A stretch of DNA of 64,000 bases, from assembly GCA_017519865.1 (NCBI GenBank), contig JAFWRQ010000014.1, positions 1-64,000 of the forward strand, in the 5' to 3' direction. The translations under genes and the position numbers were made by a program. Source of the DNA: Bacteroidales bacterium (GTDB taxonomy: Bacteria; Bacteroidota; Bacteroidia; Bacteroidales; UBA932). Below the pieces are notes generated by a model. It made no database searches. It was given only the letters and a program-made list of their open reading frames with translations, and had not been told where the DNA came from. Numbering within the stretch: position 1 is the first letter of the stretch; the number at the start of each line of letters is the position of its first letter. This document shows, in pieces, positions 1-64,000 of this stretch.

Positions 1-187
1 ATCGATCTCTACGAGACCGATGGATAATTATTGCCTTGTCCCAAATCAATTATTCTTAAAACGACTGATTTAGAGCAAGTTATTGAAAAGGCTGAAAATA
101 TTTACTACTTTTATTTGGATTCCAACTGGGAATTCCGATTTTTCTAACTATCAAAGGTAACCATTTTGGGGACAGGACATTCGAGGA
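1..187. other. AT-rich window edge, possible gene remnant
   Basis: This stretch is clearly more AT-rich than most of the window. On the + strand, frame 1 reads a few residues, hits TAA at 25-27, then stays open to a TAA at 146-148, ending in DSNWEFRFF. It may be the broken 3' end of a gene lying left of the window, but no family is recognisable and no start codon fits. Nothing else is supported here. Confidence 0.2.
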
Positions 188-937
188 CTATCGCTTGCCG
201 ATCACCTTAAGGAAGCGCTTATCGTTCATCTGCTCGTTAGTAACGTATTCGCCGTCACTGAAAAATGCATAGGTCGTAATGGGCGTAGGAGCGTTCTGTG
301 CCTCTTCCTTACTTTGCAGATGGATTGCTTTGAACGGTACCCCCTGTTCCTTCGCCACGGCTTCAAGGACAGGAACGTATTTACCGTTGAAGGGACATTG
401 GCTGGTGTAATACAGTACATAGCCCGGTTCGTCGAGATGAGGATGCTTCGCGCACTCCTTGAACCTGGGGGCAATGGCTTCGGCAGAGAACGGCAGATAC
501 CAAAGCTGGATGCCGTTGCCGGCCTCGTCACAGACCTTGAATCCCTTATGGTCCAAGAATTTCGGATCGGAAAGGAAAGGCTTCTTCTTGGCAGAAGAAA
601 GGATGCATAACCCAATCTTCCCCTTGCCTTTGCTGTCTCTGATACACTCTTCAAGAAGGTCGTTGGAATAACCATGGCCCTTGAAAGATCCGGATACCCA
701 TAGACAGTCAATGTACATATAGTTGTCAGCCACGATAGGGTTCCAGGCATTTTCGGCCGGAATGAATTCGATGAAGCACTTCCCCCGTTCAACGCTCTTC
801 AAGAAAACCAGACCGTCGTCAAAGCGGTCGTACAGCCATGCTTTCTTGGACGATACCTGTACATCCTTATTATTTGATATCGCGCAGCAGATATGCTCCT
901 GTTCCAGGTTGTCTTTTGTAACTCTTATATATTCCAT
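188..937 (-). CDS. GNAT-like N-acetyltransferase with YoaP-type C-terminal domain
   Basis: The protein is 249 aa. Residues about 1-150 look like a GNAT acetyltransferase fold, with a VSGSFKGHGYSNDLL stretch resembling the acetyl-CoA loop. After it comes a thioredoxin-like segment (YYTSQCPFNGKYVPVLE) and a C-terminal YoaP-type domain with EAQNAPTPITTY and FSDGEYVT. This three-part order is typical of YoaP-type acetyltransferases in Firmicutes and Bacteroidetes; their substrate is unknown to me. ATG at 937 gives the usual family length. It is the last gene of a possible minus-strand group with two very small ORFs upstream. The local GC is lower than in the neighbouring metabolic genes, which could mean it is accessory. 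Confidence 0.8.
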   Translation of the reverse strand: MEYIRVTKDNLEQEHICCAISNNKDVQVSSKKAWLYDRFDDGLVFLKSVERGKCFIEFIPAENAWNPIVADNYMYIDCLWVSGSFKGHGYSNDLLEECIRDSKGKGKIGLCILSSAKKKPFLSDPKFLDHKGFKVCDEAGNGIQLWYLPFSAEAIAPRFKECAKHPHLDEPGYVLYYTSQCPFNGKYVPVLEAVAKEQGVPFKAIHLQSKEEAQNAPTPITTYAFFSDGEYVTNEQMNDKRFLKVIGKR

Positions 938-976
938 GTTTTGGGGAAAGTCTGATTTGAGGGTGTCAATGATGAT

Positions 977-1063
977 TTAGAAGGCTATCCAGTTGCCCGG
1001 CATAGGCAGATGTAGGAGTCTGGATTTCTTCCACCAGTTCCTGTCAAAGAATTTGTTTGGCAT
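977..1063 (-). CDS. possible 28-aa small protein
   Basis: A short ORF (ATG 1061-1063, stop 977-979) starts 7 nt after the stop of the 70-aa membrane protein ORF on the same strand. Its composition (MPNKFFDRNWWKKSRL...) is rich in Trp, Lys and Arg, which is more protein-like than random. There is no clear ribosome-binding site, though Bacteroidetes often lack one. It could be a genuine small protein or a chance ORF; no homologue is recognised. Confidence 0.3.
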   Translation of the reverse strand: MPNKFFDRNWWKKSRLLHLPMPGNWIAF

Positions 1064-1070
1064 AGTTACT

Positions 1071-1283
1071 TTATTTGTCCTTCTTCGGGATCTTGGAACC
1101 GAGAACAAAGAAGAATCCAATCAACCCATAGAGAAGAATGGTAACCCCGGCGAACAGGAAGAAATCGCTCCAGGTCCAGTCTCTGCCGGCCACGCTCGTC
1201 ATCAGCGGAATAGCCACGATATAAATGCCCGTAAACAATGCAAATGACTTGATCAGGCGCTTTTGGTCACTACTCAGTTTCAT
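1071..1283 (-). CDS. small two-helix membrane protein, unknown function
   Basis: This is a 70-aa protein with a basic N-terminus (MKLSSDQKRLIKS), two predicted membrane segments (about residues 12-30 and 40-62) and a Lys-rich tail (KIPKKDK). The layout is typical of small inner-membrane proteins in Bacteroidales, and I recognise no named family. The first hydrophobic segment is followed by a short polar turn (AGRDWTWSD), so both ends probably face the cytoplasm. It heads a possible minus-strand group with the 28-aa ORF and the YoaP-type acetyltransferase; co-transcription is an inference from spacing. Confidence 0.6.
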   Translation of the reverse strand: MKLSSDQKRLIKSFALFTGIYIVAIPLMTSVAGRDWTWSDFFLFAGVTILLYGLIGFFFVLGSKIPKKDK

Positions 1284-1404
1284 AAATATATCGAATATGT
1301 GAACAAAAATAATAATTAATCTCTGAAAACCAGGCCCCGTGATCCGTATTTGAAAAATTGTACTATATTCGCAGCGTCAAACAACAATAATAACTAAACA
1401 ACCA

Positions 1405-2133
1405 ATGAGAATCCGTCTTGTTATAGCAGCACTGTCTGCGGTGGTCGCCGTATCTTCCTGCGGTCCTGTCAAATATTCTTCTTCCGAGAATCTCAACCTG
1501 AAAAGCGTAGATGAATATGCCTTCATCGAGCCTGTAGCGGACATTCTTTATTTCGACAAGAAGAATAAGCCGGTTTATGATTATGAGTATTCCGAAGCGG
1601 CTTCAGACCTTGTCACCTCCATCGTGTCTGCACAAAGGTATCCGTTCTCGGGGGTCATACGCATGGATTATGACGGGTCGGACCGTGAGATCCGCAAGTG
1701 GATCCAGAACATCGGTTCCGTTTCGACGTCCCGCCTGAACAGGGTGAGGGTCCCGAATGATCTCCTCGATGCCATTGACCGCAGCGGTCACCGGTATGGC
1801 GTTGTAATCTATTCTTCCGGTTACATACGTTCCAGGGAGGCCATACGTTATGAGGAGACTCAGGAGGCCATTGGAAACGTAATCGGAGCCGCCCTTGACG
1901 CGATATTCAGCAAGAAGGACAAGGACGACAAGAAAAAGTCTTCATACGAGCCGTATTCAAACCCTCAGAACAAGACACCTTATGACTGCAACATGTATTG
2001 CGTGGTGATAGACACGGAGAGTGATGAGATAGTCCACTATATCCATCCTCTGCCTTTCCTCGAGAATGATCCTCTCGACGGCAGGGATATGGAGAGCATG
2101 CTCAACAGGTTGCTGAGGGACTTCTGGGAATGA
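1405..2133 (+). CDS. putative lipoprotein, unknown function
   Basis: The 242-aa protein has a lipoprotein signal peptide (MRIRLVIAALSAVVAVSSC) with lipidation expected at Cys19. The mature part has a mixed alpha/beta pattern, a Lys/Asp-rich stretch (KKDKDDKKK) near residues 172-180 and no catalytic motif I can name. It is probably anchored in the outer or inner membrane and faces the periplasm. The gene stands alone and converges with the retropepsin-like gene, leaving 13 bp between stops and no visible hairpin terminator. A -7-like TATATTCG lies at 1364-1371, without a convincing -33 box at the right distance. Confidence 0.65.
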   Translation: MRIRLVIAALSAVVAVSSCGPVKYSSSENLNLKSVDEYAFIEPVADILYFDKKNKPVYDYEYSEAASDLVTSIVSAQRYPFSGVIRMDYDGSDREIRKWIQNIGSVSTSRLNRVRVPNDLLDAIDRSGHRYGVVIYSSGYIRSREAIRYEETQEAIGNVIGAALDAIFSKKDKDDKKKSSYEPYSNPQNKTPYDCNMYCVVIDTESDEIVHYIHPLPFLENDPLDGRDMESMLNRLLRDFWE

Positions 2134-2146
2134 GTCGTGTTGCTGC

Positions 2147-3166
2147 CTAGAAGCTGATCTTGGATTTCAGGCAGTAGTCGATGGCTGCTGCGTTGCCGCT
2201 CTTGGCAGCCAGCGAAGCGTAATAGTAGGTTTGGCTGATGTCGCGTGAAGCGTACTGCATGGCCAGGTCGTAGAGGGTGTACCCGAGGGTCTCGTCCTTG
2301 AACTTGCTCTTGCGTATCTCCTTTTCGGTGGTATTGAACATCCGGCAGTAGGCGGCTACTGCTTCCTCGTAGAATTGTATGGCGCGCGTCTTGTCGCCCT
2401 TGCGGGCATAACAGTCGCCGAGGGCGTCGTACATCCAGTAATCGAGAGTCAGGGACTTTCCGAGGTTCTCGTCCAGCCAGTCGTTGGTGAGGGCAATGCA
2501 GTCGTCGTTGCGCCGGAGGATGTTCAGGACCATCGCATATTGATACTCGCTGTACATCGTGAGGACGTCCATCTCCTTCAGGGTTGCGAAGATATTCGCC
2601 GCCTGCTGGTATTCCTTGGCGTCCAGATGTCCCTTGAGTTCCTGAGCCAGGGCTTCGGCGGGGCTGAGCTCCTCTTCGGCAGGTTCGGCCGGTGCGGAGG
2701 CAACCTGCAGGTCCTCCTCGAAGCGGTCGTCGACGATCAGCCTGTCACCTTCCTGCGAGACGGTTCCGAAGCAGTCGAAAGCGGAGTTCCCTACCAGCAG
2801 CGGTACCGTCTGCTTGGTGACGACGAAGGCGGGGAGATTCTGGACGATGACCTTGCCGATCTTGAGGTTGCGTATGACGAAAGAAGCAGCCTTTGTCGAT
2901 GTGCCGTTGGGCATCTTGACCGTAGTCATGCCGTTTACGTCCGCGTCGGCGATATAACCGTTCTCATACAGGAACATGTATGTGGTCGACGACACGCTGG
3001 CATACCAGCTGTCCGGCGTATAGTAAGTCCTTACGCCTACGCCGTTGACGGATGCGTTCATCGTGTATCTGCCGTCAGACTCCCGGTTGAGGGGTATGAC
3101 GGTCTGGGCATCAAGGATGGCCGGAGCCAGCAGGGCGAGGGCCCATGCAAAAGCGAGTTTCTTCAT
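2147..3166 (-). CDS. retropepsin-like (degenerate) protein with TPR-like C-terminus
   Basis: The start is placed at ATG 3166, giving 339 aa and a clean signal peptide (MKKLAFAWALALLAPAILDAQ); an upstream in-frame ATG would add a charged extension. Residues about 22-155 resemble the clan AA aspartic-protease fold found in secreted bacterial retropepsin-like proteins: a strand repeat, then a LLVGNSAFDCFG segment matching the family's LLG.....F strand. The position that should hold the catalytic DTGA reads TPDS, so the aspartate appears to be missing. From about residue 175 the protein is helical with TPR- or Sel1-like repeats (AEALAQELKGHLDAKEYQQA...). A binding or scaffold role in the periplasm is more likely than proteolysis. 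Confidence 0.55.
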   Translation of the reverse strand: MKKLAFAWALALLAPAILDAQTVIPLNRESDGRYTMNASVNGVGVRTYYTPDSWYASVSSTTYMFLYENGYIADADVNGMTTVKMPNGTSTKAASFVIRNLKIGKVIVQNLPAFVVTKQTVPLLVGNSAFDCFGTVSQEGDRLIVDDRFEEDLQVASAPAEPAEEELSPAEALAQELKGHLDAKEYQQAANIFATLKEMDVLTMYSEYQYAMVLNILRRNDDCIALTNDWLDENLGKSLTLDYWMYDALGDCYARKGDKTRAIQFYEEAVAAYCRMFNTTEKEIRKSKFKDETLGYTLYDLAMQYASRDISQTYYYASLAAKSGNAAAIDYCLKSKISF

Positions 3167-3198
3167 TTCAATGTATTGAAAGTCGGCGTACAATATTC

Positions 3199-3243
3199 CA
3201 AAGATAGTGATTTTTTGCATTTACACGAAAATTCGTATATTTA
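3199..3243. promoter_or_regulatory. divergent promoters for 2147-3166 (-) and 3293-5053 (+)
   Basis: On the minus strand TATCTTTG (3206 to 3199) matches the Bacteroidetes -7 box and lies about 33 nt before the minus-strand ATG. On the plus strand TTTG (3214-3217) and TATATTTA (3236-3243), 18 bp apart, form a near-consensus -33/-7 pair for the gene starting at 3293. The two promoters overlap, so the two genes may compete for polymerase. Confidence 0.6.
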
Positions 3244-3292
3244 CATATGCACTGACCGTGAACAGAGTAACAACCCATAAACATAACCAAGC

Positions 3293-5053
3293 ATGAAAAA
3301 CAAAGTCCTAGTATGCCTGGCGCTTCTGTCGGGTCTGGCTGTACAGGCATTGGCCCAGCACCCGAACCCAACCATCAGCTATCTTGAGATATACGATGTC
3401 GAGAGCCGCACCCATCGCGTCATCAAGGAGTTTCCCTTCGTGGTCGAGGCTCCCAACTGGACGCCTGACGGCAAATGGCTGGTCGTGAACAGGGGCGGAA
3501 AGCTTTACAAGATCGCCCCGGACGGCTCCACGGACCTTCAGGAGATAAACACAGGCTCCATCGTCGGTTGCAACAACGACCACGTCATCACGGTGGACGG
3601 CAAGTGGATAGGCATCAGCAGCAACGACCCGGCCAACCGCCAGTACAGTTCATACGTCTACATCGTTCCCTTCGAGGGGGGTGAACCCAGGAAGCTGACT
3701 CCTCTCGGCCCCAGTTACCTGCACGGCATCAGCCCCGACGGCAAGACCGTCGCCTACTGTGCCTTCCGCGGCCCCGGCCAGGAGCAGGACGTCTGGGTGA
3801 TGCCCGTCAAGGGCGGCAAGGAGACCCGCCTGACCGATGCCCCCGGCCTCGACGACGGCCCCGAGTACAGCCGCGACGGCAAGTACATCTGGTTCAACAG
3901 CGTCCGCACCGGCCGCATGCAGGCCTGGAGGATGAAGGCCAATGGCAAGGAGCAGACCCAGATGACCTTCGACGAGGATATGAATTCCTGGTTCCCGCAC
4001 ATCTCGCCCGACGGGAAGAAGGTGGTTTACATCGCCTATCACGACTATGAGGTGGATCCCGGCTCGCACATCGCCGACCTCAATGTCCAGCTCCGGATGA
4101 TTCCCGCCACGGGAGGTGAACCCGAAGTGCTCGTCGAGTTCTTCGGCGGCCAGGGAAGCATCAATGTCAACTCCTGGAGCCCCGACAGCAAGCAGTTCGC
4201 TTACATCAGTTACAGGCTTACCGAGGAGGTAGAGGCCCCCAAGAAGGAGATGAACGTCCAGCTCTACTCCGCCCGGTCCCTGATAGGCACGCCCGAGCTT
4301 TTCGCCAAGAATCACGAGTATGTGTTCCAGCGGCTTGCGCAGATGGGCTATACAGGTGTCGAGGCCGCCAGCTATGCCGACGGGAAGTTCTCCGGCCTTG
4401 AGCCGGCGGCATTCCGCCGCGAGCTCAACAAGGCCGGCCTGGAGTTCGTCTCGTCGCACACCAGCCACGCCCTCAGCGCATCGGAGCTCGCTTCCGGCGA
4501 CTTCACCGAGGCGTTGAAGTGGTGGGACGCTTGCATCGCGGCGCACAAGGCTGCGGGAGTCCGCTATCTGGCGATGTCCTATTCTCCTCCCCTCAAGACC
4601 GAAGCCGAGATCAAGACCTATGCGGCCTATCTCGACGCCATCGGCGCGAAGTGCAATGCCGCCGGCATACGTTTCGGCTATCACAGCCACAACCATGAAT
4701 ATGCCAAGGTCGGAAATACGACCATGATGGACGGATACATCTCCAACACCAAGCCCGAGAACGTTTTCTTCGAGATGGACGTTTACTGGGCGGTCATCGG
4801 TGGGGCGAGCCCGGTGGAGTATTTCAACAAATATCCCGGCCGCTTCGAGGTTCTCCACATCAAGGACAAGTACGAGATCGGCCAGAGCGGAATGGTGGGC
4901 TTCGAGGCCATCTTCAACAACGCCGCGAGAGCGGGCATGAAAGAGTATGTCGTCGAGTTGGAGTATGCCAGCACCAGGAACATCCTGAAGGGTCTGCGCG
5001 AGAGCGCCCTCTTCCTTCGCAACTCTTCCTATGTAAAGCCGTCGTACAAATAG
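3293..5053 (+). CDS. TolB-like beta-propeller fused to sugar-phosphate isomerase/epimerase-like TIM barrel
   Basis: This 586-aa secreted protein has a signal peptide (MKNKVLVCLALLSGLAVQALAQ). Residues about 23-312 carry repeated PD40/TolB-type blades (APNWTPDGKWLVV, GISPDGKTVAY, WFPHISPDGKKVVY, NSWSPDSKQFAY). From Met320 (MNVQLYSARSLIG) to the end it is a xylose-isomerase-like TIM barrel with the metal/catalytic-type motifs YHSHNHEY, FFEMDVYWAV, VLHIKDK and VVELEY. In related bacteria I know these as two separate proteins, so this is an in-frame fusion. The barrel family acts on keto- or epimerisable sugars, but the substrate here is unknown; the propeller may bind glycan or peptide. The next gene, NagB/PIG-L, suggests a place in amino-sugar metabolism. 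Confidence 0.8.
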   Translation: MKNKVLVCLALLSGLAVQALAQHPNPTISYLEIYDVESRTHRVIKEFPFVVEAPNWTPDGKWLVVNRGGKLYKIAPDGSTDLQEINTGSIVGCNNDHVITVDGKWIGISSNDPANRQYSSYVYIVPFEGGEPRKLTPLGPSYLHGISPDGKTVAYCAFRGPGQEQDVWVMPVKGGKETRLTDAPGLDDGPEYSRDGKYIWFNSVRTGRMQAWRMKANGKEQTQMTFDEDMNSWFPHISPDGKKVVYIAYHDYEVDPGSHIADLNVQLRMIPATGGEPEVLVEFFGGQGSINVNSWSPDSKQFAYISYRLTEEVEAPKKEMNVQLYSARSLIGTPELFAKNHEYVFQRLAQMGYTGVEAASYADGKFSGLEPAAFRRELNKAGLEFVSSHTSHALSASELASGDFTEALKWWDACIAAHKAAGVRYLAMSYSPPLKTEAEIKTYAAYLDAIGAKCNAAGIRFGYHSHNHEYAKVGNTTMMDGYISNTKPENVFFEMDVYWAVIGGASPVEYFNKYPGRFEVLHIKDKYEIGQSGMVGFEAIFNNAARAGMKEYVVELEYASTRNILKGLRESALFLRNSSYVKPSYK

Positions 5054-5116
5054 CATCATACGCAAAAGGGGTATAGGATTCCGCAAATCCCGTCCCCTTT
5101 TGATTCCGACTTTTCT

Positions 5117-5146
5117 TATATTTGCAGAACGAAGCCATCGTTCTGC
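5117..5146 (+). promoter_or_regulatory. -7 box abutting a perfect hairpin with T-run (terminator or operator/attenuator)
   Basis: TATATTTG at 5117-5124 matches the -7 box. Its last G begins a perfect 9-bp inverted repeat, GCAGAACGA/TCGTTCTGC with a 5-nt loop (5124-5146), followed by ATTTTTT and the ATG at 5154. The hairpin with its T-run looks like an intrinsic terminator for the upstream fusion gene. The same dyad covers the expected transcription start of the NagB/PIG-L gene, so it could also be an operator. Confidence 0.5.
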
Positions 5147-5153
5147 ATTTTTT

Positions 5154-7079
5154 ATGGAAAAGCATTTCACTCTCCCTTACGAAGGCGGCCTGATCGAGAC
5201 CGACCTGCCTGCCGGCATCCTGCACAATTATGAAAAGATCTGGACGGACATCTACCCCGAGTCCCGCCAGGCATCGATCGCCGTCGCCGACCTCGTCGTC
5301 GACGCCATCAAGTCCTGCGAGGGAAGGCTTTTCCGCCTGGGACTGACCACCGGCGCCACGCCGGTTACGCTGTATGAGGAACTTGCCCGTCGCTGCCGTG
5401 CCGGGGATGTGTCTTTCCAGCAGGTCGAGATCTTCTCCATCGACGAGTACTATCCCGCGTCCGAGAATGACCTCCAGAGCCGCAATCACCGCCTGCATAC
5501 CGCGCTCCTGGACCAAGTAGACATCCTTCCCGAAAATATCCACATTCCCGACGGTACGGTCCCGCAGAAAGACGTTTCCGACTATTGTGCGGCATTCGAC
5601 CGCCAGGCTCGCGACCTCGACCTTCTGGTCATAGGTATAGGCGAGGAGGGTCAGGTGGGCTTCAACGAAGCAGGCAGCAATGAAAAGACCCGGACACGTA
5701 CTGTGAGGCTCTCATACAAGTCGAGGAAACGGCAGTCGCGGAACTTCAACCACGATTTCTCGTCCACGCCGGAGAGTGCCATAACCATGGGCATCGGAAC
5801 GATGCTCACTGCAGGCCGCATCATCCTGATGGCCTGGGGAGAAGACAAGGCCGAGGCAGTCAAGGCCGTCGTCGAAGGCGAGATCACCACGGCCTGTCCG
5901 GCATCACTCCTGCAGCGCCACGACCACATCCGTTTCTTCACGGACGAGACGGCCGCCAGCCTCCTGACGCGGGCTGTTGCTCCCTGGCTCGTCGGCCCGT
6001 GCGACTGGACGCCGAAACTCGTGCGCAAAGCCGTTGTCTGGCTTTGCCTTACCGTCGAAAAACCTATCTTGAAACTCACGGAGAAAGACTATCTGGAGAA
6101 TTCCCTGGGTGGTCTGCTAGAGTACTACGGAAGTTTCGACAAGGTCAACATCGACGTGTTCAACGACCTTCAGCATACGATAACCGGATGGCCCGGCGGC
6201 AAGCCGGGAGCGGACGACAGGTTCCGCCCGGTAAGTGCCACACCGTTCCCCAAGACAGTTCTGATCTTCTCGCCCCATCCCGACGATGACGTCATCTCGA
6301 TGGGCGGAACGTTCATCCGTCTCGTGTCCCAGGGCCACGACGTCCACGTCGCGTACCAGACGTCCGGAAACGTCGCCGTGCACGACGACGTCGTATTGCA
6401 GCACATGGACACCGCTTTCCAGCTGGGCATGGCCGACCGTTTCGCCGAGGTGAAGGCGCTCGTGGACGCCAGGATCCCCGGCGAGCCGGAGCCCCGGGCG
6501 CTGCTGGACCTCAAGGGCGCCATACGGCGCAGCGAGGCCCGCTCCGCCGTCCGCTCATTCGGCCTGGATGCCGACAGGAACGTGCATTTCCTCAACCTTC
6601 CCTTTTACGAGTCGGGAGGCATCAAGAAGAATCCCTGCACCCAGGTCGACATAGACATCATAAAGGATCTGGTCCGCAGTCTGAAACCTGATATGGTCTT
6701 CATGGCCGGCGACCTGGCAGACCCTCACGGAACGCACCGGGTCTGCACCGAGGCCGCCCTCGAGGCCCTCGACCAGTTGCAGGAGGAAGGGGAGGCCTGG
6801 CTTGCCGGGACAAATGTCTGGCTGTACCGCGGCGCCTGGATGGAGTGGGAGCCCGGGCGTGTGGACATGGCCGTGCCGCTCAGCCCGGACGAGGTCGTCC
6901 TCAAGCGCCACGCTATCTTCCGCCATCTCTCGCAGAAGGATATCGTCCCGTTCCCGGGCGAGGATCCTCGCGAGTTCTGGCAGCGCGCCGAGGAACGTAC
7001 GCAGAACACCGCCAGGCTGTACGACCGTCTTGGAATGGCCGAATACCAGGCCCTGGAGGTGTTCCTGAAACTTCGCTGA
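5154..7079 (+). CDS. nagB: NagB-like glucosamine-6-phosphate deaminase fused to PIG-L/LmbE deacetylase-like domain
   Basis: ATG 5154 (MEKHFTLPYEG) is chosen over the upstream TTG, giving 641 aa. Residues about 10-280 are NagB-like with LTTGATPVTLYEEL and FSIDEYYP. The catalytic loop reads GEEGQVGFNEAGS, so the residues equivalent to E. coli D141 and H143 are Glu165 and Gln167, while Glu172 (E148) is kept. Residues about 375-641 form a PIG-L/LmbE zinc-hydrolase domain with SPHPDDD and DPHGTH metal motifs. The long two-domain form is known in Bacteroidales and is usually annotated as deaminase: GlcN6P to fructose-6-phosphate plus ammonia, in the cytoplasm. The substitutions make deaminase activity uncertain; the deacetylase-like half keeps its ligands. 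Confidence 0.8.
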   Translation: MEKHFTLPYEGGLIETDLPAGILHNYEKIWTDIYPESRQASIAVADLVVDAIKSCEGRLFRLGLTTGATPVTLYEELARRCRAGDVSFQQVEIFSIDEYYPASENDLQSRNHRLHTALLDQVDILPENIHIPDGTVPQKDVSDYCAAFDRQARDLDLLVIGIGEEGQVGFNEAGSNEKTRTRTVRLSYKSRKRQSRNFNHDFSSTPESAITMGIGTMLTAGRIILMAWGEDKAEAVKAVVEGEITTACPASLLQRHDHIRFFTDETAASLLTRAVAPWLVGPCDWTPKLVRKAVVWLCLTVEKPILKLTEKDYLENSLGGLLEYYGSFDKVNIDVFNDLQHTITGWPGGKPGADDRFRPVSATPFPKTVLIFSPHPDDDVISMGGTFIRLVSQGHDVHVAYQTSGNVAVHDDVVLQHMDTAFQLGMADRFAEVKALVDARIPGEPEPRALLDLKGAIRRSEARSAVRSFGLDADRNVHFLNLPFYESGGIKKNPCTQVDIDIIKDLVRSLKPDMVFMAGDLADPHGTHRVCTEAALEALDQLQEEGEAWLAGTNVWLYRGAWMEWEPGRVDMAVPLSPDEVVLKRHAIFRHLSQKDIVPFPGEDPREFWQRAEERTQNTARLYDRLGMAEYQALEVFLKLR

Positions 7080-7088
7080 GGAAGCAGC

Positions 7089-9014
7089 CTAGAGATTGGC
7101 GAAAGTGATCCTGTAGATCTTTGAGGTGGTGTCGTCGCCGATCCAGATGCAGTTGTTCGCGTGGTCTACGTACAGGCTTTCACCGTTATCGATGAAAGGC
7201 ACGGGATAGGTCATCAGAACCTCTCCGTCCGTAGTACACAGGTTGATGTTGTGCTGCTCGCTGTCCGCTATCCACAATACATCGCGGACCGGATCGTAGC
7301 ACAGGGCGGCGATTTCCGTCGTGCCCGTGATCTCTGTCCTGGACACGATGCCGTCCTTGAGTGAATACTGGAACAGGATGGTGGGGTCCATCTGGTTGCC
7401 GATGAACAGTTTTCCGTCCTTGTACCAGCTTATGCCCTCGAGGCCGGAGTTGGTCCCCTTGCCCACCTCGTCGATGACGCAGATGAGTTCGGAAACGTTG
7501 TAGTCAGGGGCTTTCAGCCTCCTGACCTCCTGTTTCCTTTCTACGATGTAGTAGACGTCGCGGGTGTCAGGGTCGAGGGTGACGCCCTCGCAGTCCATCC
7601 TGTTCTCCACATAGAACGGCTTGGTGTCGCCCGCCAGGGTGACATAGTATACTCCGTTCTCGTCCGAAGCGGCCAGAAGGCCCTTCCCGTCGGGGGCGAG
7701 GCAGAGGCCTGAAACCTCAGGAACCTTGGTGGACACCTCCTCTTCGACCTCGCCCATCACCGGGCGGTATGCCTGGCGCTTGAAAGCGTCCCAGTCGTAG
7801 TATGGCCAGCAGTCGGTGTCGAGGGGAAGCCTGGCCTCCTCGCCGTTCAGGAGGACCTTGAACAGGACCTTCCCGGTCCCTGGTTTCCTGAAGAATACGA
7901 AGTGGAGGTTTGCGCCCATCGGGACGTCCTGCAGGCGGCACCATACCGGTATGTCGTCGGGGTTCTGGACGGAGTGGTCGTAACCGTTGACTCCCAGTGT
8001 CATGAGCAGCGGGAGGAAGGTGTAGTCGTGGCCGAAACGCAGGTCGGCTCCAACCTCTCCCGAGGCTATCCTTTCATCCGCCTTGGCGATGATGTCGTCC
8101 ACGATGGGCTGGTAGCCGAGATGGTCCGGCCAGGCATTGGCATAGAACTGGAAATCGTCGGCTTTCCAGAGCGCTATGCGGTCCTCGGGAGTAAATATGT
8201 CGGTGAAGTCCAGGTCGGTGTCCAGGCTGGCCATTCCTGCTGCGAAGAAATACAGGTAAGAGACCAGGTCCCATTGTTCCTCTTCGGGGACGGCCTTGTC
8301 CGGATCATTGAACAGGCGCGAGAGTATGCCTTTGTAGTCCACGGTTCTCTCGATGTATTGCTCCCATGTCTCGTCGAAAGCGAGGGGAGTACGGGGAAAG
8401 ACCTCCCTGCGGAAAGGATTGCTCCTGTCCATCGGAAGGATTGCGGGCAGGAAATAGACTCCGAAGTTCTCCATGATGTCCAGTCCCGGGTTCTGTCCTT
8501 TGAGACCCAGGCAGAAAGCCGACATGGTCATGACGCATCTGGTCGAAGTCGATGTCCACGCCCTGACCTTGGCCCCGTCCGGAAACACGTCGGGATAGTT
8601 GGCGTACATCCGCGCGGCGAGGTCCTGTTGTTGCTGCCAGCCTTTCCTGGACAGGTCCCCTGTGCGGTAGCGTACGGAGGGGAACAGGCTGTCGAAGCGG
8701 CTCTTGTAGTCCAATCCTTTCGCGGTGAGGTTTCCAGCCTCTTCCTGCGATGAGAAGACGCTGTTCAGCCTCGAATACATGTCGCTCTGCCAGGCATAGC
8801 GGGCTCCGTGACGGCCGTAGTGGCTGATGTAGAAAGGTTCGTAGCCTTCCGGTGCCGGCGTAAGCGCCACCGGTCCGGCTGGACAGAGATAATCTGTGCC
8901 GTCGAGGTATTCGGGGTTCGACTCGAGCAGTCTGATCGCGTCGGTACGCTGGGCTTCCGCGCAAAGTGCGCCCGCCAGCAGGACCATGATGGCAAGGAAC
9001 ATTCTTCTTTTCAT
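7089..9014 (-). CDS. histidine-type phosphatase with C-terminal SdiA-regulated-like propeller
   Basis: The 641-aa protein has a signal peptide ending near ALCAEAQ. Residues about 30-390 are a branch-2 histidine phosphatase, with the catalytic R68-H69-G70 in HYGRHGARY and the proton-donor HD (about His329-Asp330, FGHDYTFLP). This is the fold of phytases and multiple inositol polyphosphate phosphatases. From about residue 395 the sequence changes to a propeller resembling the SdiA-regulated/esterase-like family (DCEGVTLDPDTRDVYYIVER, NSGLEGISWYKDGKLFIGNQ). The start overlaps the stop of the XylR-type gene by 4 bp (ATGA), so translation is likely coupled. Periplasmic phosphate-ester hydrolysis is likely; the substrate is unknown. 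Confidence 0.78.
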   Translation of the reverse strand: MKRRMFLAIMVLLAGALCAEAQRTDAIRLLESNPEYLDGTDYLCPAGPVALTPAPEGYEPFYISHYGRHGARYAWQSDMYSRLNSVFSSQEEAGNLTAKGLDYKSRFDSLFPSVRYRTGDLSRKGWQQQQDLAARMYANYPDVFPDGAKVRAWTSTSTRCVMTMSAFCLGLKGQNPGLDIMENFGVYFLPAILPMDRSNPFRREVFPRTPLAFDETWEQYIERTVDYKGILSRLFNDPDKAVPEEEQWDLVSYLYFFAAGMASLDTDLDFTDIFTPEDRIALWKADDFQFYANAWPDHLGYQPIVDDIIAKADERIASGEVGADLRFGHDYTFLPLLMTLGVNGYDHSVQNPDDIPVWCRLQDVPMGANLHFVFFRKPGTGKVLFKVLLNGEEARLPLDTDCWPYYDWDAFKRQAYRPVMGEVEEEVSTKVPEVSGLCLAPDGKGLLAASDENGVYYVTLAGDTKPFYVENRMDCEGVTLDPDTRDVYYIVERKQEVRRLKAPDYNVSELICVIDEVGKGTNSGLEGISWYKDGKLFIGNQMDPTILFQYSLKDGIVSRTEITGTTEIAALCYDPVRDVLWIADSEQHNINLCTTDGEVLMTYPVPFIDNGESLYVDHANNCIWIGDDTTSKIYRITFANL

Positions 9015-10180
9015 GCTTTCTTTTCTTTTTGGTTCTTATCCCTCCACTCGTTGGGGGAGCATCCGTAGATCTGTTTGAAGCGGCGTGAAATGCTCTTCGT
9101 GTCATTCTCTCCCAATGACAGGGCGATGTTGATCACCTGGTCTCCCGTGTTCAGGAGCATCTCTGCGAAATGCTTGATCTTCAGGTCAGTGATATATTGG
9201 TATATGGTCTGCCCGGTCACGGTTTTGAACCTGCGCTCGAGCAGTCTCCGGGACAGCGCAACTTCCGCGGTGACGTCCTTGACGGAGATTTTCTTCTGGT
9301 AATTCTTGTGGATGAACTGGACGGCTTTCTGTATCTGCGCATCGTCCGTCGCGAAAGCCGCCGTCGACATCCTTCCCACTATCTTGACAGGCTTCAGCAC
9401 GACGTCTTCGACCGGTGCTCCCGGGAAACTGACCATACGCTCGATGAGCTGGGCGGCCTTCCAGCCGCCGTCTTCGATGTCCACGTGGATGCTGGACAGC
9501 GTCGTGCTCCCTAGGCTGCACAGCAGTTCGTCGTTGTCGACGCCTATGACCGAAACTTCCGAAGGGATGCGTACCCCCGCGGAGTGGCAGGCCTCGATGA
9601 GGTTGTTGCCCTGGTTGTCGTCGCAGGCCATTATGCCGATGGGCTTCGGAATCATACGCAGCCATTCCGCCAGCCGGTCACGCTCATAGTACCACAGATG
9701 GTCTATGTCCTGCATGTTGTACGGGAAGAATGAATCCCCGAAGCCGGCTTCCTCGATCTCCTTGCGGAAGCCTTCGCAGCGTTCGTCGGACCAGCATACG
9801 TGGTTGAAGCCGAAGAATCCGAAATGCCTGAATCCGCGGTCGATGTAGAAGCGTGCCGCCATCCGCCCCGTACCGATGTAGTCGGCCGTGATGTTCGGTA
9901 TGGTCGTGAAGCGTTTCTTGAAATCCTGGGCGACCGCTGCGATCCCGTTCCTGGCGAACAGCCCGACGTCGTCGGTCTCCTCGAACTGCCCGATCACGGC
10001 GTCGGCGCCCCAGTCCTTGGCCCACGTGACGACCCCCGGGATGCCTATCTGCGCTTTGTAGGCGGGCGGCATGCGGCATATCGCCCACTGTTCCTTGCAG
10101 CGGGAGTAACTGACGATCCCCTTAAGGAGCTTGTTGGCGAAGGACTCGGTGAAGTCGGTGATGATCAGCAGGCGGAGCAT
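9011..10180 (-). CDS. XylR-type AraC-family transcriptional regulator
   Basis: This 389-aa cytoplasmic regulator has an N-terminal LacI-like sugar-binding domain (about 1-265; note GIMACDDNQGNNLIEACHSAGVRIP and VSVIGVDNDE) and a C-terminal AraC-type double helix-turn-helix (about 280-385; SRRLLERRFKTVTGQTIYQYI, ISRRFKQIYGCSPNEWR). That is the domain order of E. coli XylR. It lies 1 bp after the GH20 stop and overlaps the phosphatase start, so it is the middle gene of a three-gene operon and probably controls this operon and/or the divergent susCD. The ligand is likely a sugar or amino sugar released by the GH20 enzyme; this is inferred from context only. Confidence 0.88.
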   Translation of the reverse strand: MLRLLIITDFTESFANKLLKGIVSYSRCKEQWAICRMPPAYKAQIGIPGVVTWAKDWGADAVIGQFEETDDVGLFARNGIAAVAQDFKKRFTTIPNITADYIGTGRMAARFYIDRGFRHFGFFGFNHVCWSDERCEGFRKEIEEAGFGDSFFPYNMQDIDHLWYYERDRLAEWLRMIPKPIGIMACDDNQGNNLIEACHSAGVRIPSEVSVIGVDNDELLCSLGSTTLSSIHVDIEDGGWKAAQLIERMVSFPGAPVEDVVLKPVKIVGRMSTAAFATDDAQIQKAVQFIHKNYQKKISVKDVTAEVALSRRLLERRFKTVTGQTIYQYITDLKIKHFAEMLLNTGDQVINIALSLGENDTKSISRRFKQIYGCSPNEWRDKNQKEKKA

Positions 10181-10181
10181 G

Positions 10182-12263
10182 TCAGTGACGGTGATAGGAG
10201 ATGCCGAGTGATTCGTAATAGGGGTATTCGCGGTCGGTAATGATGCTGAAGAACCGGTCGAAGTCTTCCGTAAAGGCAGGATCGTCGGAGACGGTCGTCT
10301 TTTCCCACGCGGGGCTGGCGTTCCAGCCGCGCTCGAACAGTCCGAGCGCCTTGGGGAAGATATAGTATGTCACGTGGTCGAAACTGCGGAGCGTCTCCGC
10401 CCACAGCTGCCCCTGTACGCCTATGATGTTCCCGCGGGCTTCGGGGAGCAGAGGGGTCTTGCCGGCATCCGCCTGCGATATGTCCGCCATCCGTCCGTAA
10501 TCGTCCCACCTGACTGAACGGTAAGTGTCGTAAGGGAGCAGCGAGAATGTGCGCCGCTCATCGACGAAGCCGCCCCAGGAATGCCCTCTTTCCTCCTTTC
10601 CGTAATCGTATGCGAAATCGAGGTAGCAGTTCGGAGCGTTGGAGATCACTACGGGAATTCCTTGATTGGCGAACTGATAGGCCAGCTCGTCCTGTCCGTG
10701 GGACACCGTCCAGAGATTGGCGAAGGCGAGGTTGCGCTTGAGCCTTTCCAGTGTGGCGGGTTCGAGACCCTGGCAGATGTCCTGCCAGCCGGCGATCTTG
10801 ACGCCCCTTTCTTCAGCGATGTCCAGCACACGGTTGATGTAATAGTCGATGAGCCAGGCGGTGTCGGCCTTTCCGTTGGCCTCCAGCAGCGCCAGGCAGG
10901 CCGGAGAGCCTGTCCAGGCCCCTTCGGGCACTTCATCTCCGCCGATATGGATGGCCTCGAGCGGAGCCCCCGCCTCTTTATACATGGCGATGAGCGAGTC
11001 GAAGACCTTTCCTATGAAGGCATAGGTGGAGGGGAGAGCGACGTTGATGACATTGTCGGTATAGTCCTGCACGGAGACATATTCGGACTTGTCCTCAGGC
11101 TCCGAAAGCAGGTATGTCCGGTCTCCCGTGCGGGCTGCGCGGACCTCCATGGACTTGACCGCTGCGCGGGAATGTCCCGGAGTATCGAACTCGGGGATGA
11201 CACGGATGCCGCGGTCCCAGGCGTGTTCGAGTATCTCCACGAAGTCCGCATGGGAATAATACCCGTTGGCAGGCGATGCGGCATCATCCCTGTCGAGTGA
11301 CCCGCAATATGTCGGCTGCAGGGCATAGGGCTCCTTGATGGAGCCGTCCTCCTGAAGTTCCGGTATGCCCCTGAACGCTCCGTAGGAGGTAAGTTCCGGA
11401 AGTCCGTCGATCTCTATGCGCCAGCCTTCGTCGTCTCCGAAATGCAGGTGCAGCCGGTCGACCTTGTATTCGACCAGGATGTCGATCAGCCGTAACAGGT
11501 CGTCCTTCCTGGTGAAATTGCGGCTGATGTCAAGCATGAGGCCGCGGTATGCCAGGTCTGGCCAGTCGGTGATCACGCAGTCCGGCACATTGAAGTCCTC
11601 TGTGTTCTGCCTGAGTTTGTTCAGTGTGGCGACGGCGTGGATGGCGCCTTCCCTGTCGGCGGCTTCGACGTGGATGGCCCCGTCAAGCGTAATCCTGTAC
11701 CAGCCCGGGACCTGCTGCGGGTCGTATTTGGTGTCGTTGACAGCCAGGTACTGGATATTCGTGGTGCCCTCGCGCACTTCCACCTGTTTCAGGCGGGGGA
11801 TGATGTCGAAGACTCCGGTGGCGACGTGATGCCACTCGAAAGTCCTGGCCTTTTCCGCCGGCAGGAAACTGTATGAAACCTTGAGAGGCACGGGCTTTTC
11901 ACCCTTCTTCTGCAGGTAGAATCCTTCAGGGGCGCGGCATTGGTTCACCAGGGGCCGGGCTGAATAGGAGAGGGACATCGTCTTCCCGTCCGTATCGGTC
12001 CCGGGTATGACCCGGTACAGGGTCCCGCTCACGTGTTCGATGGCCGCGGGCGCTCCTTCCTGCATCGTGACCGGGGTACGGAACTGGCCGAACCAGATGG
12101 TCCAGTCCGTTCCGGCCGGAGGGTTCAGTATCTGCATGGTGTGGAGGGCTGTTCCGCTCTCCGGGTCGGTGGGGCCTTCGGTCCATACAACCCTGCACGG
12201 TGAGGAGCACGAGGCGTATAGCGCGCACGATAACAAGAGGTAAAAAAGGTGCTGTACCTTCAT
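10182..12263 (-). CDS. GH20 beta-N-acetylhexosaminidase lipoprotein
   Basis: The 693-aa protein has a lipoprotein signal (MKVQHLFYLLLSCALYASC). An N-terminal chitobiase/GH20-associated domain precedes a GH20 catalytic barrel from about residue 230, with LHFGDDEGWRIEIDGLP, GIRVIPEFDTPGHS, the catalytic Asp-Glu pair in HIGGDEVPEG (about residues 441-442) and AGWQDI. The enzyme removes terminal GlcNAc/GalNAc by substrate-assisted catalysis, here probably at the cell surface or in the periplasm. It is the first gene of the operon with the XylR-type regulator and the phosphatase, and is divergent from susC/susD, so it probably trims glycans imported by that pair. Confidence 0.93.
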   Translation of the reverse strand: MKVQHLFYLLLSCALYASCSSPCRVVWTEGPTDPESGTALHTMQILNPPAGTDWTIWFGQFRTPVTMQEGAPAAIEHVSGTLYRVIPGTDTDGKTMSLSYSARPLVNQCRAPEGFYLQKKGEKPVPLKVSYSFLPAEKARTFEWHHVATGVFDIIPRLKQVEVREGTTNIQYLAVNDTKYDPQQVPGWYRITLDGAIHVEAADREGAIHAVATLNKLRQNTEDFNVPDCVITDWPDLAYRGLMLDISRNFTRKDDLLRLIDILVEYKVDRLHLHFGDDEGWRIEIDGLPELTSYGAFRGIPELQEDGSIKEPYALQPTYCGSLDRDDAASPANGYYSHADFVEILEHAWDRGIRVIPEFDTPGHSRAAVKSMEVRAARTGDRTYLLSEPEDKSEYVSVQDYTDNVINVALPSTYAFIGKVFDSLIAMYKEAGAPLEAIHIGGDEVPEGAWTGSPACLALLEANGKADTAWLIDYYINRVLDIAEERGVKIAGWQDICQGLEPATLERLKRNLAFANLWTVSHGQDELAYQFANQGIPVVISNAPNCYLDFAYDYGKEERGHSWGGFVDERRTFSLLPYDTYRSVRWDDYGRMADISQADAGKTPLLPEARGNIIGVQGQLWAETLRSFDHVTYYIFPKALGLFERGWNASPAWEKTTVSDDPAFTEDFDRFFSIITDREYPYYESLGISYHRH

Positions 12264-12289
12264 GGTATGGTCTGTTTGTTACTTCAATA

Positions 12290-12391
12290 CAAAGATGGCA
12301 AAAAAACTAAACCGTTTCAATATGTTGACGCAAATTGCGTATTTAAATGCGCAAAATTGCATTTGTCGAAAATCCTGAATAAGTAATTTTG
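12290..12391. promoter_or_regulatory. divergent control region with paired palindromes (GH20 operon / susC)
   Basis: The minus-strand promoter is CATCTTTG (12297 to 12290) with ATTG 20 bp upstream (12321 to 12318). The plus-strand promoter is TTTG (12362-12365) and TAATTTTG (12384-12391), 18 bp apart. Between them are a perfect 13-bp palindrome ACGCAAATTGCGT (12328-12340) and a similar GCAAAATTGC (12351-12360), centred about 21 bp (two helical turns) apart around ATTTAAAT. They are good candidates for the binding sites of the XylR-type regulator. Confidence 0.55.
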
Positions 12392-12418
12392 CAAAAAAAC
12401 TAACCCAAAATCATTTTT

Positions 12419-15400
12419 ATGAAAGCCAACAGAATCATATTGTTCCTCTTGGCGATGTCTGCGACGCTGAGCCTCGGCGCCCAGAACAGGACCGTCAAGG
12501 GAACGATCACAGACGGTGCTACAGGGGCTCCTGTCCCTTATGCATCGGTCGTCGTCAAGGGTACGACGACCTGGACCACGGCGGATGCCGACGGTCAATA
12601 CACGATCGAGGCTCCCGCCAGCGGAATCCTCTCCGTAGGCATCCTCGGCTACGTGGACGCTGAAGTCGCGGTCGAGTCGCGCAGCGTGGTGGACATCGTC
12701 CTCCAGCCTGAGCTCGACCAGCTCTCCGAAGCAGTCGTTATCGGTTACGGTGTCCAGCAGAAGAAACTTGTCACCGGCTCGACCATCCAGGTCAAGGGTG
12801 ACGAACTGGCCAAACTCAGCACGACTTCCGCCCTCAACGCCCTCCAGAGCCAGAGCCCCGGTGTCTCCATCACCCAGAATTCCGGCCAGCCTGGCCGCGG
12901 CTACAAGGTCAACATCCGCGGTATCGGCACCACGGGCGATTCCGAACCGCTCTATGTCATCGACGGAGTTGCCGGAGGTGACATCAACACCTTGAACCCC
13001 AATGACATCGAGTCCATCGACATCCTGAAGGACGCTGCGTCGGCCGCCATCTACGGTGCGCGCGCCGCCAACGGCGTCGTGCTCGTGACCACCAAGCAGG
13101 GCAAGGAAGGCCGTATGGTCGTCTCCTATGACGGTTATGTCGGAGCACAGTACATCGCAAAGATGCCCGACATGGTCGATGCCAAGGAGTATATGCAGCT
13201 CTACAACCTTGCGAGGGAGAACTCCGGCGTCGCTCCCGTCGACTTCGCCTCCGTCCTTCCTGCCAACCTCTACCAGTCCATCGTGAACGGCAGCTGGAAA
13301 GGCACCAACTGGGTCGAGGAGATGTACAACAAGGGCGCACGTACCCAGAATCATTCCCTGAACATCGCCGGCGGTTCCGCTGACAACAAGATCTCCATGG
13401 GTCTCTCTTACACCGGACAGGACGGTATCCTCGGATGGAACCAGATCGAGCCGATGAACGCCAAGTACAAGAGGTACACGTTCCGCATCAATAGCGATAA
13501 CGTCGCCATCAAGCGCCATGACCTCGATGTCCTGAAGTTCGGCGAAACCCTAAACTTCAGCTACGGCGAGAACAGCGGCATCGGCGAGGGCGACATCTAC
13601 GAGAGTTCCCTGCACGACGCCATCGGCGCCACCCCGCTCCTCCCCGTCTATGTCAAGGATGCCAATGGCAATATAACCGGATTCTACGACGAGGAAGCAC
13701 GTGCAGCCGACGGCTGGAACTTCTTCAGCGATTCCAAGCACCCTATCGGCCTCGACTACTTCAACCGCGGCCGTAACATCCAGAAGTTCTACTCGATGCA
13801 CGCCAGCGTGTACGCCGAGCTTCAGCCAATCAAGAACCTCAGGTTCAGGACCCAGTTCGGTTACCGGATGTCTGCCTCCTCCACCAGGAGGTACAAGATG
13901 ATATACTACCTGAACGCCTCTCAGTACAGCGTCAACGACCAGGTCACCCAGAATCTCAAGCTCAACCATCGCTACACCCTTGAGAATACCGCCTCATATC
14001 ATTTCGACATAAACACCGACCATGTGTTCGACACCGTGCTCGGACAGTCCATCGAGAAGTGGGGCTTCGGCGAGAGCGTTAACGCATCCGCATTCAACAG
14101 CATCTTCCCCAACGACTTCACCCGCGCCTGGCTCTCCAACACCAAGCCTTCGCTGCTCAACGAGATCTCGGCTTCCGGGTCGCCTTCATCCCAGGGTGCC
14201 CTCGCATCCTTCTTCGGACGTGTGAACTACAGCTTCAGGGACACCTACCTGTTCTCGGCCACGGTCCGTGCAGACGGTTCCTCCAACTTCGCCCGCGGAC
14301 ACCGCTGGGGCATCTTCCCCTCCGTGTCGGCAGGCTGGATCCTCTCCAACGAGCCCTGGATGTCCGGCACCTCCGGATGGCTGGACTTCCTCAAGGTCCG
14401 CGCCAGCTGGGGCCAGAACGGTAACGCCAGCATCGACAACTTCCAGTACCTGACCACCATCTCCCTGTCCAGCAGCGCCGGATACTACTTCGCCAACAAG
14501 GCCGCCCTTACCACCGGCGCGAAGCCCGGCGTCCTCGCCAACCCCGACGTCAGCTGGGAGACTTCCGAGCAGACCAACATCGGTCTCGACGCCCGTTTCT
14601 TCAACTCCAGCCTCGGCCTTACCGTCGACGGATATGTCAAGGATACCAAGGACTGGCTGGTCCAGGCCCCCATCGCCGGCGTGTACGGCTTCTCCGCTCC
14701 TTATGTCAACGGCGGTGACGTGCGCAATACCGGTGTCGAGGTCTCCATTGACTACGGCAAGCACACCGGTGACTTCACCTACGGCGTGAAACTCAACGGC
14801 GCCTACAACAAGAACATCGTCACCCGCATCGCCAATGCCGAGGGCATCATCCACGGCGAAGACGACGTCCTCAGCCAGGGTACTTCCGAGATGTATCGCG
14901 CCCAGGTAGGCTATCCCATCGGTTATTTCTACGGCTACAAGACCGCTGGAGTCTTCCAGAACCAGAACCAGGTGAACTCCACCGCCGCCAAGTATGAGGA
15001 CGCCAAGCCCGGAGACCTGATCTTCGTTGATATTGACGGGAACGGCAAGATCACCGAGGAGGACCGCACCATGATCGGCAACCCTCATCCCGACTTCACC
15101 GCAGGCCTCAATCTGTGGATGGCCTGGAAGGGCTTCGACTTCAACGTCACCGGCTATGGTGCATTCGGACAGCAGATCGCCAGGTCCTACCGTTCGTTCT
15201 TCGACCGTCCGACCGACAGCTATACCCGCGACCTTCTCAACTGCTGGAGCGGTGAGGGCACTTCCAACCGCCTGCCCCTCTGGACCACCTGCGCCGACCG
15301 CAACTGGTCCAACATCTCCGACATCTACATCGAGAACGGCGACTTCTTCAAAGTCTCCAACGTCACCGTCGGTTATGACTTCGGCCGTCTCATGCGGAGC

Positions 15401-15580
15401 AACCTCATCAGCAAGGCCCGCCTCTACTTCTCTGCCCAGAACCTCCTGACCATCACGAAGTATTCGGGTATGGATCCGGAGATCGGCTACGGCTTCGATC
15501 AGGACTGGGTGTCCGGCATCGACCTCGGTTACTATCCGAGCGCCCGTACCTTCCTCGTTGGTGTCAACATTCAATTCTAG
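12419..15580 (+). CDS. SusC/RagA-family TonB-dependent outer membrane transporter
   Basis: This 1053-aa protein has a signal peptide (MKANRIILFLLAMSATLSLGAQ), then a carboxypeptidase-D-like regulatory domain (about 25-110), a TonB-box region (SEAVVIGYGVQQKK), a plug with the SusC/RagA hallmark DAASAAIYGARAANGVVLVT, and a C-terminal 22-strand-type barrel ending in ...FLVGVNIQF. It carries glycan fragments across the outer membrane using TonB energy, with the SusD-like lipoprotein encoded 6 bp downstream as the lid. No STN domain is seen, so control is more likely through the divergent XylR-type regulator than an anti-sigma system. A substrate containing N-acetylhexosamine is inferred from the neighbours. 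Confidence 0.95.
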   Translation: MKANRIILFLLAMSATLSLGAQNRTVKGTITDGATGAPVPYASVVVKGTTTWTTADADGQYTIEAPASGILSVGILGYVDAEVAVESRSVVDIVLQPELDQLSEAVVIGYGVQQKKLVTGSTIQVKGDELAKLSTTSALNALQSQSPGVSITQNSGQPGRGYKVNIRGIGTTGDSEPLYVIDGVAGGDINTLNPNDIESIDILKDAASAAIYGARAANGVVLVTTKQGKEGRMVVSYDGYVGAQYIAKMPDMVDAKEYMQLYNLARENSGVAPVDFASVLPANLYQSIVNGSWKGTNWVEEMYNKGARTQNHSLNIAGGSADNKISMGLSYTGQDGILGWNQIEPMNAKYKRYTFRINSDNVAIKRHDLDVLKFGETLNFSYGENSGIGEGDIYESSLHDAIGATPLLPVYVKDANGNITGFYDEEARAADGWNFFSDSKHPIGLDYFNRGRNIQKFYSMHASVYAELQPIKNLRFRTQFGYRMSASSTRRYKMIYYLNASQYSVNDQVTQNLKLNHRYTLENTASYHFDINTDHVFDTVLGQSIEKWGFGESVNASAFNSIFPNDFTRAWLSNTKPSLLNEISASGSPSSQGALASFFGRVNYSFRDTYLFSATVRADGSSNFARGHRWGIFPSVSAGWILSNEPWMSGTSGWLDFLKVRASWGQNGNASIDNFQYLTTISLSSSAGYYFANKAALTTGAKPGVLANPDVSWETSEQTNIGLDARFFNSSLGLTVDGYVKDTKDWLVQAPIAGVYGFSAPYVNGGDVRNTGVEVSIDYGKHTGDFTYGVKLNGAYNKNIVTRIANAEGIIHGEDDVLSQGTSEMYRAQVGYPIGYFYGYKTAGVFQNQNQVNSTAAKYEDAKPGDLIFVDIDGNGKITEEDRTMIGNPHPDFTAGLNLWMAWKGFDFNVTGYGAFGQQIARSYRSFFDRPTDSYTRDLLNCWSGEGTSNRLPLWTTCADRNWSNISDIYIENGDFFKVSNVTVGYDFGRLMRSNLISKARLYFSAQNLLTITKYSGMDPEIGYGFDQDWVSGIDLGYYPSARTFLVGVNIQF

Positions 15581-15586
15581 CGCGTT

Positions 15587-17386
15587 ATGAAAAAGTTCAT
15601 CAAATACCTTTCGGCTGTCGTTGCGGGTTCCTTGCTTCTCGCAGGCTGCGAGAACTTCCTGGACACGGTCAGTTATACCGAAAGCAACACCAGTAACTTC
15701 CCCGCATCCGAAACGGATGCCCTGCAGCTCGTGACAGGTATCTACAGCGTCCTCAACCAGGCCGCATACGAGCCCAGCGCCCACTCCTTCATCGCTAATC
15801 TGACGGCTTCCGACGAGTGTTTCGGCGGTGGCGGACAGGACGATTATGAGATTCAGGCCTACGACCATCTGCTCTATTTCGAGCCCAATGCCCAGCTTGA
15901 CTACTGGGAGCCTTTCTATTCCGGCATCACCCGTGCGAACATGGCAATCGCCAACCTTGACAAGGTCGAGGACGAGCAGCTGCGCAACCAGCTTTTAGGC
16001 GAGGCATATTTCCTCCGTTCCTATCTCCTGTTCGACCTGACGCAGCAGTTCGGCGAGATTCCGTTGGTGTCGTCCATTCCGAACTCGGTGTCCGAGGCTG
16101 CCGAATATCCCGCTCCCGGTACCATCGAGGAGATCTACGGAACCATCGCAGCCGGCCTGCAGAAGGCCATCGCGATCATGCCTTCCAAGCCTTGGGACCA
16201 GTGCGTTTCCGGCCTTCGCCACGCCACGAAGTGGGATGCCGAGGCCATGCTGGCACGCGTATACCTTTTCTACACCGGCTTCTACAGCGACAAGGAGGGC
16301 AAGAGCATCACCGCTCTCCCGCTCATCGACCTTGAGACTGGCGAGCTCGCTTCCGGCACCATCGGCAAGGATGAGGTCGTCAAGGGACTCGAGGACTGTA
16401 TCGCCAACAGCGGCCATAAGCTCGTGTCCGATTTCCGCCTGATGTGGCCTTATATGAACTCCGCCACCAAGGCTGATTACAAATATGCCCAGGGCGTTTC
16501 CGGCACCTGGATCACCGACGACGTCAATCCCGAGGAGATGTTCAGCATCTGCTTCTCCAATGTCGCCGAGTCGTCCCGCAACCGCAACAAGTTCGACCAG
16601 TACCTCGGCGTACGCAAGCGTTCCAACTACGAGGTGAACGCCTTCCCGTTCGGCCGCGGCTACGGTATGGCCACCGTCAACCCTTACGTATGGGAGCAGT
16701 GGGAGAAGGACGAGCCCGGAGACATCCGCAAGGCCGCATCCATCTACTACATCTATGATGAAATGGAGAATGCAGACAAGGACTATACCTGGGGCAATGA
16801 CCAGCAGATGGAGGAGACCGGCTACTGGCAGAAGAAATACCAGGCCTGGGGAGCAATGGTGAACGGAAAGTTCTTCTATGAGTTCTCCTCGATTCCCGAG
16901 TATGGTGGATCCGGAAGCGACCTCGGCCGCGGCCATTCGCTGCAGAACGTCCAGATCATCCGCTTCGCCGACGTGCTCCTGATGCACTCCGAACTCACTG
17001 ACGGCAAGGTCGTCTATAACGGCAAGAGCGGCATGAACGCCGTCCGTGCCCGCGTCGGCCTGCCTGACAAGGCATACAGCGTGGACGTCCTTCGTCTGGA
17101 GCGCCAGCATGAACTTGCCTTCGAAGGCATCCGCTGGGGAGACATGCGCCGCTACGGCAAGGCATATTGCATCAAGGCCCTCGAGACCCAGTTGGGCCAG
17201 CCTATCCGCAATAATTCCTCGAAGACCGTGATGAAGGACCAGGGTGTCGGCTACAAGGCCCGCTACGAGGCCACCTGGGGCTTCCGCCCGTTCCCTCAGT
17301 CCGAGGTCAGCCTGTCGGCCGGAGTTCTCAAGCAGAACGAAGGCTGGACCGACCCGTCCACCGCTCAGTATACTAACTGGAAATAG
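15587..17386 (+). CDS. SusD/RagB-family nutrient-binding lipoprotein
   Basis: The 599-aa protein has a lipoprotein signal (MKKFIKYLSAVVAGSLLLAGC, lipidated Cys21). The N-terminal SusD-like region (about 30-240) has the TPR-type helices typical of the family (TGIYSVLNQAAY, AYFLRSYLLFDLTQQFGEIP), and the C-terminal region holds the RagB/SusD part (IRFADVLLMHSEL, LERQHELAFEGIRWGDMRRYGKA). It sits on the outside of the outer membrane and caps the SusC barrel. It is in one operon with susC and is followed by a strong terminator. The bound glycan cannot be told from sequence alone. Confidence 0.95.
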   Translation: MKKFIKYLSAVVAGSLLLAGCENFLDTVSYTESNTSNFPASETDALQLVTGIYSVLNQAAYEPSAHSFIANLTASDECFGGGGQDDYEIQAYDHLLYFEPNAQLDYWEPFYSGITRANMAIANLDKVEDEQLRNQLLGEAYFLRSYLLFDLTQQFGEIPLVSSIPNSVSEAAEYPAPGTIEEIYGTIAAGLQKAIAIMPSKPWDQCVSGLRHATKWDAEAMLARVYLFYTGFYSDKEGKSITALPLIDLETGELASGTIGKDEVVKGLEDCIANSGHKLVSDFRLMWPYMNSATKADYKYAQGVSGTWITDDVNPEEMFSICFSNVAESSRNRNKFDQYLGVRKRSNYEVNAFPFGRGYGMATVNPYVWEQWEKDEPGDIRKAASIYYIYDEMENADKDYTWGNDQQMEETGYWQKKYQAWGAMVNGKFFYEFSSIPEYGGSGSDLGRGHSLQNVQIIRFADVLLMHSELTDGKVVYNGKSGMNAVRARVGLPDKAYSVDVLRLERQHELAFEGIRWGDMRRYGKAYCIKALETQLGQPIRNNSSKTVMKDQGVGYKARYEATWGFRPFPQSEVSLSAGVLKQNEGWTDPSTAQYTNWK

Positions 17387-17418
17387 TGGTTATTAGTTGG
17401 TTAAATGGTATTGAATCG

Positions 17419-17449
17419 CCGCGGTTCCCTCGAGGGGCCGCGGTTTTTC
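17419..17449 (+). terminator. rho-independent terminator of the susCD operon
   Basis: CCGCGG (17419-17424) pairs with CCGCGG (17438-17443), with an inner CCC/GGG stem around a TCGA loop, followed directly by TTTTT. It lies 33 bp after the susD stop. The minus-strand side lacks a T-run, so it works for the plus strand only. Confidence 0.85.
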
Positions 17450-17460
17450 TTTGCGAAATG

Positions 17461-18456
17461 TCAGAGCTTGGCACCGAAGCGGAAGATCAGGCAGCACGAG
17501 AGGGTGCTGTTCCCTGCCACCGACGGGTCTGAATGGAACGTATGGCCATACTGGAGGCGGTAACTGAAGTTCCGGTCGGCGCTCAGTATGTGGGAGAAGC
17601 AGACCTGGGCAAGGGTCGTGACCGTGCCGGAGTCGGACAGGTCGGTCTGGAAGCGGTCGGTGCGCGCTGAAAGCGCCATTGTCGGCCGGAACCAGCAGCC
17701 TCCCATCACGAAGAATCCGTCGCTGAGCAGCCCGTCGGTATTGCCGTAGATGTTCTCGCCACGGGCGAACCAGCGCCCGTCATCATACCAGAAACCGGCG
17801 GTGAAGCGGTTGCGTACGAGCGCCTCCCCGCCGTAACGTCCGATCATCGTGCCTGCGGAGAATTTCCATCTGCGGCCCGGCTGCAGGACGACCCTGCCCT
17901 GGAAATCCTTGGCGCGGTTGTCGTCCTTGAACGAATACCCGTTGCCGATGAACAATCCTGCGACTATATTCAGGACATTGAAGCCGTCCTTCGGCCAGAA
18001 CATGCCTTCGATGAGCACCCCGCAGTCACGGCTCCTGGAATTGACGCCGGTGAGGTCGCGGGAATACCCTCCGAGATAGGAAGCCGACTGCGAGTATCCA
18101 ACTGCTTCAAGGGTCCTGGGGGAGTATGTCGTCTCCATCAGGAAGGGCATCCTCTGTATGCCGGCCCGGACACGCAGGGCGGGAACCGGATGCCAGGCAA
18201 GTTCGTAGCCCATGAGTTTCTTCTGGACGACATCGAAGGAAAGGGATGCTTCAAGTGTGGTTCCGCGGCCGAAAGTCGCCGAGAGCGCGGAGAGTGCCGA
18301 GATCTTGCCTTCTTCAGTCTCGGGTACGTAACTGCCTGTCAGAAAGGACGATGCGGACAAATCCGGATGAAACCATCCTCCGGATTGCTGTGCATGCAAT
18401 CCTGAAGGAAGCAGGAGGAGGAATGATACTGATAAGGCCGGTAGGTGTTTTTTCAT
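17461..18456 (-). CDS. porin-like outer membrane protein
   Basis: The 331-aa protein has a signal peptide (MKKHLPALSVSFLLLLPSGLHAQ) and many short alternating beta strands, ending in a typical outer-membrane C-terminus with hydrophobic and aromatic residues (CCLIFRFGAKL). The pattern resembles phosphate-selective porin O/P-like proteins (LRVRAGIQRMPFLMETTYSPRTLE; GGYSRDLTGVNSRSRDCGVLIEG). It is probably a 14-16-strand barrel for small solutes. It converges with susD and diverges from the nitroreductase. Its promoter has a consensus TATATTTG about 16 nt before ATG. The solute is not predictable. Confidence 0.6.
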   Translation of the reverse strand: MKKHLPALSVSFLLLLPSGLHAQQSGGWFHPDLSASSFLTGSYVPETEEGKISALSALSATFGRGTTLEASLSFDVVQKKLMGYELAWHPVPALRVRAGIQRMPFLMETTYSPRTLEAVGYSQSASYLGGYSRDLTGVNSRSRDCGVLIEGMFWPKDGFNVLNIVAGLFIGNGYSFKDDNRAKDFQGRVVLQPGRRWKFSAGTMIGRYGGEALVRNRFTAGFWYDDGRWFARGENIYGNTDGLLSDGFFVMGGCWFRPTMALSARTDRFQTDLSDSGTVTTLAQVCFSHILSADRNFSYRLQYGHTFHSDPSVAGNSTLSCCLIFRFGAKL

Positions 18457-18472
18457 AATTCGCAGTCAATTC

Positions 18473-18563
18473 CAAATATACCGAAATGTCGGGAATCTTC
18501 CAATATCCCGTAACGCGTGATATGACGCTTTTTTGGAAATCCGGAGTTTTTTTTCTAACTTAC
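18473..18563. promoter_or_regulatory. divergent promoters for porin (-) and nitroreductase (+)
   Basis: On the minus strand TATATTTG (18480 to 18473) has an ATTG 20 bp upstream (18504 to 18501). On the plus strand TTTG (18532-18535) is exactly 20 bp from TAACTTAC (18556-18563), a weaker -7 box, which supports the nitroreductase start at 18605 rather than the internal ATG at 18725. Confidence 0.55.
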
Positions 18564-18604
18564 CGGTCGTTTTACCAGCATAAACCGCATAACGAATCAC
18601 TGAT

Positions 18605-19219
18605 ATGGCCAAAAGATCATTTCTAGAAAGGATTAGCGACTTGACGAAAATCACCCATCGCGCAGCGTTTTCCAGCGTAGACAAGCACATCTCGAACCTC
18701 AATTTCGAGACACGCTTCTCTAATATGGTGACCTCACGCTACACCTGCAGGTCCTTCTCCGACAGAAAGGTTAATCCTGCGAAGATCCAAAAGATACTCG
18801 AGATAGCCCACATCGCCCCTTCCGCCCACGACCGCCAGCCGATCCACGTTTGGGCTGTCACCAGCGACGAGGCTCTCGCACGTATCCGCGAGGTACACAA
18901 GTCCTACGACGCACCCGCAGTGTTTATCGTGGGCGCCAACCTTTCTGAAGCGTGGGTCCGCAGTTATGACAACAAGAGCAGCGCAGATACCGACGCCGCC
19001 GTCGTCACGCTTCACATGGTCCTTGAGGCTTCCGACCTCGGTCTCGGAGTGGTTTGGATCAGCGATTTCGACCCTGCAAAGCTTGCGGATAAGTTCCCCG
19101 AGACCGCCGGCTACGAAGTGACCGGCCTGTTGGCCGTAGGCCAGCCGGATGAAGAAGCCGCGCCTTACGAGCTGCACCACGATCCCAAGCCTTTCGAGGA
19201 GTTCTGCACCGTCCTCTAG
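18605..19219 (+). CDS. nitroreductase family protein (FMN-dependent)
   Basis: This 204-aa protein has the nitroreductase core from about residue 41 (MVTSRYTCRSFSDRKVNPAKIQKILEIAHIAPSAHDRQPIHVW), including the usual R..RSF start and the SAHD.QP FMN-binding region, then GLGVVWISDF and a VGQPDEEA tail. Such enzymes are cytoplasmic flavoproteins that reduce nitro or quinone compounds with NAD(P)H. The 40-residue N-terminal extension (MAKRSFLERISDLTK...) is unusual; ATG 18725 is an alternative start, but the promoter lies in front of 18605. Its stop overlaps the rodA stop in one CTAG. Confidence 0.85.
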   Translation: MAKRSFLERISDLTKITHRAAFSSVDKHISNLNFETRFSNMVTSRYTCRSFSDRKVNPAKIQKILEIAHIAPSAHDRQPIHVWAVTSDEALARIREVHKSYDAPAVFIVGANLSEAWVRSYDNKSSADTDAAVVTLHMVLEASDLGLGVVWISDFDPAKLADKFPETAGYEVTGLLAVGQPDEEAAPYELHHDPKPFEEFCTVL

Positions 19220-20748
19220 AAGTACTTTTTCTCCTGGCGGTCCAGAGCGATGAAGATGAATATCAGGATCGTGAAGGCCCAGAGGGAAGAACCGCCATAC
19301 GACAGCAGGGGCAGGGGTATGCCTATGACCGGCATCAGCCCGATGGTCATTCCCACGTTTATGAAGAGATGCATGAATATGCAGCTCGCCACACAATAGC
19401 CGTAGATCCTCGTGAAGGATTCACGGCTTTTTTCTGCGTCTATGATTATACGGGAGATCATGAACACATACAGCAGGATGACGACGGCGCAGCCGATGAA
19501 GCCCCACTCCTCTCCCACGGTGCAGAAAATGAAGTCCGTGCTCTGCTCAGGTACGAATCCATAGGTTGTCTGGGTGCCCTGGAGGAAACCTTTGCCGAAC
19601 AGTCCGCCCGAGCCTATGGCGATCTTTGACTGGTTCACGTTGTAGCCCACTCCTGCGAGGTCTTCCTTCATGCCCAGCAGTACCTCGATACGGGCGCGCT
19701 GGTGGTCCTGAAGGACCTCATTGAAGAGGAACTCCGTAGAAAAAGTCAGTATTATGCCCAGCAGGAATGCGCCGATGGCGGCCCAGAGATAAATATGTTT
19801 GTCTCGGTAAGCCCGCACCATGCATATCGGAAGGGCACAGGCGCAGACGGCGAGCAGCAGGTAGGCAGGCTTGAACTTCAGCAGGATGGTCCAGCGCCCG
19901 GCTGCGCCGGTGATGGCGTCGGCCACGGACGGGTCCACGGATCCGAGGACCGATGCGCCCGGTACCAGCCATTCGCAGACTTCACGCCAGATCTGGGGCA
20001 AGAAGGCGAAGAAGAGAAGCGGCAGGCCGCATCGCTTCAGCCATGTGCCGAAGCGCCCCGTATGGATGAAGTAAGCCAGCGTGACTATGCCGGCAAGGAC
20101 CAGTACTGACGCGTATGACGAGACCGTAAGGGTAAGGATGAACAGGAGGATGCACAGTCCCGCGATGGCCAGCAGCCATCCGGTGAGACCTTCGCGGTAG
20201 AGTACGAACAGGAAACCGACATACACGAGGGCGGATCCTGTCTCGCTTTCGGCCACGATGGTCAGCATGGGCAGGCCGATGATCAGCGCCACAGTCAGGA
20301 AGTCCTTTACCTTGGTTATCTTGAAGCCCGGTTTGCTCATGGTCGCCGCCAGCAGCAGCGACGTCGTGATCTTGGATATCTCGGCCGGCTGGAATTTCAC
20401 CGGGCCGAATTCGAACCATGAATGCGAGCCCTTAACGTCCTTTGAAACGAATATCACGAGGACCAGCAGGGCGCCTACAACCACGTATGAAGGTATCGAA
20501 ATGACTTCCCACAATCGTGGATTCAGGACGAAAAGTATCATTGCGGCCAGCCCCAGCGATGTGATTATCCAGATGAACTGCTTGCCGCTCCTTGCGGACC
20601 ATGCGAAGATGCTGGAGGGCTCTGAAGAGTGGATGGACGCGTAGATATTGATCCATCCGATCAGTATCAGGACCAGGTAGCAGATGACCAGCTTCCAGTC
20701 TACGGCCTGCTTCAGGCCACGCTTGTATTGACTGCTCGGCTCCAGCAT
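19216..20748 (-). CDS. rodA: rod shape-determining protein RodA (SEDS glycosyltransferase)
   Basis: The 510-aa polytopic membrane protein has SEDS-family features: GWINIYASIHS near the N-terminus, HSWFEFGPVKFQPAEISKI, a VAESETGSALVYVGF segment, and the C-terminal FIFCTVGEEWGFIG and GIPLPLLSYGGSS. RodA polymerises lipid II glycan strands together with PBP2 in the elongasome. It is the last gene of mreB-mreC-mreD-mrdA-rodA, 3 bp after mrdA, and ends convergent with the nitroreductase. It is longer than enterobacterial RodA (about 370 aa), because of an enlarged central loop region as is usual in Bacteroidales. Confidence 0.95.
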   Translation of the reverse strand: MLEPSSQYKRGLKQAVDWKLVICYLVLILIGWINIYASIHSSEPSSIFAWSARSGKQFIWIITSLGLAAMILFVLNPRLWEVISIPSYVVVGALLVLVIFVSKDVKGSHSWFEFGPVKFQPAEISKITTSLLLAATMSKPGFKITKVKDFLTVALIIGLPMLTIVAESETGSALVYVGFLFVLYREGLTGWLLAIAGLCILLFILTLTVSSYASVLVLAGIVTLAYFIHTGRFGTWLKRCGLPLLFFAFLPQIWREVCEWLVPGASVLGSVDPSVADAITGAAGRWTILLKFKPAYLLLAVCACALPICMVRAYRDKHIYLWAAIGAFLLGIILTFSTEFLFNEVLQDHQRARIEVLLGMKEDLAGVGYNVNQSKIAIGSGGLFGKGFLQGTQTTYGFVPEQSTDFIFCTVGEEWGFIGCAVVILLYVFMISRIIIDAEKSRESFTRIYGYCVASCIFMHLFINVGMTIGLMPVIGIPLPLLSYGGSSLWAFTILIFIFIALDRQEKKYF

Positions 20749-20751
20749 ATC

Positions 20752-22596
20752 CTAGTCGGTCTTGACACGCGACATGAGGTCGGCCTGGAGGATGCGGTCC
20801 TCCACGTACTTGCGTTCCGGCCTGATGTCGCCAGTGAGGTACTTTTCAACCATCAGCGACGCGATCGGGCAGGCCCAGGTGGCGCCGAATCCGGCATTCT
20901 CTATATAGGCTGCGATCGCGATCTTCGGGTCGTCCTTGGGCGCGAAGCAGATGAAAACGGAGTTGTCCGCTCCGCGCGGGTTCTGTGCGGTGCCGGTCTT
21001 GCCGCATACGTCAAGACCGGGGATGGCGGCGGCGAAGGCGGTGCCTCCGGCAGAGCCGCCGCCGTTCACGGCCATGTACATGCCGTCGATGACTTTCTTG
21101 AAGTTGGTAGTGTCGACCAAGGTGTACTGCCGCTCACGGTATTTGTCCTCGATGCTGACATTCTCGGAGTCCTTGATGATGTGGGGGATGATGTACCAAC
21201 CGCGGTTGGCCACTGTGGCGCAGAGGTTGGCGATCTGGAGCGGCGTCACGCCGATCTCACCCTGTCCGATGGACAGCGAGATGATCGTCTGGAAGCGCCA
21301 GCCCTTGCGGCCGTAGGCTTTGTTGTAATAGGCCGAGGTCGGGATGTTGCCGCCCAGCTCGGAAGGGAAGTCGCTGCCCAGCTTACGGCCGAAGCCGAAG
21401 CTCAGCACGTACTCCCGCCACTTGTCGAAAGCGTCCTGGATGGAGTCGTACTTCTTGTTTTCCAGGATGTTGCGGAAGACGTAGCAGAAATAGCCGTTGC
21501 AGGAGGTGGCGATGGCGTCCAGGAGCGCCAGCGGCGAGGCGTGGCCGTGGCAGCCGAGGCGCCTGCCGTTGCCGTACGGGAATCCGTGGCTGCAGGGATA
21601 GCGGTCCGACGGTTGGAGGACGCCTTCTTCCAGGCCTATTAGTCCGTTCACCAGCTTGAATACGGATCCGGGAGGGTAGGAGGCCATGACCGTACGGTTG
21701 AACATCGGACGGTAAGGGTCGTTGATCAGGTCGTTGTAATGCTGGCCGATGTCGGCCAGCTGGTCCACGCTGATGCCGGGGCTGGAGACCATGGCGAGGA
21801 TCTCTCCGGTCTTGGGCTCGATGGCCACGACGCTGCCGACCTTGTTCTGCATCAGTTGCTGCCCGTAGTTCTGCAGCGTCGCGTCGATGGTCGTCACGAT
21901 GTCGTTTCCGGGAATGGCCTCGACGTCCATTTCGCCGTCGTTGTACGCCGTCTGTATCTGGTTGTGCGAGTCGCGCAGGTACACGTGGTAGCCCTTGACG
22001 CCGCGCAGTTCCTTCTCCCGGGCGGCCTCGATGCCGGTCCGGCCGATGTAGTCGCCGGAACGGTACTCGCCCGGATGCTGCTTGAGGTAGTCGGCGTCGA
22101 CCTCTGAAACATAGCCGAGAAGGTTGCCTCCGGCATCGACGGGGTAGTCACGGATGCTTCGTATCTGGCCTTTGAAGCCGGGGAATTTGTATTGGATCTC
22201 CGCGAACTTCATGTATGTCTGGGGAGGCACCTGCTTGATCATGGTCTGGGACTGATAGCCGATAGTGGAGCGGTATCTGCGGTAGTAAGCCATCCGGTCA
22301 CGGATGAACTGTACGTCCACGTCCAGTGCGGCGGCAAGTGCCAGCGTGTCGAAGGCCTTGACCTCGCGGGGGGTCACGATGATGTCGTAGGCGGTCTTGT
22401 TTCCGACCATTATCTCGCCATTGCGGTCGTAGATGATGCCGCGGGTGGGGTAGATGGTCTCGTAGACCATCGAGTTGTTGTCGGAACTTATCTTGTACTC
22501 GTCATGTACGATCTGGATGGAGAACAACTTGGCCAGAAGGATGGCCGTAGCCGCACCCAGGCCTATGAGAAGCTTGTTTTTCCTGCTCAGGTCCAT
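20752..22596 (-). CDS. mrdA: penicillin-binding protein 2 (elongasome transpeptidase)
   Basis: The 614-aa class B PBP has one N-terminal membrane anchor (LLIGLGAATAILLAKLFSIQIV), a PBP dimerisation domain (IYPTRGIIYDRNGEIMVGN...) and a transpeptidase domain with SxxK in YPPGSVFKLVNG, SxN in ATSCNGYFC and KTG in CGKTGTAQNP. It cross-links peptidoglycan during rod elongation in the periplasm, paired with RodA encoded just downstream. The gene follows mreD with 3 bp between them. All catalytic motifs are intact, so it should be active and beta-lactam sensitive in principle. Confidence 0.95.
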   Translation of the reverse strand: MDLSRKNKLLIGLGAATAILLAKLFSIQIVHDEYKISSDNNSMVYETIYPTRGIIYDRNGEIMVGNKTAYDIIVTPREVKAFDTLALAAALDVDVQFIRDRMAYYRRYRSTIGYQSQTMIKQVPPQTYMKFAEIQYKFPGFKGQIRSIRDYPVDAGGNLLGYVSEVDADYLKQHPGEYRSGDYIGRTGIEAAREKELRGVKGYHVYLRDSHNQIQTAYNDGEMDVEAIPGNDIVTTIDATLQNYGQQLMQNKVGSVVAIEPKTGEILAMVSSPGISVDQLADIGQHYNDLINDPYRPMFNRTVMASYPPGSVFKLVNGLIGLEEGVLQPSDRYPCSHGFPYGNGRRLGCHGHASPLALLDAIATSCNGYFCYVFRNILENKKYDSIQDAFDKWREYVLSFGFGRKLGSDFPSELGGNIPTSAYYNKAYGRKGWRFQTIISLSIGQGEIGVTPLQIANLCATVANRGWYIIPHIIKDSENVSIEDKYRERQYTLVDTTNFKKVIDGMYMAVNGGGSAGGTAFAAAIPGLDVCGKTGTAQNPRGADNSVFICFAPKDDPKIAIAAYIENAGFGATWACPIASLMVEKYLTGDIRPERKYVEDRILQADLMSRVKTD

Positions 22597-22599
22597 GTG

Positions 22600-23124
22600 C
22601 TACCTCCTGGATCCGCTGGTGCGTTCGGGGGCCAGGATGCTGGCCACGAAGAGCGACAGGATGTAACTGCTGGCCAGGGATGCGGCGAAGCGGATGCCGC
22701 TGAACCACAACGGCCGCGTACCGGCGCCGTCAGCCCAGATGTAGATGATCAGGAACAGCGCAATGGCCATAATGATGGCTACGGACATCTTCCAGATGCC
22801 CTGCCTCGGCACGGAGATGTCTTCCTTGCGCGCGAAAATCTCGTCTCCGAAGATCAGGCGTATGATGCCCAGGCGGCAGAAGGCTACGGGCACCAGTGCG
22901 AGCACGTTGAGCCCGAGCAGTCCGTCGGAGAGCAGGTCCACGGCAAGCCCTGTTACGAAGGCTATGAACAGTGCCGGGATCGTGCCGTGCTTGATCGGTA
23001 TGAGGAGTATCATGGCGGGCAGGATGGAGATCATTACATACTGCGACAGCCGGAAGAAGTTGGCAATGCAGATCTGTACGATCAGCAGCAACAGGAAATT
23101 GATAAGGAACCTCGTCTGTTTCAT
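22600..23124 (-). CDS. mreD: rod shape-determining protein MreD
   Basis: The 174-aa membrane protein has about five hydrophobic segments (FLINFLLLLIVQICIANFF, MISILPAMILLIPI, ALFIAFVTGLAVDLLSDGLLGLN...). The FVTGLAVDLLSDGLLGLNVLALV stretch matches the MreD pattern, as does its fixed position between mreC and mrdA. MreD is a small inner-membrane partner of MreC and PBP2 in the elongasome. Primary sequence conservation in MreD is weak, so position carries much of the call. Spacing to both neighbours is 3 bp, in line with a tightly coupled operon. Confidence 0.85.
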   Translation of the reverse strand: MKQTRFLINFLLLLIVQICIANFFRLSQYVMISILPAMILLIPIKHGTIPALFIAFVTGLAVDLLSDGLLGLNVLALVPVAFCRLGIIRLIFGDEIFARKEDISVPRQGIWKMSVAIIMAIALFLIIYIWADGAGTRPLWFSGIRFAASLASSYILSLFVASILAPERTSGSRR

Positions 23125-23127
23125 GGC

Positions 23128-23973
23128 CTATTCCTCCCCTTGTCCTTCTTCGAGATTCTCGAGATACATGATCTCCTCGCGTCCGGAATTGGACACGACG
23201 GTGACATAGCGCAGGGCTGCGAAACTCTGGAACAACTCCACCTCTATCTCGTTCACCGCGCCGTTCACGACTTTGGACGAGCCTGCGATGCCCAGCGGGA
23301 TGTCCGGCGGGAAGAGCATGGAGTTGCCGCTGGTCCAGACGGTATCGCCGGGCGAGTACTTGTACTGGAGTGGAATCTCCTTGAGTACGGCTCCGTCCAT
23401 GGTGATGCCGTCCCAGGTAAGCGGTCCTACCGCTCCTTCATTGCCGAGGCGGGCGCTGATGCTAATGCCGGTGTTCATGAAAGACATGCCGTAGGAGTAA
23501 TGCTTGTCGACTGCGTCTACGATACCGACTATGCCGGACGACGTTATGACGCCCGACTGCGGACGCACTCCGTCTTCATATCCCTTGTTGAGTATGAAGT
23601 AGTTGTGCTGCTTGTTGCGGCTGATCTTGACGATGCTGGCCGGGACATGCTCGTAGCCGGAGAATATGAGGGTGGTATCGGTAAGCAGACCGTTTTCCAT
23701 GGCGGTCTGGACCCTGTCCTGGCTGCGCCTGAGAGCCTCGGTCAGCATGGCGTTCTCCCGGGCGAGGTTCTCATTCTCCGTCTTGAGCGAGAAGTAGTGC
23801 CCGACGCTGTCGAAGCCGCCCCACACCCAGGCCATCACCCTGTGCGAGGCCTTGGTGATCCAGATGTCCTGAAGGCTGCCGGAATGCTTGAGCATGCTCA
23901 GCGCGGCTATCTCCATAAGGATGAAGATAACCGTGCCGATTACCTTGGCCCATATCTTCCGCTCGTCGACCAT
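23128..23973 (-). CDS. mreC: rod shape-determining protein MreC
   Basis: The 281-aa bitopic protein has an N-terminal membrane helix (VIGTVIFILMEIAALSML), a coiled coil about residues 60-90 (SLKTENENLARENAMLTEALRRS) and the MreC beta domain (YFILNKGYEDGVRPQSGVITSSGIVGIVDAV; YSPGDTVWTSGNSMLFPPDIPLG). MreC is a periplasmic scaffold that activates PBP2 and RodA. The gene starts 1 bp after the mreB stop. The family signature of GIVG followed by a second beta barrel half is present and complete. Confidence 0.95.
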   Translation of the reverse strand: MVDERKIWAKVIGTVIFILMEIAALSMLKHSGSLQDIWITKASHRVMAWVWGGFDSVGHYFSLKTENENLARENAMLTEALRRSQDRVQTAMENGLLTDTTLIFSGYEHVPASIVKISRNKQHNYFILNKGYEDGVRPQSGVITSSGIVGIVDAVDKHYSYGMSFMNTGISISARLGNEGAVGPLTWDGITMDGAVLKEIPLQYKYSPGDTVWTSGNSMLFPPDIPLGIAGSSKVVNGAVNEIEVELFQSFAALRYVTVVSNSGREEIMYLENLEEGQGEE

Positions 23974-23974
23974 T

Positions 23975-24997
23975 CTACCTCATGAGGAAAGAATAGTTCT
24001 CGGTGTTCTTGAGGGCGATGCAGGTGCCGCGGGCGACGGAATGGAGGGGATCCTCCGCCACGTGGAACGGGATGTTGACTTTCTCGGAGAAACGCTTGGC
24101 CAGGCCTCTGAGCAGTGCGCCGCCGCCGGAGAGGAAGATGCCGTTCTCGACGATGTCGGAGTAGAGCTCAGGGGGAGTCTGCTCGAGCACGTGGAGGATG
24201 GAGGTCTCGATCTTGGCGATGGACTTGTCAAGGCAGTGGGCGATCTCCTGGTAGGTGATAGTGGCCTCGACCGGATGCGCGGTCATGAGGTTCGGGCCCC
24301 TGGCCACGAACGGCTCCGGCTCCTCGTCGAGGTTCTGGATGACTGCACCTACGGCGATCTTGATCTTCTCCGCGGTGATCTCTCCGACCTTGATGTTGTG
24401 CTGCTGGCGGAGATAATACTGGATGTCGCTGGTGAACACGTCGCCGGCGGTGCGGATGCTGTCCTGGACCACCAGGCCGCCGAGGGAGATGACGGCGATC
24501 TCGGTGGTGCCGCCGCCTATGTCGACGACCATGTTGCCCTTAGGGGCCTCGACGTCGAGACCGATACCGAGGGCTGCGGCCATAGGCTCGAAGATCAGAT
24601 ACACGTCACGTGCGCCGGCGTGCTCGGAAGAGTCGCGCACGGCCCTGATCTCGACTTCGGTACTGCCGGAGGGGATGCCGACCACGATCTTGATGTTGGG
24701 GGTGAACAGGGACTTGTGCTTGGAGTTCACCTGCTTGATGAAGCCGCGGATCATCATCTCCGCAGCGTTGAAGTCGGCGATCACGCCGTCCCGGAGGGGA
24801 CGGACGGTCTTGATGCCGGGGTTGGCCCTTTCGTGCATCAGCTTGGCTTTCTGGCCGATGGCGATGCACTTTCCGGAATTATTGTCGATGGCGACGATGC
24901 TCGGCTCGTCCAGAACGATCTGGTCGTTCTGGAAGATGATGGTATTGGCCGTGCCGAGGTCCATTGCCAGCTCTTGAGTCAAAAAGGATAGTCCCAT
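23975..24997 (-). CDS. mreB: rod shape-determining protein MreB (bacterial actin)
   Basis: The 340-aa protein has actin-fold phosphate motifs (MDLGTANTIIF, VVDIGGGTTEIAVISLGG) and adenosine-site residues (FLSGGGALLRGL). It polymerises on the inner face of the membrane and guides the elongasome. It is the first gene of the five-gene rod operon, with ATG at 24997, and is divergent from ispD. On its strand a -7-like TACCTTTA precedes it by about 50 nt in the AT-rich intergenic region. Family length is normal. Confidence 0.97.
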   Translation of the reverse strand: MGLSFLTQELAMDLGTANTIIFQNDQIVLDEPSIVAIDNNSGKCIAIGQKAKLMHERANPGIKTVRPLRDGVIADFNAAEMMIRGFIKQVNSKHKSLFTPNIKIVVGIPSGSTEVEIRAVRDSSEHAGARDVYLIFEPMAAALGIGLDVEAPKGNMVVDIGGGTTEIAVISLGGLVVQDSIRTAGDVFTSDIQYYLRQQHNIKVGEITAEKIKIAVGAVIQNLDEEPEPFVARGPNLMTAHPVEATITYQEIAHCLDKSIAKIETSILHVLEQTPPELYSDIVENGIFLSGGGALLRGLAKRFSEKVNIPFHVAEDPLHSVARGTCIALKNTENYSFLMR

Positions 24998-25064
24998 ATT
25001 CAGTGCTTTCTATTCTGTCAAAAAATTGTTTTTGCAATTGAAATGTAAAGGTACGAAAAATAGT

Positions 25065-25072
25065 TAAATTTG
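25065..25072 (+). promoter_or_regulatory. -7 box of ispD
   Basis: TAAATTTG fits TAnnTTTG and lies 22 nt before the ispD ATG at 25095. No TTTG stands at the expected distance upstream, so the -33 contact is weak. The same 97-bp interval also holds the opposite-strand promoter of mreB. Confidence 0.45.
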
Positions 25073-25094
25073 CTGATGATTTTTCGATACATTA

Positions 25095-25814
25095 ATGGAT
25101 AGAAAAAAATACGTCGTCGTAATGGCCGCCGGACATGGTTCCAGGATGGGGTCGGCGCTTCCCAAACAGTTCATCGAGTTGGGAGGTAAGCCTATCCTCC
25201 AGCGTACCATCGAACGCTTCGTGCATGCTTGTCCCGACATCCGGGTCGTCACCGTCCTTCCCAAGGACTATATGCCCAGATGGAAGAATCTCTGCTCCCA
25301 GAACAATTTCTACTATCCACAGATACTGGTAGAGGGCGGCATAACACGCTTCCATTCAGTGCGTAACGCCCTCAGGAAAGTCCCTGACGGGGCCGTTGTC
25401 GCCATCCAGGACGGTGTGCGTCCGCTGGTCACCCCGGAACTCATCGCCAGGATGTTCGGGATGATGTCCTCGTGCCGCGCGCTCATTCCCGTCCTGCCTT
25501 CCGTGGACACCCTCAAGGCCGTCCGGACGGTCAGGAACGCCGCCGGAGAGGAAGTGCTGGAGACCATTCCGGACGTTGTCCTGGACCGTAGTACTGTCTA
25601 TCGCGCCCAGACCCCGCAGATGTTCCTTTCCGAAGATATCAAGGACGCTTACGGCCTGGCCTTCGATACCGCATTCACGGATGACGCCTCCGTCGCCGCC
25701 AAAAAGAATATACCTCTCTCCTATGTCGAAGGAGAGAGGTACAATATCAAGATCACCACGCCGGATGACCTGGACTTCGCGGAGGCTATTCTGTCTCTGA
25801 AGAATTGGCGGTGA
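25095..25814 (+). CDS. ispD: 2-C-methyl-D-erythritol 4-phosphate cytidylyltransferase
   Basis: The 239-aa enzyme has the nucleotidyltransferase start VVVMAAGHGSRMGSALPKQF, then GGKPILQRTIERF, VAIQDGVRPLVTPELI and QTPQMFLSEDI, and closes with ITTPDDLDFAEAIL. It transfers CMP to MEP in the cytoplasmic non-mevalonate isoprenoid pathway. It is a single-gene unit from a promoter divergent to mreB. Its last 29 bp overlap the 3' end of the convergent Lrp-type gene. Confidence 0.95.
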   Translation: MDRKKYVVVMAAGHGSRMGSALPKQFIELGGKPILQRTIERFVHACPDIRVVTVLPKDYMPRWKNLCSQNNFYYPQILVEGGITRFHSVRNALRKVPDGAVVAIQDGVRPLVTPELIARMFGMMSSCRALIPVLPSVDTLKAVRTVRNAAGEEVLETIPDVVLDRSTVYRAQTPQMFLSEDIKDAYGLAFDTAFTDDASVAAKKNIPLSYVEGERYNIKITTPDDLDFAEAILSLKNWR

Positions 25815-26295
25815 AACTCACGCTGGAATAGTCCTTGACCCAGACCTGGCGCTCGAACGCCTCGTCCAGGGAGATCATCGTGTCCGTCGACTGGATGTAA
25901 GGGATCTTCTGGATTGTATTGAGAAGGACCTCCATGAGGTGGTCGTTGTCGAAGCAGTACACCTTCACGAACAGTGCCGCCCTTCCGGTTACGAAATGAC
26001 ACTCCACTATCTCCGGAATGTGTTTCAGTGAATTTACGACCTGGGGATACTTGTTCGCCTCCGAGAGGACTACGCTGATGAAGGCGCAGACATTGAGTCC
26101 GAGGGCCTGGGGCTTGACCAGGAGACGCGAACCGGTTATTACACCGTTGGATTCCAGTTTCTTAACCCTTTGGTGGATGGCTGCTCCGGACACTCCGCAC
26201 TCGCGGGCTATTTCGAGGAAAGGCATCCTGGCATTGTTGACGAGGAAGGAAAGTATCTTCTGGTCTATCTCGTCGATATGGTAGGTTGTAGACAT
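25786..26295 (-). CDS. Lrp/AsnC-family transcriptional regulator
   Basis: The 169-aa protein has an N-terminal helix-turn-helix (DEIDQKILSFLVNNARMPFLEIARECGVSGAAIHQRVKKLESNGVITG) and a C-terminal RAM ligand-binding domain (GLNVCAFISVVLSEANKYPQVVNSL, VECHFVTGRAALFVKVYCFD). Such proteins form dimers to octamers and sense amino acids. The start ATG at 26295 is followed upstream by an 18-bp-arm dyad (26317-26361) that overlaps its likely promoter, so it probably represses itself. The 3' end overlaps ispD by 29 bp on the other strand. The regulon is unknown. Confidence 0.93.
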   Translation of the reverse strand: MSTTYHIDEIDQKILSFLVNNARMPFLEIARECGVSGAAIHQRVKKLESNGVITGSRLLVKPQALGLNVCAFISVVLSEANKYPQVVNSLKHIPEIVECHFVTGRAALFVKVYCFDNDHLMEVLLNTIQKIPYIQSTDTMISLDEAFERQVWVKDYSSVSFTANSSETE

Positions 26296-26316
26296 AGTAC
26301 TTACGATTCAAAAGCT

Positions 26317-26361
26317 AAACGTTGCGAATTTAAACAATAATAATTTAAAATCGCAACGTTT
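26317..26361 (-). promoter_or_regulatory. large dyad upstream of the Lrp-type gene, probable autoregulatory operator
   Basis: AAACGTTGCGAATTTAAA (26317-26334) pairs with TTTAAAATCGCAACGTTT (26344-26361), with one mismatch in 18 bp and a 9-nt centre. On the minus strand the inner arm runs into TAGCTTTTG, a -7-like box just before the gene. Lrp-family regulators bind such AT-centred dyads. A transcription terminator for topA is less likely because no T-run follows. Confidence 0.55.
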
Positions 26362-26394
26362 AAAATATTTAAATCGTTATAAGTCAATCTATCT

Positions 26395-28710
26395 TCAGGA
26401 TTTCCGGCCTCTCCTGTACGACTTTCCGGTCGGTTTCGAATTGTTAATGATAGCCAGGCAATCCGCTTCGGAAAGCTTGGAAGCATCAGTCCCCCTGGGG
26501 ATCCTGTAGTTGGCCCCGTCCTTCTTGATGTACGGTCCGTAGCGACCGTTGAGGATGCTGATGCCGCTCCCTGCAAACTCGGCGAGCGTGGCATTTGCCG
26601 GAGTCTTCTTCCTGCTCTCTTCGAGCAAGCCTATGCATTCTTCGAGCGATACCTTGAGGGGGTCGGTTCCCCGGGGCAGGGAGACGATGCTGTCACCGTG
26701 CTTGATGTACGGGCCGAAGCGTCCTTTCATCGCTATGATGTCCTGGCCTTCGAAGGAGCCTACGTTGCGCGGCAGGCGGAAAAGCTTCAAGGCCTCGTCG
26801 AGGGTGATGGTCTCTATCAGCTGTCCCTTGTCCAGGCTCGCGAACTGACGGCTTTCGCCCTCGCCCTTCTGGACGTACGGGCCGTATTGTCCGAAGCGTG
26901 CGACCACCATCTGCCCGTCCGACGGATCGATGCCGATCTCGCGGCTGACCTTGCTGAACTGTCCGTCTCCGAGGACCTCTTCGACCTTGTGATGGAACGG
27001 GCTGTAGAAAGTACCGATGACGTCGTTCCAGACCTTCTCACCCTCTGCGATCTGGTCGAAGTCCTTCTCGACGTTGGCCGTGAAGTCGTAGTCCAGGATG
27101 TCGGGGAAATGCCCGACTAGGTAGTCAGAGACTATCATGCCGATCTCCTGAGGCAGAAGCTTGCCCTTCTCGGCCCCGACGGTTTCGGTACGCGCGCTCT
27201 CGGTGACGGTGCCGTTCTTCAGGGTCAGATTCGTAACCGGAACCTTCTTTCCTTCCTTATCGCCTTTCACTATATATCCGCGTCCCGTGGTCAGCGTGCT
27301 GATGGTAGGGGCATAAGTGGACGGGCGGCCGATGCCGAGTTCCTCGAGTTTCTTGACGAGGGTGGCCTCGGAGTAGCGCTGGGGGGCCTGGGTGAACTTG
27401 CATTCCGCCGTGATGCCCTTGTTCTCCATTGTGTCACCGATGGCGACGGGAGGGAGTACGGTCTCCTCCTCGGAGCCGTTCTCGTCGTCGGTGCCTTCCA
27501 TATATAGTTTAAGGAAACCGTCGAACAGTACCTGCGTAGCCTGGATGTTGAATTTCTCTTCCCTCTTGTCCGAGTCGACCTTGATGGAGGTGCTGAGGAC
27601 GCGGGCGTCGGCCATCTGCGATGCGACGGTGCGCTTCCAGATGAGGCTGTACAGTTTCTGCTCCTGGGCGGTACCGTCGATCACGGTATTCTCTATGAAG
27701 GTGGGGCGGATGGCCTCGTGGGCCTCCTGCGCTCCCTTGGAGTGGGTCTTGAACTGGCGCGAGCGGGAATACTCGGGACCGAAATTGTCCACGATGAATT
27801 TCTTGGATGTTCCGAGCGCCAGCGACGAGAGGTTGGTCGAGTCGGTACGCATGTAGGTGATGAGACCGCGCTCGTAGAGGCTCTGGGCCAGGCGCATGGT
27901 CAGGCTGACCGGGAAGCGGAGCTTTCTGGCAGCCTCCTGCTGGAGCGTGGAGGTCGTGAACGGAGGAGCCGGGTAGCGGGTGCCTTCCTTCGATTCGATT
28001 GAACCGACGGTGAAGCGGGCCCCGATGCTGTCCTCAAGGAACTTGCGTGCCTCTTCGAGAGTGTTGAAACGGGTTCCCAGAGTGGCCTTTACCTTGACGG
28101 AAGCAGGCGCGCCCTGCGGGTGGAACACTGCTTCGACGCGGTAGAAAGGCTCACTTTTGAAATCCATGATCTCCTTCTCTCGGTCAACGACCAGGCGGAG
28201 TGCGACGGACTGTACGCGGCCTGCGGAAAGCTTCGGCTGGATTTTCCTCCACAGTACGGGAGAGAGCTCGAAACCGACCAGGCGGTCCAGTACGCGGCGC
28301 GCCTGCTGCGCGTTCACGAGGTTCATGTCGATGGTCCGCGGATTCCTGACGGCATTCTGGATGGCGTCCTTGGTGATCTCGTGGAAGACGATGCGCCTGG
28401 TCTTGGAAGGGTCGAGACCGAGCGTCTCGCAGAGGTGCCACGAGATGGCCTCCCCTTCGCGGTCCTCATCGGATGCGAGCCAGACGATGGAGGACTCTGC
28501 GGCAGCCTTGCGGAGTTCGTTGACCACGCGGCGCTTGTCGGCCGGAATGACATACTCCGGCTCGAAGCCCTTATCCACGTTGATGCTCAACTTCTTGTCC
28601 TGCAGGTCCCGGATGTGCCCGAAACTTGCCTTTACAGTAAAATCCTTCCCCAAATACTTTTGGAACGTCTTGGCCTTTGCCGGCGACTCCACGATAACCA
28701 AATTCTCCAT
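26395..28710 (-). CDS. topA: DNA topoisomerase I
   Basis: ATG 28710 (MENLVIVESPAKAKTFQKYLG) is chosen rather than the upstream in-frame ATG, giving 771 aa. A TOPRIM domain holds the VIVESPAKAK start and ASDEDREGEAISWHL. The active-site tyrosine lies in RGLITYMRTDSTNLS, and ARRVLDRLVGFELSPVLW and LSAGRVQSVALRL are typical. The C-terminus carries short repeat units (ARFGQYGPYVQKGE, MKGRFGPYIKHGD, NGRYGPYIKKDG) without clear zinc-finger cysteines, which is usual in Bacteroidetes. It relaxes negative supercoils in the cytoplasm. It is a single-gene unit between the Lrp-type gene and the divergent PBP1A. Confidence 0.96.
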   Translation of the reverse strand: MENLVIVESPAKAKTFQKYLGKDFTVKASFGHIRDLQDKKLSINVDKGFEPEYVIPADKRRVVNELRKAAAESSIVWLASDEDREGEAISWHLCETLGLDPSKTRRIVFHEITKDAIQNAVRNPRTIDMNLVNAQQARRVLDRLVGFELSPVLWRKIQPKLSAGRVQSVALRLVVDREKEIMDFKSEPFYRVEAVFHPQGAPASVKVKATLGTRFNTLEEARKFLEDSIGARFTVGSIESKEGTRYPAPPFTTSTLQQEAARKLRFPVSLTMRLAQSLYERGLITYMRTDSTNLSSLALGTSKKFIVDNFGPEYSRSRQFKTHSKGAQEAHEAIRPTFIENTVIDGTAQEQKLYSLIWKRTVASQMADARVLSTSIKVDSDKREEKFNIQATQVLFDGFLKLYMEGTDDENGSEEETVLPPVAIGDTMENKGITAECKFTQAPQRYSEATLVKKLEELGIGRPSTYAPTISTLTTGRGYIVKGDKEGKKVPVTNLTLKNGTVTESARTETVGAEKGKLLPQEIGMIVSDYLVGHFPDILDYDFTANVEKDFDQIAEGEKVWNDVIGTFYSPFHHKVEEVLGDGQFSKVSREIGIDPSDGQMVVARFGQYGPYVQKGEGESRQFASLDKGQLIETITLDEALKLFRLPRNVGSFEGQDIIAMKGRFGPYIKHGDSIVSLPRGTDPLKVSLEECIGLLEESRKKTPANATLAEFAGSGISILNGRYGPYIKKDGANYRIPRGTDASKLSEADCLAIINNSKPTGKSYRRGRKS

Positions 28711-28783
28711 CACTAGTCTGTCTAAATTCAAAATTGACTGCAAAGAAAATCACAAACAGGGCAATTTTCCAAATTTTAATGCG

Positions 28784-28791
28784 TAATTTTG
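28784..28791 (+). promoter_or_regulatory. -7 box of the PBP1A gene
   Basis: TAATTTTG agrees with TAnnTTTG and lies 54 nt before ATG 28846, so this mRNA should have a real leader. The upstream -33 contact is not clear. Confidence 0.4.
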
Positions 28792-28845
28792 TCGGGATTG
28801 TACACTGCCCAAAAGGGCTCGACGTAGTCGAGAAAAATATATAAT

Positions 28846-31242
28846 ATGAAAGACACGACACGCAAGAAAATAACCAAGTGGTTCTGGGTCCTCATCACCG
28901 CTCCGGTGGTGCTGATCTTCATTCTCCTCTGCCTGGTTTGGATCTTTGCAAAGATACCTTCCTTCGAGGAGCTCGAGAACCCCGACAGCAAGCTAGCCAC
29001 GCAGGTAATAGCCGCCGACGGGGAGATCCTCACCACCTTCCATATCGAGAACCGCACTTACGCCAGCTATGACGAACTGGCTCCCAGCCTTGTCCAGGCG
29101 GCGGTCGCCACCGAGGACAAGCGTTTCTACAAGCATTCCGGCATAGACATGATCGGCCTTGGACGCGTTTTCTTCAAGACCCTCCTCATGACCGACACCA
29201 GCCAGGGCGGAGGAAGTACCATCACCCAGCAGCTGGCCAAGACCCTGTATCCCCGTCGGGAAGTAAAGAGCCGTATCCCCGGATGGTCCAAAGTCGTCAT
29301 GGTCTGGACCAAACTTAAGGAATGGATCACTGCGGTCAAACTGGAGAGGAACTATACCAAGGAGGAGATCGTGGACATGTATCTCAACTCCATCTTCTTC
29401 GGCAGCAGCGCGTACGGCATCAAGGCCGCTGCGCTCACCTTCTTCGACAAGCAGCCTTCCGAACTCAATGTCGAGGAGAGCGCCATGCTCGTGGGCATGG
29501 TCAACAAACCCACGCGCTACAACCCCCGCCTCAATCCCGACAAGGCCCTCCAGCGCCGCAACACCGTGCTGGAGCGCATGGAGAGGTCCGGCTACCTCAC
29601 CAAGGAGGAGTGCGACTCCCTGTGCCTGGTGCCCATCAACGTCGACAATTACCAGGTCCAGGACCACAACGCCGGACACGCCCCTTATTTCCGCGACATG
29701 CTCCGCCGCGTGATGTCCGCGCATAAGCCCAAGCGCTCGGACTATTCCGAACGCGAGTTGTATTCCGCCGACTCGATCCGCTGGATCCAGGACGAACTCT
29801 ACGGCTGGCTGGACAAGAACAAGAAGGCAAACGGCGAGCCCTACGACCTCGACCGCGACGGCCTGCGCATCTATACCACCATCGACTACAAGATGCAGAA
29901 ATACGCCGAGGAAGCCGTCGAGGAGCACCTCGGCAAGACCCTGCAGAAGAGTTTCGACCGCGAGTCGCGCAACCTCGCTCACAAGCCTTTCGCCAACGAC
30001 GTCGACGAGGCGGTGCGCAACCGCCTGATGAACCAGGCCCGCCGATGGAGCGACCGCTACCGCCTGCAGAAGAACGCCGGCGTGTCCGAGTCCACGATAC
30101 TCAAGGGCTTCTCCGAGCCGGAGAACATGAAGATCTTCGCCTGGGGCAAGGACGGCAAGCCGACGGTCATCGACACCACGATGACGCCCGACGACTCCAT
30201 CCGCTACTACAAGTCCATCCTCAGGGCAGGCTTCATGGCCATCGAACCGGCCACCGGCCACATCAAAGCCTATGTCGGCGGTCCCAACTACCGTTTCTTC
30301 AAGTACGACAACGTCGGCCAGGGACGCCGTCAGGTCGGATCCACCATCAAGCCTTTCCTCTACACCACCGGCATCCTCAGCGGCATGTCGCCGGACGAGC
30401 AGTTCATGAACAACCCCGTGTCGTTCGTGTTCCCCGACGGTAGGGAGTGGACGCCCAAGACCACCGATGCCGCCCAGTACAGGGGGCGCGCCCTGACCAT
30501 GCGCCAGGGTCTCCAGATAAGCAGCAACAACATCGCGGCCTCCATAATGAAGAAACTCTGCGAGGGTGACCCTAATTTCTCGCGCGGCCCCGAGCAGATG
30601 ATCAGCCTGATGCGCTCCATGGGCATCTCCGGCCATATCGAGCCGGTGCCGTCCATCGCCGTGGGTGCCGCCGACCTCTCCATCTATGAGATGGTCGCGG
30701 CGTACAACACCTTCCCTTCGGGAGGCGTTTACTGCGAGCCTCTGTTCGTGACGCGCATCGAGGACAACCTCGGCAACGTCATAAGCGAGTTCACCAGCGG
30801 CAAGCGCGACGCCCTAAACGAGAACGTCGCCTACACGATGGTTCAGATGATGCAGAACGTCATCAACGGCGGTACCGGAGGACGCATACGCTCCGTGTAC
30901 GGTCTCCGCGGGCAGATTGCCGGCAAGACCGGAACGACCAACGACAACTCCGACGGATGGTTCATCGGCTATACGCCGTCCATCACCGCCGGCGTCTGGG
31001 TCGGATGCGAAGACCGTCAGGTACACTTCCAGTCCACTTCCCTCGGCCAGGGCTCCAATGCCGCCCTGCCCATCTGGGGCATCTGGATGAAGAAGGTCCT
31101 TGCCGACGGCACCCTCGGCATCAACGAGGCCGACACTTTCATCGAACCGGCCGGAATGGCCCTGCTGCCCGAGATAATCGGCCACGTGGAGGAGCCGAAG
31201 ACCAGTTCGGAGAAGAAGGAAGAAGAGTATTATTTCGATTGA
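28846..31242 (+). CDS. class A penicillin-binding protein 1A (GT51 + transpeptidase)
   Basis: The 798-aa protein has one membrane anchor (WFWVLITAPVVLIFILLCLVWIF) and a GT51 glycosyltransferase domain with ATEDKRFYKHSG and GGGSTITQQLAKTLYP. The transpeptidase domain carries SxxK in GSTIKPFLYT, SSNN and KTGTTNDNSDGWFIGYTP. It makes and cross-links peptidoglycan in the periplasm. The acidic tail (EEPKTSSEKKEEEYYFD) is common in this phylum. It leads a plus-strand run with ddl (6 bp away) and prmC, a sensible grouping because Ddl makes the D-Ala-D-Ala donor that the transpeptidase uses. Confidence 0.95.
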   Translation: MKDTTRKKITKWFWVLITAPVVLIFILLCLVWIFAKIPSFEELENPDSKLATQVIAADGEILTTFHIENRTYASYDELAPSLVQAAVATEDKRFYKHSGIDMIGLGRVFFKTLLMTDTSQGGGSTITQQLAKTLYPRREVKSRIPGWSKVVMVWTKLKEWITAVKLERNYTKEEIVDMYLNSIFFGSSAYGIKAAALTFFDKQPSELNVEESAMLVGMVNKPTRYNPRLNPDKALQRRNTVLERMERSGYLTKEECDSLCLVPINVDNYQVQDHNAGHAPYFRDMLRRVMSAHKPKRSDYSERELYSADSIRWIQDELYGWLDKNKKANGEPYDLDRDGLRIYTTIDYKMQKYAEEAVEEHLGKTLQKSFDRESRNLAHKPFANDVDEAVRNRLMNQARRWSDRYRLQKNAGVSESTILKGFSEPENMKIFAWGKDGKPTVIDTTMTPDDSIRYYKSILRAGFMAIEPATGHIKAYVGGPNYRFFKYDNVGQGRRQVGSTIKPFLYTTGILSGMSPDEQFMNNPVSFVFPDGREWTPKTTDAAQYRGRALTMRQGLQISSNNIAASIMKKLCEGDPNFSRGPEQMISLMRSMGISGHIEPVPSIAVGAADLSIYEMVAAYNTFPSGGVYCEPLFVTRIEDNLGNVISEFTSGKRDALNENVAYTMVQMMQNVINGGTGGRIRSVYGLRGQIAGKTGTTNDNSDGWFIGYTPSITAGVWVGCEDRQVHFQSTSLGQGSNAALPIWGIWMKKVLADGTLGINEADTFIEPAGMALLPEIIGHVEEPKTSSEKKEEEYYFD

Positions 31243-31248
31243 TGAGAT

Positions 31249-32265
31249 ATGTCCAAGTATAGTTCGATCGCAGTTTTCTACGGCAGCGACTCCTCCGAGT
31301 GGGAGGTCGCATGCCGGAGCGGGGAGTTTACCGCGTCCCGCATCGACGAGAACGTATATGATGTCTATGAGATCCTTGCCCGTTTCGGCCGCTGGCAGCT
31401 GGTCGCATATCGCAAGAGGAACTCCATGCGCGTCATCTTCCCCGAAGGGTCGCGCCCCGAGGTCGACAAGACCGACTGTTCCGTCCGTGTCCTCGGCGAG
31501 AAGGTCAAGTTCGACTTCGTGTACATCATGCAGCACGGCAAGCCGGGTGAGAACGGTCTTCTCCAGGGCTATTTCGAGATGCTGGGAGTCCCTTACAGCG
31601 GGTGCAACTCTTTCGTGAGCGCCGTCTCGTTCGACAAGTACTCCTGCAAGAACTATCTCCGTGACGTAGACTTTGTCAAATGTGCGCCCGACGCTTTTGT
31701 GCGCAAGGGCGCCGACCTCGAAGCCTTCGCTGAGAAGGTCGTCGGAAAGCTCGCTTTCCCCGTGTTCGTCAAGCCCACTGACGGAGGTTCGAGTTTCGGC
31801 ATCACCAAGGTCAGCCGTCCCGAAGACCTCATCCCCGCTATCCAGTTCGCCTTCTCCGAGGGCCCGATGGTGCTCGTGGAGCAGGGTATAGTCGGCCGCG
31901 AACTCACCTGCGCCGCCTATCTTGACGGCAAGGAAGTCAAGGCGCTTCCCCTTATCGAGATCGTCACCGAGAACGACTACTTCGACTACGACGCCAAGTA
32001 CAACGGCCGCAGCCAGGAGATCTGCCCGGCGCCGGTGTCCGAGGACGTCCGGGTCCTGGTACAGGACACGACGGCCCGGATATATCGCCGGCTGGGCTGC
32101 GCCGGAGTCGTGCGCGTGGATTTCATCCTGGCCGAGGATGGCCTCTATTTCCTGGAAGTCAACACTATCCCCGGCATGACCAGCGCTTCACTCGTGCCGC
32201 GCATGGTCCGTACGGCTGGGATGGACATGACATCCTTCCTGTCCATCATCATCGAGAATTCCTAA
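31249..32265 (+). CDS. ddl: D-alanine--D-alanine ligase
   Basis: The 338-aa ATP-grasp enzyme shows PGENGLLQGYFEMLGVPYSGCN, the Lys/Gly loop VFVKPTDGGSSFGITKV, and CAGVVRVDFILAEDGLYFLEVNTIPGMT with the metal-binding acidic residues. It joins two D-Ala in the cytoplasm for the peptidoglycan precursor. The gene lies 6 bp after PBP1A and 3 bp before prmC. Motifs are complete and the length is normal, so it should be active and D-Ala specific; nothing here points to a D-Lac or D-Ser type. Confidence 0.95.
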   Translation: MSKYSSIAVFYGSDSSEWEVACRSGEFTASRIDENVYDVYEILARFGRWQLVAYRKRNSMRVIFPEGSRPEVDKTDCSVRVLGEKVKFDFVYIMQHGKPGENGLLQGYFEMLGVPYSGCNSFVSAVSFDKYSCKNYLRDVDFVKCAPDAFVRKGADLEAFAEKVVGKLAFPVFVKPTDGGSSFGITKVSRPEDLIPAIQFAFSEGPMVLVEQGIVGRELTCAAYLDGKEVKALPLIEIVTENDYFDYDAKYNGRSQEICPAPVSEDVRVLVQDTTARIYRRLGCAGVVRVDFILAEDGLYFLEVNTIPGMTSASLVPRMVRTAGMDMTSFLSIIIENS

Positions 32266-32268
32266 GGA

Positions 32269-33180
32269 ATGCTTCTCGCGGATTTCATACGTGAAGGGAC
32301 ACGGTCCCTCGGGGGCCTGTACCCTGAAAGGGAGGCTCGCAGCATCGTCCTGATGCTGTGCGAGGCCTTTCTGGGGACGCGCAGTTATACTCATATAGTC
32401 GAGCCGGGGACAGTCGTTGAGTCGGGCGCCGTGCCGGCCCTCGAAGCCGCGATGGCGCGGCTCCTGGCCGGCGAGCCCGTGCAGTACGTCACGGGCTTCG
32501 CGGAGTTCTGCGGGTTCCGTTTCTGGGTCACTCCGGACGTGCTCATACCCCGTCCGGAGACCGAGCAGCTGGTCCGCGAAGCCGTGGCGGAGATCTCCCG
32601 CCTGCGGGGGATGCGCGGCCCTTCCGGGCGCGACGCATCCCCGGTGCGGGTACTGGATCTCTGTACAGGGTCCGGCTGCATCGCCTGGTCCGTAGCCCTG
32701 CTGGCTCCTGGGACGGAAGTCATAGGTGTCGACGTTTCGGAGGAAGCCCTGGCAGTGGCCCGGGCGCAGGATTTTGCGCGGGAATGCGAGGCTTGTGGAG
32801 CCGTCCCTCCGCAATTCATCAAAGCCGACGTCCTTGATACTGAACGGGACTTCTGCCATGGCCCTTTCGACCTGATCCTCAGCAATCCTCCTTACATAAT
32901 GGATTCCGAAAGGGACCGTATGCATCGCAATGTGGTCGACTTCGAACCCGGCATCGCGCTGTTCGTCCGCGATGACGACCCTTTGGTTTTCTATCGTGCT
33001 GTTGCGGAGTGGTCGAGGCGTTTCCTGGTACCGGACGGGATGGGGATTTCCGAAATCAATGAACGTCTTGGTGACGGGACTGCCAGGGTCTTCCGCGCCG
33101 CAGGGTTCACCCATACCGCTGTCGAAAAGGACATTTTTGACAGAAACCGTTTCGTTAAGTATTCCGAAATCGCCTTCTGA
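32269..33180 (+). CDS. prmC: peptide chain release factor N5-glutamine methyltransferase
   Basis: The 303-aa SAM-dependent methyltransferase has a helical N-terminal domain (ADFIREGTRSLGGLYPEREARSIVLMLCEAFLG), VQYVTGFAEFCGFRF, VLIPRPETEQLV, the SAM loop VLDLCTGSGCIAW and the catalytic LSNPPYI. It methylates the GGQ glutamine of release factors in the cytoplasm. It is 3 bp after ddl and ends the cell-wall run. A hairpin-forming dyad at 33206-33238 follows 25 bp after the stop and may help end transcription. Confidence 0.95.
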   Translation: MLLADFIREGTRSLGGLYPEREARSIVLMLCEAFLGTRSYTHIVEPGTVVESGAVPALEAAMARLLAGEPVQYVTGFAEFCGFRFWVTPDVLIPRPETEQLVREAVAEISRLRGMRGPSGRDASPVRVLDLCTGSGCIAWSVALLAPGTEVIGVDVSEEALAVARAQDFARECEACGAVPPQFIKADVLDTERDFCHGPFDLILSNPPYIMDSERDRMHRNVVDFEPGIALFVRDDDPLVFYRAVAEWSRRFLVPDGMGISEINERLGDGTARVFRAAGFTHTAVEKDIFDRNRFVKYSEIAF

Positions 33181-33205
33181 GAGGCCTCCAGGCTTGTTTT
33201 TCCTT

Positions 33206-33252
33206 TTTATCCGTTTCCATTTTGTGCAAACGGATAAATATCGCTCCCTTTG
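33206..33252 (+). promoter_or_regulatory. perfect 11-bp dyad overlapping a TTTG-20-TCCCTTTG promoter
   Basis: TTTATCCGTTT (33206-33216) and AAACGGATAAA (33228-33238) form a perfect inverted repeat with an 11-nt loop. The -33 box TTTG (33221-33224) lies in the loop, and TCCCTTTG (33245-33252) follows exactly 20 bp later. The position suggests an operator that blocks the promoter of the lipoprotein gene at 33274; the hairpin could also act at the end of prmC. Confidence 0.5.
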
Positions 33253-33273
33253 CATAACTAAAGGAAGTATGCT

Positions 33274-34461
33274 ATGAAGAACAAGTCTTTTATCCGAGTG
33301 GCGGCCCAGGCGCTGCTGCTCACGGCACTTTTCTCCTGCGAGAGATTCCCAGCAGTCGATGAGCCGGACGACCCTTCGCCGGTATCCCTTGAAGAATTGG
33401 CGAAGATCTTTTCACGCCTGCCGCTGGAGCAGGAGCATCTCGATGAAGTACACACTGCAGTATCCTCGTCCCTGGAGTATGGCTATGACGAAGAGTATAC
33501 GATGGCGGACCTCTTTACATCGCCGGGGTCCGGGGTAGGGTCCCGGTCCGCCGGGACGAAGGCCCAGGCGGACCGGTGGTCGCGGCCGCTGCGCACCCTG
33601 CTCGAGGATTATCTCGAGCAGGCTTACGCCACGCGTGCCGGCGACACTCCCGGAAGCGCCTCCGAGTACATCGCGGCTCTTACGCAGTCCGACGTCCAGA
33701 TCTATTGGCCTTATTCCGAAGACTGGGACGGCTCATCATTGCCAGTGATCACCTTCGATCCGGGCGGCACGATGGAGGCCAATTACGGTTACGAGATGCG
33801 TCCCGACGGGTCCGTCAAGGAGATTGTCGTTACGGAGAAGACGGCTCGTGAGAGGCCTGTCTGGGTGATGAACCGCAACGACGACAGCGAGTATCAGACC
33901 ATCGAGATGCTCCGCCGTCAGGACCCCGACTGGGGCAAAGGCGGCACCATCGTTGTCCAAAAAGAGACGAAATCGGGTGATTATTCTGGGACCAAGACAT
34001 TGATCCTTAAGGAGTTCGAGGCTTCGCGCAACTACGATTCCTGGTTCGCCGGAGGCAGCGAGTTCTTCGTGAAGGCAGGTGCCGTTGAGGATTTCAATGC
34101 CAGCACGGAGGCCGAGATGCGGCTCTATTCCCCATCGATTACAGACTTCATGGTGGTGGTAAAGCGCAGCCAGATCGGGCAGAAGATTCCTTTTCACGCC
34201 GTGCTGGTGTCGGAGTGGACCGAGCAGCTTGAATCCCTGGCGTTCCTGATCACCGAGGATGACGGCGGCACCCTAACCACCTGGAAAGCCTCTGCCAACG
34301 TCAAGGTCAAGTCCAGGACTTACGGCATCGACATCGAGATTCCGTTCAATTCCAGGGACGATATAGTCTGGCGCGGCCAGTTGACACGGCGCTACTTTGA
34401 GAAGAACAACGACGTTGAGGGGCATTTCGGCGATGTCTGGCTGACCTTCGGTATTATTTGA
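33274..34461 (+). CDS. putative lipoprotein, unknown function
   Basis: The 395-aa protein has a lipoprotein signal (MKNKSFIRVAAQALLLTALFSC). A Pro/Asp-rich linker (DEPDDPSPVSLEE) leads into a helical stretch and then a beta-rich C-terminal half (about 150-395). I recognise no family and no catalytic motif. The TRAGDTPGSASEYIAALTQSDVQIYWPYSEDWDG region looks like a conserved core. It is expressed from its own promoter with a perfect dyad in front and ends 33 bp before the pepP start, inside which the pepP promoter lies. Surface or periplasmic location is inferred. Confidence 0.6.
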   Translation: MKNKSFIRVAAQALLLTALFSCERFPAVDEPDDPSPVSLEELAKIFSRLPLEQEHLDEVHTAVSSSLEYGYDEEYTMADLFTSPGSGVGSRSAGTKAQADRWSRPLRTLLEDYLEQAYATRAGDTPGSASEYIAALTQSDVQIYWPYSEDWDGSSLPVITFDPGGTMEANYGYEMRPDGSVKEIVVTEKTARERPVWVMNRNDDSEYQTIEMLRRQDPDWGKGGTIVVQKETKSGDYSGTKTLILKEFEASRNYDSWFAGGSEFFVKAGAVEDFNASTEAEMRLYSPSITDFMVVVKRSQIGQKIPFHAVLVSEWTEQLESLAFLITEDDGGTLTTWKASANVKVKSRTYGIDIEIPFNSRDDIVWRGQLTRRYFEKNNDVEGHFGDVWLTFGII

Positions 34462-34488
34462 CAAAGCGCCGGGAAATCCCTATATTTG
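34457..34488 (+). promoter_or_regulatory. consensus promoter of pepP, near-leaderless
   Basis: TTTG (34457-34460), 20 bp, TATATTTG (34481-34488) is a full match to the Bacteroidetes -33/-7 consensus. The ATG at 34495 lies 6 nt after the -7 box, about where transcription should start, so the mRNA is probably leaderless. Confidence 0.75.
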
Positions 34489-34494
34489 TGTGCT

Positions 34495-35928
34495 ATGTTC
34501 GCAAAAGATGTTTATGTCAGGAGGCGTCAGACGCTGATTGGCAGCATGAAGGCACAGGGAGCATCCGGCATCGCCCTTTTCCTCGGCAATGTCGAATCTC
34601 CGGCACAGTATAGGGATAATTGCTACAAGTTCCGCCAGGACAGCAACTGGCTTTATTACTTCGGCATCGATGAGCCGCGCTATGCTGCCGTCCTCGACCT
34701 TGACAGCGGCGAGGAAACCGTCTTTGCCGACGATGTAGAGATAGACGATATCATCTGGATGGGGCCCATGCCTTCTGTGGCCTCGGTCGCGGACGGAGTC
34801 GGCGTCGCGCATTCGGCGCCTTACGGCGCCCTCGGCGACGCCGTCGCCAGCGCCCGCAACCTCGGCCGCAAGGTCCATTTCCTGCCGGCTTCGAGGTATT
34901 ATAATGCGCTGAAACTCGGAGAGTTGCTGGGGGTCAACCCTTATGAGACCTTCAGCAAAGGCAAGGCCGGCTGCCCGGCCGCATCCCTCGAGATGGTCCG
35001 TGCCGTCGTGCAGATGCGCCTCGTCAAGGAAGACATAGAGATCGCAGAGCTTGACCACGCCTGTACCCTCGGCCAGCAGATGCACACGGTTGCCCGCCAG
35101 GGCATCCGCATCGGCGTCAAGGAGCAGGAGATTGTCGGGGCTATGGAAGCCCTCACGCTTGCCAAGGGTTGGGGCGTATCCTTCGCCACCATCCTCACCC
35201 AGCATGGCGAGATCTTCCACTGCCATTCCCACGAGGCCCTCATCGAGCCCGGGAAACTTCTCGTCATCGATGCCGGCCTCGAGACCAACGGCCACTACGC
35301 ATCTGACTTCACCCGCACCTATCCCACGGGCGGTAAGTTCACTGCCAGGCAGCGCGACATCTATCAGCTTGTCTATGAGTGCAATGAGCACGCTTTCAGC
35401 ATAACCCGTCCGGGCATTGCGTACCTTGACGTGCATCTGAGCGTCGCCCGCAGGATGCTCGAGGGCCTCAAGGACCTCGGCCTGGTGTGCGGCGACCTCG
35501 ACGCGATGGTCGAGCAGGGCATCGCCGGCCTCTTCATGCCGCACGGCCTCGGCCACAACATGGGCCTTGACGTTCATGACATGGAGGACCTCGGCGAGAA
35601 TCTCGTCGGCTACGGGCCGGGCCAGCAGCGCTCGGCTCAGCTCGGCCTGGGCAGCCTGCGCATGGCCAGGCCGCTCGTCCCCGGCAACGTCGTCACCGAC
35701 GAGCCGGGCATCTACTTCATCCCCGCCCTCATCGAGCAGTGGAAGAAGGAAGGGACCGACAAAGGCTTCGTCAACTATGGCAAGCTCGCCTCCTATTACG
35801 ATTTCGGAGGCATACGCCTCGAGGATGACGTCCTTATTACGGAAGGGGGTGCCCGCAGGCTAGGTTCCGACCGCCTGCCCATCGCTCCGGACGACGTTGA
35901 AGCGGCCATGGCGGCCGACAAGGGATAG
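34495..35928 (+). CDS. pepP: Xaa-Pro aminopeptidase
   Basis: ATG 34495 (MFAKDVYVRRRQTLIG) is chosen; an upstream TTG lies inside the -7 promoter box and is excluded. The 477-aa protein has an aminopeptidase-P N-terminal domain (RQDSNWLYYFGIDEPRYAAVLDL) and a pita-bread M24 domain with metal ligands in VIDAGLETNGHYASDFTRTYP, HGLGHNMGLDVHD, TDEPGIYFIP and GGIRLEDDVLI. It removes N-terminal residues before proline, most likely in the cytoplasm as there is no signal peptide. DUF456 and fabG follow closely on the same strand. Confidence 0.94.
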   Translation: MFAKDVYVRRRQTLIGSMKAQGASGIALFLGNVESPAQYRDNCYKFRQDSNWLYYFGIDEPRYAAVLDLDSGEETVFADDVEIDDIIWMGPMPSVASVADGVGVAHSAPYGALGDAVASARNLGRKVHFLPASRYYNALKLGELLGVNPYETFSKGKAGCPAASLEMVRAVVQMRLVKEDIEIAELDHACTLGQQMHTVARQGIRIGVKEQEIVGAMEALTLAKGWGVSFATILTQHGEIFHCHSHEALIEPGKLLVIDAGLETNGHYASDFTRTYPTGGKFTARQRDIYQLVYECNEHAFSITRPGIAYLDVHLSVARRMLEGLKDLGLVCGDLDAMVEQGIAGLFMPHGLGHNMGLDVHDMEDLGENLVGYGPGQQRSAQLGLGSLRMARPLVPGNVVTDEPGIYFIPALIEQWKKEGTDKGFVNYGKLASYYDFGGIRLEDDVLITEGGARRLGSDRLPIAPDDVEAAMAADKG

Positions 35929-35932
35929 GCCT

Positions 35933-36418
35933 ATGACCATCCTTGCCATCCTTGCCGTAGTAGCCGGCGTAGTAGGAATAGTCGGAAGCGTCGTTCCAGG
36001 CCTTCCCGGTCCTCCCATCAGTTGGGTGGGCCTGTTGCTGGCGTATCTCGCCAAAGGCACCAACGGCGCCGGAGACCCGATGACCACCAAGTTCCTGATC
36101 ATCTGGCTGGTCATCACAGTCATCGTGACCATACTCGACTACGTCATCCCGGCGTATTTCACCAGGATCACGGGCGGGACCAAGGCCTCAGCCCGCGGTG
36201 CCATCGCGGGCCTGTTCATCGGCCTGTTCGTCCCGCCGATCGGCATCATAGTAGGTACGCTCCTCGGAGCCTTCCTTGCCGACTTCTTTATCGAAGACAA
36301 GGGCGCGTGGCAGTCGTTCAAGGCCTCCATCGGGGCTTTTCTGGGATTTCTCGGAGGTACGGGCATCAAGCTCATATCCTCCGGCGTAATGATGTATTAT
36401 ATAATTGTCTATCTGTAA
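35933..36418 (+). CDS. DUF456 family membrane protein
   Basis: ATG 35933 (MTILAILAVVAGVVGIVGSVVPGLPGPPIS) is chosen, 4 bp after the pepP stop, giving 161 aa. The GSVVPGLPGPPISWVGLLLAYLA segment is the DUF456 hallmark. About four hydrophobic helices follow, with a second glycine-rich repeat (FIGLFVPPIGIIVGTLLGAF). The function is unknown; it is an inner-membrane protein. It lies in the same run as pepP and fabG, which tells little about its role. Confidence 0.88.
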   Translation: MTILAILAVVAGVVGIVGSVVPGLPGPPISWVGLLLAYLAKGTNGAGDPMTTKFLIIWLVITVIVTILDYVIPAYFTRITGGTKASARGAIAGLFIGLFVPPIGIIVGTLLGAFLADFFIEDKGAWQSFKASIGAFLGFLGGTGIKLISSGVMMYYIIVYL

Positions 36419-36426
36419 ATCAATAT

Positions 36427-37173
36427 ATGGGATTGCTTGACGGAAAGGTTGCGCTCATTACCGGCGCAGCGAGAGGGATTGGCAAGGCCATCGCCCTCAA
36501 ATTTGCCGAAGAAGGTGCAGATGTCGCCTTTACTGATTTGGTTATCAACGAAGCGGCGGAACAGACCGTGGCCGAGCTCGAGGCTTTCGGGCACAAGGTC
36601 AAGGCTTATGCATCCAACGCTGCCTCCTTCGAGGAGACGCATGCGGTAGTGGAGGAGATCCAGAAGGAGTTCGGCCGCATTGACATCCTTGTAAATAATG
36701 CCGGCATTACCAAGGACGGCCTTATGCTGCGCATGAGCGAGCAGCAGTGGGATGCAGTCCTTACTGTCAATCTAAAGTCCGCGTTCAATTTCATCCATGC
36801 ACTGACGCCAGTGATGGCGCGCCAGCGGAGCGGCTGCATCATCTCGATGTCCTCTGTCGTCGGTGTTTCCGGCAATGCCGGCCAGTGCAACTATTCCGCC
36901 TCCAAGGCCGGACTCATCGGCCTGACCAAGTCCATCGCCAAGGAGATGGGGCCGCGCGGCATCCGCGCCAACTGCATCGCCCCGGGCTTCATCATCTCTG
37001 ACATGACGGCCGCCCTTCCCGACGACGTGCGCGAGCAGTGGGTCAAGACTATCCCGCTTCGTCGCGGCGGCACTCCCGAGGACGTCGCCAAGGTGGCGCT
37101 CTTCCTCGCCAGCGACCTCTCCGCCTATGTCAGCGGCCAGGTCATCCACTGCTGCGGCGGCATGAACTGCTAG
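36427..37173 (+). CDS. fabG: 3-oxoacyl-ACP reductase (SDR family)
   Basis: ATG 36427 gives 248 aa, the family's usual length. The Rossmann loop is TGAARGIGKAIA, followed by NNAGITKDGLMLRM, the catalytic Ser in SMSSVVGVSGNAGQ, YSASKAGLIG (Tyr and Lys), and RANCIAPGFIISDMT. The end VSGQVIHCCGGMNC is typical of FabG (usually ...VDGGM.M). It reduces beta-ketoacyl-ACP with NADPH in fatty acid synthesis. FabG is common outside a fab cluster in Bacteroidetes; a different SDR substrate cannot be excluded. Confidence 0.88.
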   Translation: MGLLDGKVALITGAARGIGKAIALKFAEEGADVAFTDLVINEAAEQTVAELEAFGHKVKAYASNAASFEETHAVVEEIQKEFGRIDILVNNAGITKDGLMLRMSEQQWDAVLTVNLKSAFNFIHALTPVMARQRSGCIISMSSVVGVSGNAGQCNYSASKAGLIGLTKSIAKEMGPRGIRANCIAPGFIISDMTAALPDDVREQWVKTIPLRRGGTPEDVAKVALFLASDLSAYVSGQVIHCCGGMNC

Positions 37174-37278
37174 TTCTCTTTCGATAGCCCAGGCTGTTGT
37201 TACTACCACTTCTGGTTCCAGAGGCGGCATGGATTGTCGTTCTCCAGGGACTCTTGTGCCCAATCATTCTCTATCATC

Positions 37279-38190
37279 GTGGACCCTCTCCTGTCAAAAG
37301 TCACCTTGCGTGACGCCGGCACGGCATTGCTGGACCTCGCGATGCCGCGCCACTGCGTCGCTTGCCGCCGCCCCCTTGGCCTTCGCGAACGTTTTCTCTG
37401 TCTGGAATGTCAGGCAGACTTTCCTTTCACCCATTTCTGGGAACGCTCCCACAATCCCATGGCCGACAAGTTCAACGCCCTCATCCAGAAGGACCTTGAC
37501 GCCCTTTCCGTGCCCTCCATCTCCGCCGACCCGATTGTCCTTTCTCCCACTATGCGTGAGGTTTCACTGCCCCCCTCATCTCCCGACCCCAATACCTCCA
37601 CCGGGCCTTCTTCGTCAGTCGAGCCTTCCCCTTCGCTTCACGAGCCATACGCCTTCGCCGCTGCCCTTTTCTTCTACAACGCCGACTCGGATTACCGCCA
37701 TATCCCCTGGCACCTGAAATACGAAGGCGGGCTCGCGGCCGGGCGGTTTTTCGCCCGCATGCTGGGGGAGCGCCTCGCCGGCTCGCCGCAGTTCGCCGAC
37801 GTGGACATTGTCATCCCCGTTCCGCTGCACTGGACGCGGCGATGGCGGCGCGGCTACAACCAGGCGGAGGTCATAGCGCGCGAGCTGGCGGATGTCCTCG
37901 GCGCAGACCTGCGCACGGACATCCTCCGCCGCGCCCGCCGCACCCGCTCCCAGGTCCGCCTCGCCCCCGACGCCAAGGCCGCCAACGTCCGCGGCGCCTT
38001 CATCCTTCGGGCATTTCCCGAAGGATGTGACGCGGCTGACAGTGTGCTTCGGACGAAGCACGTGCTGTTGGTCGACGACACGTTCACCACCGGGTCGACG
38101 GTGAATGCCTGCCGCGCCGTGCTCAGGCAGGCATTCCCTCTCCCTACCCGCATCTCCGTCGCAACCCTGGCCTACGTCAGTTCTGAATAA
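37279..38190 (+). CDS. comF: ComF-family phosphoribosyltransferase-like protein
   Basis: It has a zinc finger (CVACRRPLGLRERFLCLEC), a Ser/Pro-rich spacer (about 85-115), HIPWHLKYEGGLAAGRFFARMLGERL, VPVPLHWTRRWRRGYNQAEVIAREL and the PRPP loop VLLVDDTFTTGSTVNAC. ComF proteins take part in DNA uptake or purine/nucleotide salvage-related steps; the activity is not settled. There is no good ATG: GTG 37279 is my choice, TTG 37234 and ATG 37342 are alternatives. A 27-bp REP palindrome (38001-38027) is read in frame as LRAFPEGC just before the PRPP loop, a coding insertion. The RAYT gene starts 28 bp downstream. Confidence 0.85.
   Translation: MDPLLSKVTLRDAGTALLDLAMPRHCVACRRPLGLRERFLCLECQADFPFTHFWERSHNPMADKFNALIQKDLDALSVPSISADPIVLSPTMREVSLPPSSPDPNTSTGPSSSVEPSPSLHEPYAFAAALFFYNADSDYRHIPWHLKYEGGLAAGRFFARMLGERLAGSPQFADVDIVIPVPLHWTRRWRRGYNQAEVIARELADVLGADLRTDILRRARRTRSQVRLAPDAKAANVRGAFILRAFPEGCDAADSVLRTKHVLLVDDTFTTGSTVNACRAVLRQAFPLPTRISVATLAYVSSE
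38001..38027 (-). repeat. REP palindrome inside comF
   Basis: CATCCTTCGGG and CCCGAAGGATG (11-bp perfect arms) enclose loop CATTT. It is the same element as the arrays at 39124-39234 and 59303-59413, but in opposite orientation, since those loops read AAATG or AAAAG. It is translated as part of ComF. Confidence 0.9.
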
Positions 38191-38217
38191 ATCAAATAAT
38201 CCCTAAATCTAAAAACT

Positions 38218-39150
38218 ATGACACCCGAAAGAAAATTCTACAGGAACGGCTTCCAGCACATCTTCCAGATTTCCGTCGACCGTGGCCTCATCTTCTACAC
38301 TGATGAGGATTGCATTGTATTCTTCACAATACTCTGCAGCATGGCGGTCAAGTACCGCGTCCGCATCGTAGCGGTCTGCATAATGAAAAACCATTTCCAT
38401 ATCCTTGTTCAATTCGTATTGAAGGACAATATGGAATCATTCCTGAACGCCCTCTGTTCCGTCTTTGCACGGAAGTACAATTTCAGATACAACAGAAAAG
38501 GTAAACTATTCAGAAAACCATATGGTAATGCCCCGAAGTACGGCGATGACATATATGGCTGTTTAATATACATTTACAATAATCCTATCCCCAAAAAGGC
38601 CAGGGAGACCGCAGTCGCATACCGATGGAATTTCCTTGCTTATATGGATTCCAGGAACCCTTTTTCCACTCCACTCAACAATACTTCAGACATTACCCTC
38701 CTGAAACAGAGATTCTCAATGGTGGAGAGGATCCACAGTTCCGGGAAGTATATCGACTATGCCGTCCTGGACTCATTGAAAGAAGGTTTGAATGATGAAC
38801 AGTATCTGCAGCTCCTGGACCACATAGTATCGGTATTTAATGTCATTGATTACAGCCTGATACAGTCAAAATGGAAGTCAAGGGAATCGCTGTGCGAAAT
38901 GCTTGGCCTGGTCAAGGGATTGGAATATGATCTGAACGAGGACCTTTCACGGGAGGATTACCGTAACTACGAAAGGATGAATGTGCTTGTCCGCAAGGCT
39001 GGTTTCAATCTGTCAAGGCGACGTTTCGACAGCGAAGACGCTGATCCTTCCCAGATAAGCCGTCTTCGCGGGATGGCCGTCTACAGCCTTAATCCCTCAG
39101 ACGTCGAATTGGCTAAATATTTTCATACCGGCGAGTACGCCCGAAGGTAG
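38218..39150 (+). CDS. REP-associated tyrosine transposase (RAYT), Y1/HUH family
   Basis: The 310-aa protein has a Y1 transposase domain in its first ~140 residues: the HUH motif NHFHIL (His59, His61), candidate nucleophile tyrosines Tyr87/Tyr91 in FARKYNFRYNRKGKLFR, and YIYNNPIPKKA. HUH enzymes cut single-stranded DNA through a 5'-phosphotyrosine, and RAYTs act on REP hairpins. The C-terminal half (about 150-310) is an extension beyond the usual 150-220 aa; it is helical and unrecognised. It has lower GC and other codon use than comF and the rSAM gene, which suggests transfer. REP palindromes lie 191 bp upstream and at its 3' end; the last codons and stop (ARR, TAG) are inside the first REP unit. 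Confidence 0.88.
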   Translation: MTPERKFYRNGFQHIFQISVDRGLIFYTDEDCIVFFTILCSMAVKYRVRIVAVCIMKNHFHILVQFVLKDNMESFLNALCSVFARKYNFRYNRKGKLFRKPYGNAPKYGDDIYGCLIYIYNNPIPKKARETAVAYRWNFLAYMDSRNPFSTPLNNTSDITLLKQRFSMVERIHSSGKYIDYAVLDSLKEGLNDEQYLQLLDHIVSVFNVIDYSLIQSKWKSRESLCEMLGLVKGLEYDLNEDLSREDYRNYERMNVLVRKAGFNLSRRRFDSEDADPSQISRLRGMAVYSLNPSDVELAKYFHTGEYARR

Positions 39151-39234
39151 TGTCTGAAACGCCCGCATCCTTCGGGAAATGCCCGAAGGAAGTGCACGAA
39201 ATGCCTGCATCCTTCGGGAAATGCCCGAAGGATG
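39124..39234 (+). repeat. REP array: three palindromes at 42-bp period
   Basis: Units at 39124-39150 (left arm diverged, right arm CCCGAAGGTAG), 39166-39192 (right arm CCCGAAGGAAG) and 39208-39234 (perfect CATCCTTCGGG/CCCGAAGGATG). Loops are AAATG in the last two. The 15-bp spacers are alike (TGTCTGAAACGCCCG, TGCACGAAATGCCTG). The period of 42 bp is four helical turns and 14 codons. The RAYT stop TAG forms the end of unit 1. Confidence 0.92.
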
Positions 39235-39237
39235 TTG

Positions 39238-39245
39238 TATTTTTG
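39238..39245 (+). promoter_or_regulatory. -7 box of the rSAM/lipoprotein operon
   Basis: TATTTTTG fits TAnnTTTG, begins 4 nt after the last REP unit and lies 48 nt before ATG 39294. The -33 position falls inside the REP hairpin (TTCG at 39213-39216, 21 bp away), so the palindrome may influence this promoter. Confidence 0.5.
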
Positions 39246-39293
39246 CGCAGTATTTGGGAAGGGAGGGCGTTTAAAGCAGTGGAAAAAGAAAGA

Positions 39294-40367
39294 ATGGAGA
39301 GAATCTTGCTCAGGCGCAGGATGGCGCTGGACATAGTGAAGCGGCTGCAGGACGAGGCGGTGGAGAAGCACGGGCTCAACCAGCTGTTCTGGGAATGCAC
39401 GCTGCGCTGCAACCTTGCCTGCAGGCATTGCGGCAGCGACTGCCGTACTCAGTCAGCGGTCAAGGATATGCCGGTGGAGGACTTCTGCAGGGCGCTGGAT
39501 TCCGTCGCGCGGGAATGCGACCCGCACAAGGTGATGGTGAACATCACCGGCGGGGAGCCGCTGGTCCGCGCTGACCTCGAGGCCTGCGGCCGCGCCATCT
39601 ACGAGCGCGGATTCCCCTGGGGGATGGTCACCAACGGCCTCGCGCTCACTCCCGCACGCTACAGAAGCCTGCTTGCAAGCGGCCTCAGAGCGATGACCAT
39701 CAGCCTGGACGGCCTCGGCGAGGTCCACGACTGGATGCGCGGCCGGCCGGGCACCTTCAAGAAGGCCTCGGAGGCTATCAAGATGGTCATAGACTCCGGT
39801 GAGATAGAGTTCGACGTCGTCACCTGCGTGAACAGGCGCAGCCTCCCCCAACTCGAAGACCTGAAGGAGTATCTCATCGGCCTGGGCCTCAAGTCCTGGC
39901 GCCTGTTCACGATTTTCCCTGTCGGGCGGGCGGCCGGAGACCCGGAGCTCCTCCTTGACGGAAGGGAGCTCCGGCAGTTGATGGATTTCATCAAGGCCAC
40001 CCGCAAGGAAGGCCGCATCCATGCTTCTTTCGCCTGCGAAGGCTTCCTGGGCAATTACGAGGGGGAGGTCCGCGACCAGTTCTATATGTGCCAGGCGGGC
40101 GTGACCGTCGGCTCCGTCCTGGCCGACGGGTCCATCTCCGCCTGCCCGAGCATCCGCGCGGACTATGTCCAGGGCAATATCTACGAGGACGATTTCATGG
40201 AGGTATGGAACCGACGTTTCCAGCCTTACCGCGACCGTTCGTGGATGAAGAAGGACGAATGCGCCGACTGCCGCTACTGGAAATACTGCCGCGGCAACGG
40301 CATGCACCTGCGCGATGAAAACGGCAGGCTGGTCCAATGTTTGATGCAAAAAATGTCAAAGATATGA
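39294..40367 (+). CDS. radical SAM/SPASM enzyme of the rSAM/lipoprotein system
   Basis: ATG 39294 (MERILLRRRMALDIVKRLQDEA) is chosen; a longer GTG-started ORF would translate the REP array and is rejected. The 357-aa protein has the 4Fe-4S motif Cys39-x3-Cys43-x2-Cys46 (CNLACRHC), TGGEPLVRADL, TISLDGL, and a C-terminal SPASM-type cysteine set (MCQAG, ACPSI, CADCRYWKYC, QCL). The arrangement with a small lipoprotein overlapping by 4 bp matches the Bacteroidetes rSAM/lipoprotein pair (TIGR04133/TIGR04134 as I recall them). It probably modifies the partner lipoprotein or another peptide; the chemistry is unknown. Confidence 0.85.
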   Translation: MERILLRRRMALDIVKRLQDEAVEKHGLNQLFWECTLRCNLACRHCGSDCRTQSAVKDMPVEDFCRALDSVARECDPHKVMVNITGGEPLVRADLEACGRAIYERGFPWGMVTNGLALTPARYRSLLASGLRAMTISLDGLGEVHDWMRGRPGTFKKASEAIKMVIDSGEIEFDVVTCVNRRSLPQLEDLKEYLIGLGLKSWRLFTIFPVGRAAGDPELLLDGRELRQLMDFIKATRKEGRIHASFACEGFLGNYEGEVRDQFYMCQAGVTVGSVLADGSISACPSIRADYVQGNIYEDDFMEVWNRRFQPYRDRSWMKKDECADCRYWKYCRGNGMHLRDENGRLVQCLMQKMSKI

Positions 40368-40849
40368 GTATGAGGATAAAAAGAATCTGGAGATTCCTGG
40401 CATCGACCGTCCTCGGTCTGCTGGGCTTCTCGTCATGTGAATGGCTCGGAATAGGATTGTGCATGTACGGCGAGCCGCATGCCGATTTCAAGGCCATAGG
40501 CACGGTGAGCGACGAAACTGGAAAACCCATCGAGGGCATCCGTGTTGCCGTCCAGCAGCACAGGCACTACGAGAATTCCGAGTCGGTCATCTACGATCAG
40601 AACGATTGGTATGACAACGATACCTTATTCACGGATTCCAAAGGAAGATACGAGTTGGTGAGGAGCGTTTTCAGTGCGCCGAACAGGGTGACCGTCGTTT
40701 TCGAGGACATCGACGGTGGGGAGAACGGAGGAGAGTTCGAGAAGGCCGAAGCCAATCCTAAAGTCACTCAGACCAAGAAGGGCGACAAGAACTGGTACAA
40801 CGGCGCCTTCCAGGCTGAAGCCGACGTGGTGATGCACAAGGTGAAATAG
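40364..40849 (+). CDS. lipoprotein partner of the rSAM/lipoprotein system
   Basis: ATG 40364 overlaps the rSAM stop (ATGA), giving 161 aa and translational coupling; ATG 40370 is an alternative. The signal peptide ends at Cys25 (FLASTVLGLLGFSSC). The mature part has the family's MYGEPHADFKAIGTVSDETGKPIEGIRVAV, a carboxypeptidase-regulatory-like beta sandwich, then DTLFTDSKGRYELVRSVFSA. It should be attached to a membrane on the periplasmic side or exported. Residues that the rSAM might modify cannot be named; the conserved segment around YGEPHADF is a candidate region. A terminator follows at 40909-40942. Confidence 0.8.
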   Translation: MSMRIKRIWRFLASTVLGLLGFSSCEWLGIGLCMYGEPHADFKAIGTVSDETGKPIEGIRVAVQQHRHYENSESVIYDQNDWYDNDTLFTDSKGRYELVRSVFSAPNRVTVVFEDIDGGENGGEFEKAEANPKVTQTKKGDKNWYNGAFQAEADVVMHKVK

Positions 40850-40908
40850 TAACAGACGGGGCCGCCAAAGGGCGGAATGCCGGCAATTACATAAGACAAC
40901 GTTATTTT

Positions 40909-40952
40909 CAGGATGTCCGGACGGGCATCCTGAAAGTTTTTTATTATCTTTA
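40909..40952 (+). terminator. rho-independent terminator of the rSAM/lipoprotein operon, followed by the next promoter
   Basis: CAGGATG (40909-40915) pairs with CATCCTG (40926-40932), with an inner CCG/CGG stem, and after AAAG comes TTTTTT (40937-40942). Right behind it TATCTTTA (40945-40952) is a -7-like box for the gene starting at 40976. Confidence 0.8.
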
Positions 40953-40975
40953 CGAATCAAGCAAATTCTCTCACC

Positions 40976-43228
40976 ATGGAAGACAAGAACAAATACAACT
41001 GGCAGTACTGCTCCGTAGGTGGAGTGGTCAGAGTGAAAGTATCGAGCGGCGAGGATCTCGCCCATCTCGGAGAGTTGGACCAGAAACTCTGGACAGTGCT
41101 CAGCCTGCCCACCAAGGGCCTGGAGTTCGACTCCAAGACCCTTGAACTCCTGGACGCCGACGGCGACGGCAAGATCCGCGTCCCGGAGGTCGTTTCCGCC
41201 GCCGAATGGCTTACCACGGTCATCAAGGACCGCAATTCCATCCTCGAAGGCCGCAAGGCACTTCCGCTGGCCGTTATCGATACCGGCAATGAAGCCGGGC
41301 AGAAACTGTACGATTCCGCCAAGCGGGTGCTGGAATACCTTGGCCTCGAAAAGGAGGAGGTCGCCCTTGCTGACATCGAGGATACGACCAAGATTTTCGC
41401 CGGAACCAAGTTCAACGGCGACGGCGTCATCACGGCGGTTTCTACTGATGATGAGAATCTCAAGAAAACGATTGGACAGATCATAGAGCTGATCGGTCAG
41501 GTCGAAGACCGCAGCGGCGAGCCCGGCGTGAACGCCGAGCTCATCGAGCAGTTCTTCGCGGCGGCCGAGGCGTACGCCGCCTGGCAGGCGGCCGGGGCCG
41601 AGGTCCTGCCGTACGGCGCCGATACCGAGGCGGTGAACGCCGCCGTCGAGGCCGTCAATGCCAAGGTCCGCGACTTCTTCATGCGCTGCAAACTCATCGC
41701 CTTCGACGATGCGGCTGCCCCCGCCGTGGATGTCGACGTCGAGAAGATCGTCGCCATCGCCGGCGGCAACCTCGCCGACCAGGCCGCCGAGATCGCCGAA
41801 TACCCGATAGCCCGCCCGTGCAAGGAGCAGGTGCTCCCGTTCACGGGCATCAACCCCGCCTGGAAGGCGGCCGTAGACACCGTCAAGGCCCTCGTTCCCG
41901 CTTTCGCGGACAAGAAGGGCGTGACCGAGGCCGAATGGGAGGCTGTCGTTGCCGGGCTTGCCCCTTACAACGAGTGGAAGGCTGCCAAGGCCGGCGCCGA
42001 GGTCGAGCCGCTCGGGCTTGACGAAGTCAAGGCCCTGCTCGCGGCCGACTCCAAGCCGGCCCTGCTTGCCCTCATCGAGTCCGACAAGGCCCTAGAGGAG
42101 GAGGCCAGCGGCATCGACGAGGTCTGCAAGCTCGTCCGCTACTATGCCAATTTCTCGAAACTGCTGAACAACTACGTCATCCTCAGCGACTTCTACACCC
42201 GCGATCCGGAGAAACTCGCGGTTTTCGAGGCCGGCAAACTCTATATCGACGAGCGCTGCTGCGACCTCTGCGTCCGCGTCGAGGATATGGGCAAGCACGC
42301 CGATATGGCCGGCCTCAGCAATATGTTCCTCATCTACTGCACCTGTACCTCCAAGGTCAAGGCCGAGACGATGAACATCGCCGCCGTTATGACGGCAGGC
42401 AGCATCCGCAATCTCCGTCCCGGCGTCAACGGCGTATTCTATGACCGTGACGGCCAGGACTGGGACGCCGTCATCACCAAGGTAGTCGACAACCCGATCA
42501 GCGTAAGGCAGGCCTTTTGGAGCCCTTACCGCAAGTTCGGCAAATTCATCTCCGATAAGATCAACAAGTCCGCAGCCGACAAGGACGCCAAGGGTATGAG
42601 CACCTTGTCCAACATCTCGGACAGCGCCACCAACAAACCGACCGAAGGAGTGAATGCAGCCGCCAAGGCCGCCCCGTTCGACGTAGCCAAGTTCGCCGGC
42701 ATCGCGGCGATGGTGACGATGGCCGTGGCGGCGGTCGCAGGCGTCCTCACGATGATACTCAAGGCCCTCAAGGGCCTGGTCTGGTGGAAATGGCTGATCC
42801 TGATCGCGGTCCTTATGCTCATCATTTCCGGTCCTGCTTGCTTCATCGCGTGGCGCAAGCTCCGCAAGCGCAACCTCGGACCGGTCCTCAACGCCAACGG
42901 ATGGGCCATCAACTCCGCCGTCCTGGTCAATATCCTCTTCGGCAAGACCCTGACCTCGGTGGCCAAGTATCCCAAGGTACACGTAGCCGATCCGTACTCG
43001 ATGCGTCCTCCGCTCTGGAAACGCCTTCTCCGCTGGCTGATTTTCCTGCTCGTGGTCGCCTTCGCGGTAGGATACTTCACCAACAACCTGAAGTTCATGG
43101 GCATAGAGCGCAAGCCGAAGGTTGAGAAGGTCGCTGAGCCCGTAGCGGAGCCGGAGGCTGCGGCTGCGGCCGTGGCGGCAGAAGCCGCCCCCGAGGCCGC
43201 CCCTGCCGAGGCTCCCTCCGAAGAATAG
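40976..43228 (+). CDS. large membrane protein with EF-hand loop, unknown function
   Basis: The 750-aa protein has no signal peptide. Residues 60-71 form a perfect EF-hand loop (DADGDGKIRVPE), and a weaker NGDG loop lies near residue 148. A long helical, Ala/Glu-rich middle part follows (AAEAYAAWQAAGAEV...). Hydrophobic helices at about 568-590 and 602-622 and at 683-702 place the C-terminus in the membrane, ending in a Pro/Ala/Glu-rich tail (AEAAPEAAPAEAPSEE). Calcium binding is likely by analogy. I recognise no named family. The gene is alone on its strand, with a terminator on each side. Confidence 0.7.
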   Translation: MEDKNKYNWQYCSVGGVVRVKVSSGEDLAHLGELDQKLWTVLSLPTKGLEFDSKTLELLDADGDGKIRVPEVVSAAEWLTTVIKDRNSILEGRKALPLAVIDTGNEAGQKLYDSAKRVLEYLGLEKEEVALADIEDTTKIFAGTKFNGDGVITAVSTDDENLKKTIGQIIELIGQVEDRSGEPGVNAELIEQFFAAAEAYAAWQAAGAEVLPYGADTEAVNAAVEAVNAKVRDFFMRCKLIAFDDAAAPAVDVDVEKIVAIAGGNLADQAAEIAEYPIARPCKEQVLPFTGINPAWKAAVDTVKALVPAFADKKGVTEAEWEAVVAGLAPYNEWKAAKAGAEVEPLGLDEVKALLAADSKPALLALIESDKALEEEASGIDEVCKLVRYYANFSKLLNNYVILSDFYTRDPEKLAVFEAGKLYIDERCCDLCVRVEDMGKHADMAGLSNMFLIYCTCTSKVKAETMNIAAVMTAGSIRNLRPGVNGVFYDRDGQDWDAVITKVVDNPISVRQAFWSPYRKFGKFISDKINKSAADKDAKGMSTLSNISDSATNKPTEGVNAAAKAAPFDVAKFAGIAAMVTMAVAAVAGVLTMILKALKGLVWWKWLILIAVLMLIISGPACFIAWRKLRKRNLGPVLNANGWAINSAVLVNILFGKTLTSVAKYPKVHVADPYSMRPPLWKRLLRWLIFLLVVAFAVGYFTNNLKFMGIERKPKVEKVAEPVAEPEAAAAAVAAEAAPEAAPAEAPSEE

Positions 43229-43249
43229 TATCGATCAAAGATTATGTGA

Positions 43250-43287
43250 CCCGCTGCCTGGAGACTATTCTTCGGGCAGCGGTTTTT
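43250..43287 (+). terminator. terminator of the EF-hand gene overlapping the end of rmuC
   Basis: CCGCTGCC (43250-43257) pairs with GGCAGCGG (43274-43281), followed by TTTTTT (43282-43287). The right arm is also the coding end of the convergent rmuC gene. It works for the plus strand. Confidence 0.75.
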
Positions 43288-44494
43288 TAGGATTGGCGGG
43301 GACGCCGAGTTTGACGATCTGGCGGGCCGACTGGACTATGCTGCGTCCGGAGTCCTTGAGCTTGTCGGCGCAGCGGTCATAGCACTCCTGTGCCTCGGTA
43401 AGCTTATGCCCCATCTCGGCGTGGGCCTTGGCGAAGTCGGCCACGCGGTCTATCATCATTTGCGCCGAGGCGATGATCTGCTGCTGGTTGCGGACCTGCT
43501 CGACGTGTGTCCAGGCAATGGAAATCATCCGCAGGAAAGGCATCAGGGTTTCCTCGCTGGTGATCAGCACGCCGTGCTCGTAGGCGTCGCGCCATAGCGA
43601 GGGGTCTTCGTTGTAGGCCAGTTGCAGGGCAGGATAGTTCGGAACGAACATCACTACATAGTCCAGCATCCGGCGGCCGGGGCGAAGATAGCGCTCGTAG
43701 CCCTTGCGGGCAAGGCGCCGGGCCTGCTCGCGCACCGCTTCGGCGTTGCGCCGCGCCGCCCCGGCCCGGACCTCCGGGTCCTCGGCCTCCACATAGTCGC
43801 TGAAAGCCGAAAGGGAGACCTTGGCATCTATTACTATGTCATTGTTGTCGGGGAGGTGCAGGATGAAGTCGGGACGCATTTTCTTCTCTGACTCTTCGCC
43901 CAGCAGGGCGAACCCAAGTTCGTCGCGCAGGGTGGACTCCTTGTCGAAATCCCGGCCCTCTACAAGGCCTTCGGCAGTCAGCAGATTGGCCAGGACGGTT
44001 TCTCCCCAGCAGCCCTGGAGCTTTTTCTGGCCGCGCATGGCGTCGGCGAGGCGGTCCGCCTTGCCGCCTATGGCGCGGCTCTGTTCCTCCAGGTCCCGGA
44101 CCGCCGCGTCGAAGCGCTCGCGCAGCGTCGCGGCGTCCTCGGCCTGCGCTTTCTTACCCGCTTCGAAAGCATCCTTCATCGCCGAAAGGTCGCGGGAGAG
44201 CCCGCCGCTGATGCCTTCGAAGGTCTCGCGCGCCTTGCGGCTCAGCTCCTCCTCCCGCGCTTTGAGGATCTCCTCCGTGCGGGCGGTCATCTCGGCGCGC
44301 ACCGAGGCCATCTGCTGCTGCAGGCTTTCCGCCTGCTGCTTGCGCAGGGCCTCCTCCACGCGCTTCTCGGACAGGGCCTGCAGGGTGCGGCCCTTCCAGC
44401 GCAGCGTCACTATGACATGGGTCAGCGCCCATACGATTATGAGCGCCGCGGCAAAGATGATCGCAAGGATCAGGAGTGATCTGTCTTCAGGCAT
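43265..44494 (-). CDS. rmuC: DNA recombination protein RmuC
   Basis: The 409-aa protein has one N-terminal membrane helix (SLLILAIIFAAALIIVWALTHVI), a long coiled coil (about 35-150, EEALRKQQAESLQQQMASVRAEM...) and the RmuC nuclease-like core (QGCWGETVLANLLTAEGLVEGRDF, RPDFILHLPDNNDIVIDAKVSLSAF, DYVVMFVPNYPALQLAYNEDPSLW). The PDFI...DAKV pattern is a PD-(D/E)XK-like site. RmuC limits inversions at short inverted repeats, which fits a genome with many palindromes, though that link is speculative. It lies 8 bp after the LolA-like gene on the minus strand and may be co-transcribed with it. Confidence 0.93.
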   Translation of the reverse strand: MPEDRSLLILAIIFAAALIIVWALTHVIVTLRWKGRTLQALSEKRVEEALRKQQAESLQQQMASVRAEMTARTEEILKAREEELSRKARETFEGISGGLSRDLSAMKDAFEAGKKAQAEDAATLRERFDAAVRDLEEQSRAIGGKADRLADAMRGQKKLQGCWGETVLANLLTAEGLVEGRDFDKESTLRDELGFALLGEESEKKMRPDFILHLPDNNDIVIDAKVSLSAFSDYVEAEDPEVRAGAARRNAEAVREQARRLARKGYERYLRPGRRMLDYVVMFVPNYPALQLAYNEDPSLWRDAYEHGVLITSEETLMPFLRMISIAWTHVEQVRNQQQIIASAQMMIDRVADFAKAHAEMGHKLTEAQECYDRCADKLKDSGRSIVQSARQIVKLGVPANPKKPLPEE

Positions 44495-44502
44495 CTGCCC
44501 AG

Positions 44503-45132
44503 TTATCGCTTGTCAGTGAGTTTTGCGCCGGGACACTTGGAGATGTCGAAGGTGACGTCGCTCTCCGAGACGCCCAACTTTGCATCCTTCAATGCTACGG
44601 TTATGCCTTTGAGCTTGGTGGAGAGTTCCTTCATCATGTAAGTGCCCTTCTCGACGACGAGGGTTATCGTCTTGGGGTCATCCTTGTCCGTGTTGGACTT
44701 GGATTTCTTGCAGTTCAAGTACCAGGCATCAGCCGTTTCCTTGGAGATGGTGACGTCATAGCCTTCGGTTATGCCTTCGGCCAGTTTCAGGTTATCCTCG
44801 CTGGAAGAACTGGAATCCTTCTTGCTCTCGACGACCACTTCGTTTTGCGTGGGGGTGTTGGTCCAGGTCCAGATGGTGCTTTCGTCCGTCCACATGGTGG
44901 ATTTGTGGTCCTTCAACGCTATGTCCGTGCGGGATTTTTTGCCAAGGACGTGCATGCGGGCGGCGGTAGTGCCGATGATGGGGATCTTCAGTTCCATCGT
45001 GACTTGCAGGCCGGCCTGGTCGGCCTTGTCCATCTGGGCTTCCATATTCTTTACGATCTCTTCGGGGGTTTGCGCGAAGACCAGGGCTGCCGAAGCTAGA
45101 AGGGCAGTAAGGAGAAGGATAAATCTTTTCAT
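44503..45132 (-). CDS. LolA-like outer membrane lipoprotein-sorting protein
   Basis: ATG 45132 (MKRFILLLTALLASAALVFAQ) is chosen over an upstream ATG that lies in the promoter, giving 209 aa. The signal peptide is followed by a LolA/LolB-like half-barrel: TPEEIVKNMEAQMDKADQAGLQVTMELKIP at the start, then short strands and KDDPKTITLVVEKGTYMMKEL. LolA-type proteins carry lipoproteins or apolar ligands across the periplasm. A Ser-rich loop (KKDSSSSSED) is unusual. The -7 box lies only 4 nt before ATG. It precedes rmuC by 8 bp. Confidence 0.65.
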   Translation of the reverse strand: MKRFILLLTALLASAALVFAQTPEEIVKNMEAQMDKADQAGLQVTMELKIPIIGTTAARMHVLGKKSRTDIALKDHKSTMWTDESTIWTWTNTPTQNEVVVESKKDSSSSSEDNLKLAEGITEGYDVTISKETADAWYLNCKKSKSNTDKDDPKTITLVVEKGTYMMKELSTKLKGITVALKDAKLGVSESDVTFDISKCPGAKLTDKR

Positions 45133-45136
45133 AATA

Positions 45137-45207
45137 CAAATATACATCTTTCAAGTGGATTTGGCTGTGGAAAAGCGCTTCCTTTGAAAAATAAGAATTA
45201 AATTTGT
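45137..45207. promoter_or_regulatory. divergent promoters for the LolA-like gene (-) and the MBL lipoprotein (+)
   Basis: On the minus strand TATATTTG (45144 to 45137) stands 4 nt before ATG 45132, so the transcript should be leaderless. On the plus strand TAAATTTG (45200-45207) lies 44 nt before ATG 45252. Confidence 0.6.
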
Positions 45208-45251
45208 TTTGTTGGAGATACGCCGATTATTAATTGATAACCTTTTCCGAT

Positions 45252-46949
45252 ATGAGCCATAGCAATTTCCTGAGGATTCTCGCCGCCGCTGCCCTTGCGG
45301 CGCTTTCCGCCTGTTCCAGCCCCAAGGACGTCGAAGTAGGCCCCTACACCGTTTCCGTCATAGACAAGAACGTATACCATATCCAGGACTACAACAGCAC
45401 CAATCCCGCCGGTGAGAACCGCGACGCGGACGGCAAGGTCGTCAGTTTCAACAACTGTTCCGACATCTATCTTATCGTGGGAGATAAGGAAGCCCTGGTC
45501 ATCGACCTCTCCAATCCCATCAACTGGGCTGACAACGCCGACGAGTCGCTCCGCACCATCATCTCCGAGCGCGCCGGCGACAAGCCCGTGACCGTGACCT
45601 TCACCCACAGTCACGGGGACCACACCGGCATGCTGCCGGCGATGCTGGAAACGCCCGGCGTGCGCTTCGCGCTGCCGCAGGCCGATTTCCAGCGCATCGC
45701 CGCCCGCATCCCTGAGGACCGCCGCGAGTTCATCGACGAGGGCAAGGTCTTCGACCTCGGTGGTATGGTCGTAGAGACCATCGCCGTCCCCGGCCACACT
45801 CCCGGCTCTGTGGTGTTCTTCCTGAAGGGCCATGACCTTCTCTTCACCGGCGATGCAGTCGGCTCAGGCCACGGAGTCTGGATCTTCAATGAGGATGGCT
45901 TCACCAGCTACGTCTCTGCCATCCCGCACCTGATAGCCTGGCTCGAGGATCCGGAGAACGACGTGAACCTCGACGCCCTGCAGATCTACGGCGGCCATTA
46001 CTGGCAGAAGGATTGGCTCGAGCTGCCCAAAGGCCGCGAACTGGACATGGATTATCTCCGCGACATGCAGCAGCTGGTGACCGAGATGGAGAACGGCACC
46101 GCCGCCACCGAACCGTCAGGCCTCGCCCAGCGCGGCCTTGACACCTATTTCCGCAACGGCAGCGCCATCGTCACATGGAGCGCAGCCGGCGCCGAGGCGT
46201 ACCGCAGCCATTACGCCGAGAAACTCGTCTACCGCGACGAAGATGTGGTCTTCCGCCAGATCGACGACTGCACCTGGGAGGGCAACGGCCACCTCGTCTA
46301 CAACGAGTCCATCTATGTCCTGGAAGGCACTGACAAGGCACTCGTGATAGACGCCGGCTCCCGCGTGCCCAACCTCGACAAGGCCGTCGCCGCGCTCACC
46401 GACAAGCCCGTGATCATGGCCTTGACCCACGGCCACGGCGACCATATCGGAGGCATAGGATGCTTCCCCGAGGTCTGGATCCATCCCGACGACAGGGGCA
46501 TGCTGCGCAACTATGATGGCAAGGTCAACCTCCTCGTGGACGGCCAGGTCATAGACCTCGGCGGCCGCCAGGTTGAAGTGATGCATACCCCCGGCCACAC
46601 CGCGGGCTCCATCACTTTCTTCGACAAGGAGCGCCACTACGGCTTCAGCGGCGACGCCTTCGGCTCGACCAATCTCCTGCTCTTCTCCGGCCCGTTCAGT
46701 ACCCTCATCAACACCTGCACCCGCACGGCTGAGTACATGCAGAAGAACGGAATCGTGAAGCTCTATCCCGGTCATTATCACGGAGACAATCCCGAGACCC
46801 TCCAGCGTGTCCTCGACGAGAAGAAAATGGCGCAGGAGGTCCTTTCCAGGAAGCGCAAAGGCACTCCCGACACTGCCAACGGCCTGAACCGCAGTATTTC
46901 AGACTACGGCGTGACCATCCGTTACAACGACCCGGAGGCGCTCAGGTAG
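45252..46949 (+). CDS. lipoprotein with two tandem metallo-beta-lactamase-fold domains
   Basis: ATG 45252 gives 565 aa with a lipoprotein signal (MSHSNFLRILAAAALAALSAC). The first MBL domain (about 30-270) has THSHGDHTG, AVPGHTPGSVVFF and LFTGDAVGSG. The second (about 300-545) has THGHGDHIGG, HTPGHTAGSITFF and GFSGDAFGS. Both keep the HxHxDH metal set, so two active dinuclear zinc sites are expected. The halves look like an internal duplication. It is a membrane-attached periplasmic hydrolase of unknown substrate; nothing specifically suggests a beta-lactamase. The TerB/J-domain gene follows 4 bp later. Confidence 0.88.
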   Translation: MSHSNFLRILAAAALAALSACSSPKDVEVGPYTVSVIDKNVYHIQDYNSTNPAGENRDADGKVVSFNNCSDIYLIVGDKEALVIDLSNPINWADNADESLRTIISERAGDKPVTVTFTHSHGDHTGMLPAMLETPGVRFALPQADFQRIAARIPEDRREFIDEGKVFDLGGMVVETIAVPGHTPGSVVFFLKGHDLLFTGDAVGSGHGVWIFNEDGFTSYVSAIPHLIAWLEDPENDVNLDALQIYGGHYWQKDWLELPKGRELDMDYLRDMQQLVTEMENGTAATEPSGLAQRGLDTYFRNGSAIVTWSAAGAEAYRSHYAEKLVYRDEDVVFRQIDDCTWEGNGHLVYNESIYVLEGTDKALVIDAGSRVPNLDKAVAALTDKPVIMALTHGHGDHIGGIGCFPEVWIHPDDRGMLRNYDGKVNLLVDGQVIDLGGRQVEVMHTPGHTAGSITFFDKERHYGFSGDAFGSTNLLLFSGPFSTLINTCTRTAEYMQKNGIVKLYPGHYHGDNPETLQRVLDEKKMAQEVLSRKRKGTPDTANGLNRSISDYGVTIRYNDPEALR

Positions 46950-46953
46950 AAGT

Positions 46954-47775
46954 ATGGGATCCGGTAAATGGATAGGCGGCTTTTTGGGCTGGGTGGCAGG
47001 AGGGCCCATCGGGGCCCTGCTCGGATATTTCCTCGGTTCGGCCGTTGAAAGATTCATCGACGTCGCCCGTCAGCTGCCTGGTGGCGACGGCTCCGGCTAT
47101 GGCGGCTACACTGGCCAGTACGGCCCGTACCGCACATCCACCGGAGGTTACACTACATCTTCCGGCAGCCGCGGTTATACCGCCGACGAGCAGCGCAACA
47201 GTTTTTTCGTCAGCCTGTTGGTCCTTTCGTCCGCGGTCGTCAAGGCCGACGGTCAGGTCCACCAGTCGGAGTTGAACTGCGTCCGAGAATTCATCCGCCG
47301 CAGTTTCGGCGATTCAGTCGTTGACGAGGCCATGCGCATGCTGGACGGCTTCAACCGCCAGCAGGTCAACATCTATTCCGTCGGCCCTCAGATCGCCGAC
47401 AATATGAACTATTCCCAGCGTTTGCAGCTGTTCCACTATCTGGTCCAGATCGCAACCGCCGACGGCAACTTCAGCAAGTCCGAAAAGTCCGTCCTCGAAG
47501 CCATCGGAGCCGTCATCCGACTCCAGAACTCTGACATCAACTCGGTCATTTCGATGTTTTACAAGGAGACCGACGAGTCCGCCTACGCCGTTCTCGGCAT
47601 CTCCCCGAACGCCACCGACGACGAAGTCAAGAGCGCCTACCGTCGCATGGCGATGAAGAACCATCCCGACAAGGTCTCCACCCTGGGCCCCGAGGTCCAG
47701 AAGGCCGCAGAGGAGAAATTCCGTCAGGTCCAGGAAGCCTACGAGACCATCAAGCGCCAGCGCGGCATGAGCTGA
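46954..47775 (+). CDS. TerB/J-domain (DjlA-like) protein
   Basis: The 273-aa protein has a glycine-rich N-terminal hydrophobic segment (WIGGFLGWVAGGPIGALLGYFLGSAVE) that may be a membrane anchor, and a Gly/Tyr/Ser-rich linker. A TerB-like helical domain follows (FFVSLLVLSSAVVKADGQVHQSELNCVREFI; LVQIATADGNFSKSEKSVLEAI). The C-terminal J-domain has the HPD motif (AYRRMAMKNHPDKVSTLG). This is the DjlA order: anchor, TerB, J-domain. It should recruit and stimulate DnaK at the membrane. The gene lies 4 bp after the MBL lipoprotein and is likely co-transcribed. Confidence 0.88.
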   Translation: MGSGKWIGGFLGWVAGGPIGALLGYFLGSAVERFIDVARQLPGGDGSGYGGYTGQYGPYRTSTGGYTTSSGSRGYTADEQRNSFFVSLLVLSSAVVKADGQVHQSELNCVREFIRRSFGDSVVDEAMRMLDGFNRQQVNIYSVGPQIADNMNYSQRLQLFHYLVQIATADGNFSKSEKSVLEAIGAVIRLQNSDINSVISMFYKETDESAYAVLGISPNATDDEVKSAYRRMAMKNHPDKVSTLGPEVQKAAEEKFRQVQEAYETIKRQRGMS

Positions 47776-47870
47776 CGCCAAGCGTCGGTTGTTACCTTCA
47801 CTTTTTGTATTACCTTAATAATGAGCTGGTTACAAAATCAATTGTGACCTGATTCTTTTCTAGAGAATTT

Positions 47871-47947
47871 GTCGATAACATTGTAAGGTATAACCAATTA
47901 TCGACTAGATGAATATAATTTTTTTTCATAATTAACTATTATATTTG
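47871..47947 (+). promoter_or_regulatory. dyad and -7 box upstream of the plug-only protein
   Basis: This AT-rich 205-bp intergenic region (47776-47980) holds GTCGATAA (47871-47878) and TTATCGAC (47898-47905), a perfect 8-bp inverted repeat with centres 27 bp apart. Then comes TATATTTG (47940-47947), a consensus -7 box 33 nt before ATG 47981. The dyad is a possible operator. Confidence 0.45.
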
Positions 47948-47980
47948 TATCACCCATAAATATAACACTATGAAAGTTTT

Positions 47981-48631
47981 ATGCCTTGTATTATTACCCA
48001 CCTCCGATTGAGATTGTCCCTGCTTTTAGTAGCAGGTCTGTGCCTGCCCCTGGCGCTTTACGGGCAGGAGGAACCCCGTTCATCTACATCCTCAATAGTT
48101 GGCAGGGTATTTTGGCGCATAGCAAATCGTTCATCTACGGGTGACGTAGTGGAAGTCTATCAAGTCCCTCAAGGAGATGCTTTTCATGTCACGCTTGTTG
48201 CTGACGGTGATACGCTACGTACGAGATTGAATCGTTCAGGAAGATTCGATATTTCGGAGATTGATTCCGGACATGTTGATATCACCATTGCGTGGAGCGG
48301 TACAAATACCCTTACTAAGAGAGACACGACGAGAGTATATCTTACAGGGTCTTTCGAGATTGTTCCAGGGGAAAACATTGTCATAATTCCATGGTCACCT
48401 GCCCCTGTTTACGAACCTCCGTTTCCGCTTGTGACGTTGGACGGAGATACCTGGAATTACGATCAGAGTGACTCGATTCCGTTCGAGGACTTCACCGCGG
48501 AAATGCTTAAAAAGCTGCCGGGAGTCACAATCAACAAAAGAAATAGGACAATCTCTATTCCCGGCGAAGGTATATACCGGTCTGAGTCTGACGGCATCTA
48601 CGTCTTTGCCCTGAAGCCGTCGTCGCAGTAG
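47981..48631 (+). CDS. secreted paralogue of the N-terminal/plug part of the next gene, no barrel
   Basis: The 216-aa protein has a signal-like N-terminus (SLLLVAGLCLPLALYGQEEP). It aligns with about the first 215 residues of the downstream barrel protein: SSIVGRVFW / SSIVGKTFY, PGENIVIIPW / PGENVVIVPR, MLKKLPGVTINKRNRTISI / LLKQMPGVEVDRTTGIIRI, and FALKP / FGLNP. It ends exactly where the other protein goes on into its barrel. It looks like a duplicated, shortened plug-domain protein, kept without stop codons. The start is uncertain: another ATG at 47970 opens a different frame (MKVLCLVLLPTSD, stop), so a frameshift near the start is possible. Confidence 0.65.
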   Translation: MPCIITHLRLRLSLLLVAGLCLPLALYGQEEPRSSTSSIVGRVFWRIANRSSTGDVVEVYQVPQGDAFHVTLVADGDTLRTRLNRSGRFDISEIDSGHVDITIAWSGTNTLTKRDTTRVYLTGSFEIVPGENIVIIPWSPAPVYEPPFPLVTLDGDTWNYDQSDSIPFEDFTAEMLKKLPGVTINKRNRTISIPGEGIYRSESDGIYVFALKPSSQ

Positions 48632-48637
48632 AATACC

Positions 48638-51451
48638 ATGTCTAAGAGAAACCGTCCCATCCTTTTCCTGCTGCTTATTGCAGGTCTGTGCCTGCCCCAA
48701 GTGCTCCGGGGACAGAGTCAAGCCGCCGATACCCTGTCATCCATCGTCGGCAAGACCTTCTACCGGATGGAGATAGGGATGGGAGGGTTGGACAACGTGG
48801 ATGTACCGGTCTCAGGGATTGATGTAGTCCTGGTCGCCGGAAAGGATACGGCCCGAACTAAGACGGACAATCTGGGAAGATTCAGTTTCTCCAGGATAAA
48901 AACCAGGCAGGTAACCCTCTCGATGGTGGACGACGACTATGCTCCCTTCTCGGAGTCATTCGTGTTGATGCCCGGTGAAAATGTCGTGATTGTCCCCCGG
49001 CAGCGGGAGACTGAGACCCTGGATGCGGCTTCTGTCACCGCCGAAGTCCCGGTGATGACGATGAAGGGTGACACGCTGGTCTATCACGCCAACGCATTGA
49101 CTGTAAACGAAGGAGATTATGCCATCGACCTTCTGAAGCAGATGCCCGGCGTGGAGGTCGACAGGACGACGGGGATCATCCGTATTTCCGGCAAGGAAGT
49201 CGCCAGGTCCTATGTCAACGGGGCGCTGGTCTTCGGCCTCAATCCTATGGACCCGATGGAGAACCTCCGGGCGGAACAGGTCGTGACGATGGAGGTCTAC
49301 GACGAGAAAAACCCTCTGGAGGTGTTGGACAACATTGTCAGGGATAAGCAGCGCGTCGTCAATATCAAGACCAAGGACCCGATCTTCAGCACCACGGACC
49401 TGCAGGTGCGTGCGATTGCCGGTATGGATGAGACTAAGCAGGAAGACGGTAGGCCGCAGTATCGCTATGGTGCCGGCACCAACGCACATTTCTTCTCGGA
49501 GCTGATCCAGCTGTACGCCGATGTCATGACCAACAACGTCGGCATGAACTCCAGCAGCATCACAGCCACACCCGGTCCGCAGACCAACTACCGGGCTATG
49601 ACCGACCTCACGATGGGCCTCAACAAGTATTGGGAGAGCCCGCTCTACGGCAATGGCTTCGATATACGTTACAGTTATTCCCGTCAGCGGATGCGCAGCC
49701 GCAACCGCACGTTGCAGGAGTATTTCGAGACTGCCGGGATACCGGAGCACGACGTGGAGAACGAGACCTCCACTTCCGGGCGTTCGGAACAGCATCGCAT
49801 AGAGACTGGCTTTGCCTATCGTACCGGAAAACTTGCCATAGTCACGTGGCGCCAGATGTTCAGCCTGACGCACCGTGACACGGACGGGCGTACGAGAAGT
49901 TCCACGTCCTATAGCGGGATGGATCCGATGCTGCGGGATGAGACTTCATTCTCCGGCGACAAGAACTGGATGCTGACCGAAAACGTCAATGTGGGATTCA
50001 AGGCAAGGAACAACAAGCCCGGGCCGAACCTGTCCTTCAATGTCTCGCTTCGGCAGAACGACCTGGCCTCCTGGAATCTTGATACGCTAGCGTCGACCTA
50101 TGCCAAGCGATACCTGACAAAGGAAGGAAACGGGCTGTCTCAGGACTGGATGGGTAATTTGGCGCAAACCCTATATAGTAATCGTACGGACGGCCGCGAT
50201 GTTCAGCTTTCGGCAGAATATTATATTCTCTATCAGAATCAGGACCAGAAGCAGGAGGCCTACGACCTGTATGGAGCCGCCGGCCCGACGCTTAATCCGG
50301 CGAACACTTTCGATTACACCTATTCCACCCTTCAACAGAATCTCAGGCTCCGTTCCCGTTTCGGCCGTTGGAGCAATTCCAATACCACTGTGTTGATTTT
50401 AAACGTGGCTTTCCAGATGGACCGGGTCATAGACAAGGAGCGCATCCCGGAGGCCTATTCAGGGGACAAGACATATTACGGGATCATACCCATGATCTCT
50501 TTCTCGACTCGTAGGGTTTCTTTCACCTTCAACTCGCAGTACAGCATTCCATATGTGGAACAACTTCGCCGTCGGATTGACGATACCCGTCCTCTCTTCC
50601 TGACCGCAGGCAATCCGGACCTGAAAAAGAGCCAGACCTATGTGTTCGGAATCAGCAAAGGGCGCAATATGCAGGCGAAGAAGTGGACGACCACCTGGAA
50701 TGTCAACTTCCAGTATCAAAGACATCCCAGGGTGCAGAGGACCATATTCTATCGTGAGGAGACCGTCCTGGACGACTATTACGGCTACCTCGTGCCGGCG
50801 GGCGCGACGCTCAACCGCACCGAGAATGCCGATCATGCCCTGACGGGCTATCTTACCATGAATGCCTCGTCCCGGCTGAGCCTGCTGAAGGGGAAACTGA
50901 AGCCCACAGTCACGTTTGTGCCGCGACTGGATTATCGTCAGATGCCACAGTATTTCGGAGAAGTGCTGGACCGCACGACGGAATGGACTCCATCGCTGAA
51001 CACCACGATGACTGCCCCGTTGTGGAAGGGGGCGCAGGCTTCCGTGGCAGGGAATGTCGCATATATCCGGGCCACGAGCCAGGAGGGGTCGATGGACCGC
51101 AAAGCGATCCGCGGGCAGTTCGACCTGGACTTCTCGACGGAATTCCTGAAGCACGCATATTTCACCGGAAACTACTCCTGGCGTCCCGTCCGTGACCTGT
51201 CGGTGAAGGATATGAGCCAGAACTTCCAGCAGCTGAACCTGGCTCTGGGCCTCAACTTCCTGCAGAAAGACCTGAAGGTCTGCATCCGGGGCATCGACCT
51301 GCTGCGCAGCGGCTCGGTCTATACCCTGACTATGGGCCCGTCATACGTCACCCACGCATGGACGCCCGTATATGGACGCTATTTTGTGCTGGATATCTCC
51401 TACCGCTTCAACAACTCAGGCGGCCGTGCGATGCCGCCGTATAAGATTTAG
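48638..51451 (+). CDS. outer membrane beta-barrel protein with carboxypeptidase-like and plug domains
   Basis: The 937-aa protein has a signal peptide (FLLLIAGLCLPQVLRGQSQ), an N-terminal beta-sandwich (about 40-130, with TDNLGRFSFSRI), a plug-like region (about 140-225, DTLVYHANALTVNEGDYAIDLLKQMPGVEV) and a long barrel ending ...FVLDISYRFNNSGGRAMPPYKI. It resembles TonB-dependent-receptor-like barrels of the OMP_b-brl_3 type in Bacteroidetes. No SusD follows, so it is not a SusC system. The small paralogue 6 bp upstream shares its first 215 residues. The cargo is unknown; it may take up or release peptides or siderophores. Confidence 0.8.
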   Translation: MSKRNRPILFLLLIAGLCLPQVLRGQSQAADTLSSIVGKTFYRMEIGMGGLDNVDVPVSGIDVVLVAGKDTARTKTDNLGRFSFSRIKTRQVTLSMVDDDYAPFSESFVLMPGENVVIVPRQRETETLDAASVTAEVPVMTMKGDTLVYHANALTVNEGDYAIDLLKQMPGVEVDRTTGIIRISGKEVARSYVNGALVFGLNPMDPMENLRAEQVVTMEVYDEKNPLEVLDNIVRDKQRVVNIKTKDPIFSTTDLQVRAIAGMDETKQEDGRPQYRYGAGTNAHFFSELIQLYADVMTNNVGMNSSSITATPGPQTNYRAMTDLTMGLNKYWESPLYGNGFDIRYSYSRQRMRSRNRTLQEYFETAGIPEHDVENETSTSGRSEQHRIETGFAYRTGKLAIVTWRQMFSLTHRDTDGRTRSSTSYSGMDPMLRDETSFSGDKNWMLTENVNVGFKARNNKPGPNLSFNVSLRQNDLASWNLDTLASTYAKRYLTKEGNGLSQDWMGNLAQTLYSNRTDGRDVQLSAEYYILYQNQDQKQEAYDLYGAAGPTLNPANTFDYTYSTLQQNLRLRSRFGRWSNSNTTVLILNVAFQMDRVIDKERIPEAYSGDKTYYGIIPMISFSTRRVSFTFNSQYSIPYVEQLRRRIDDTRPLFLTAGNPDLKKSQTYVFGISKGRNMQAKKWTTTWNVNFQYQRHPRVQRTIFYREETVLDDYYGYLVPAGATLNRTENADHALTGYLTMNASSRLSLLKGKLKPTVTFVPRLDYRQMPQYFGEVLDRTTEWTPSLNTTMTAPLWKGAQASVAGNVAYIRATSQEGSMDRKAIRGQFDLDFSTEFLKHAYFTGNYSWRPVRDLSVKDMSQNFQQLNLALGLNFLQKDLKVCIRGIDLLRSGSVYTLTMGPSYVTHAWTPVYGRYFVLDISYRFNNSGGRAMPPYKI

Positions 51452-51455
51452 GCTA

Positions 51456-52163
51456 TCATCTCACCGCGTCGAGGAAATAGGCTTCGAGCCCGGGGTCGGT
51501 GCTGCCGGGTACGTGAGTCTTGTCCATAAGGAGCCTGCCCTTCTCCAGCAGAAGGATGCGGTTGCATAAGTCGTTGATGGAAGTGAGGTTGTGGCTCGAA
51601 ACCAGGCAAGTGGTGCCGAGCTCGCGGTTCATCTCGCGGATGAGTTTCGCGACCACAAGTTGCGAACTGGGATCGAGGTAGTTGAAGGGCTCGTCCAGGA
51701 TGAGCAGTTTCGGGTTGACCAGCATCGCCCCGATGATTCCTATCTTCTGTCGGTTGCCGTTAGAGTGGTCGTGGATGAGCTTTCCCTTGCCCATAATCTC
51801 CCCGTTCATAAGTGTCTCGTAGGCCTGGAGCCGTCGTGCGAGTTCGTTCCCGGGGATCCCGTATGCTTCGGCGACGAAGTCGAAGAACTCTTCGGGAGTA
51901 TAGAAGTCCACGAGGAAGGTCGAGTCGAGGTAGGAGCCGGTGAATGCCTTCCAGGACGGGTCCTGGTCCACCCTCATCCCGTCGATAGTGACGTTTCCCC
52001 TGTCCGCACGGATGATGTCGAGTATCAGGCGCATCATCGTGGTCTTGCCCGCACCGTTGTTGCCGACAAGGCCTACGATCTGTCCTTCCTCGATGGTAAG
52101 TGTATCGACGTCCAGCGCAGCTACTTGGTGGTAAAGTTTTCTGAGTTCGGTAAGTGTTATCAT
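51456..52163 (-). CDS. ABC transporter ATP-binding protein
   Basis: The 235-aa ATPase has Walker A GNNGAGKTTMMRLI, a short signature region (HDHSNGNRQKIGIIGAML, where NGNRQ replaces LSGGQ), Walker B PKLLILDEPFNYLDPSSQ and the H-loop LVSSHNL. Its start overlaps the stop of the DUF5687 permease by 4 bp (ATGA), so they are made together. The pair forms an export-type ABC transporter in the inner membrane. The altered signature motif is common in this subfamily. The cargo is unknown. Confidence 0.93.
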   Translation of the reverse strand: MITLTELRKLYHQVAALDVDTLTIEEGQIVGLVGNNGAGKTTMMRLILDIIRADRGNVTIDGMRVDQDPSWKAFTGSYLDSTFLVDFYTPEEFFDFVAEAYGIPGNELARRLQAYETLMNGEIMGKGKLIHDHSNGNRQKIGIIGAMLVNPKLLILDEPFNYLDPSSQLVVAKLIREMNRELGTTCLVSSHNLTSINDLCNRILLLEKGRLLMDKTHVPGSTDPGLEAYFLDAVR

Positions 52164-53377
52164 TTCGACAGGTATTCTTCTATGTATTTATGCTTGTTCT
52201 TGAGGAATTTGCTCTCCACCCAGTCGAAATAGGGCCGGTGGAAGATGATGCCGGCGAGACCCAGGCCGCCGAGGATGACGGATGCGGTCAGGTCGGACAG
52301 GAGGAAGGGCAGGACCAGGGCGACCACCATTATGAAAATGATTCCGAGCATGGTGCTGGCCTTGAATGTCGCTCTTGTGCCCTGATAGTTGAAGAAAGAC
52401 TTTCCGAACAGGTCGAAAGGGCTGCATTTATATGCGTCGATCAGAAGGATCAGCGAACCGAAACCGACCGTGAACAGGGCATAGGCCACCGGGATGTAAA
52501 CGGGAATACCTGTCCAGATGCACACGGGAATGGTGATCAGTGCGGATATTCCACCCATGGCAGCAGACATCTTGAACTTATCCCTCAATATCCTGCTGAT
52601 GGAGACAGGGCGTGTCCAGATGGCGCTGAAGAAGCCGGCTTCGACGCCCAGTCCGTATTGGGTCAACATGCTGGCAGACAGGATAATGAAGTAGAATAGG
52701 AACATCCTTACCGTTTCGCTGTCACCATTCAATGCATTAATGACAAAGAAAAACAGCATTAATGTCGACATATAGATGATGGCGGTCTTCAGTCTCTTTG
52801 AACGTAGGACGCTCTTGGTCTGGAGGCCGAAAATGGCGTGCCCCGTAGTGGACTTGAACGTCCGGGCTGCCTTTTTTGTTTCACTTTTCTCGGACTGGTA
52901 CGTCCCCCTGTGCTTTATGAGCATCACCAGGAAACCGCCGAAAACCGAGGCCAGGTACAGCGTTACGAAAACGACAAGGCTCAGCGGAAAGGCGAGGAAC
53001 AGGAAGCAGGCCGGCGCAATTATGGCCGGCATCAGCAGGTTGGAGGGGTTCCAGAACTGGGAGACGGTCAGGAACCTGTCCCAAAGTGATTGCGGAACGG
53101 GTCTCGTCTTCAGGAACGGGTCCATGACCGTATGGTCCCGCTCGAAGATGACTTTCATCAGGAAATCCGGAATGAGGAAGCTCGCGAAGATGAGGACTCC
53201 CACCAGCGGCGGCAGTTTTTCCCCCAGTTGCACTGCCAATACGATTTCCAGGATCCAGAAATAGACGACGAGGATGGCCGGTCCCAGCATGTCGCGCCCC
53301 TTCTTACCCCGGAAGAACTGGCGGAACTGCAGGCGCGACAGCGATTTCATCGAAATGGAGGATGCCATATCATTCAA
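52160..53377 (-). CDS. DUF5687 family ABC permease
   Basis: The 405-aa polytopic protein has about nine hydrophobic segments (LGPAILVVYFWILEIVLAVQL, LVGVLIFASFLIPDFLM, PAIIAPACFLFLAFPLSLVVFV, MSTLMLFFFVINAL, TMLGIIFIMVVALVLPFLL). KSLSRLQFRQFFRGKKG and MDPFLKTRPVPQSLWDRFL are DUF5687 features. It is the membrane part for the ATPase that overlaps downstream. Three ATGs (53377, 53368, 53350) are possible starts; the longest is kept. The promoter TATATTTG is 13 nt upstream of 53377. The transported molecule is not known. Confidence 0.85.
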   Translation of the reverse strand: MNDMASSISMKSLSRLQFRQFFRGKKGRDMLGPAILVVYFWILEIVLAVQLGEKLPPLVGVLIFASFLIPDFLMKVIFERDHTVMDPFLKTRPVPQSLWDRFLTVSQFWNPSNLLMPAIIAPACFLFLAFPLSLVVFVTLYLASVFGGFLVMLIKHRGTYQSEKSETKKAARTFKSTTGHAIFGLQTKSVLRSKRLKTAIIYMSTLMLFFFVINALNGDSETVRMFLFYFIILSASMLTQYGLGVEAGFFSAIWTRPVSISRILRDKFKMSAAMGGISALITIPVCIWTGIPVYIPVAYALFTVGFGSLILLIDAYKCSPFDLFGKSFFNYQGTRATFKASTMLGIIFIMVVALVLPFLLSDLTASVILGGLGLAGIIFHRPYFDWVESKFLKNKHKYIEEYLSK

Positions 53378-53390
53378 TTTGATAAGCGAA

Positions 53391-53436
53391 CAAATATAGC
53401 AATTTACGGGAACGAAAACGGCATTTTCATTCCCGT
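53391..53436 (-). promoter_or_regulatory. promoter of the ABC operon with an overlapping dyad
   Basis: TATATTTG (53398 to 53391) is the -7 box. The 13-bp dyad ACGGGAACGAAAA/TTTTCATTCCCGT (53406-53436, one mismatch, 5-nt centre) covers the -33 area. It shares the ACGGGAA start with the terminator hairpin just beyond it. Confidence 0.5.
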
Positions 53437-53452
53437 TACGGATATTTTACCA

Positions 53453-53489
53453 AAAACGGGAATGGAATTGCGTTTTCCATTCCCGTTTT
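53453..53489 (-). terminator. terminator of the wHTH/membrane protein operon
   Basis: A perfect 15-bp inverted repeat AAAACGGGAATGGAA/TTCCATTCCCGTTTT with a 7-nt loop lies 9 bp after the wHTH stop and is followed on the minus strand by a T-run. The plus side also has TTTT, but no gene reads into it from that side. Confidence 0.8.
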
Positions 53490-53498
53490 GCTGTGATT

Positions 53499-53792
53499 CT
53501 ATGCCTGCCCCCCGGAGAGATACTCCTTCAGGGCGGCGACGTAGGTGTCGAAGGCTTCCACGCCGGCAGGGGTGATCCGGCAGGTGGTGCAGGGCATCTT
53601 GCCCTTGTAGCCTTTCTCCACGGCGATGTAGCCGGCGGTGGCGAGCTTGTCGATCTGGACGCTGAGGTTCCCTGCGGTGGCGCCGGTCTGGGCCTTGAGG
53701 AAGGTGAAGTCTGCGGACTCCACCCCCGCAAGGACCGACATTACTGCGAGCCTCAGCTCCGAGTGCAGGAGCGGGTCGAGTTTGGGGAACAT
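53499..53792 (-). CDS. winged helix-turn-helix transcriptional regulator
   Basis: ATG 53792 (MFPKLDPLLHSELRLAVMSVL) is chosen, 4 bp after the upstream gene, giving 97 aa, the usual size of this MarR/ArsR-like wHTH family. Visible parts are LDPLLHSELRLAVMSVLAGVESADFTFLKAQTGATAGNLSVQIDKL (HTH) and the wing VEKGYKGKMPCTTCRITPAG. It has a CTTC pair in the wing that might sense metal or redox. It probably controls its own operon, whose promoter carries repeated TATAAACC boxes, and perhaps the ABC operon downstream. Confidence 0.85.
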   Translation of the reverse strand: MFPKLDPLLHSELRLAVMSVLAGVESADFTFLKAQTGATAGNLSVQIDKLATAGYIAVEKGYKGKMPCTTCRITPAGVEAFDTYVAALKEYLSGGQA

Positions 53793-53796
53793 GGCG

Positions 53797-54372
53797 CTAC
53801 CTGTACTGGGATTTGACAATCAGGCCGGTGACGGCGAGGAGCACGCCGCCGAGGGTGAAAAGCAGAAGCTGTGCTTCGCTTTTCAGCAGGACGGCGGCTA
53901 CGGCTCCGCCTATGCCCAGGATGGCGCCGCAGACGATGATGGGCCAGTTGCGGAGCACAACGCCGGAGATGCATTCCGCGATGCCGAGGAGCACGACGAT
54001 CATGAGCGTGATGTTCATCGGCACTGCAAACACGGCCAGGGCGCTGATGCTGATGGAGAACACTCCGAATACAGCCCAGATCTGTCCGAGCATGCGGCCG
54101 ACCTCATTCTGGGGAACCGCATCCTTCTTCTTGTAGGCCAGCGCAGCGAGGGGATAGCCGATTAAGGGCATGGCGAACCAGAGAAGGTTCCAGTTGGGGC
54201 TGCCTGTCGTGTGCCAGAGGAAATAGATGACAAGGGAGAAAACCGTGAGCAGGATACCCCAGAGGAAGAATCCCTTCGAGTTGTTCCGGAGGATGGCCCT
54301 CCGGCAGTTGTTCATCGTTTCGCTGATGAGTGCGAGGCTCTCCTGAGCCGTCATTTCTTTGTTAAATTCCAT
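53797..54372 (-). CDS. membrane protein co-transcribed with the wHTH regulator
   Basis: The 191-aa protein has a short soluble N-terminus (EFNKEMTAQESLALISETMNNCRRAIL) and about six membrane helices (GFFLWGILLTVFSLVIYFLW, LLWFAMPLIGYPLAALAY, MLGQIWAVFGVFSISISALAVFAV, ITLMIVVLLGIAECISGVV, IIVCGAILGIGGAVAAVLL, LFTLGGVLLAVTGLIV). I recognise no characterised family, but pairing of such a protein with a small wHTH regulator is frequent in Bacteroidetes. It may act as a sensor or partner of that regulator. The promoter (54438-54469) is a perfect consensus. Confidence 0.75.
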   Translation of the reverse strand: MEFNKEMTAQESLALISETMNNCRRAILRNNSKGFFLWGILLTVFSLVIYFLWHTTGSPNWNLLWFAMPLIGYPLAALAYKKKDAVPQNEVGRMLGQIWAVFGVFSISISALAVFAVPMNITLMIVVLLGIAECISGVVLRNWPIIVCGAILGIGGAVAAVLLKSEAQLLLFTLGGVLLAVTGLIVKSQYR

Positions 54373-54437
54373 TGTGTCAATAAATTATGTTTGTTTCGGG
54401 TCCGGCATCGGCTGCGCAGTCCGTCCGAACTCTGCTG

Positions 54438-54469
54438 CAAATATAAACCAGTTTATGTTATAAACCAAA
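54438..54469 (-). promoter_or_regulatory. consensus promoter of the membrane protein/wHTH operon with repeated TATAAACC
   Basis: On the minus strand TTTG (54469 to 54466), 20 bp and TATATTTG (54445 to 54438) match the consensus fully. The spacer holds a repeated box (TATAAACC on the + strand, near 54443 and 54459) and TAAACCAGTTTA, which are good candidates for the wHTH operator. Confidence 0.7.
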
Positions 54470-54524
54470 TTTATTTGCAACTTTTTTTGAACTTTTTGCA
54501 GTTGGAGTATTATGGGTAGGGGTA

Positions 54525-54555
54525 GAAAAAAGAAAGCCCGGCCGAAAGGCCGGGC
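54525..54555 (-). terminator. terminator after tRNA-Leu
   Basis: GCCCGGCC (54536-54543), loop GAAA, GGCCGGGC (54548-54555) form an 8-bp perfect stem on the minus strand, followed by TTTCTTTTTT. It lies 3 bp after the tRNA 3' end. Confidence 0.85.
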
Positions 54556-54558
54556 CAG

Positions 54559-54642
54559 TGCCCGAGGCGGGACTCGAACCCGCACATCTTTAAAGGACAA
54601 TGGATTTTGAGTCCATCGCGTCTACCATTCCGCCACTCGGGC
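54559..54642 (-). tRNA. tRNA-Leu (anticodon CAA)
   Basis: The 84-nt minus-strand cloverleaf has acceptor arms GCCCGAG/CTCGGGC, a D-arm with GGAATGGTAGACGC, an anticodon arm with loop CTCAAAA (anticodon CAA, reads UUG), an extended variable arm as expected for Leu, and a T-arm GCGGGTTCGAGTCCCGC. The CCA end is not encoded. It has its own promoter and terminator and sits between the wHTH operon and aroB. Confidence 0.93.
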
Positions 54643-54651
54643 AAGGTGGTG

Positions 54652-54682
54652 CAAAGGTATGGAAAAATCCACGATTATCAAA
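54652..54682 (-). promoter_or_regulatory. promoter of tRNA-Leu
   Basis: On the minus strand TTTG (54682 to 54679), 19 bp and TACCTTTG (54659 to 54652) form a -33/-7 pair. It ends 9 bp before the mature tRNA 5' end. A -7-like TATCTTGT (54692-54699) for aroB lies on the other strand and is close to the aroB ATG. Confidence 0.65.
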
Positions 54683-54707
54683 TAAAATCCCTATCTTGTC
54701 GTGCTTT

Positions 54708-55832
54708 ATGGAAGAAATTAGATTATACGTCAGGGAGGACTTCTCCGACCTGCCCGGATTGCTTCGTGAAGAAAACGAAGTTTACCTTGTCTACGACCGG
54801 AACGTGTCGTGGGCGGCGGAGCGCATCCGCGGGCTGTGCGCCCTTCGGGGCGCGATGGCCGTGGACGCCTCCGAGTCCGCCAAGAATCTTGGTACCGTTA
54901 CCGATATCTGCCGCTTCCTGCTGGATTCAGGTGCGGACCGGAAGGCGCTGGTGCTGGCGCTCGGTGGTGGGATAACCACGGATATGGCCGGCTTCGCCGC
55001 CTGCATATACAAGCGCGGTGTACGTTTCGCCACATTGCCCACAACTTTGCTGGCCCAGGTGGATGCCGGCATCGGTGGCAAGACCGGAGTCAACCTCGAC
55101 GGTTACAAGAACATCCTCGGTGTCATCCGGCAGCCAGAGTTTGTGTACATTGCCGGAAACACGCTGGAGACGCTTCCGGAACGGGAGTTGCGCTCAGGCG
55201 TGGCCGAGATGCTGAAGACTTTCATCATCTCGGACGCGCCGCATTACCGCCGGGCTCTGCAGCTGCTGCGCAGCGGCGCCCGGCCGGACGCGGAGCTCAT
55301 CCGCGCCGCCGCCTCCATCAAGTGCGGCGTCGTGGAGCGCGACGAGTTCGAGACCGGCGAGCGCCGCGTCCTTAACCTCGGCCACACCGTCGGCCATGCC
55401 GTCGAGTGGTGGCAGTCCCGCAGGGTACCCGCCGAAACGGCCTGCCCTGCGGGCAAATTCCCGCAGGGTGCCGTCGAAAGCGGCCTACCCTGCGGGCAAA
55501 CTCCCGCAGGGTACCCCCAAAGCGGGCCTACCCTGCGGGTGTCGCACGGCGAGGCGGTCGCGATCGGCCTGGTACAGGCGGCGCGGCTGTCGGAGGCCCT
55601 CGGCGTATGCCGGAGGGGTCTGGCCGCGCAGCTGGAGGCCGACCTGGCCTCCGTCGGGCTGCCGACCGCGTGTCCTGTCCCGGTGGCGGGCCTGCGGGAG
55701 GCCATCGCAAAGGACAAGAAGGCTGACGGCGGTTCGGTCCACTTCGTCCTGATACGCGACATCGGCAAGGTCGAGGTCAGGCTGCTGCCGGTCGACACCA
55801 TTATCCAACTGCTTGAAACTGCGAATCTATGA
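54708..55832 (+). CDS. aroB: 3-dehydroquinate synthase with an in-frame palindromic-repeat insertion
   Basis: ATG 54708 (MEEIRLYVREDFSDL) is chosen, giving 374 aa. The NAD and metal motifs are clear: LGGGITTDMAGFAACIYKRG, TTLLAQVDAGIGGKTGVNLDG, KNILGVIRQP, RSGVAEMLK, LNLGHTVGHAVE and SHGEAVAIGL. The enzyme makes dehydroquinate from DAHP in the shikimate pathway. Between GHAVE and SHGEAVA, normally a short loop, lie about 45 residues (55417-55539) encoded by a 43-bp-period palindromic array, adding about 43 residues. The metal ligands remain intact, so activity may persist with a surface loop. The stop overlaps the aroD-aroA start (ATGA). Confidence 0.9.
   Translation: MEEIRLYVREDFSDLPGLLREENEVYLVYDRNVSWAAERIRGLCALRGAMAVDASESAKNLGTVTDICRFLLDSGADRKALVLALGGGITTDMAGFAACIYKRGVRFATLPTTLLAQVDAGIGGKTGVNLDGYKNILGVIRQPEFVYIAGNTLETLPERELRSGVAEMLKTFIISDAPHYRRALQLLRSGARPDAELIRAAASIKCGVVERDEFETGERRVLNLGHTVGHAVEWWQSRRVPAETACPAGKFPQGAVESGLPCGQTPAGYPQSGPTLRVSHGEAVAIGLVQAARLSEALGVCRRGLAAQLEADLASVGLPTACPVPVAGLREAIAKDKKADGGSVHFVLIRDIGKVEVRLLPVDTIIQLLETANL
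55417..55539 (+). repeat. 43-bp-period palindromic array inside aroB
   Basis: Right half-arm CCCGCAGGGTA (55417-55427), full palindrome CCCTGCGGG/CCCGCAGGG (55445-55468), full palindrome TACCCTGCGGG/CCCGCAGGGTA (55486-55513, loop CAAACT) and left half-arm (55529-55539). Equal parts are exactly 43 bp apart. Three periods are 129 bp, so the aroB frame is kept. All three forward frames stay open through the array. Spacers have small GCCG/CGGC-like stems of their own. Confidence 0.92.
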
Positions 55833-57880
55833 TTTGTACCAGCATACAGAACAAAAACCTTGAGGAGATATTCTCCATCCTCGAGCGGGATGACATCGAG
55901 ATGGCTGAGATCCGCCTGGACCTTTGTCCGGAATTGGACGATGAAGATATCCAGAGCCTTTTTTCAGGGACTGACGTCCCGCTTGTCGCGACCTGCCGCA
56001 TCGCTGGCAGTGCAGACATGCGGGAGGCTGAGCGGCGTCTGAAGGTCGCCATCGAGGCCGGGGCAAAGTATGTGGACCTCGAACTGGAGGCCCCCGCCCC
56101 GATGGGCAAGCGCATCCGCCGCGCCGCCCGGGACTGCGGGACCACCCTCATCCGTTCTTACCACGATTACGAAGGTACGCCCGATATGGAGACTCTCCGA
56201 GAGATGGTCACCAAATGCCGGATCTTCGGATCGGATATCATCAAGGTAGCGACTTTCGCACACGACGCGGAGGATGTCGGGCGCGTAATGTCCCTCTACG
56301 GGATGACTTATCCCGACGGCCGCGTGCAGGAAGAAGGCACACTGGTTGCCTTCTGTATGGGAGAGGCTGGCCGGGAGTCCCGACTGGACTGCCTCCGGAA
56401 GGGCTCCCCGTTCACTTACGCGGCGCTGGATGCGGCCGAAGCCACTGCGCCCGGCCAGTGGACCGCCGCCGAGATGAACGAGGCGGTCTACAAAGGCGCG
56501 CAGGGCTTCTATGCTGAGCATCTGGCAATGCCTTCCTCCAAGAGTTTCGCCCAAAGGGCGATAATCGCCGCTGCCCTGGCTGAGGGCACCTCGCATCTGC
56601 GCGGCTATTCGCCGTGCGCAGACAGCGAGGCCGCCATCGCCGTGGCCAGGGCTCTGGGCGCTGAGGTGCAGGAGGGTGAAGTCCTGGTCATCAAGGGTAT
56701 CGGTCCGATAGACAAACCGTTGCAGATCAACTCCCTGCATTGCGGGGAGTCCGGCCTGCTGACGAGGATGATGATCCCTGTCCTTGCACAGACCGGTCCC
56801 GGTTCCGTGTTGTTTACCGGCGAGAAAACCCTCGTGAACAGGCCCCTGAAAGGGGCGTCCGACATAATGGCTTCCTTCGGCGTCGTTTTGCGGAATGCCG
56901 CCAGGACTTCAAAGGAGATATATGTGCCCCTGCACGTGGACGGGCACCTCGTGCCCGGCAGGGCGGACATCTCGGGGGCCGGAGGATCGCAGATCATCTC
57001 CGGCCTCCTGATGGCCCTGCCGATGGCCTCCGGCCCGTCCACGGTCTATGTCAGCGACCCCAAGAGCATTCCCTATATGTTCATCACGCTGGATGTGCTC
57101 CAGAAGTTCGGAATCCGCATAGCCAACGAGATGGAGGGAGACGAGGAGTTCCTGCAGACGCAGGACTGGAGCCGCTGCACCGGCCTGACCTTCAAGGTCA
57201 GGGGAGGGCAGTGCTACAAGGCCGCCGACTTCAGTCTCGAAGGCGACTGGAGCAGCGCGGCCAATTTCCTCGTGGCCGGGGCCATTTTCGGCAGCGCTTC
57301 TGTAGAAGGCCTTGATACGCAGTCGCTCCAGGCCGATCTGACCATTATGGACATCCTTGTTGAGGCCGGCGCCTCCGTGTCGCAGCTGGACAACGACTGC
57401 GTCGATGAGGTCCAGGCTGCGGCCACTGCCGCCGGCGTCAACCCTCACACTGGCGCCGTCAACGTGGTCAAGTCCCCCTTGAATGCATTCGAATTCGACC
57501 TGAACAATGCCCCTGACCTTTTCCCGATAACGGCCGTGCTGGCGGCTTTCTGCCCTGGCGAAAGCCGCATCGCCGGCACCGGCCGCCTGGCCAACAAAGA
57601 GTCCGACCGGGCCAGGGCGATCACTGATATGCTCACGCAGATGGGTGTAGAATGTCGCATTGAAGGCGATGAGATGGTCATTGTCGGCCATTCCCTGACC
57701 AGCCGCCTTCTGAACGGCCTGCTCCTCAAAGGAGGAGAATATACCTCCAACCACGACCATCGAATGGTCATGGCCTTGAAAGTCGCTTCGCTCGGAGCCT
57801 CGTCCCCTATTGTCATCGACGACGAGGCATGCGTAGCGAAATCATTCCCCGATTTCCTGACATTGTTCTGCGACAGATAG
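55829..57880 (+). CDS. aroDA: fused type I 3-dehydroquinase / EPSP synthase
   Basis: The 683-aa protein has an N-terminal AroD domain (about 1-215): MAEIRLDLCPEL, LVATCRIAG, the active-site His in SYHDYEGTP and the Schiff-base Lys in DIIKVATFAHD. The C-terminal AroA domain (about 225-683) has MPSSKSFAQRAIIAAAL, LHCGESGLLTRMMIPV, SGAGGSQIISGLLMALP and NHDHRMVMALKVAS. It would catalyse the third and sixth steps of the shikimate pathway on one chain in the cytoplasm. aroB overlaps upstream and aroC lies 1.6 kb further, so this is a shikimate cluster. All key residues that I can check are present. Confidence 0.92.
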   Translation: MICTSIQNKNLEEIFSILERDDIEMAEIRLDLCPELDDEDIQSLFSGTDVPLVATCRIAGSADMREAERRLKVAIEAGAKYVDLELEAPAPMGKRIRRAARDCGTTLIRSYHDYEGTPDMETLREMVTKCRIFGSDIIKVATFAHDAEDVGRVMSLYGMTYPDGRVQEEGTLVAFCMGEAGRESRLDCLRKGSPFTYAALDAAEATAPGQWTAAEMNEAVYKGAQGFYAEHLAMPSSKSFAQRAIIAAALAEGTSHLRGYSPCADSEAAIAVARALGAEVQEGEVLVIKGIGPIDKPLQINSLHCGESGLLTRMMIPVLAQTGPGSVLFTGEKTLVNRPLKGASDIMASFGVVLRNAARTSKEIYVPLHVDGHLVPGRADISGAGGSQIISGLLMALPMASGPSTVYVSDPKSIPYMFITLDVLQKFGIRIANEMEGDEEFLQTQDWSRCTGLTFKVRGGQCYKAADFSLEGDWSSAANFLVAGAIFGSASVEGLDTQSLQADLTIMDILVEAGASVSQLDNDCVDEVQAAATAAGVNPHTGAVNVVKSPLNAFEFDLNNAPDLFPITAVLAAFCPGESRIAGTGRLANKESDRARAITDMLTQMGVECRIEGDEMVIVGHSLTSRLLNGLLLKGGEYTSNHDHRMVMALKVASLGASSPIVIDDEACVAKSFPDFLTLFCDR

Positions 57881-57883
57881 ACT

Positions 57884-59260
57884 ATGAAAGATAAGAAAGG
57901 CCTGCTGGCACTGACTCCGTTACTGGTATTCCTTGGAGTGTATTTGGTCACGTCCATCTTGATCAAGGACTTCTACAAGGTCCCTGTGGCATCGGCCTTT
58001 CTGCTCGCTTCGGTCTATGCCGTACTTATCTCCAGGGGGAGTTTGAGGGAGCGTATCGATATCTTTTCGGAAGGCGCTGGCAACTCCAAGGTCCTGCTGA
58101 TGGTGTGGATATTCATCCTGGCCGGTGCCTTCGCACAGACAGCCAAGGACATCGGGGCCATAGATGCTACGGTGAATCTGACCCTCAAAGTCATCCCCAG
58201 TTCCATGCTCTTCGCCGGGCTCTTCTTTACCGCCTGTTTCATCTCGATGTCTGTCGGTACCAGCGTTGGAACGATCGTGGCACTGGCCCCCATCGCCACA
58301 GGGATTGCGCAGGAGGCTGGTTTCTCAGAAGCTTTCATGGCGGCGATCATCGTCGGCGGTGCTTTTTTCGGAGACAACCTGTCTTTCATCAGCGATACGA
58401 CCATTGCAGCCACCAAGGCGCTCGACTGTGCCATGAAAGACAAGTTCAAGGCCAATATCCGCATCGTCGCCCCAGCAGTCCTGCTGGTATTCGCAATATA
58501 TGTCATCAAGGGAATAGGCGTTGATGTGGACGTCGATCCGGGTGCTGCAGAACCTGTCAAACTCATACCGTATCTGCTGGTACTGGTCCTGGCCCTAGCA
58601 GGAATGGATGTACTGATGATTCTCTCGTTGGGCATAGGAGTCAATCTGCTCATCGGCCTCCTTACCGGCAGCCTCGGCTGGGCGGACTGGCTTTCGTCTG
58701 TCGGCGAAGGCATCGGCGGCATGGGCAGCCTGATCATCGTCACGCTGCTCGCCGGTGGCATGATGGCGCTCATTCGCGCCGGCGGCGGCCTCGAGTGGAT
58801 CGTCGGCACCCTCACCCGCCGCCTCGCCCTCACCCGCCGCCTCGCCCCCACCTCCGCCGTCCATGATGCCCCCGCCGCCGGTTCTTCCTCCGTCGCAGCC
58901 AGCCCTGCTGCCCCCGGCGCACCTTCCCGCCGCCAGCGGCGCGGCGCCGAGCTCAGCATCGCCGCGCTCGTCAGCCTCGCAAACCTCTGCACGGCCAACA
59001 ACACAATAGCCATTATCACCGTCGGCGGCATTGCCAAGGACATCGCCGACCGCTTCAGCCTGGACCGCCGCCGTGTCGCCAGCATTCTCGATACCTTCTC
59101 CTGCTTCGTCCAGGGCCTCATCCCCTACGGAGCCCAACTCCTAATGGCCTCCGGCCTGGCCGGTGTCGGCGCCGCAGCAATCATCCGCTACCTCTACTAC
59201 CCCTTCGCCCTCGGCCTCGTCGCCCTTGCCGCCATCTTCCTCCCCTCCCGCCGTCACTGA
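57884..59260 (+). CDS. Na+/H+ antiporter, NhaC family
   Basis: The 458-aa polytopic protein has about eleven hydrophobic segments. MVWIFILAGAFAQTAKDIGAIDATV, CFISMSVGTSVGTIVALAPIATGIA and GAFFGDNLSFISDTTIAATKALDC are typical NhaC motifs (conserved Gly-Asp-Asn and Ser-Asp-Thr). Near residues 310-350 a hydrophilic loop carries an 18-bp tandem duplication (LTRRLA twice) and an Ala/Pro/Ser-rich stretch that is not usual for the family. The gene starts 3 bp after aroD-aroA and may be co-transcribed. It exchanges Na+ for H+ or an organic counter-ion; specificity is unknown. Confidence 0.88.
   Translation: MKDKKGLLALTPLLVFLGVYLVTSILIKDFYKVPVASAFLLASVYAVLISRGSLRERIDIFSEGAGNSKVLLMVWIFILAGAFAQTAKDIGAIDATVNLTLKVIPSSMLFAGLFFTACFISMSVGTSVGTIVALAPIATGIAQEAGFSEAFMAAIIVGGAFFGDNLSFISDTTIAATKALDCAMKDKFKANIRIVAPAVLLVFAIYVIKGIGVDVDVDPGAAEPVKLIPYLLVLVLALAGMDVLMILSLGIGVNLLIGLLTGSLGWADWLSSVGEGIGGMGSLIIVTLLAGGMMALIRAGGGLEWIVGTLTRRLALTRRLAPTSAVHDAPAAGSSSVAASPAAPGAPSRRQRRGAELSIAALVSLANLCTANNTIAIITVGGIAKDIADRFSLDRRRVASILDTFSCFVQGLIPYGAQLLMASGLAGVGAAAIIRYLYYPFALGLVALAAIFLPSRRH
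58811..58846 (+). repeat. 18-bp tandem duplication in the nhaC-like gene
   Basis: CTCACCCGCCGCCTCGCC occurs twice back to back (58811-58828, 58829-58846) and is read in frame as LTRRLA-LTRRLA in a cytoplasmic or periplasmic loop. Confidence 0.9.
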
Positions 59261-59302
59261 CCCGGCCCGCGGCCGTCGTAACTAAAGACTTCATTTCTGA
59301 AT

Positions 59303-59413
59303 CATCCTTCGGGAAAAGCCCGAAGGTAGCGGCAGTTTCGTTGACATCCTTCGGGAAAAGCCCGAAGGTAGTGGCGATTTCAGTGACATCCTTCGGGAAA
59401 TGCCCGAAGGATG
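59303..59413 (+). repeat. REP array: three palindromes at 42-bp period
   Basis: Units at 59303-59329 and 59345-59371 (CATCCTTCGGG, loop AAAAG, CCCGAAGGTAG) and 59387-59413 (perfect CATCCTTCGGG, loop AAATG, CCCGAAGGATG). Spacers are CGGCAGTTTCGTTGA and TGGCGATTTCAGTGA. It is the same family and the same 42-bp period as the array next to the RAYT gene 20 kb away. It fills the gap between the convergent nhaC-like gene and aroC and may act as a bidirectional terminator or mRNA stabiliser. Confidence 0.93.
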
Positions 59414-59468
59414 AGGGGGGGACTCGCGTACGACGAGGCCTCGTTAGCCCAGCATCTTCGCCACCCCC

Positions 59469-59526
59469 GGGGAAATCTGGGGGGATTCGGGAGAGGCGCT
59501 GGGGGAATCCGGAGGGAGGAGGGGGA
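59469..59526 (+). other. G-rich tract, possible G-quadruplex
   Basis: On the + strand there are runs GGGG, GGGGGG, GGG, GGGGG, GGG and GGGGG separated by 4-9 nt, ending just before the aroC stop. Four-run combinations allow a G-quadruplex on the + strand, although some loops are longer than 7 nt. The aroC mRNA has the C-rich version. No ORF or promoter is seen between 59414 and 59527. Confidence 0.35.
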
Positions 59527-59527
59527 G

Positions 59528-60559
59528 CTAGAGGAGGTCGGCGAGGACGATGGCAGTCATGGCCTCGACGATGACCGGAGTGCGGAGCGCGAAGCAGACG
59601 TCGTGGCGGCCTTTGATGCGGAGGGTATCCTCGCGGTTCTCGGCGAAATTCCAGGTCTGCTGGGCCTTGGCGATGCTGGAGGTGGGCTTAAAGGCGACGC
59701 GGAAGACGAGCGGCGCACCGTTGGTGATGCCGCCGTTGACGCCGCCGGCGCCGTTCTTGACGGGGCCTTCGGGTCCGAAGGGGTCGTTGTGCTCCGAGCC
59801 CTTCATGCGGGCGGCGGCGAATCCGTCGCCGAACTCGATGCCGCGTACGCCGGGGATGGAGAATACGGCGTGGGAGACCAGGGACTCGACGGAGTCGAAG
59901 AAGGGCTCGCCGAGGCCGACCGGAAGGCCGGTGGCGGTGCATTGCACCACGCCGCCCAGCGAGTCGCCTTCGGCGGTGGCTGCGGTGAGGAGTTCCGGCC
60001 AGCGTGCGCTGTCCGGGCAGCCGCCGACTTCTATCAGTTTGGCACTGATGTCAATGCCTTCGAGGACTTTCTTTGCGACGACGCCGGCGGCTACGACCGG
60101 CAGGGTGATCCTGCCGGAGAAGTGTCCGCCGCCGCGGGGGTCGTTGGCCCAGTCCCACTTGACGGCAGCGACGTAGTCGGCGTGTCCCGGACGGGGCATC
60201 GCATCGAATTCGCCGTAGTCGCCGGAACGGGTATTGGCATTGCGGAAAACGATGGTCAGGGGAGCGCCGGTGGTGTGGCCGTCGACCACGCCGCTGAGTA
60301 TCTGCGGCTCGTCGGCCTCGACGCGTGGCGTCGTGCCGAAGGCCGCAGGGGCTGCGGCCCCCGGAGCGGCCTGGGCGGAGGCGAAATCGCCCCGGGCCTC
60401 GGCACCGCGCTTGCCCGGCGAACGCCGGGCTATGTCCGCGGCGAAATCAGCCGCGCTCAGTTCCATTCCCTCGGGAACGCCGTCCATCACTATGCCTATG
60501 GCCTCCCCGTGGGATTCACCGAAGATGCTGACCCTGAATATCCTTCCGAATGTGTTCAT
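59528..60559 (-). CDS. aroC: chorismate synthase
   Basis: ATG 60559 (MNTFGRIFRVSIFGESHGEAIGI) is chosen; the longer upstream frame is not supported. The 343-aa enzyme shows the FGESHG signature at its start, DYVAAVKWDWANDPRGGGHFSGRITL and HNDPFGPEGP. RRSPGKRGAEARGD keeps the basic FMN/EPSP region but is followed by an Ala/Pro-rich insertion (about AQAAPGAAAPAAFG) that is longer than usual. It converts EPSP to chorismate with reduced FMN, the last shikimate step, in the cytoplasm. Its promoter is divergent from sufB. Confidence 0.93.
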   Translation of the reverse strand: MNTFGRIFRVSIFGESHGEAIGIVMDGVPEGMELSAADFAADIARRSPGKRGAEARGDFASAQAAPGAAAPAAFGTTPRVEADEPQILSGVVDGHTTGAPLTIVFRNANTRSGDYGEFDAMPRPGHADYVAAVKWDWANDPRGGGHFSGRITLPVVAAGVVAKKVLEGIDISAKLIEVGGCPDSARWPELLTAATAEGDSLGGVVQCTATGLPVGLGEPFFDSVESLVSHAVFSIPGVRGIEFGDGFAAARMKGSEHNDPFGPEGPVKNGAGGVNGGITNGAPLVFRVAFKPTSSIAKAQQTWNFAENREDTLRIKGRHDVCFALRTPVIVEAMTAIVLADLL

Positions 60560-60582
60560 GACAAGTCCGTTTTGGTCCAGTG

Positions 60583-60620
60583 CGAATATACGTTTTTTCT
60601 GACAAAAATCAGTATATTTG
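60583..60620. promoter_or_regulatory. divergent promoters of aroC (-) and sufB (+)
   Basis: On the minus strand TATATTCG (60590 to 60583) lies 23 nt before the aroC ATG. On the plus strand TATATTTG (60613-60620) lies only 6 nt before the sufB ATG at 60627, which suggests a leaderless suf transcript. Clear -33 boxes are not seen for either. Confidence 0.6.
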
Positions 60621-60626
60621 TATTCT

Positions 60627-62075
<1,449 letters not shown>

Positions 62076-62076
62076 T

Positions 62077-62661
62077 ATGAACTGGCTAGATCTCGTTTCT
62101 TCGATACTCGGTCTGACCTGCGTCGTACTCGCAGGCCGGAACAGCAAATACAACTTCTGGGTAGGCTACCTTTATACCGCCGCCCTGTTCTTCCTTTTCT
62201 GGGAGAAGAACCTCGTCGCCTCGCTGATGCTTCAGCCGGTTTCCCTGGGCATCAACATAATGGGACACTACCGTTGGACCCATCCGCGCGAGAATGAAAA
62301 GAGCTCCAAGGACGGCAGTGCGTTGAAAGTGACCATGCTGAGCTGGCCTGAGAGGGCACTGTGCGCGGTGGCTGTCTTTGTGATAGCCTTCGCCTGGGGA
62401 TGGCTGCTGGACAGGCTTTTCCCGGCCGATCCGCATCCTTACCTCGACTCCTGCGTGACGGTACTGATCCTGATGGCCCAGTTCCTCTCCGCGCAGAAGA
62501 AATGGGACTGCTGGGTGGCCTGGTTGATTGTCAACGTGACTCAGATGGCACTGCACCTTTCGGTGGGGAACGTATTCATGCCCATCGTGTGCGGACTATA
62601 CCTCATCAACGGCATCATCTCGCTGCGCAATTGGGGTAAACTATACAACAAGAACGCTTAA
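62077..62661 (+). CDS. pnuC: PnuC-family nicotinamide riboside transporter, inside the suf operon
   Basis: The 194-aa membrane protein has about seven hydrophobic segments. NWLDLVSSILGLTCVVLAGRNSKYNFWVGYLYT at the start, MGHYRWTHP, and SAQKKWDCWVAWLIVNVTQMAL near the end are PnuC features. PnuC lets nicotinamide riboside (or related vitamins) cross the inner membrane by facilitated diffusion. The start is 1 bp after the sufB stop and sufC follows 12 bp later, so it is in the same operon. A gene of NAD salvage between sufB and sufC is unusual; other vitamin substrates (thiamine, riboflavin in related PnuT/PnuX) are possible. Confidence 0.82.
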   Translation: MNWLDLVSSILGLTCVVLAGRNSKYNFWVGYLYTAALFFLFWEKNLVASLMLQPVSLGINIMGHYRWTHPRENEKSSKDGSALKVTMLSWPERALCAVAVFVIAFAWGWLLDRLFPADPHPYLDSCVTVLILMAQFLSAQKKWDCWVAWLIVNVTQMALHLSVGNVFMPIVCGLYLINGIISLRNWGKLYNKNA

Positions 62662-62673
62662 TATCAGATCTTT

Positions 62674-63426
62674 ATGACTGACGACAACATACTGCTTGAC
62701 ATCCGCGGACTCCACGCCTCAATAGGCGACAAGGAGATACTCAAGGGGATCGACATGACGATCCGCAAGGGCGAAGTCCACGCGGTCATGGGTCCGAACG
62801 GCGCCGGCAAGAGCACGCTTTCAGCAGTGCTCGTGGGGCGCCCGGACTACACCGTCACCGCCGGCACGGTGACGTTCCTCGGGAGGGACCTTCTGTCCCT
62901 CAGCCCCGAGGAACGCTCGTGGGCCGGCCTCTTCCTCTCTTTCCAGTACCCCATCGAAATTCCCGGAGTCAGCATTACCAATTTCATGAAGGCGGCAGTC
63001 AACGCCCGCCGCAAGGCGCAGGGCCTCGAGGACCTGAAGCCCTCCGAGTTCATCAAACTGATGAAAGAGAAGATGGCACTGGTCCAGATGAAGGGTGAGT
63101 TCGCCAAGCGTGAGGTCAACGTGGGCTTCTCAGGAGGTGAGAAAAAGCGCAACGAGATATTCCAGATGGCCATGCTGGAGCCGACGCTGTCCATCCTCGA
63201 CGAGACCGACAGCGGTCTGGACGTCGACGCGCTCCGCATCGTTGCGGACGGCGTCAACGCCTTGCGCTCGCCTGAGAAGAGCGCCATCGTCATCACCCAC
63301 TACCAGCGCCTGCTGGAGTATATCGTCCCCGATGTGGTGCACGTACTCAAGGACGGCCGCTTCGTCAAGACCGGTGGCCGCGAGCTGGTGGATTTCATTG
63401 ACCGTAACGGATACGACGGATTCTAG
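62674..63426 (+). CDS. sufC: Fe-S cluster assembly ATPase SufC
   Basis: The 250-aa soluble ABC-type ATPase has Walker A MGPNGAGKSTLSAVL, the Q-loop area FLSFQYPIEIPGVSI, signature GFSGGEKKRNEIFQM, Walker B LSILDETDSGLDVDAL and the H-loop VITHYQRLLEYI. It drives the structural change of SufBD during Fe-S cluster assembly. Length and motifs are normal. It precedes sufD by 3 bp and follows pnuC by 12 bp. Confidence 0.97.
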   Translation: MTDDNILLDIRGLHASIGDKEILKGIDMTIRKGEVHAVMGPNGAGKSTLSAVLVGRPDYTVTAGTVTFLGRDLLSLSPEERSWAGLFLSFQYPIEIPGVSITNFMKAAVNARRKAQGLEDLKPSEFIKLMKEKMALVQMKGEFAKREVNVGFSGGEKKRNEIFQMAMLEPTLSILDETDSGLDVDALRIVADGVNALRSPEKSAIVITHYQRLLEYIVPDVVHVLKDGRFVKTGGRELVDFIDRNGYDGF

Positions 63427-63429
63427 GCC

Positions 63430-64000
63430 ATGAAGGAGAAGATCATAGACAGGGGACACTACGTCGCGGCACCGACCCCGGAGGGGGCGGTGGTCGTGCC
63501 GGTTGGCCAGCGCCTGTCGCTGTGCGACGCGCTGTCCGGGCCGCACGCCTTCGTCCTTGAGGCCGGGGCCTCGCTGGACCTGTGCCTGCTGGCCTTCCCG
63601 GGCTCCTCGACGGGGACGGAACTGACCGTCGACCTGGTCGGAGAGGGTGCCGAAGCATCGCTTTCAGGCCTGTATGTCTGCAAGGAAGGGGAGTTCTCGC
63701 TGAAGGTGATCGTGCGCCATCGTGTCGGCGGCTGCGTGTCCAACCAGCTTTTCAAGGGCATAGTGACCGGCTCCGCCCGGGCAGCGTTTGACGGGCGCAT
63801 CATCGTTGCGCCGGATGCCCAGAAGACCAAAGCCTATCAGACCGACCATAACCTGCTGCTGGGCGTCGATGCGCGCGCCGAGACGCGGCCGCAGCTGGAG
63901 ATCTACGCCGATGACGTGGAGTGCTCGCACGGCGCCACGGTCGGCCGTCTCGACGAGTCGGGGCAGTTCTATATGCAGTCCCGCGGCATTCCCGAACGGG
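63430..64000 (+). CDS. sufD: Fe-S cluster assembly protein SufD, cut by the window edge
   Basis: The frame opens with ATG 63430 (MKEKIIDRGHYVAAPTPEG) and runs open to the end of the window, about 190 aa. FDGRIIVAPDAQKTKAYQTD, NLLLGVDA, TRPQLEIYADDVECSHGATVG and FYMQSRGIPER are SufD features (shared with SufB, but position and order point to SufD). It completes the SufBC2D scaffold. The N-terminal part is shorter than in E. coli SufD. The rest of the gene lies beyond the window. Confidence 0.93.
   Translation, partial: MKEKIIDRGHYVAAPTPEGAVVVPVGQRLSLCDALSGPHAFVLEAGASLDLCLLAFPGSSTGTELTVDLVGEGAEASLSGLYVCKEGEFSLKVIVRHRVGGCVSNQLFKGIVTGSARAAFDGRIIVAPDAQKTKAYQTDHNLLLGVDARAETRPQLEIYADDVECSHGATVGRLDESGQFYMQSRGIPER

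Follow-up and report, generated by a model that had tools for sequence, protein, structure and literature searches.

A RAYT-like transposase gene in a gut-type Bacteroidales genome has copies of its own REP palindrome on either side, and a sister species keeps the same gene at the same locus with a different palindrome. Judged by sequence, the gene and its palindrome are a REP-RAYT pair, with new features on a known theme. We consider it probable that this RAYT-like Y1 (HUH) single-strand nuclease/transposase acts on a private hairpin family of its own, the flanking palindromes being both its cognate substrates and source copies. The gene lies in a window of 64,000 nt (G000:C9:1-64000), the whole stretch of DNA that was analysed, from a 2.12-Mb MAG that is 75% complete (G000). 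Its order of genes is comF, RAYT and a TIGR04133 radical SAM gene. The features are listed in Table 1.

Table 1. Positions of the RAYT gene, its neighbours and the REP elements in the window.
Feature	Position	Strand	Basis and remarks
comF-type phosphoribosyltransferase, host of the upstream palindrome	37234..38190	+	ORF; NCBIfam comF E 5.7e-18, 65.5 bits, under cut-off
REP-A palindrome CATCCTTCGGG-CATTT-CCCGAAGGATG, inside the comF reading frame	38001..38027		sequence and ORF; comF of G190, G081 and G169 has a different or decayed palindrome there
RAYT-like Y1/HUH transposase, 310 aa	38218..39150	+	H59-x-H61, Y118-x-x-N121-N122-P; long C-terminal region, family-wide
Right arm CCCGAAGGTAG with the RAYT stop codon TAG	39140..39150		arm-chain analysis
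REP-A palindrome 1 of the 3' array	39166..39192		42 bp from palindrome 2
REP-A palindrome 2 of the 3' array	39208..39234		ssDNA fold -12.2 kcal/mol, z -7.2
TIGR04133 radical SAM protein, downstream neighbour, marker of the conserved locus	39294..40367	+	575.7 bits, cut-off 425
3-dehydroquinate synthase (aroB), carrier of the REP-B array	54600..55832	+	Pfam DHQ_synthase E 2.5e-39; DHQS_C in two stretches
REP-B array R15L6R15L6R15L, 123 bp, in frame within the dehydroquinate synthase gene	55417..55539		corresponding stretch only 18 or 27 nt long in G190, G169 and G081
Dispersed REP-A array, three palindromes, 15-nt gaps	59303..59413		arm chains

The window protein matches Pfam PF01797, the Y1/HUH transposase family (E 7.8e-8; 32.9 bits, cut-off 23), as do 34 of the 36 members of alignment A2 at E ≤1. 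The first-pass annotation, made from the sequence alone, had placed the catalytic residues at the two histidines and at Y87 or Y91. The histidines are well founded, since H59 and H61 are invariant, together with Y118, N121 and N122, in all 71 aligned RAYT sequences (the window's own included). The tyrosine is instead Y118 of YIYNNP; position 87 is a tyrosine in 31 of the 71 sequences, and the commonest residue at position 91 is cysteine (20 of 71). The class 2 signature Y---NP is present as Y118IYNNP123; P123 is found in all six members of alignment A1 and is not among the columns conserved at ≥85% across the 71 sequences. Within NCBIfam the best match is the REP_Tyr_transpos equivalog (NF047646), at 36 bits and so under its curated cut-off of 80; the same model is matched by every one of the six members of A1 (E ≤0.01). 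The 12 best structural matches of the predicted fold are IS608 and ISDra2 transposases. A search of solved structures by sequence returned weak matches or none (2xo6, E 0.0053), and PHROGs gave one weak transposase match.

The C-terminal region, described earlier as an extra, is a feature of the family, since all 71 aligned proteins have at least 294 residues. A DnaA_C-like helix-turn-helix was sought there as the mark of subclass 2.1/TIRYT. The fold match to a DnaA-like domain is weak, and we keep it as a lead, not as an identity. Likewise, the low GC of the gene (0.458, against 0.637 for comF) had been taken as a sign of recent acquisition. However, 70 of the 71 RAYT genes are lower in GC than their own locus, which makes AT-richness a family trait and not a mark of recent arrival, and a 60% identical RAYT occupies the same locus in the sister species.

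Two forms of the palindrome occur, both with 11-nt arms. Form A is 27 bp long, with the arms CATCCTTCGGG/CCCGAAGGATG and the core CCTTCGGG; form B is 28 bp long, with the core CCTGCGGG. The foot of exact-core A arms (n=60, chains in the G000 stretches) reads CAT in 32 cases and CTA, which is GTAG on the other strand, in 7, and form A does not follow the canonical GTAG/GTGG foot; the count covers form A, the fourth base of form B falling in the gap. The window holds six core matches (≤2 mismatches) against 0.04 expected, and none of 100 shuffles reaches six. The whole of G000 holds 53 sites (≤3 mismatches), with none for the reversed-pattern control; exact cores number 21 in G000 and zero in 60 congeners. 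The palindrome is thus neither restricted to the seven sites seen by the first-pass annotation nor equally frequent in relatives without the RAYT, and the REP-RAYT arrangement proposed there holds.

The lineage restriction is also seen when both forms are counted by one pattern in 400 genomes. G000 has 33 copies, the sister species (G190) 15, and two close relatives without a RAYT at the locus 8 (G169) and 4 (G081), while the other 396 genomes have 0-2, 26 of them being non-zero. The same pattern read backwards gives 0 in G000 and 0-1 elsewhere. By form, the counts are 21 A and 12 B in G000 and 15 B and no A in G190; one of the four G081 copies is half A and half B. This RAYT is present in the two genomes with 33 and 15 copies, a small sample on which the link between RAYT and REP abundance is drawn, and two other palindromes agree with it (see below). 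Among the 400 genomes the RAYT nearest to that of the window is the one of G190, at 60% identity; the next reaches 42%, and the palindrome of its group, AACCTTCGGAG, is related to those described here but distinct from them.

The G190 locus (L121, L214) has the same order of genes, with comF at 71% (tblastn), the RAYT at 60% and the radical SAM gene at 90%. B-type arms lie at the matching place in comF, and a B-like array lies at the RAYT end. The palindromes on both sides of the RAYT therefore differ together between the sister species. The earlier reading had tied the gene to its substrate through the stop codon, TAG, which indeed lies within a REP arm; the tie is closer than could be seen from the window. 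The upstream palindrome had been recognised correctly, but it lies inside the comF reading frame and not in an intergenic space. In G081 and G169 the same comF and radical SAM genes are present without an intervening RAYT, and the palindromes within comF are B-like and decayed. The residues between the GAF and H[VI]L motifs of comF number 17-22 in these four species; of 11 other usable rows (opposite-strand rows and L176, in a wrong frame, being excluded), ten have 10-16 and one, L158, has 23. On this comparison we have softened the notion of a clean insertion into comF.

The decayed B-like palindromes in comF of G081 and G169 hint that B is the older form in the group. However, CCTTCGG, as in form A, is found in the next-nearest RAYTs, and we assign no direction between A and B. 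The B copies in G000 show no visible decay. A B-type RAYT was not found in G000, an incomplete genome, and B copies persist in G169 and G081 without this RAYT. A single RAYT tolerating both forms would explain the undecayed B copies in G000.

A different history of the locus is conceivable, although we regard it as rather unlikely. A diverged RAYT bringing one palindrome form may have replaced the other at the comF-radical SAM locus as a cassette, so that the two genes would not be vertical orthologs and no gradual change of specificity would have occurred. Between G000 and G190 the RAYT has a pS of 0.81 and a pN of 0.24, while nine neighbouring genes have pS values of 0.40-0.56 (an ORF at 32191-33255 on the minus strand, pS 0.17 and pN 0.27, was dropped as likely being in a wrong frame). 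The raised silent divergence means either very fast evolution or replacement of one RAYT. Fast evolution of RAYTs has already been reported (PMC2817692), and among the 400 genomes no other RAYT comes close to that of G190 in similarity to the window's. Moreover, a cassette swap leaves unexplained a second site, L047, that is far from the RAYT and is also A in G000 and B in G190.

This site is the terminus of a HemN-like radical SAM gene, whose 3' end is a plain stop codon in G169 and G081, R15L6R15L of form B in G190 and R15L5R of form A in G000. The two arrays are equivalent in position and in register. Because four species show the locus in different states, with empty, B and A all represented at this gene end, it allows insertion to be distinguished from replacement base by base. 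The arms of G000 and G190 agree at 24 of 33 positions at L047 and at 33 of 55 at the RAYT end. A common gap sequence was considered as proof of an in-place change at L047 and rejected, since an identity of 10/15 is reached in 294 of 1739 between-array pairs in the best orientation.

According to the reading that we prefer, the arms would fold in single-stranded DNA to hairpins of the type L-5-R or R-15-L, and the protein would bind these hairpins, use Y118 to cut next to the foot, and rejoin the strands. The arms and the gap segment would be copied to new places and also beside existing copies, and copying beside old units would yield chains with a constant 15-nt gap. We infer these steps of binding, cutting and copying. 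In the lineage of the window, the RAYT and some of the other sites bear form A, in concert differing from the B of the sister, with other B copies remaining. We further propose, though as an unlikely extension, that the RAYT also keeps the arms uniform and, once its preferred hairpin changes, rewrites the arms in place, even within comF. Such rewriting predicts an L047 that is all A in one species and all B in the other in the same register, a joint difference of the two RAYT flanks, and arms that are better conserved than gaps, as in the metH-like array described below. If true, hairpin-templated replacement at old sites would be a mechanism for the orthoswitch.

The arrays are chains of 11-nt arms with alternating gaps of 5-6 and 15 nt. 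The three-unit array noted earlier at the 3' end of the RAYT gene has two full palindromes, its first unit being a right arm alone (R-15-L-5-R-15-L-5-R). The dispersed array some 20 kb away, described as identical, does consist of three palindromes, two of which differ in outer feet and loop. The fixed period of 42 bp fits the two 3' palindromes; it is 27+15, and the sister form has 43, or 28+15. A mixed array, L056, has an A unit followed by B units and keeps the 15-nt gap. We therefore discard a constant 42-bp helical period as a rule, since B arrays have 43, a mixed pair 42.5 and some arrays 41, and it is the gap that is constant.

With any gap below 60 nt permitted, adjoining palindromes are separated by 15 nt in 35 of 39 cases in G000 (14 nt in the other 4) and in 5 of 8 in G190 (14 nt in 3). 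Counted by single arms, the long gap is 15 nt in 21/25 for A and 38/49 for B, the remainder being 14 except for one of 16, and the short gap is 5 nt in 29/29 for A and 6 nt in 38/45 for B. A wider chain finder, which accepts gaps of 12-18 nt only and also takes chance pairs, gives 15 nt in 48 of 61 gaps of G000. Exact cores only give 28/29 in G000, 16/18 in G190 and 3/3 in G169. Both L-5-R and R-15-L are predicted to fold as single-stranded DNA. B arrays often open with a right arm and close with a left one, and R-15-L modules occur singly in G190 and G169; hence R-15-L may be the moving unit. A CRISPR-like array was also considered and was rejected on the 15-nt gaps and the copies within genes.

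Growth of the arrays through replication slippage alone, with the constant period arising by tandem duplication, is an account to which we give little weight. It would suit the variant arrays on contigs C30 and C31 and one of the two on C1, whose gaps are nearly alike from unit to unit. The gap sequences, however, vary between arrays (direct identity 0.38, against 0.63 within arrays) and yet stay at 15 nt, even between A and B units. A central run of at least three A or T is present in 56 of 58 distinct 15-nt gaps, while shuffles give a mean of 4.2 and a maximum of 12. The count covers chains that have at least two exact cores, which leaves aside the variant arrays on C1, C30 and C31; their gaps are mostly without such a run.

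Arrays are found in frame within three genes of G000, namely aroB, a metH-like gene and a tilS-like gene, so that housekeeping enzymes carry REP arrays as extra residues. The B12-dependent methionine synthase (metH-like) gene has a B array between its B12-binding and activation domains (L209). Compared with G190 (L196), the arms of this array are identical at 43 of 44 positions and the gaps at 20 of 36, whichever modules are paired; the G169 gene has one B-like unit. In a PP-loop gene, which we take to be tilS-like, an A array contributes about 33 residues. The loci of G190, G169 and G081 that match the dispersed A array of the window have no exact-core arm chain. The reverse case is also seen, with a B array in G190 and none in G000 (L061 vs L206). 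From such presence and absence between species we infer insertion and mobility of the REPs.

It is improbable that the palindromes are host elements, such as transcription terminators, mRNA stabilisers or nucleoid/gyrase sites, with the RAYT merely nearby. A number of arrays do lie within tens of bases of a gene end, their hairpins are stable, and the A/T tracts, at a spacing of about 21 bp, could cause bending of the DNA. Nevertheless, each such sequence is confined to one species or a small clade and accompanies its RAYT, copies stand in frame within the three genes named above, and relatives are without copies at several compared sites. An ordinary IS200/IS605 insertion sequence, its other palindromes being deletion remnants, would have a Y1 transposase with hairpins on each side and a predicted fold like that of IS608 TnpA, but is just as hard to credit, since G000 has one copy of this RAYT (the other four matches are ≤31% identical) where IS200/IS605 elements are multi-copy, the locus is kept in the sister species, and no RAYT match is reported next to the dispersed palindromes.

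RAYTs, REP arrays, private palindromes, orthoswitches, stop codons supplied by REPs and REPs in genes have all been published (PMC2817692, PMC3686654, PMC3733652, PMC6006769). The REP-RAYT system, or REPtron, is known from Stenotrophomonas, Pseudomonas and enterobacteria (Nunvar 2010, PMC2817692). As described in the available part of that paper, a Y1 gene is flanked by its own multi-copy palindrome, hybrid arrays of two types occur, and the RAYT evolves faster than its neighbours, as here. Unlike the REPtron, the present system has symmetric palindromes, a form A without a fixed GTAG foot, a short constant gap of 15 nt, and a 310-residue protein with a large C-terminal region. E. coli BIME-2, as presented in the same source, also has tandem palindromic units at regular spacing; here, by contrast, a single arm sequence recurs in both orientations, the gaps being 5-6 and 15 nt.

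The term orthoswitch was introduced for syntenic RAYTs with differing REP classes in Pseudomonas and Stenotrophomonas (Nunvar 2013, PMC3686654), a mechanism for which was, in the accessible text, open to speculation only. REP family turnover has been an open question since then. Our case is similar in that syntenic RAYTs of relatives have different REP classes and both classes coexist in one genome. It differs from those cases, as far as the source sets them out, in being from a Bacteroidales lineage, in having one of the flanking palindromes within the coding sequence of comF, and in that two species differ in form, A or B, at a shared gene end whose array is distant from the RAYT.

In the classification of Quentin 2018 (PMC6006769), the motifs NH[IFV]H and YIxNNP of TnpA-REP subclass 2.4 fit the NHFH and YIYNNP of the window protein, whereas the WQ of that subclass has no counterpart, no conserved W being found between HUH and Tyr in the 71 sequences. 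Among subclasses 2.4, 2.6 and 2.1 there are Bacteroidetes members and in-frame REP insertions, and 2.1 has a large C-terminal domain that is partly DnaA_C-like. The subclasses with a large C-terminal domain are given there, in the portion available, without REP association; the two features, reported apart in 2018, are joined here. GTAG REPs, intragenic REPs and Rickettsia palindromic elements (Di Nocera 2013, PMC3733652) resemble the present elements in that REP ends supply stop codons and arrays encode extra residues in genes, while the palindrome sequence and the gap rule differ. The available text of the REP/RAYT literature cited (PMC2817692, PMC3686654, PMC3733652, PMC6006769) mentions neither the 15-nt gap rule, nor REPs paired with a large-C-terminal RAYT, nor an array for which four species show three states, empty, B and A, at a single gene end.

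Homologs of the RAYT (E 0.001) are present in 45 of 61 genomes of the genus. The set of 71 loci comprises 30 from the homolog search (the window's own included), 2 more of G000 and 39 from longer matches, with short or weak matches and L120 (no RAYT ORF) excluded. At 49 of these loci palindromes lie on both flanks, and at 29 of the 71 the same palindrome word (≥8) is found on both, against 2.0% of 2352 cross-locus pairs among the 49. By common 8-nt words the 29 matched-flank loci form 22 groups. Together, these 71 loci and 29 matched flanks provide a ready set for studying how a RAYT recognises its hairpin. An 8-nt word is held in common by 4 of 39 RAYT pairs at ≥45% identity and by 5 of 367 pairs below 45%. 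The palindromes thus evolve faster than the RAYT proteins, and these 39 and 367 pairs show no smooth correlation between RAYT similarity and palindrome similarity.

Two further palindromes, picked by eye, were counted in the 61 genomes. One has 9 copies in its own genome, G004, and none in the other 60. The other has 44 copies in G037 and 54 in G038, the RAYTs of which both bear it; two more genomes have 2 and 1, and 57 have none. In the three cases counted, that of the window included, the hairpin is plentiful alongside its RAYT and rare or absent elsewhere.

The REP arrays of the window's own genome (G000) may have contributed to a local rearrangement. Comparison of a locus on its contig C1 with the counterpart in the sister species G190 (L197) shows that some 1 kb of sequence runs in opposite orientation in the two genomes, and in G000 a REP array lies on either side of this segment. 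Judged from sequence, these arrays look as if they had been used as the ends of an inversion. The same locus (L054), together with L055, L061 and L058 on contigs C30, C31 and C12, carries the variant arms CATCCTTCGGC, TATCCTTCGGA, CATCCTTCGCC and CTTCGTTCGGG. These variant arrays are larger, with 4-7 units each, and on C1, C30 and C31 most of the gap sequences between neighbouring palindromes are missing the central A/T run.

Inside or close to arrays of the REP-A and REP-B forms, G000 also has palindromes of a third family, AACCCTCAACC..GGTNGAGGGTT (L048, L053, L054, L055); none was seen adjoining the RAYT transposase genes examined in G000.

The site that holds a REP-A array in the PP-loop gene of G000 is occupied differently in three species. 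The close relative G169 has nothing resembling the array at the matching position (L246), and G081 (L249) carries another insert there, one whose long ends are inverted. It is perhaps an insertion hot spot within a gene. A further dispersed palindrome, similar to CGGCAGATGCGACATT..AATCCCGCATCTGCCG, is present at several sites in G081 (L155, L251, L248) and G169 (L243, L240), including two copies in the comF-rSAM gap of G081.

In the genus members G037 and G038, TCCTCGTTC palindromes are arranged in tandem, one per 125-135 bp (L255-L258, L046), and in L256 a second palindrome-like piece, CTGTCAC...GTGACAG, lies between them. This is a composite, BIME-like element, and its period is not that of the A and B arrays.

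Coordinates of the arrays, the inverted segment and the imperfect palindromes
Feature	Sequence	Position	Details
Inverted segment	L054 (G000)	3655-4717	
Flanking REP array	L054	3202-3396	
Flanking REP array	L054	5112-5264	
REP-A array, PP-loop gene	L050 (G000)	2999-3093	
Two related imperfect palindromes	window	53406-53486	32-nt arms, 81% mutual complementarity, 17 nt separating arms

Follow-up and report, generated by a model that had tools for sequence, protein, structure and literature searches.

A candidate REPtron-like unit in a Bacteroidales genome: a RAYT-type transposase and its family of REP-like palindromes

The REP-RAYT arrangement is known from Enterobacteria and Pseudomonas. The available part of PMC8266576 reports that TnpAREP performs cleavage and strand transfer beside single-stranded DNA hairpins, and that RAYT-REP recognition has been studied biochemically in few gammaproteobacterial pairs. 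Quentin et al. (2018) defined a subclass 2.6 of Y1 transposases, mostly from Bacteroidetes, with atypical hairpins that lack GT[AG]G and are copied in the genome; the available text also lists class 3 as lacking GT[AG]G and subclass 2.1 as long proteins without REPs but with HTH/Bac_DnaA_C-like domains (PMC6006769). Di Nocera et al. (2013) described, in the part available, intragenic REPs, TAG stops supplied by REPs, and TIRtrons with self-complementary repeat families (PMC3733652). No paper devoted to REPs of Bacteroidales was among the matches listed in our literature search, which left many subscription papers outside.

Here, we analysed a stretch of 64,000 nucleotides of Bacteroidales DNA (the window), whose main features are collected in Table 1. 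We estimate a probability of roughly 0.8 that it carries a REPtron-like unit, i.e., one RAYT/TnpAREP-type HUH/Y1 transposase, with no second copy of this form, and the family of hairpins on which it would act.

The transposase gene and the palindromes of the window

Table 1. Coordinates of the features discussed, in window numbering
Feature	Position	Strand	Basis
comF-like phosphoribosyltransferase ORF, hosts the upstream palindrome	37234..38190	+	comF/GntX models, E 6e-18 and 9e-23
Palindrome CATCCTTCGGG-CATTT-CCCGAAGGATG, in frame within the comF-like ORF	38001..38027	.	arm scan, fold
RAYT/TnpAREP-like HUH-Y1 transposase gene, 310 aa	38218..39150	+	ORF + Pfam Y1_Tnp
Half-unit CCCGAAGGTAG, gives the transposase stop TAG (39148-39150)	39140..39150	+	sequence
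REP unit CATCCTTCGGG-AAATG-CCCGAAGGAAG	39166..39192	.	arm scan, fold
REP unit, perfect palindrome CATCCTTCGGG-AAATG-CCCGAAGGATG	39208..39234	.	arm scan, fold
Radical SAM/SPASM gene (TIGR04133), downstream of the array	39294..40367	+	profile match
aroB (3-dehydroquinate synthase), holds the second-family array in frame	54600..55832	+	profile match
Second-family array, cores CCTGCGGG-N6-CCCGCAGG at 55446-55467 and 55489-55510; 43-bp period	55417..55539	.	
Three-unit array of the same family as the transposase-flanking palindromes; 42-bp period, spacers oppositely oriented	59303..59413	.	arm scan

A first-pass annotation of this DNA had recognised an HUH/Y1 protein with an H59-x-H61 motif, which we confirmed: Pfam Y1_Tnp matches residues 31-101 of the 310-aa protein (32.9 bits; cut-off 23), and the HUH motif reads H59-F60-H61 (codons 38392-38400). 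Its choice of Y87/Y91 as catalytic residues had to be abandoned. In an alignment of 54 transposase sequences, which includes the window protein and uses 52 of 57 database hits, positions 87 and 91 are not invariant, nor even 90% conserved; Y118, N121, and N122 are invariant. The catalytic tyrosine is Y118 (codon 38569-38571), in the motif Y118-I-Y-N-N-P123. The RAYT equivalog model NF047646 of NCBIfam matches all 54 members at E ≤ 0.01, and gives the window protein 36 bits, under its cut-off of 80 bits; the IS200/IS605 model NF033573 gives 19.3 bits against a cut-off of 55. A profile search of PDB sequences returned weak matches only, the best being the ISDra2 transposase (E 0.009). The structural model has the predicted TnpAREP fold, with a match to 4er8 that covers model residues 1-245. 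The five best relatives in GTDB contigs are all from "Bacteroidales bacterium" MAGs.

The extra C-terminal region of ~160 residues, also announced in the first pass, is indeed kept across homologues, as a helical extension that starts at about residue 150. Modelled alone, this piece folds poorly (pLDDT 70, pTM 0.39; 8 sequences). The Pfam models Bac_DnaA_C, HTH_23, and HTH_28 match none of the 54 full-length members or 8 C-terminal pieces, and HTH_AraC matches 2 of the 54 full-length members (best E 0.006). A short motif such as QIxKFLH, found in a relaxed form near the end of 69 of 76 proteins, resembles a helix-turn-helix by eye only. In one relative (locus L076, genome G006), the C-terminal part of the gene carries an in-frame insert; one hairpin occurs twice at that locus (L076:2343-2367 and 2614-2638).

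The palindromes stand out clearly from background. Arm matches with at most one mismatch number 13 in the window when 2.2 are expected, a count that none of 100 shuffles reached, and the 27-mers at 38001, 39166, and 39208 fold as single-stranded DNA with -10.5 to -12.2 kcal/mol (z of -5.9 to -7.2 relative to shuffles). A typical 27-bp unit consists of CATCCTTCGGG-N5-CCCGAAGG followed by ATG, TAG, or another triplet. Arrays are readable as arms that alternate, with a short loop and a 15-nt spacer that mostly has an A-run core; unit 39166-39192 has 15-bp spacers on either side (39151-39165 and 39193-39207). Unit and spacer together give the 42-bp period that had been noticed before and that proved correct: in the stretches examined in the window's own genome (hereafter, the source genome), 12 of 18 distances between neighbouring palindromes are exactly 42, the rest being 41, 42.5, 43, and 83, a count that takes in part of a second palindrome family. 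Since 42 bp correspond to 14 codons, arrays can sit inside genes without breaking the frame. GT[AG]G was found within 7 nt 5' of the arm in none of 60 family-A hairpin strands. At gathering thresholds, Rfam detects only a single tRNA in the window.

Several statements of the first-pass annotation about these elements stood in part. The palindrome upstream of the transposase exists but is not intergenic, since it sits inside the comF-like ORF, for which every profile score is below the curated cut-off. The array at the gene end is present, but its three units are really one half-unit and two units, the first of these with an imperfect foot. The elements 20 kb away that had been called identical are three palindromes that are only near-identical, units 1 and 2 having the loop AAAAG and a TAG foot. 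The placement of the transposase stop codon within a REP was right: the TAG falls in a half-unit, on which arrays can end. We read the start of the radical SAM gene as the ATG at 39294 because the ORF from 39150 begins inside the REPs and the profile match starts only at residue 54.

Palindrome families in the source genome and across the genus

The core CCTTCGGG-N5-CCCGAAGG is present in the source genome (2.12 Mb in 37 contigs, 75% complete) in 21 exact copies and in 9 more with one mismatch; the reversed control gave 0. Copies with up to one mismatch group into 18 places, far from being limited to the seven sites first noted, and 3 of the 21 exact copies adjoin the transposase. Nor is the palindrome equally frequent in relatives: among 400 same-genus genomes, the source genome has the exact core and the 399 others do not. 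We found no near-identical copy of the transposase in this 75% complete genome, where the nearest paralogue is 31% identical. Many genomes of the genus contain transposase relatives: 42 of 61 gave matches at E ≤ 1e-5, up to 9 in one genome. At E ≤ 1e-55, a search of the 400 genomes that scored at most five candidates per genome retained 8: the source genome, the sister species G190 (60% identity), and six at 38-42%.

Since the source genome alone has the exact core, the association between this stem and its transposase comes from one owner genome, and we therefore repeated the stem test with two other transposase groups, each time in 40 hand-chosen genomes (owners, some relatives, and others in handle order). 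Stem CCTTCGGAG (≤1 mismatch), which adjoins three transposases ~40% identical to that of the window, was found in 3 of 40 genomes, all owners (G008, 7 copies; G250, 19; G204, 4), with one control match in another genome. The owner G044 was the single positive genome of the 40 for stem CCTAGGGC (12 copies); three others gave one control match apiece. Because the patterns were taken from two flanking copies in each owner, the finding proper is that 5, 17, 2, and 10 copies exist beyond these and that the other genomes have none. The earlier proposal of a RAYT-type protein with its own REP-like family is supported.

The window also holds the second palindrome family, which the first-pass annotation had not listed, in frame within aroB; the aroB profile matches the protein in two stretches, and the array comes directly after GHTVGHAVE. 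Exact copies of CCTGCGGG-N6-CCCGCAGG number 11 in the source genome, 15 in G190, where this stem type also flanks the related transposase, 4 in G169, 2 in G081, and 1 in G358; the other 395 of the 400 genomes have none, with one control match in G379. With at most five candidates scored per genome, G169, G081, and G358 yielded no transposase at E ≤ 1e-55. On contig C30 of the source genome, one spacer connects a CCTTCGGG unit to CCTGCGGG units without loss of register; from this hybrid array we take the two families to act as variants of a single element. Two further repeated palindromes occur in the source genome (L023, L043, L045, and L041), one CCCTCAACC..GGTTGAGGG-like and one a tandem GTGTGCGAAA..TTTCGCACAC; the CCCTCAACC...GGTTGAGGG type is absent from the window.

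Array sites of the source genome were compared with G190 using seven flank pieces as queries. Five had clear counterparts; those from C26 and C36 gave weak or paralogous matches and were left out. The names hsp20, ugd, and rfbA reflect a reading of the flanks rather than a profile search. The ~1.5 kb covered at the G190 counterparts of the hsp20, ugd, and C28 sites contains no array of either family, and the hsp20 site has a terminator-like hairpin, CCCGCAG-CTGC-CTGCGGG, followed by T's. At rfbA, a TGCGGG array lies ~0.65 kb upstream in G190 and the source array ~0.1 kb upstream, and because of these differing distances the two are not clearly at the same site. The fifth counterpart is tilS, which holds another in-frame array in the source genome. 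At that place, G190 (L176) has a long, different inverted repeat with arms of ~25 bp, and tilS is a possible shared insertion hot spot.

The sister-species locus and the flanking stems

In G190, comF, transposase, array, and radical SAM gene follow one another in the same order as in the window, and the two genomes are collinear over ~52 kb of the window, with gaps. In G190, too, the array repeats every 42 bp and runs over the end of the transposase gene, and comF carries a palindrome at the same variable loop. The G190 stem differs (TGCGGG type), yet like that of the window it has CGGG immediately ahead of the loop. No transposase or radical SAM gene was found within ~1.5 kb on each side (less at contig ends) of 29 other comF loci of the genus.

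The transposase is much more diverged than its surroundings. Between window and G190, the radical SAM proteins are 88% identical and the comF proteins 78%, against 60% for the transposases. The silent-site difference pS reaches 0.813 in the transposase, whereas 36 other aligned ORFs (one doubtful) have a median of 0.48 and none exceeds 0.62. In 100-base windows, identity is 0.46-0.77 over transposase and array, mostly 0.81-0.94 over the radical SAM gene, and mostly 0.8-0.9 over comF, with lower values near 37.2-37.3 kb, near 37.5-37.7 kb, and at the palindrome itself. After the silent-site comparison we dropped simple vertical descent of the transposase at this locus. Since its pS is above that of all 36 neighbouring ORFs, the sequences suggest a cassette exchange at an old locus; such an exchange, or two arrivals at one old site, appears likeliest, and a strongly raised substitution rate is a possible alternative cause. 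Third-position GC is 0.58 in the transposase versus 0.70-0.86 in its neighbours (doubtful ORF left out). The low GC of the gene (0.458; window, 0.58) had been taken as a sign of recent acquisition, but the G190 copy is low in GC as well (0.426) and so GC does not date the arrival; what remains of that claim is the exchange suggested by pS.

Perfect hairpins (stem ≥7, loop 3-9) were collected at 76 transposase loci from 500 bp of upstream and 900 bp of downstream sequence, and the two sides were compared. In 20 loci, about a quarter, a stem is shared 7/7 on both sides of the gene. The control, pairing upstream and downstream flanks across loci, gave 26 matches in 5,700 combinations, i.e., 0.35 expected. 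These 20 pairs are not all independent, since a few come from closely related transposases and one is that of the window. The remaining 56 loci, some cut by contig ends, have no strictly matched pair; a mismatch in its stems places G190 in this group. The loops of the matched pairs are rich in A/T (at least 60% in 34 of 40). Judged by A-runs and T-runs, loop orientation across the gene is reversed in 8 pairs, the same in 5, and unclear in 7, which weakens the idea that the hairpins are consistently inverted on the two sides.

Stem and protein change together. We used 28 loci with a recognisable stem (20 strict and 8 relaxed or one-sided, by eye) and scored agreement of the loop-proximal stem out of 7. 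Mean agreement is 6.36 at ≥60% protein identity (14 pairs, 12 of them at 6 or 7), 4.00 at 45-60% (7 pairs, 0 at 6 or 7), 3.74 at 35-45% (159 pairs, 10 at 6 or 7), and 3.72 below 35% (198 pairs, 9 at 6 or 7). The window/G190 pair, just under 60% identity, scores 5. The place of this step is rough, since the 14 close pairs stem from only four groups of related proteins, and common descent alone would be expected to make close relatives alike.

In the transposase flanks at L059, L070, L078, L086, and other loci, several hairpins have on one side an A/T-rich motif that recurs (roughly TGATNATCANCNACTTA) and on the other the complement of that motif, which could belong to the end that is recognised. 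G250 and G204 (L139 versus L141) also seem to differ in the orientation of ~1.1 kb lying upstream of the transposase, and in L141 REP hairpin copies sit near the ends of this segment; recombination between REPs may have caused the inversion.

Mechanism, rival readings, and known systems

By analogy with TnpAREP, the palindromes would become single-stranded, for example on the lagging-strand template, and the transposase would bind the hairpin with the CCTTCGGG stem and its short A/T-rich loop, a step in which the C-terminal extension might take part. Y118 would then nick beside the hairpin and form a 5'-phosphotyrosine, with H59/H61 holding the metal, and strand transfer would move or multiply REP units, which could grow into arrays of 42-bp period, perhaps by recombination or slippage. 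We also entertain, tentatively and with less than even confidence, a wider scenario in which a large, fast-diversifying family of RAYTs of this genus, which have a ~160-aa C-terminal domain, reads the stem sequence of the hairpins. Each enzyme lineage (to ~60% identity) would have a private stem, and a stem would be replaced when the transposase cassette is swapped at one fixed position in the chromosome, with relic and hybrid arrays as the remaining traces. The 42-bp (14-codon) unit would let arrays cross genes in frame.

Several observations count against the REPtron-like reading. The CCTGCGGG family is abundant in the source genome (11 copies) despite the different stem at the window transposase, and it has a few copies in G169, G081, and G358, where no transposase reached E ≤ 1e-55. 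Strict pairs are lacking at 56 of 76 loci, and only 8 of 20 pairs are clearly reversed. Finally, the GT[AG]G foot is absent, the NF047646 cut-off is missed, and the window stem has one owner genome.

The 20 loci (of 76) with a stem common to both flanks, 8 of them with reversed loops, would also suit a TIRtron or IS-like element, whose mobile unit is the whole hairpin-gene-hairpin cassette and whose dispersed palindromes are solo ends or internal-deletion derivatives. The available part of PMC3733652 records TIRtrons with self-complementary, multi-copy TIRs, and simple vertical descent does not account for the silent-site divergence of the transposase at the shared locus. We nevertheless consider this reading unlikely, because the nearest paralogue in the source genome is only 31% identical, most dispersed copies form arrays of 42-43 bp units, in part within genes, and do not look like remnants of a cassette, and the upstream palindrome of the window lies inside comF. 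Far less probable still is that the palindromes are host transcription terminators or mRNA-stability hairpins whose nearness to the transposase is incidental. The hairpins are GC-rich and several lie at gene ends, but no T-run follows those at 38001, 39166, and 59303-59413 (a short one, in TTGTATTTTTG, follows 39208), copies lie in frame within comF, aroB, and tilS, the exact core occurs in 1 of 400 genus genomes, and stems that vary between species match across the gene in 20 of 76 loci. On these grounds we rejected it.

The REPtron-like reading bears on how RAYTs recognise REPs and on the birth and replacement of REP families. Within this single genus the transposases are many and diverged, and several have a private stem that can be recognised, which offers a natural series for testing a stem code. 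Close pairs straddle the specificity boundary (window and G190, 60% identical, differ in stem outside the shared CGGG; G008 and G204, 73% identical, have the same stem), and the relatives' own matching hairpins make enzyme-hairpin pairing testable by domain or hairpin swaps in vitro.

Like TnpAREP/REP of E. coli and Pseudomonas/Stenotrophomonas (REPtrons, REPINs/BIMEs), the window system combines an HUH-Y1 fold, palindromes (perfect or imperfect) that are both flanking and dispersed, and multi-unit arrays. Unlike it, the window family lacks the GT[AG]G foot, has the ~160 extra C-terminal residues, and has copies in the tens, where the available part of PMC2817692 puts classical REPs at >100. 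With TnpA-Y1 subclass 2.6 (Bertels group 5), it shares an origin in Bacteroidetes and atypical hairpins without GT[AG]G that have copies elsewhere. The motifs differ: the available text of PMC6006769 gives subclass 2.6 a value of 179, which we take as length in aa, with NH[LIV]H, WQ, and YIH[QN]NP, whereas the window protein has 310 aa, NHFH, LFRK (F-R/K replacing WQ), YIYNNP, and a large C-terminal region. That text does not describe, for subclass 2.6, stems that match their transposase. Subclass 2.1 and TIRYT-TIRtrons resemble our system in their long protein with a C-terminal extension and in inverted repeats, some self-complementary and multi-copy (available parts of PMC6006769 and PMC3733652), but the window family differs from subclass 2.1 as described there by having REPs and no Pfam match to HTH/Bac_DnaA_C-like domains. 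As in Rickettsia palindromic elements and intragenic REPs, repeats lie in frame in host genes and REP ends give TAG stops (PMC3733652, available part); unlike the Rickettsia elements as presented there, ours are in Bacteroidales and beside a candidate partner transposase.

The kind of system is thus already known from REPtrons, TIRtrons, and the "atypical" Bacteroidetes hairpins of 2018, and the available parts of PMC3733652 and PMC6006769 already report REP-given stops, REPs in ORFs, and REP-like structures beside Bacteroidetes Y1 transposases. What sets the present family apart is a large C-terminal region together with REPs, a 42/43-bp lattice, and species-private stems that match across the gene.
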